In this document: piece after piece, positions 1 to 5,215 of the stretch
Layout: every line of letters starts with the position of its first letter
Numbering within the stretch: position 1 is the first letter of the stretch
Origin: Candidatus Saccharimonadota bacterium
GTDB lineage: Bacteria; Patescibacteria; Saccharimonadia; Saccharimonadales; Nanosyncoccaceae
Assembly (NCBI GenBank): GCA_017429465.1
Contig: JAFROU010000006.1
Location: 1-5,215 of the forward strand
Direction of reading: 5' to 3'
Length of the DNA stretch: 5,215 nucleotides
The notes under the pieces: generated by a model
Told to the model about the DNA's origin: nothing
Databases searched by the model: none
What the model saw: the letters and a program-made list of their open reading frames with translations, nothing else
Made by a program: the position numbers and the translations under genes

Positions 1-3
1 CAT

Positions 4-12
4 TGTTATAGT
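4..12 (+). promoter_or_regulatory. possible extended -10 promoter element
   Basis: The sequence TGTTATAGT matches the extended -10 pattern TGnTATAAT with one mismatch. Its end lies 7 nt before the ATG at 20, nearly the same geometry as the promoter and ATG at 234-251. The -35 region lies outside the window, so it cannot be checked. This would make the short unit 20-130 a leaderless or nearly leaderless transcript. Confidence 0.3.
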
Positions 13-19
13 CTAATCA

Positions 20-109
20 ATGAAAGAATCGCAGGCGCTCAGAGTTATCGATCACGTGCAGGAAGAATACGGCACGGGGACCGAACGATATTTGAACCAC
101 AAAAAATAA
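20..109 (+). CDS. possible 29-codon small ORF of unknown function
   Basis: An ATG at 20 opens a 29-codon frame ending in TAA at 107-109, one nucleotide before the 5' arm of a terminator hairpin. An in-frame TAA at 14-16 means it cannot be the tail of a longer gene in this frame. There is no Shine-Dalgarno sequence, but a -10-like element ends 7 nt upstream, so leaderless translation is possible. The peptide is charged, with no membrane segment or signal peptide; a stretch around VQEEYGT faintly recalls the beginning of MmcQ/YjbR-type proteins, but this is too short to trust. Its codons are richer in G/C at third positions (17 of 28) than the neighbouring genes look by eye. Alternatives are a roughly 110-nt small RNA, or the tail of an upstream gene in frame 1, which is open from position 1 through the hairpin to TGA at 136-138. 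Confidence 0.25.
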   Translation: MKESQALRVIDHVQEEYGTGTERYLNHKK

Positions 110-130
110 GCCCTTCGAGGCTTCTTTTTT
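101..130. terminator. bidirectional intrinsic terminator
   Basis: A hairpin with a 5-bp stem (AAGCC at 108-112 with GGCTT at 119-123) and a TTCG-containing loop is followed on the + strand by CTTTTTT (124-130). On the - strand the same hairpin is followed by ATTTTTT, from the A-tract 101-106. It can therefore end both the short + strand unit and the tRNA-Arg transcript arriving from the right. Confidence 0.75.
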
Positions 131-135
131 GGAAT

Positions 136-211
136 TGGTGACCCGGGTGCGAGTTGAACGCACAACCTCTTCCTTAGGACGGAATTGCTCTATCCATTGA
201 GCTACCGGGCC
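136..211 (-). tRNA. tRNA-Arg (anticodon CCU)
   Basis: Read on the - strand this 76-nt sequence folds as a full cloverleaf. The acceptor stem GGCCCGG/CCGGGTC has one G-U pair. The D arm is GCTC/GAGC, the anticodon loop GTCCTAA gives CCU, the variable loop has 5 nt, and the T arm GTGCG/CGCAC carries the loop TTCAACT. The discriminator is A and CCA is encoded. The outermost pair of the anticodon stem (27-43) is an A-G mismatch; the other four pair. It decodes the AGG arginine codon. A promoter ends 8 nt upstream, and the bidirectional terminator lies just downstream. Confidence 0.97.
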
Positions 212-219
212 GTATCTGT

Positions 220-228
220 ATTATAGCA
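220..228 (-). promoter_or_regulatory. extended -10 promoter for tRNA-Arg
   Basis: On the - strand this reads TGCTATAAT, a perfect extended -10 element. Transcription would start at about 212-214, within a few nucleotides of the mature tRNA 5' end at 211. No good -35 hexamer is seen at the right distance, which fits reliance on the extended -10. It mirrors the + strand promoter at 234-242 inside one inverted repeat. Confidence 0.7.
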
Positions 229-241
229 TATTATGCTATAA
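221..241. repeat. perfect inverted repeat joining two divergent promoters
   Basis: TTATAGCATA (221-230) and TATGCTATAA (232-241) are exact reverse complements around a single central T. Each arm contains most of an extended -10 element for its own direction. The symmetry could simply reflect two opposed identical -10 sequences, or could also serve as a binding site for a dimeric regulator. Confidence 0.8.
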
Positions 242-242
242 T
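234..242 (+). promoter_or_regulatory. extended -10 promoter for the PH-domain/foldase operon
   Basis: TGCTATAAT is a perfect extended -10 element. The hexamer ends at 242 and the ATG of the PH-domain gene starts at 249, so the predicted start of transcription coincides with the start codon. The -35 position (around 214-219, ATCTGT) is poor. A GGAGG at 243-247 is only one nucleotide from the ATG and probably lies upstream of the transcript, so it is unlikely to work as a Shine-Dalgarno sequence. Confidence 0.7.
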
Positions 243-248
243 GGAGGC

Positions 249-749
249 ATGAGCGAATTACAGTTCGATGGGCAACGTAAAGGCGAAAATTTGGTCTTTA
301 TTTTTCGCCGACATATCTTAACGGCGCGTAAGGGACTGATTTTTATGCTGATTATGACCGCGCTCGGAATGGCGCCACTATTACTTTGGCCGGGGAATAG
401 CTACATGTTTTGGGTATTTCTGGGCTGTATATTTATTGGTGTTTTGGGGCTGATTTATGCTTACATGATGTGGTATTTCTCGATTTATATTGTGACTGAT
501 CAGAGATTGAGACAGATTTCACAAAAGGGTCTTTGGAAGAAGACTGTGGTAGATCTTGGGATTGATAAGATTCAGAGTATCTCTTACCAGGTACCAGGGT
601 TCTTTGGTGGAATCTTTGGCTATGGTACAATACTTGTTCAGACGGCAGTGGGGGATTTGATTATCAGTAACGTTTCAAAGCCTGAGAAAGTATATAATAA
701 GTTGCAGAATGTAACAGGGAAGGTAAACCATGGAAATTCCAAAGCTTAA
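249..749 (+). CDS. two-helix membrane protein with bacterial PH domain (bPH2/DUF304-like)
   Basis: The 166-residue protein begins with a short soluble stretch (1-27) containing the FRRH motif often seen before the first helix in this family. Two membrane segments follow at about 28-47 and 53-77. After them comes a bacterial pleckstrin-homology-like domain (about 78-152): the IVTDQRLRQ strand, GLWKKTVVDLGIDKIQSI, and a glycine-rich turn ending in GTILV. Proteins of this type are small envelope proteins of unknown biochemical role; the domain is thought to face the cytoplasm. The ATG at 249 is preferred because the family-like sequence begins within 15 residues and the next ATG is inside the first helix. 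The start is probably leaderless. It overlaps the next gene by 20 nt, implying a coupled operon with the SurA-like foldase. The family assignment is firm; the molecular function is not known. Confidence 0.85.
   Translation: MSELQFDGQRKGENLVFIFRRHILTARKGLIFMLIMTALGMAPLLLWPGNSYMFWVFLGCIFIGVLGLIYAYMMWYFSIYIVTDQRLRQISQKGLWKKTVVDLGIDKIQSISYQVPGFFGGIFGYGTILVQTAVGDLIISNVSKPEKVYNKLQNVTGKVNHGNSKA
716..723 (+). promoter_or_regulatory. ribosome binding site for the SurA-like gene
   Basis: AGGGAAGG ends 6 nt before the ATG at 730 and lies inside the end of the PH-domain gene. It supports ATG 730 as the start, although this makes the two genes overlap by 20 nt. Confidence 0.65.
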
Positions 750-1800
750 AAAGGAACCGGAAAAAGAAGACACTAAGAAGACCGAGCAAGAAAAGGTCGA
801 AGAGCGTCGTGAAGAGGTTCTAGCAAGGGGACGCAAGTTTAAGTATCCGCTACAATATGCCAAGCATAGGTTGATGATTAATACAATTATTATTTCGGTA
901 GTGGTGGTAGCCGCGCTAGTGTTTTCTGGCTGGTTGGCTTTATTTAAATTCCATGCAACTGGAGATGTGATTTATCGCATTACTACAGTTTTGCCAGTAT
1001 CCGTGGCGGAAGTTGATGGTGAGAAGGTGCGCTTTTCGGATTACTTGATGATTTATCGTAGCGCAATTTCGGCTGTGGAACAACAAATTGAACAGCTTGG
1101 TACAGACACAAATTTGAAGGATCTTGAAACGCAATATCAGCAGATGGCTTTAGCTTCGGCAGAAGAATATGCATACGCGCTAAAACTAGCTAGGGAACAA
1201 GAAATTGAAGTGACTGACGAAGAGGTTGCGGAGTCGTTCGTTGAACATCGTAAAGTTGGTGGTGTGGAGCGTAGCGAAGAATCGTTCTTAAAGATTTTAA
1301 GCGATAATTTTAATCTATCTAAGTCTGAATATGAGAGAATGATATATCTATCACTCGTAAAAATGAAGGTTGAACAGTTTATTGATGAAAACGCTAATTC
1401 TATAGTCAGCCAGGTAGAGACGATGCTTCAAAGTAATGGTTCAAATTATGCTGCGGTAAAGACGGCTTTGGGTGATGCGGTGGAATATGAGGAGACCGGC
1501 GGCCTGGTTGATAGTAAGAACGTTGACGGTGGACGTGCCAGCAAAGCAATAATGCTTGAAGCCGGGGCTGATAGCGGTAAATTTTTGTCCAGCAATGGTG
1601 ATGGTTACTACTTTGTTAAACTATTATCTAAGGATAGTACACAAGTTAATTACGTTTCAATTAAGGTGCCGTTTTCTGAGTTCAATAACAGAATGGATAA
1701 GATTCGCGAAGAAGGTTTAGTAAAAGAATATATTAAGTTTGAAGAACCTGAACCAGAAGAAACCACCGAGTCTGAACAGGGCGCTTCGGTCGAAGAATAG
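730..1800 (+). CDS. membrane-anchored SurA/PrsA-like foldase, degenerate parvulin
   Basis: This 356-residue protein has a charged Lys/Glu-rich cytoplasmic head (1-47), a single membrane helix (about 49-72) and a long extracytoplasmic part. Residues about 88-215 look like the helical SurA N-terminal chaperone region: VAEVDGEKVRFSDYL matches the usual opening of that domain, followed by long helices with TDEEV and SKSEYERM segments. Residues about 220-315 resemble a parvulin peptidyl-prolyl isomerase domain in outline (GGLVDSKN, then GDGYYFVKLLSK near its end). It is short and poorly conserved, so isomerase activity is uncertain. The tail (336-356) is strongly acidic. Its likely role is helping exported proteins fold at the outer face of the membrane. 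It is the second gene of an operon with the PH-domain protein. No terminator is seen before tRNA-Gly 25 nt downstream, so readthrough into the tRNA and the HdeD-family gene is possible. Confidence 0.8.
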   Translation: MEIPKLKKEPEKEDTKKTEQEKVEERREEVLARGRKFKYPLQYAKHRLMINTIIISVVVVAALVFSGWLALFKFHATGDVIYRITTVLPVSVAEVDGEKVRFSDYLMIYRSAISAVEQQIEQLGTDTNLKDLETQYQQMALASAEEYAYALKLAREQEIEVTDEEVAESFVEHRKVGGVERSEESFLKILSDNFNLSKSEYERMIYLSLVKMKVEQFIDENANSIVSQVETMLQSNGSNYAAVKTALGDAVEYEETGGLVDSKNVDGGRASKAIMLEAGADSGKFLSSNGDGYYFVKLLSKDSTQVNYVSIKVPFSEFNNRMDKIREEGLVKEYIKFEEPEPEETTESEQGASVEE

Positions 1801-1813
1801 TTTGTGCTATAAT
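1785..1813 (+). promoter_or_regulatory. promoter of tRNA-Gly and probably the HdeD-family gene
   Basis: TGCTATAAT (1805-1813) is a perfect extended -10 element, identical to the two at 220-242. A weak -35 (TTCGGT, 1785-1790) stands 17 bp upstream, inside the end of the foldase gene. Transcription would start at about 1820, about 5 nt before the tRNA. Confidence 0.75.
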
Positions 1814-1824
1814 TATGATAGTTA

Positions 1825-1899
1825 GCGGGTATCGTATAACGGCTATTATGTATCCTTCCCAAGGATAAAACGAGGGTCCGACTCCCTCTACCCGCACCA
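1825..1899 (+). tRNA. tRNA-Gly (anticodon CCC)
   Basis: This 75-nt cloverleaf has a perfect 7-bp acceptor stem (GCGGGTA/TACCCGC) and an anticodon stem TATCC/GGATA. The loop TTCCCAA gives anticodon CCC. The variable loop has 4 nt, the T stem is GAGGG/CCCTC, the discriminator is A and CCA is encoded. It reads the GGG glycine codon. Two oddities: the T loop is TCCGACT, with C where almost all tRNAs have U55, and the D stem (GTAT with TTAT) has a G-U pair and a T-T mismatch. The start codon of the next gene is 18 nt past the CCA end. Confidence 0.93.
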
Positions 1900-1906
1900 A
1901 TAATTT

Positions 1907-1914
1907 GGAGGAGG
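1907..1914 (+). promoter_or_regulatory. strong ribosome binding site for the HdeD-family gene
   Basis: GGAGGAGG ends 3 nt before the ATG at 1918; its first GGAGG (1907-1911) is 6 nt from the ATG, a good spacing. It is the strongest Shine-Dalgarno sequence in the window and fits within the 18 nt between tRNA-Gly and the gene. Confidence 0.8.
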
Positions 1915-1917
1915 CAA

Positions 1918-2577
1918 ATGGTTAAAGATGCACTAGATATTATAAAAAACCCGATTCGAGAAGCGGGTGATACTCTTAAAAAGAATGCTTGGGTATCGGT
2001 ACTAGAATCGATTATTACAATCGTATTTGGTATTCTTTTAGTGGCTTTTAGCGAGAGCGTCGTAAAGATTGTTGCTATTATTATTGGTGTTTTCTTTGTG
2101 ATTAAAGGTGCATATCAGATTATTAATTATTATCTCGAAAAGGGCGATCGCGATATTTTTAATAATAATTTACTCTGGGGCGTTATTTCAGTTTTGATTG
2201 GCGCGGCGGTACTCATTGCTGGCCCAAGTATTATTGGTGTATTCCGTATTATTATGGGCGTGTGGTTGATCTATAGCGGTTTAGTACGCATGAATACGGC
2301 ATTAAAGCTCCATACGGCCAACGTAAAGGTATGGCGTTATGTTTTATTAATTGCCTTGGCTGAACTACTACTTGGCATTTTTATCACCTTCTATGATGGT
2401 GCAGTTGTAGCACTAATCGGCTGGGTATTAATAGTTTCTGGCGTGATTAGCATTATGAGTGATGTAATGTTTATTCAAAACCTAGACGTTGTGCTTGAAA
2501 AGGTGGCGAATTTTGGTAAATCTACGGATAAGAAGAAGCACAATCCAGAAGACATTAAAGAAGCCGAAACCAAGTAG
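1918..2577 (+). CDS. HdeD-family (DUF308) six-helix membrane protein
   Basis: The 219-residue protein has an amphipathic head (1-24) and then six membrane segments at about 25-45, 49-72, 84-101, 105-123, 139-158 and 160-185. The repeated pattern, hydrophobic stretch plus G(I/V)xxxxxG/A followed by polar loops such as YYLEKGDRD, is that of the HdeD/DUF308 family. That family is named after an E. coli acid-resistance membrane protein; its biochemical function is unknown, and acid resistance here would be a guess. The tail (187-219) is cytoplasmic and highly charged, with a KKK run and EDIKEAETK at the end. The gene has a strong ribosome binding site and no promoter of its own, so it is probably transcribed with tRNA-Gly. 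Its last 96 nt overlap the end of the - strand surface-protein gene. No intrinsic terminator is visible downstream. Confidence 0.88.
   Translation: MVKDALDIIKNPIREAGDTLKKNAWVSVLESIITIVFGILLVAFSESVVKIVAIIIGVFFVIKGAYQIINYYLEKGDRDIFNNNLLWGVISVLIGAAVLIAGPSIIGVFRIIMGVWLIYSGLVRMNTALKLHTANVKVWRYVLLIALAELLLGIFITFYDGAVVALIGWVLIVSGVISIMSDVMFIQNLDVVLEKVANFGKSTDKKKHNPEDIKEAETK
2482..2577. other. 96-nt convergent overlap of the HdeD-family and adhesin genes
   Basis: The two reading frames overlap tail to tail over 32 codons, both stop codons included, and the codons are exactly in register (each codon of one is the complement of a codon of the other). AAG/GAA (Lys/Glu) in the HdeD-family tail are CTT/TTC (Leu/Phe) in the adhesin helix. 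Each TAG stop is a CTA leucine codon in the partner gene. No intrinsic terminator for either gene is seen near the overlap. Confidence 0.9.
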
Positions 2578-5010
2578 ATATTGAGCCTTGGCGCTTGCTG
2601 GCTGATGAGTGATTAAACCGGTATCTGGTGTTTTGATGATTTTATTTTCGATTGTACCTAGATCAAGGGTGTTATCGATACTAGAATCGGAGTCTATGGT
2701 AAAGGTACGGGAGATTAGCTCATAGGCACCGTTATTGTTAGTGCGGAGTTCTTCAAGGTCATAAGTGCCATATGGTAGAGCAGCATAGTCATCGTTTACG
2801 GGAGCGGTATTACCGTCGGTGTCTTTACCAAACCAAATGCCGGCGGTTGGATCAAGCAGGGAAGGATCAATTACACCAGCTTCAGTGAGAGCGTCTTCGG
2901 TAAGGGCGATGTCATTAAAGTTGGTGTTACTACTGTGTCTAGTTGCACCAGTATTTATAATACCGTCCTCGTTTGTAACGACAATGTGTGTTTCGCCCGT
3001 TTCTTTTTGAGTAATCTTAAAGACAATTCCAGCAAATGGTTTATCTTCGTCGTCGGTTTTAATGAGCTTCAAGTCATTGCGCTTAATGCGGTTATAAAAG
3101 GCGTTGCCACTATCTAAGGTAACGGTTTCACCGTCGCTTTGGATGTTGAATTGCTTTTCGGAAGGATTAACGAGGTAAGAAGCAGAACTTGCAGTTTCGC
3201 TCAGGGTGTAGGAACCATATGGCAGGCCGCTGAGACTGGCCCAACCATCATGGACGGTTAGATTAAGTGAATCGCCAGGTTGATAGGTTCGACCATTAAT
3301 CATGACGGCATTAGTGGAACTGTTTTTTAGAGCGAAAGTAACTCCTTCGAAGCTACCGCCGCCAATCGGTGAGCATTGTCTGGTTTCGGCATCACATTTT
3401 TGGATACGGACATTGCCGCGAATGACTTGTTCGGAGAAGGAGTCGGTGGAGAGGTTTTTAACGATGCCATCATCCGAAGCAGAGATAGTAAAGTCGATAC
3501 GTTTATCGCTGATTTTATATCCAGTTGGGGCTTTAGTTTCTTTAATATAATAGCTGCCGATGGCAAGATCGTTTGTTCCGGTGCTGGCGGTGCCGGATGA
3601 GTTAGTAGTAATTGTCTTTACTGAAGTATTATCTGAACGGTAAATAGTGAATTCAGCGCCATCCAGTCTGGCGTTGCCTTGAGGAGAAGCTGAATTAAAG
3701 TCGGAATCAGTTTTTGAAATGCTGACGCCTCCAGCAATTGGTGTATCCGTGATCGAAATAAAGCCACTAGCGCCAGGAGTAAATTCGCTTGAAGCAATGT
3801 TATTATTTAGATGAAAACCTTTTGGCGCGGTAATTTCCTTAGCATAGTAAATACCAGCGGCAAGGGTAATTTTAGTGGTTGATTGGCCAGCGCTGTTCGT
3901 GGTGACGTTGCCAAGGATGGTATTGCAATTGGAGTCTCCGCAAATTTGGAATTCGGCACCATTTAGCTCGTAGTTACTGTTATTGTCGGTAGTTGATGGG
4001 GAACTACTAAGCTTTTGCACGCCAACTTCAACCATTTTTGGTAGATTAGAGACAGTGGCTGATTGAGTGGATCCAGAGGATACCACTACGGTGGTGACAG
4101 TGGTTGAGTCAAGATAATAACCGTTTGGTGGCTGGATTTCTTTAACATAATAGGTGCCAGGATCGAGACTGACGCTAACTGAACCGTTGGCACCAGTAAC
4201 AACTGATTGGACTAGCTGAGTGCAAGCGTAGTCGCTGTAGATGCCGTAGGTGGCACCGCTCGTAGTGTAATAAGAATTGCCATTAGTGACAGATGGATTA
4301 GCGCTAGTTTTAGTAATGGTAAGCGTTCCTGGATAGGTTGGGGCAACGTCTCTCGTGAGCCAGGCAACAAGCTGGAAATGAGGCGTATAATCGTCTTGAT
4401 AGCTATTGCCGGTTGCAATATGTAAGGTATAATCATCGATACCACTAAAATCAAAACCAGTACCATAATAAATGGCTTGGTGGGCACCAATCAGAGCGCT
4501 TTTTCCTGGGTCTTGCCAGATTAAATCAAGTAGAGAAGCGTCACTTGGATCAGATCCAACGCCGTCGCCAAAGTTTAGAAATAAACTGTGATAAATATTG
4601 ACGTAGGTATAACCACTGAGTTCTGGATAAAATGATTCTACTGCGCTTGGATTGGTTGTATAGAGATACATGACGCGCTTGACATAGGTGAGATTAAGAT
4701 TTCTTGAGTCGTAGGTTTCTTCAAAGTTTTGTTCTGGAAGCTTCTTTTCTGGACTAGCACAAAGGGCTTTGTTGCCGCCTACTTCTAGGTCAAAGGTATA
4801 GAGATTTACCCATTCGTAGTTAGCATTTTGATATTGTTTGTTACCATAGACTATCGGACTGCTGATGTGGCTGAAGGAAAGAGCGTGAGCGTTGTTTTCG
4901 GTATCGGTTTTATAAAAAAGGAAGTTAAAGCAGAGAAGAAAAGTTGTAATAAAAATAGCACCACCAATGAGCCAAGTTGCGAATAGACGGATGTAATTAT
5001 TGATTTTCAT
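2482..5010 (-). CDS. sortase-type surface adhesin: thioester domain plus five SpaA/Cna-B domains
   Basis: An exported 842-residue protein. Residues 8-33 are a hydrophobic signal segment with probable cleavage near AHA (41-43). Residues about 50-226 form a thioester (TED/TQXA-like) domain, with candidate Cys84 and Gln178. Five prealbumin-like SpaA/Cna-B domains follow (about 228-323, 327-424, 427-531, 533-641, 645-790), each with a Lys near its start and a Glu in the Y-x-x-x-E strand, the hallmarks of internal Lys-Asn/Asp isopeptide bonds. The last domain carries the GIWFG ... ALPYGTY ... EEL signature of VaFE-type surface proteins of Gram-positive bacteria. The end is a sortase-like anchor. 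Predicted role: a rigid stalk presenting a reactive thioester that could bond covalently to a partner surface. The ATG at 5010 is supported by the signal peptide and a promoter 27 nt upstream; no Shine-Dalgarno sequence is seen. The gene overlaps the HdeD-family gene tail to tail by 96 nt. Domain architecture is clear; the binding target is unknown. Confidence 0.9.
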   Translation of the reverse strand: MKINNYIRLFATWLIGGAIFITTFLLCFNFLFYKTDTENNAHALSFSHISSPIVYGNKQYQNANYEWVNLYTFDLEVGGNKALCASPEKKLPEQNFEETYDSRNLNLTYVKRVMYLYTTNPSAVESFYPELSGYTYVNIYHSLFLNFGDGVGSDPSDASLLDLIWQDPGKSALIGAHQAIYYGTGFDFSGIDDYTLHIATGNSYQDDYTPHFQLVAWLTRDVAPTYPGTLTITKTSANPSVTNGNSYYTTSGATYGIYSDYACTQLVQSVVTGANGSVSVSLDPGTYYVKEIQPPNGYYLDSTTVTTVVVSSGSTQSATVSNLPKMVEVGVQKLSSSPSTTDNNSNYELNGAEFQICGDSNCNTILGNVTTNSAGQSTTKITLAAGIYYAKEITAPKGFHLNNNIASSEFTPGASGFISITDTPIAGGVSISKTDSDFNSASPQGNARLDGAEFTIYRSDNTSVKTITTNSSGTASTGTNDLAIGSYYIKETKAPTGYKISDKRIDFTISASDDGIVKNLSTDSFSEQVIRGNVRIQKCDAETRQCSPIGGGSFEGVTFALKNSSTNAVMINGRTYQPGDSLNLTVHDGWASLSGLPYGSYTLSETASSASYLVNPSEKQFNIQSDGETVTLDSGNAFYNRIKRNDLKLIKTDDEDKPFAGIVFKITQKETGETHIVVTNEDGIINTGATRHSSNTNFNDIALTEDALTEAGVIDPSLLDPTAGIWFGKDTDGNTAPVNDDYAALPYGTYDLEELRTNNNGAYELISRTFTIDSDSSIDNTLDLGTIENKIIKTPDTGLITHQPASAKAQYLLGFGFFNVFWIVLLLIRRFTKIRHLFKHNV
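2485..2634 (-). other. sortase-like C-terminal anchor of the adhesin
   Basis: Residues 793-842 read KTPDTG (793-798), a 12-residue polar linker, a hydrophobic helix (about 811-828, YLLGFGFFNVFWIVLLLI) and a basic tail starting with RR and including several Lys/Arg/His. This is the order of an LPXTG cell-wall sorting signal with T in place of L; the linker before the helix is longer than usual. Sorting by a sortase is inferred, as no sortase gene lies in the window; it might instead stay as a plain membrane anchor. Confidence 0.7.
2641..4329 (-). repeat. five tandem SpaA/Cna-B stalk domains of the adhesin
   Basis: These are protein-level repeats, too diverged to be DNA repeats. Isopeptide candidates (Lys / Glu / acceptor) are K234/E291/N322, K333/E392/D422, K433/E491/none obvious (E527 at that place), K538/E605/N640 and K651/E754/N789. 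The glutamates align in G-x-Y-x-x-x-E (GTYYVKE, GIYYAKE, GSYYIKE, GSYTLSE, GTYDLEE). Domains 1-3 resemble each other most; domain 5 is the largest (about 146 residues) and of the VaFE type. Extra cysteines occur as pairs in domain 2 (C357, C362) and domain 4 (C539, C546) and singly in domain 1 (C263); the pairs could form disulfides outside the cell. Confidence 0.8.
4333..4863 (-). other. thioester (TED/TQXA-like) domain region of the adhesin
   Basis: This codes for residues about 50-226. Cys84 (codon 4759-4761) sits in ALCASPEK, matching the hydrophobic-Cys start of the TED motif. Gln178 (codon 4477-4479) sits in AHQAIYYGTG, matching the Q-x-A/hydrophobic-aromatic motif of TQXA domains, with His in place of the usual Thr. 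In known TEDs these two side chains form an internal thioester that reacts with amines on the target. Calling this a working thioester is inference from the residue pair and from the position ahead of SpaA stalk domains. Confidence 0.75.
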
Positions 5011-5036
5011 TTTTTGTTTTGACCGTTTACGTTTTA

Positions 5037-5065
5037 ATTGTATCGCGTTTCTCTGTAAAAGTCAA
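5037..5065 (-). promoter_or_regulatory. sigma-70-type promoter of the adhesin gene
   Basis: On the - strand, TTGACT (5065-5060) and TACAAT (5042-5037) stand 17 bp apart, close to the consensus. Transcription should begin near 5030, giving a leader of about 20 nt that is A-rich and has no GGAGG-like motif before the ATG at 5010. It lies back to back with the tRNA-Asp promoter, 34 bp apart between the two -35 boxes. Confidence 0.8.
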
Positions 5066-5099
5066 GACGTTTATCTTTATTTATGTAGGTAGAATAGAC

Positions 5100-5128
5100 T
5101 TGCGAAAAATAAGGGGATGGGTTATAAT
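5100..5128 (+). promoter_or_regulatory. promoter of tRNA-Asp
   Basis: TTGCGA (5100-5105), a 17-bp spacer and TATAAT (5123-5128) form a good sigma-70-type promoter. The -10 box ends 10 nt before the tRNA, so the primary transcript should have only a few extra 5' nucleotides. Confidence 0.8.
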
Positions 5129-5138
5129 ATTCTGTAGT

Positions 5139-5215
5139 GGATTCGTAGCTCAGTTGGTTAGAGCGCTGCCCTGTCACGGCAGAGGTCGCGAGTTCGAGTC
5201 TCGTCGGATCCGCCA
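5139..5215 (+). tRNA. tRNA-Asp (anticodon GUC)
   Basis: This 77-nt cloverleaf has the acceptor stem GGATTCG/CGGATCC with one T-G pair, D arm GCTC/GAGC, anticodon stem CTGCC/GGCAG with loop CTGTCAC (anticodon GTC), a 5-nt variable loop and T arm GCGAG/CTCGT with loop TTCGAGT. The discriminator is G and CCA is encoded. It ends exactly at the last base of the window, so its terminator or following genes are not visible. Confidence 0.98.

Follow-up and report, generated by a model that had tools for sequence, protein, structure and literature searches.

The means by which epibiotic Patescibacteria attach to their hosts are still largely an open question. Type IV pili tether the epibiont, and a published model, in the portion of its text available to us, allows the direct bond itself to be made by "additional close-proximity adhesins" (PMC12206443). 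One gene in the 5,215-nucleotide stretch of DNA analysed here (hereafter the window) raises the question of whether such a bond could be covalent. In our main reading, to which we give a probability of roughly 0.8, it encodes a saccharibacterial adhesin of the TIE type (thioester, isopeptide, ester), anchored by sortase. An adhesin bearing a thioester domain (TED) would be a concrete candidate for the direct host bond, with one testable residue pair.

The Gene and Its Lineage

The adhesin gene starts with an ATG and runs through 842 codons on the minus strand (2482..5010). This open reading frame, proposed earlier from a sequence-only reading, is a real gene: its translation is identical to a public protein, P0001, save at residue 303, the sole difference between the two copies. 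P0001 was also the only match when residues 40–232 were searched against 5.8 billion proteins. No relatives appeared when viral contigs were scanned with the whole adhesin or genome contigs with its N-terminal domain, and none of the three genomes whose PH genes are most similar gave an adhesin match, an empty result that by itself carries no weight. Residues 1–43 (4882..5010, minus strand) look by eye like the signal peptide already proposed, with a hydrophobic core and an AHA-type site at the end.

The flanking genes speak for the lineage. A bPH_2 protein (249..749, plus strand; Pfam), taken as a lineage marker, has matches of 60–65% identity in three MAG contigs, two of them titled Saccharibacteria (65% and 60%) and one titled Nomurabacteria (62%), and a SurA_N-like protein (730..1800, plus strand; Pfam) shows 49–51% identity in the same three contigs. 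The guess of a saccharibacterial source thus holds, because the flanking PH-domain gene is this close to saccharibacterial MAG genes. The next gene, found in the list of open reading frames and by Pfam, encodes a DUF308 protein (1918..2577, plus strand); it meets the adhesin gene tail to tail, and the two share 96 bases at their 3′ ends.

The N-Terminal Domain

Family profiles, a structure model and fold matches all indicate that residues 44–226, approximately (4333..4881, minus strand), are most likely a TED. In structure searches, TED crystal structures came up as top matches, before all else, for the predicted folds of both the window domain and one relative, and 21 of the 23 relatives in one alignment (A2) matched Pfam TED_2 (PF20610) at E up to 1; both results favour the TED identity suspected from the sequence. 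The model of the window domain, built with the relatives as its alignment, is middling (pLDDT 64.1, pTM 0.63), and its TM-scores to TEDs are 0.42–0.43 by query length. In a scan of five full-length relatives, the TED_2 cut-off of 27 bits was passed by P0003, P0122 and L008; L012 reached 24.5, and L004 did not match TED_2 at E up to 0.001. The other TED model, PF08341, matched a single one of the 24 A2 members (E 0.032), and a profile comparison of A2 with the PF08341 protein P0068 gave a probability of 1.6%. Against PDB sequences, the family profile produced one weak match, the Cpa TED 4c0z (E 0.95).

The window protein itself matched neither TED model (PF20610, PF08341) at E up to 1. A profile made from the 23 relatives without the window nevertheless detected the window protein with a score of 18.0 bits (E 1.1e-4 in a set of 1123 sequences), against a best score of 9.4 bits for 1000 shuffles of the window domain, and by these profile scores its kinship with the family exceeds chance. 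When 122 SpaA proteins were tested with the family profile, 24 scored above the window protein, a count from which P0003, P0121 and P0122, already known to belong to the family, were set aside. Identity between the window domain and its 23 A2 relatives is only 13–22%; we counted this figure, the 24 higher-scoring SpaA proteins, the lack of a TED match of its own and the middling model with its TM-scores against the TIE adhesin reading.

The Candidate Thioester Residues

With the TED reading, the predicted thioester pair is most likely Cys84 (4759..4761, minus strand) and Gln213 (4372..4374, minus strand; FQLVAW), 129 residues apart. The sequence-only reading had also chosen Cys84, in surroundings that do prove TED-like: LCAS (83–86) fits the [YFL]C-hydrophobic-hydrophilic motif. 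The partner proposed there was Gln178 (4477..4479, minus strand), in a predicted helix whose AHQAIYY segment slightly resembles the TQxA helix motif. That pairing was not borne out, and we consider it hardly credible. Gln178 is not conserved, its column holding Gln in 2/24, 3/23 and 3/27 relatives in three overlapping alignments, whereas at Gln213 every relative with a residue there has Gln, just as every relative with a residue at the Cys84 column has Cys. Moreover, according to the available text of PMC4450167, the thioester bond does not depend on the glutamine of the TQxA motif, which is not the bond former. Range arithmetic on the fold matches points instead to Gln213 as the structural equivalent, since it coincides with the Gln that forms the bond in CpTIE and PnTIE; the same arithmetic missed the SfbI bond-forming Gln by one residue. 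His177 was also considered as a counterpart of the TQxA glutamine and discarded, the relatives having mostly Leu at that column.

The invariance of Cys and Gln in alignments A1 and A2 is partly by construction, because their rows were cut with patterns requiring Cys and Q...[WM]. A profile recount with a third alignment (A3), its profile itself made from pattern-chosen rows, covered 37 stretches once duplicates had been removed, with some domains split in two; it found Cys in 35 and Gln in 33, gaps in the remaining 2 and 4 respectively, and no other residue at either position. The most divergent A1 rows (L016, L019, L023, L025, L026, L027 and L028) are absent from A2 and A3. The relatives also share an invariant His, mostly in xHAxxG (23/23 A3 rows; 34/37 stretches in the profile recount, with a gap in 3), whose window counterpart is probably H141 (YHSL), on which the alignments disagree.

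A bond-forming TED Gln is described, in the accessible part of PMC4450167, as lying in a hydrophobic-Q-hydrophilic-hydrophobic-hydrophobic motif of predicted beta-sheet context, a motif that is weak by its authors' own word. At 212–216 the window protein reads FQLVA, with Leu in the hydrophilic position, and its relatives carry YQDIV-like motifs. The TQxx-hydrophobic-W helix motif occurs in most, not all, TEDs according to the same portion of PMC4450167, and in all predicted TEDs according to that of PMC6194298; the window protein has no TQ..W. This lack, the Leu in the Gln motif, the SfbI Gln off by one and a stalk domain without an acceptor (see below) were also counted against the TIE adhesin reading.

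The divergent window sequence, its non-standard Gln motif and the absence of TQ..W would suit a TED whose thioester is dead, the fold being a non-covalent binding module, or one whose bond is a structural lock only. We regard this as unlikely: Cys and Gln are never replaced in the family though window identity falls to 13–22%, and the role of the thioester in stability is said to be negligible in the available text of PMC6194298. Covalent capture by the candidate TED is, in our reading, likely.

Stalk and Sorting Tail

Pfam finds five SpaA stretches in the adhesin (E 2.3e-60), which we delimited by eye on the minus strand as SpaA/Cna-B domains 1 (residues about 227–326, 4033..4332; K234, E291, N322), 2 (about 327–425, 3736..4032; K333, E392, D422), 3 (about 426–531, 3418..3735; best Pfam stretch 444–514; K433, E491), 4 (about 532–645, 3076..3417; K538, E605, N640) and the large domain 5 (about 646–791, 2638..3075; K651, E754, N789). 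The five domains named earlier are thus all present, but their isopeptide residues, placed by eye, are complete in only four, domain 3 having Glu527 at the acceptor position. A TED at the far end of a stalk of isopeptide and/or ester domains is the TIE architecture; for the window protein, this reading is as secure as the TED assignment and no more.

The protein ends in the sortase-like tail noticed before (2482..2631, minus strand), made up, by reading, of TPDTG (794–798), a variant of the LPXTG-like motif, followed by a hydrophobic segment and a basic end. An xP[DEN]TG motif lies within the last 60 residues of 13/13 relatives with their C-terminus present, and 11 more run off their locus. 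Sortases occur in 71 of 72 Saccharimonadia genomes tested, the 36 TED-negative genomes of this sample having been taken in listing order, not at random.

A stalk with such a tail could also belong to an ordinary pilin or stalk protein without an adhesive tip, and the NCBIfam SpaH/EbpB pilin model does match the adhesin (E 1.3e-17). However, its 63.8 bits fall below the model cut-off of 95 bits, Pfam found no sortase among the four window ORFs scanned, and the N-terminal domain has a predicted TED fold, all of which make this explanation very improbable.

Distribution

A search across sampled Saccharimonadia found the TED domain family in 36 of 392 genomes, which puts a TED adhesin family in a Patescibacteria class, as the sequence-only reading had led one to look for; among 295 genomes of one family, no TED-bearing genome was added to those already found. 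Our literature search returned no paper treating both Saccharibacteria and the thioester domain, and by term search Saccharibacteria are absent from the accessible text of an isopeptide-bond paper (PMC12617251) and a fibrillar-adhesin paper (PMC8286594).

A Proposed Mechanism and Its Target

In the mechanism that we propose, the adhesin tail would be cut by a housekeeping sortase, and the five-Cna-B stalk, with four domains probably locked by internal isopeptide bonds, would hold a compact TED off the cell. Cys84 and Gln213 would form an internal thioester, open to attack by an amine, probably a lysine, of a target surface protein. The attack would leave an amide bond between Gln213 and the target, and therefore a permanent link.

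Our hypothesis for the target is the host bacterium. In its full form, the proposal is that some Saccharibacteria fasten irreversibly to their host through an amide bond that joins Gln213, in the TED of the stalk, to a lysine on a surface protein of the host. Host range would be set by the TED, its sequence diverging fast around a fixed Cys and Gln. We put this forward tentatively, at less than even odds. It is an equally tentative possibility that the same TED adhesin serves niche colonisation, with an animal gut or mucus protein, or a plant or environmental surface, as its target. The TED target named in the available text of PMC4450167 is an animal protein, fibrinogen, bound by SfbI; a near relative of the flanking gene (L001) comes from sheep ileum; and the domain is patchy, whereas a general means of host attachment would be expected in all of the 392 genomes and not in 36. 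Conversely, cell-cell conjugation in Bacillus subtilis is efficient only with a TED adhesin, whose C68S variant fails, as the accessible part of PMC8092201 reports, so TED proteins can serve bacterium-bacterium contact.

Comparison with Known Systems

One of the closest known systems is CpTIE-TED of Clostridium perfringens (PDB 5a0g, 5a0d), whose Cys and Gln are 129 residues apart, like Cys84 and Gln213, although the two domains share only 11–14% identity in alignments and the CpTIE source is a Firmicute. The Cpa and SfbI TEDs of Streptococcus pyogenes (4c0z, 2xi9, 5a0l) have the same fold as that predicted for the window domain, and likewise a Cys in a [YFL]C motif and a Gln near the C-terminal end of the domain. 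SfbI differs in its spacing of 152 (Cys109–Gln261) and in its known target, fibrinogen, both from the available text of PMC4450167. The pLS20 TIE protein of Bacillus subtilis, as described in the accessible part of PMC8092201, also has a TED tip on Cna domains and serves bacterium-bacterium contact, but its TED is of Class II and it lacks a sorting signal. Within Saccharibacteria, a VaFE-repeat surface protein (P0122) combines TED_2 with SpaA, while the window protein lies below TED_2 detection; T-Q ester domains (PF18202), present in all five full-length relatives scanned, are missing from the window protein. Taken with these systems, the adhesin is a known kind of protein, a TIE protein, in an unexpected lineage.

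A Probable Thioester Domain and Its Candidate Bond-Forming Glutamine

The open reading frame at 2482–5010 (minus strand) was confirmed, and its 842-residue product differs from the public copy, P0001, only at residue 303 (Thr in the window, Ala in P0001). This protein is well supported as a thioester domain (TED) adhesin, the kind of protein that a sequence-only reading had proposed.

Structural alignments, with their final nine or ten aligned positions assumed to be ungapped, place Gln213 on the bond-forming glutamines of CpTIE (residue 267, two entries) and PnTIE (residue 247), on residue 262 of SfbI, one position off Gln261, and on residue 575 of Cpa, which we take to be its bond glutamine. 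Under the same assumption, the corresponding Gln of L008, a full-length relative, falls on 267 of CpTIE (two entries), 247 of PnTIE, 262 of SfbI, and 575 (three entries) or 576 (one entry) of Cpa. The Cys84–Gln213 spacing of 129 residues equals that of CpTIE (138–267). Profile counts over 37 stretches of relatives show no residue other than Cys in the first column (gaps in 2) and none other than Gln in the second (gaps in 4). Gln178, previously paired with Cys84, lies within a helix of the structure model and is not conserved in the alignments of relatives, and it was rejected as the bond glutamine.

According to the available text of PMC4450167 and PMC6194298, the bond Cys of TEDs sits in a [YFL]C-hydrophobic-hydrophilic motif and the Gln in a weak hydrophobic-Q-hydrophilic-hydrophobic-hydrophobic one. 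A further helix motif, TQxx-hydrophobic-W, whose Gln and Trp are not essential, is attributed there to most (PMC4450167) or to all (PMC6194298) predicted TEDs. The window FQLVA (Gln213) matches the bond-Gln motif except for Leu at the hydrophilic place; relatives show YQDIV, VQDVV and similar. The helix motif is absent from the window protein; in the helix of the relatives an invariant His (23 of 23 rows of alignment A3; 34 of 37 stretches, with gaps in 3) probably replaces the TQ motif.

Relatives and Distribution

Of 392 genomes sampled from the class, 34 contain matches to the window protein at E up to 1e-3, mostly through the stalk. A phmmer-matching ORF was obtained from 24 of the 25 loci listed for this search, and in all 24 a Cys motif in the N-terminal domain is followed, 119–183 residues on, by Q...W directly before the stalk. 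A profile of this N-terminal domain (A1, window sequence included) found it in 36 of the 392 class genomes, in 29 of 295 from a single family (all of them already found), and in one of 379 drawn from the whole phylum (G033, also in the class sample). Pfam TED_2 matched four of these 379, one over the cut-off, and none of 14 control genomes. Among five full-length relatives scanned, all carry SpaA and T-Q ester domains, whereas the Pfam scan gave no T-Q match in the window protein; four match TED_2 (E up to 0.001), and in three of these the score exceeds the cut-off. The name given to P0122, a close relative of the family member P0003, reads “VaFE repeat-containing surface-anchored protein [Candidatus Saccharibacteria bacterium]”.

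Some genomes encode two or three TED-tipped proteins, as in G286 (contigs 38 and 48) and in G033, where some 2.5 kb of a single contig separate the starts of the two genes (L064 and L038). Three loci (L078, L079 and L080; ORFs of 1002–1919 aa) from further Saccharimonadia genomes (G036, G063, G066), with TED_2 matches below the cut-off and missed by the A1 search of the class genomes, are possibly a second TED group. On the profile of the Saccharibacterial relatives, the window domain (residues 63–127; 4630–4826) is outscored by 24 SpaA proteins not known to belong to the family; taken with the domain's 13–22% identity to its relatives, this low rank may reflect gene transfer or a TED branch of its own.

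Stalk and Cell Anchor

Isopeptide residues, placed by eye against neighbouring domains, form candidate triads in stalk domains 1 (K234/E291/N322), 2 (K333/E392/D422), 4 (K538/E605/N640) and 5 (K651/E754/N789). The earlier claim of isopeptide residues in five domains holds in full for four; the third has K433/E491, with Glu527 at the acceptor position. The cysteine pairs C357/C362 (domain 2) and C539/C546 (domain 4) are possible disulfides, and the relative L004 has KCDAETRAC at a comparable place.

The motif xP[DEN]TG occurs within the last 60 residues of all 13 relatives whose C-terminus lies inside the locus (11 of 24 run off it); by reading, a hydrophobic segment and then a basic end come after it. 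All 36 TED-positive genomes contain a sortase (PF04203), as do 35 of 36 TED-negative ones; it is therefore a housekeeping enzyme, present independently of the adhesin.

Gene Neighbourhood

The window also encodes bPH_2 (249–749, +), SurA_N-like (730–1800, +) and DUF308 (1918–2577, +) proteins and tRNA-Arg, tRNA-Gly and tRNA-Asp. Counterparts of the PH protein show 65% and 60% identity on two contigs with the title Candidatus Saccharibacteria and 62% on one titled Nomurabacteria, and the SurA-like protein is 49–51% identical across the same three. In the window the two genes (together 249–1800) overlap, and they are adjacent in all three contigs; in the Nomurabacteria-titled one the pair (62% and 49% identical to that of the window) resembles that of the Saccharibacterial contigs; the title of this contig may be wrong. 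DUF308 and the adhesin gave no tblastn match in these three loci, nor the adhesin any in the three genomes, so the locus seems variable. The 3′ ends of the adhesin and DUF308 genes overlap by 96 bases (2482–2577) on opposite strands, both frames being open throughout.

A Candidate Covalent Attachment Factor

The patchy occurrence of the TED favours an attachment factor specific to a host or niche over a universal one. Type IV pili have been shown to play a part in Saccharibacterial binding, and “close-proximity adhesins” are proposed to act after them (PMC12206443, available text); Tn-seq placed VCBS, dockerin and FnIII proteins among the essentials, and a term search of the main text available for that study gave no “thioester” (PMC10633639). 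Our literature search found no paper naming “thioester domain” together with either “Saccharibacteria” or “Patescibacteria”.

A covalent grip on the host bacterium is a good, if unproven, hypothesis. The thioester of SfbI is attacked by a fibrinogen lysine (PMC4450167, available text), and by analogy the tip Gln213 would form an amide bond with a target amine. The architecture of this adhesin is ordinary and its lineage unexpected; for contact between bacteria through a TED, a precedent is the TIE protein of pLS20, since conjugation is not efficient with its C68S variant (PMC8092201, available text).
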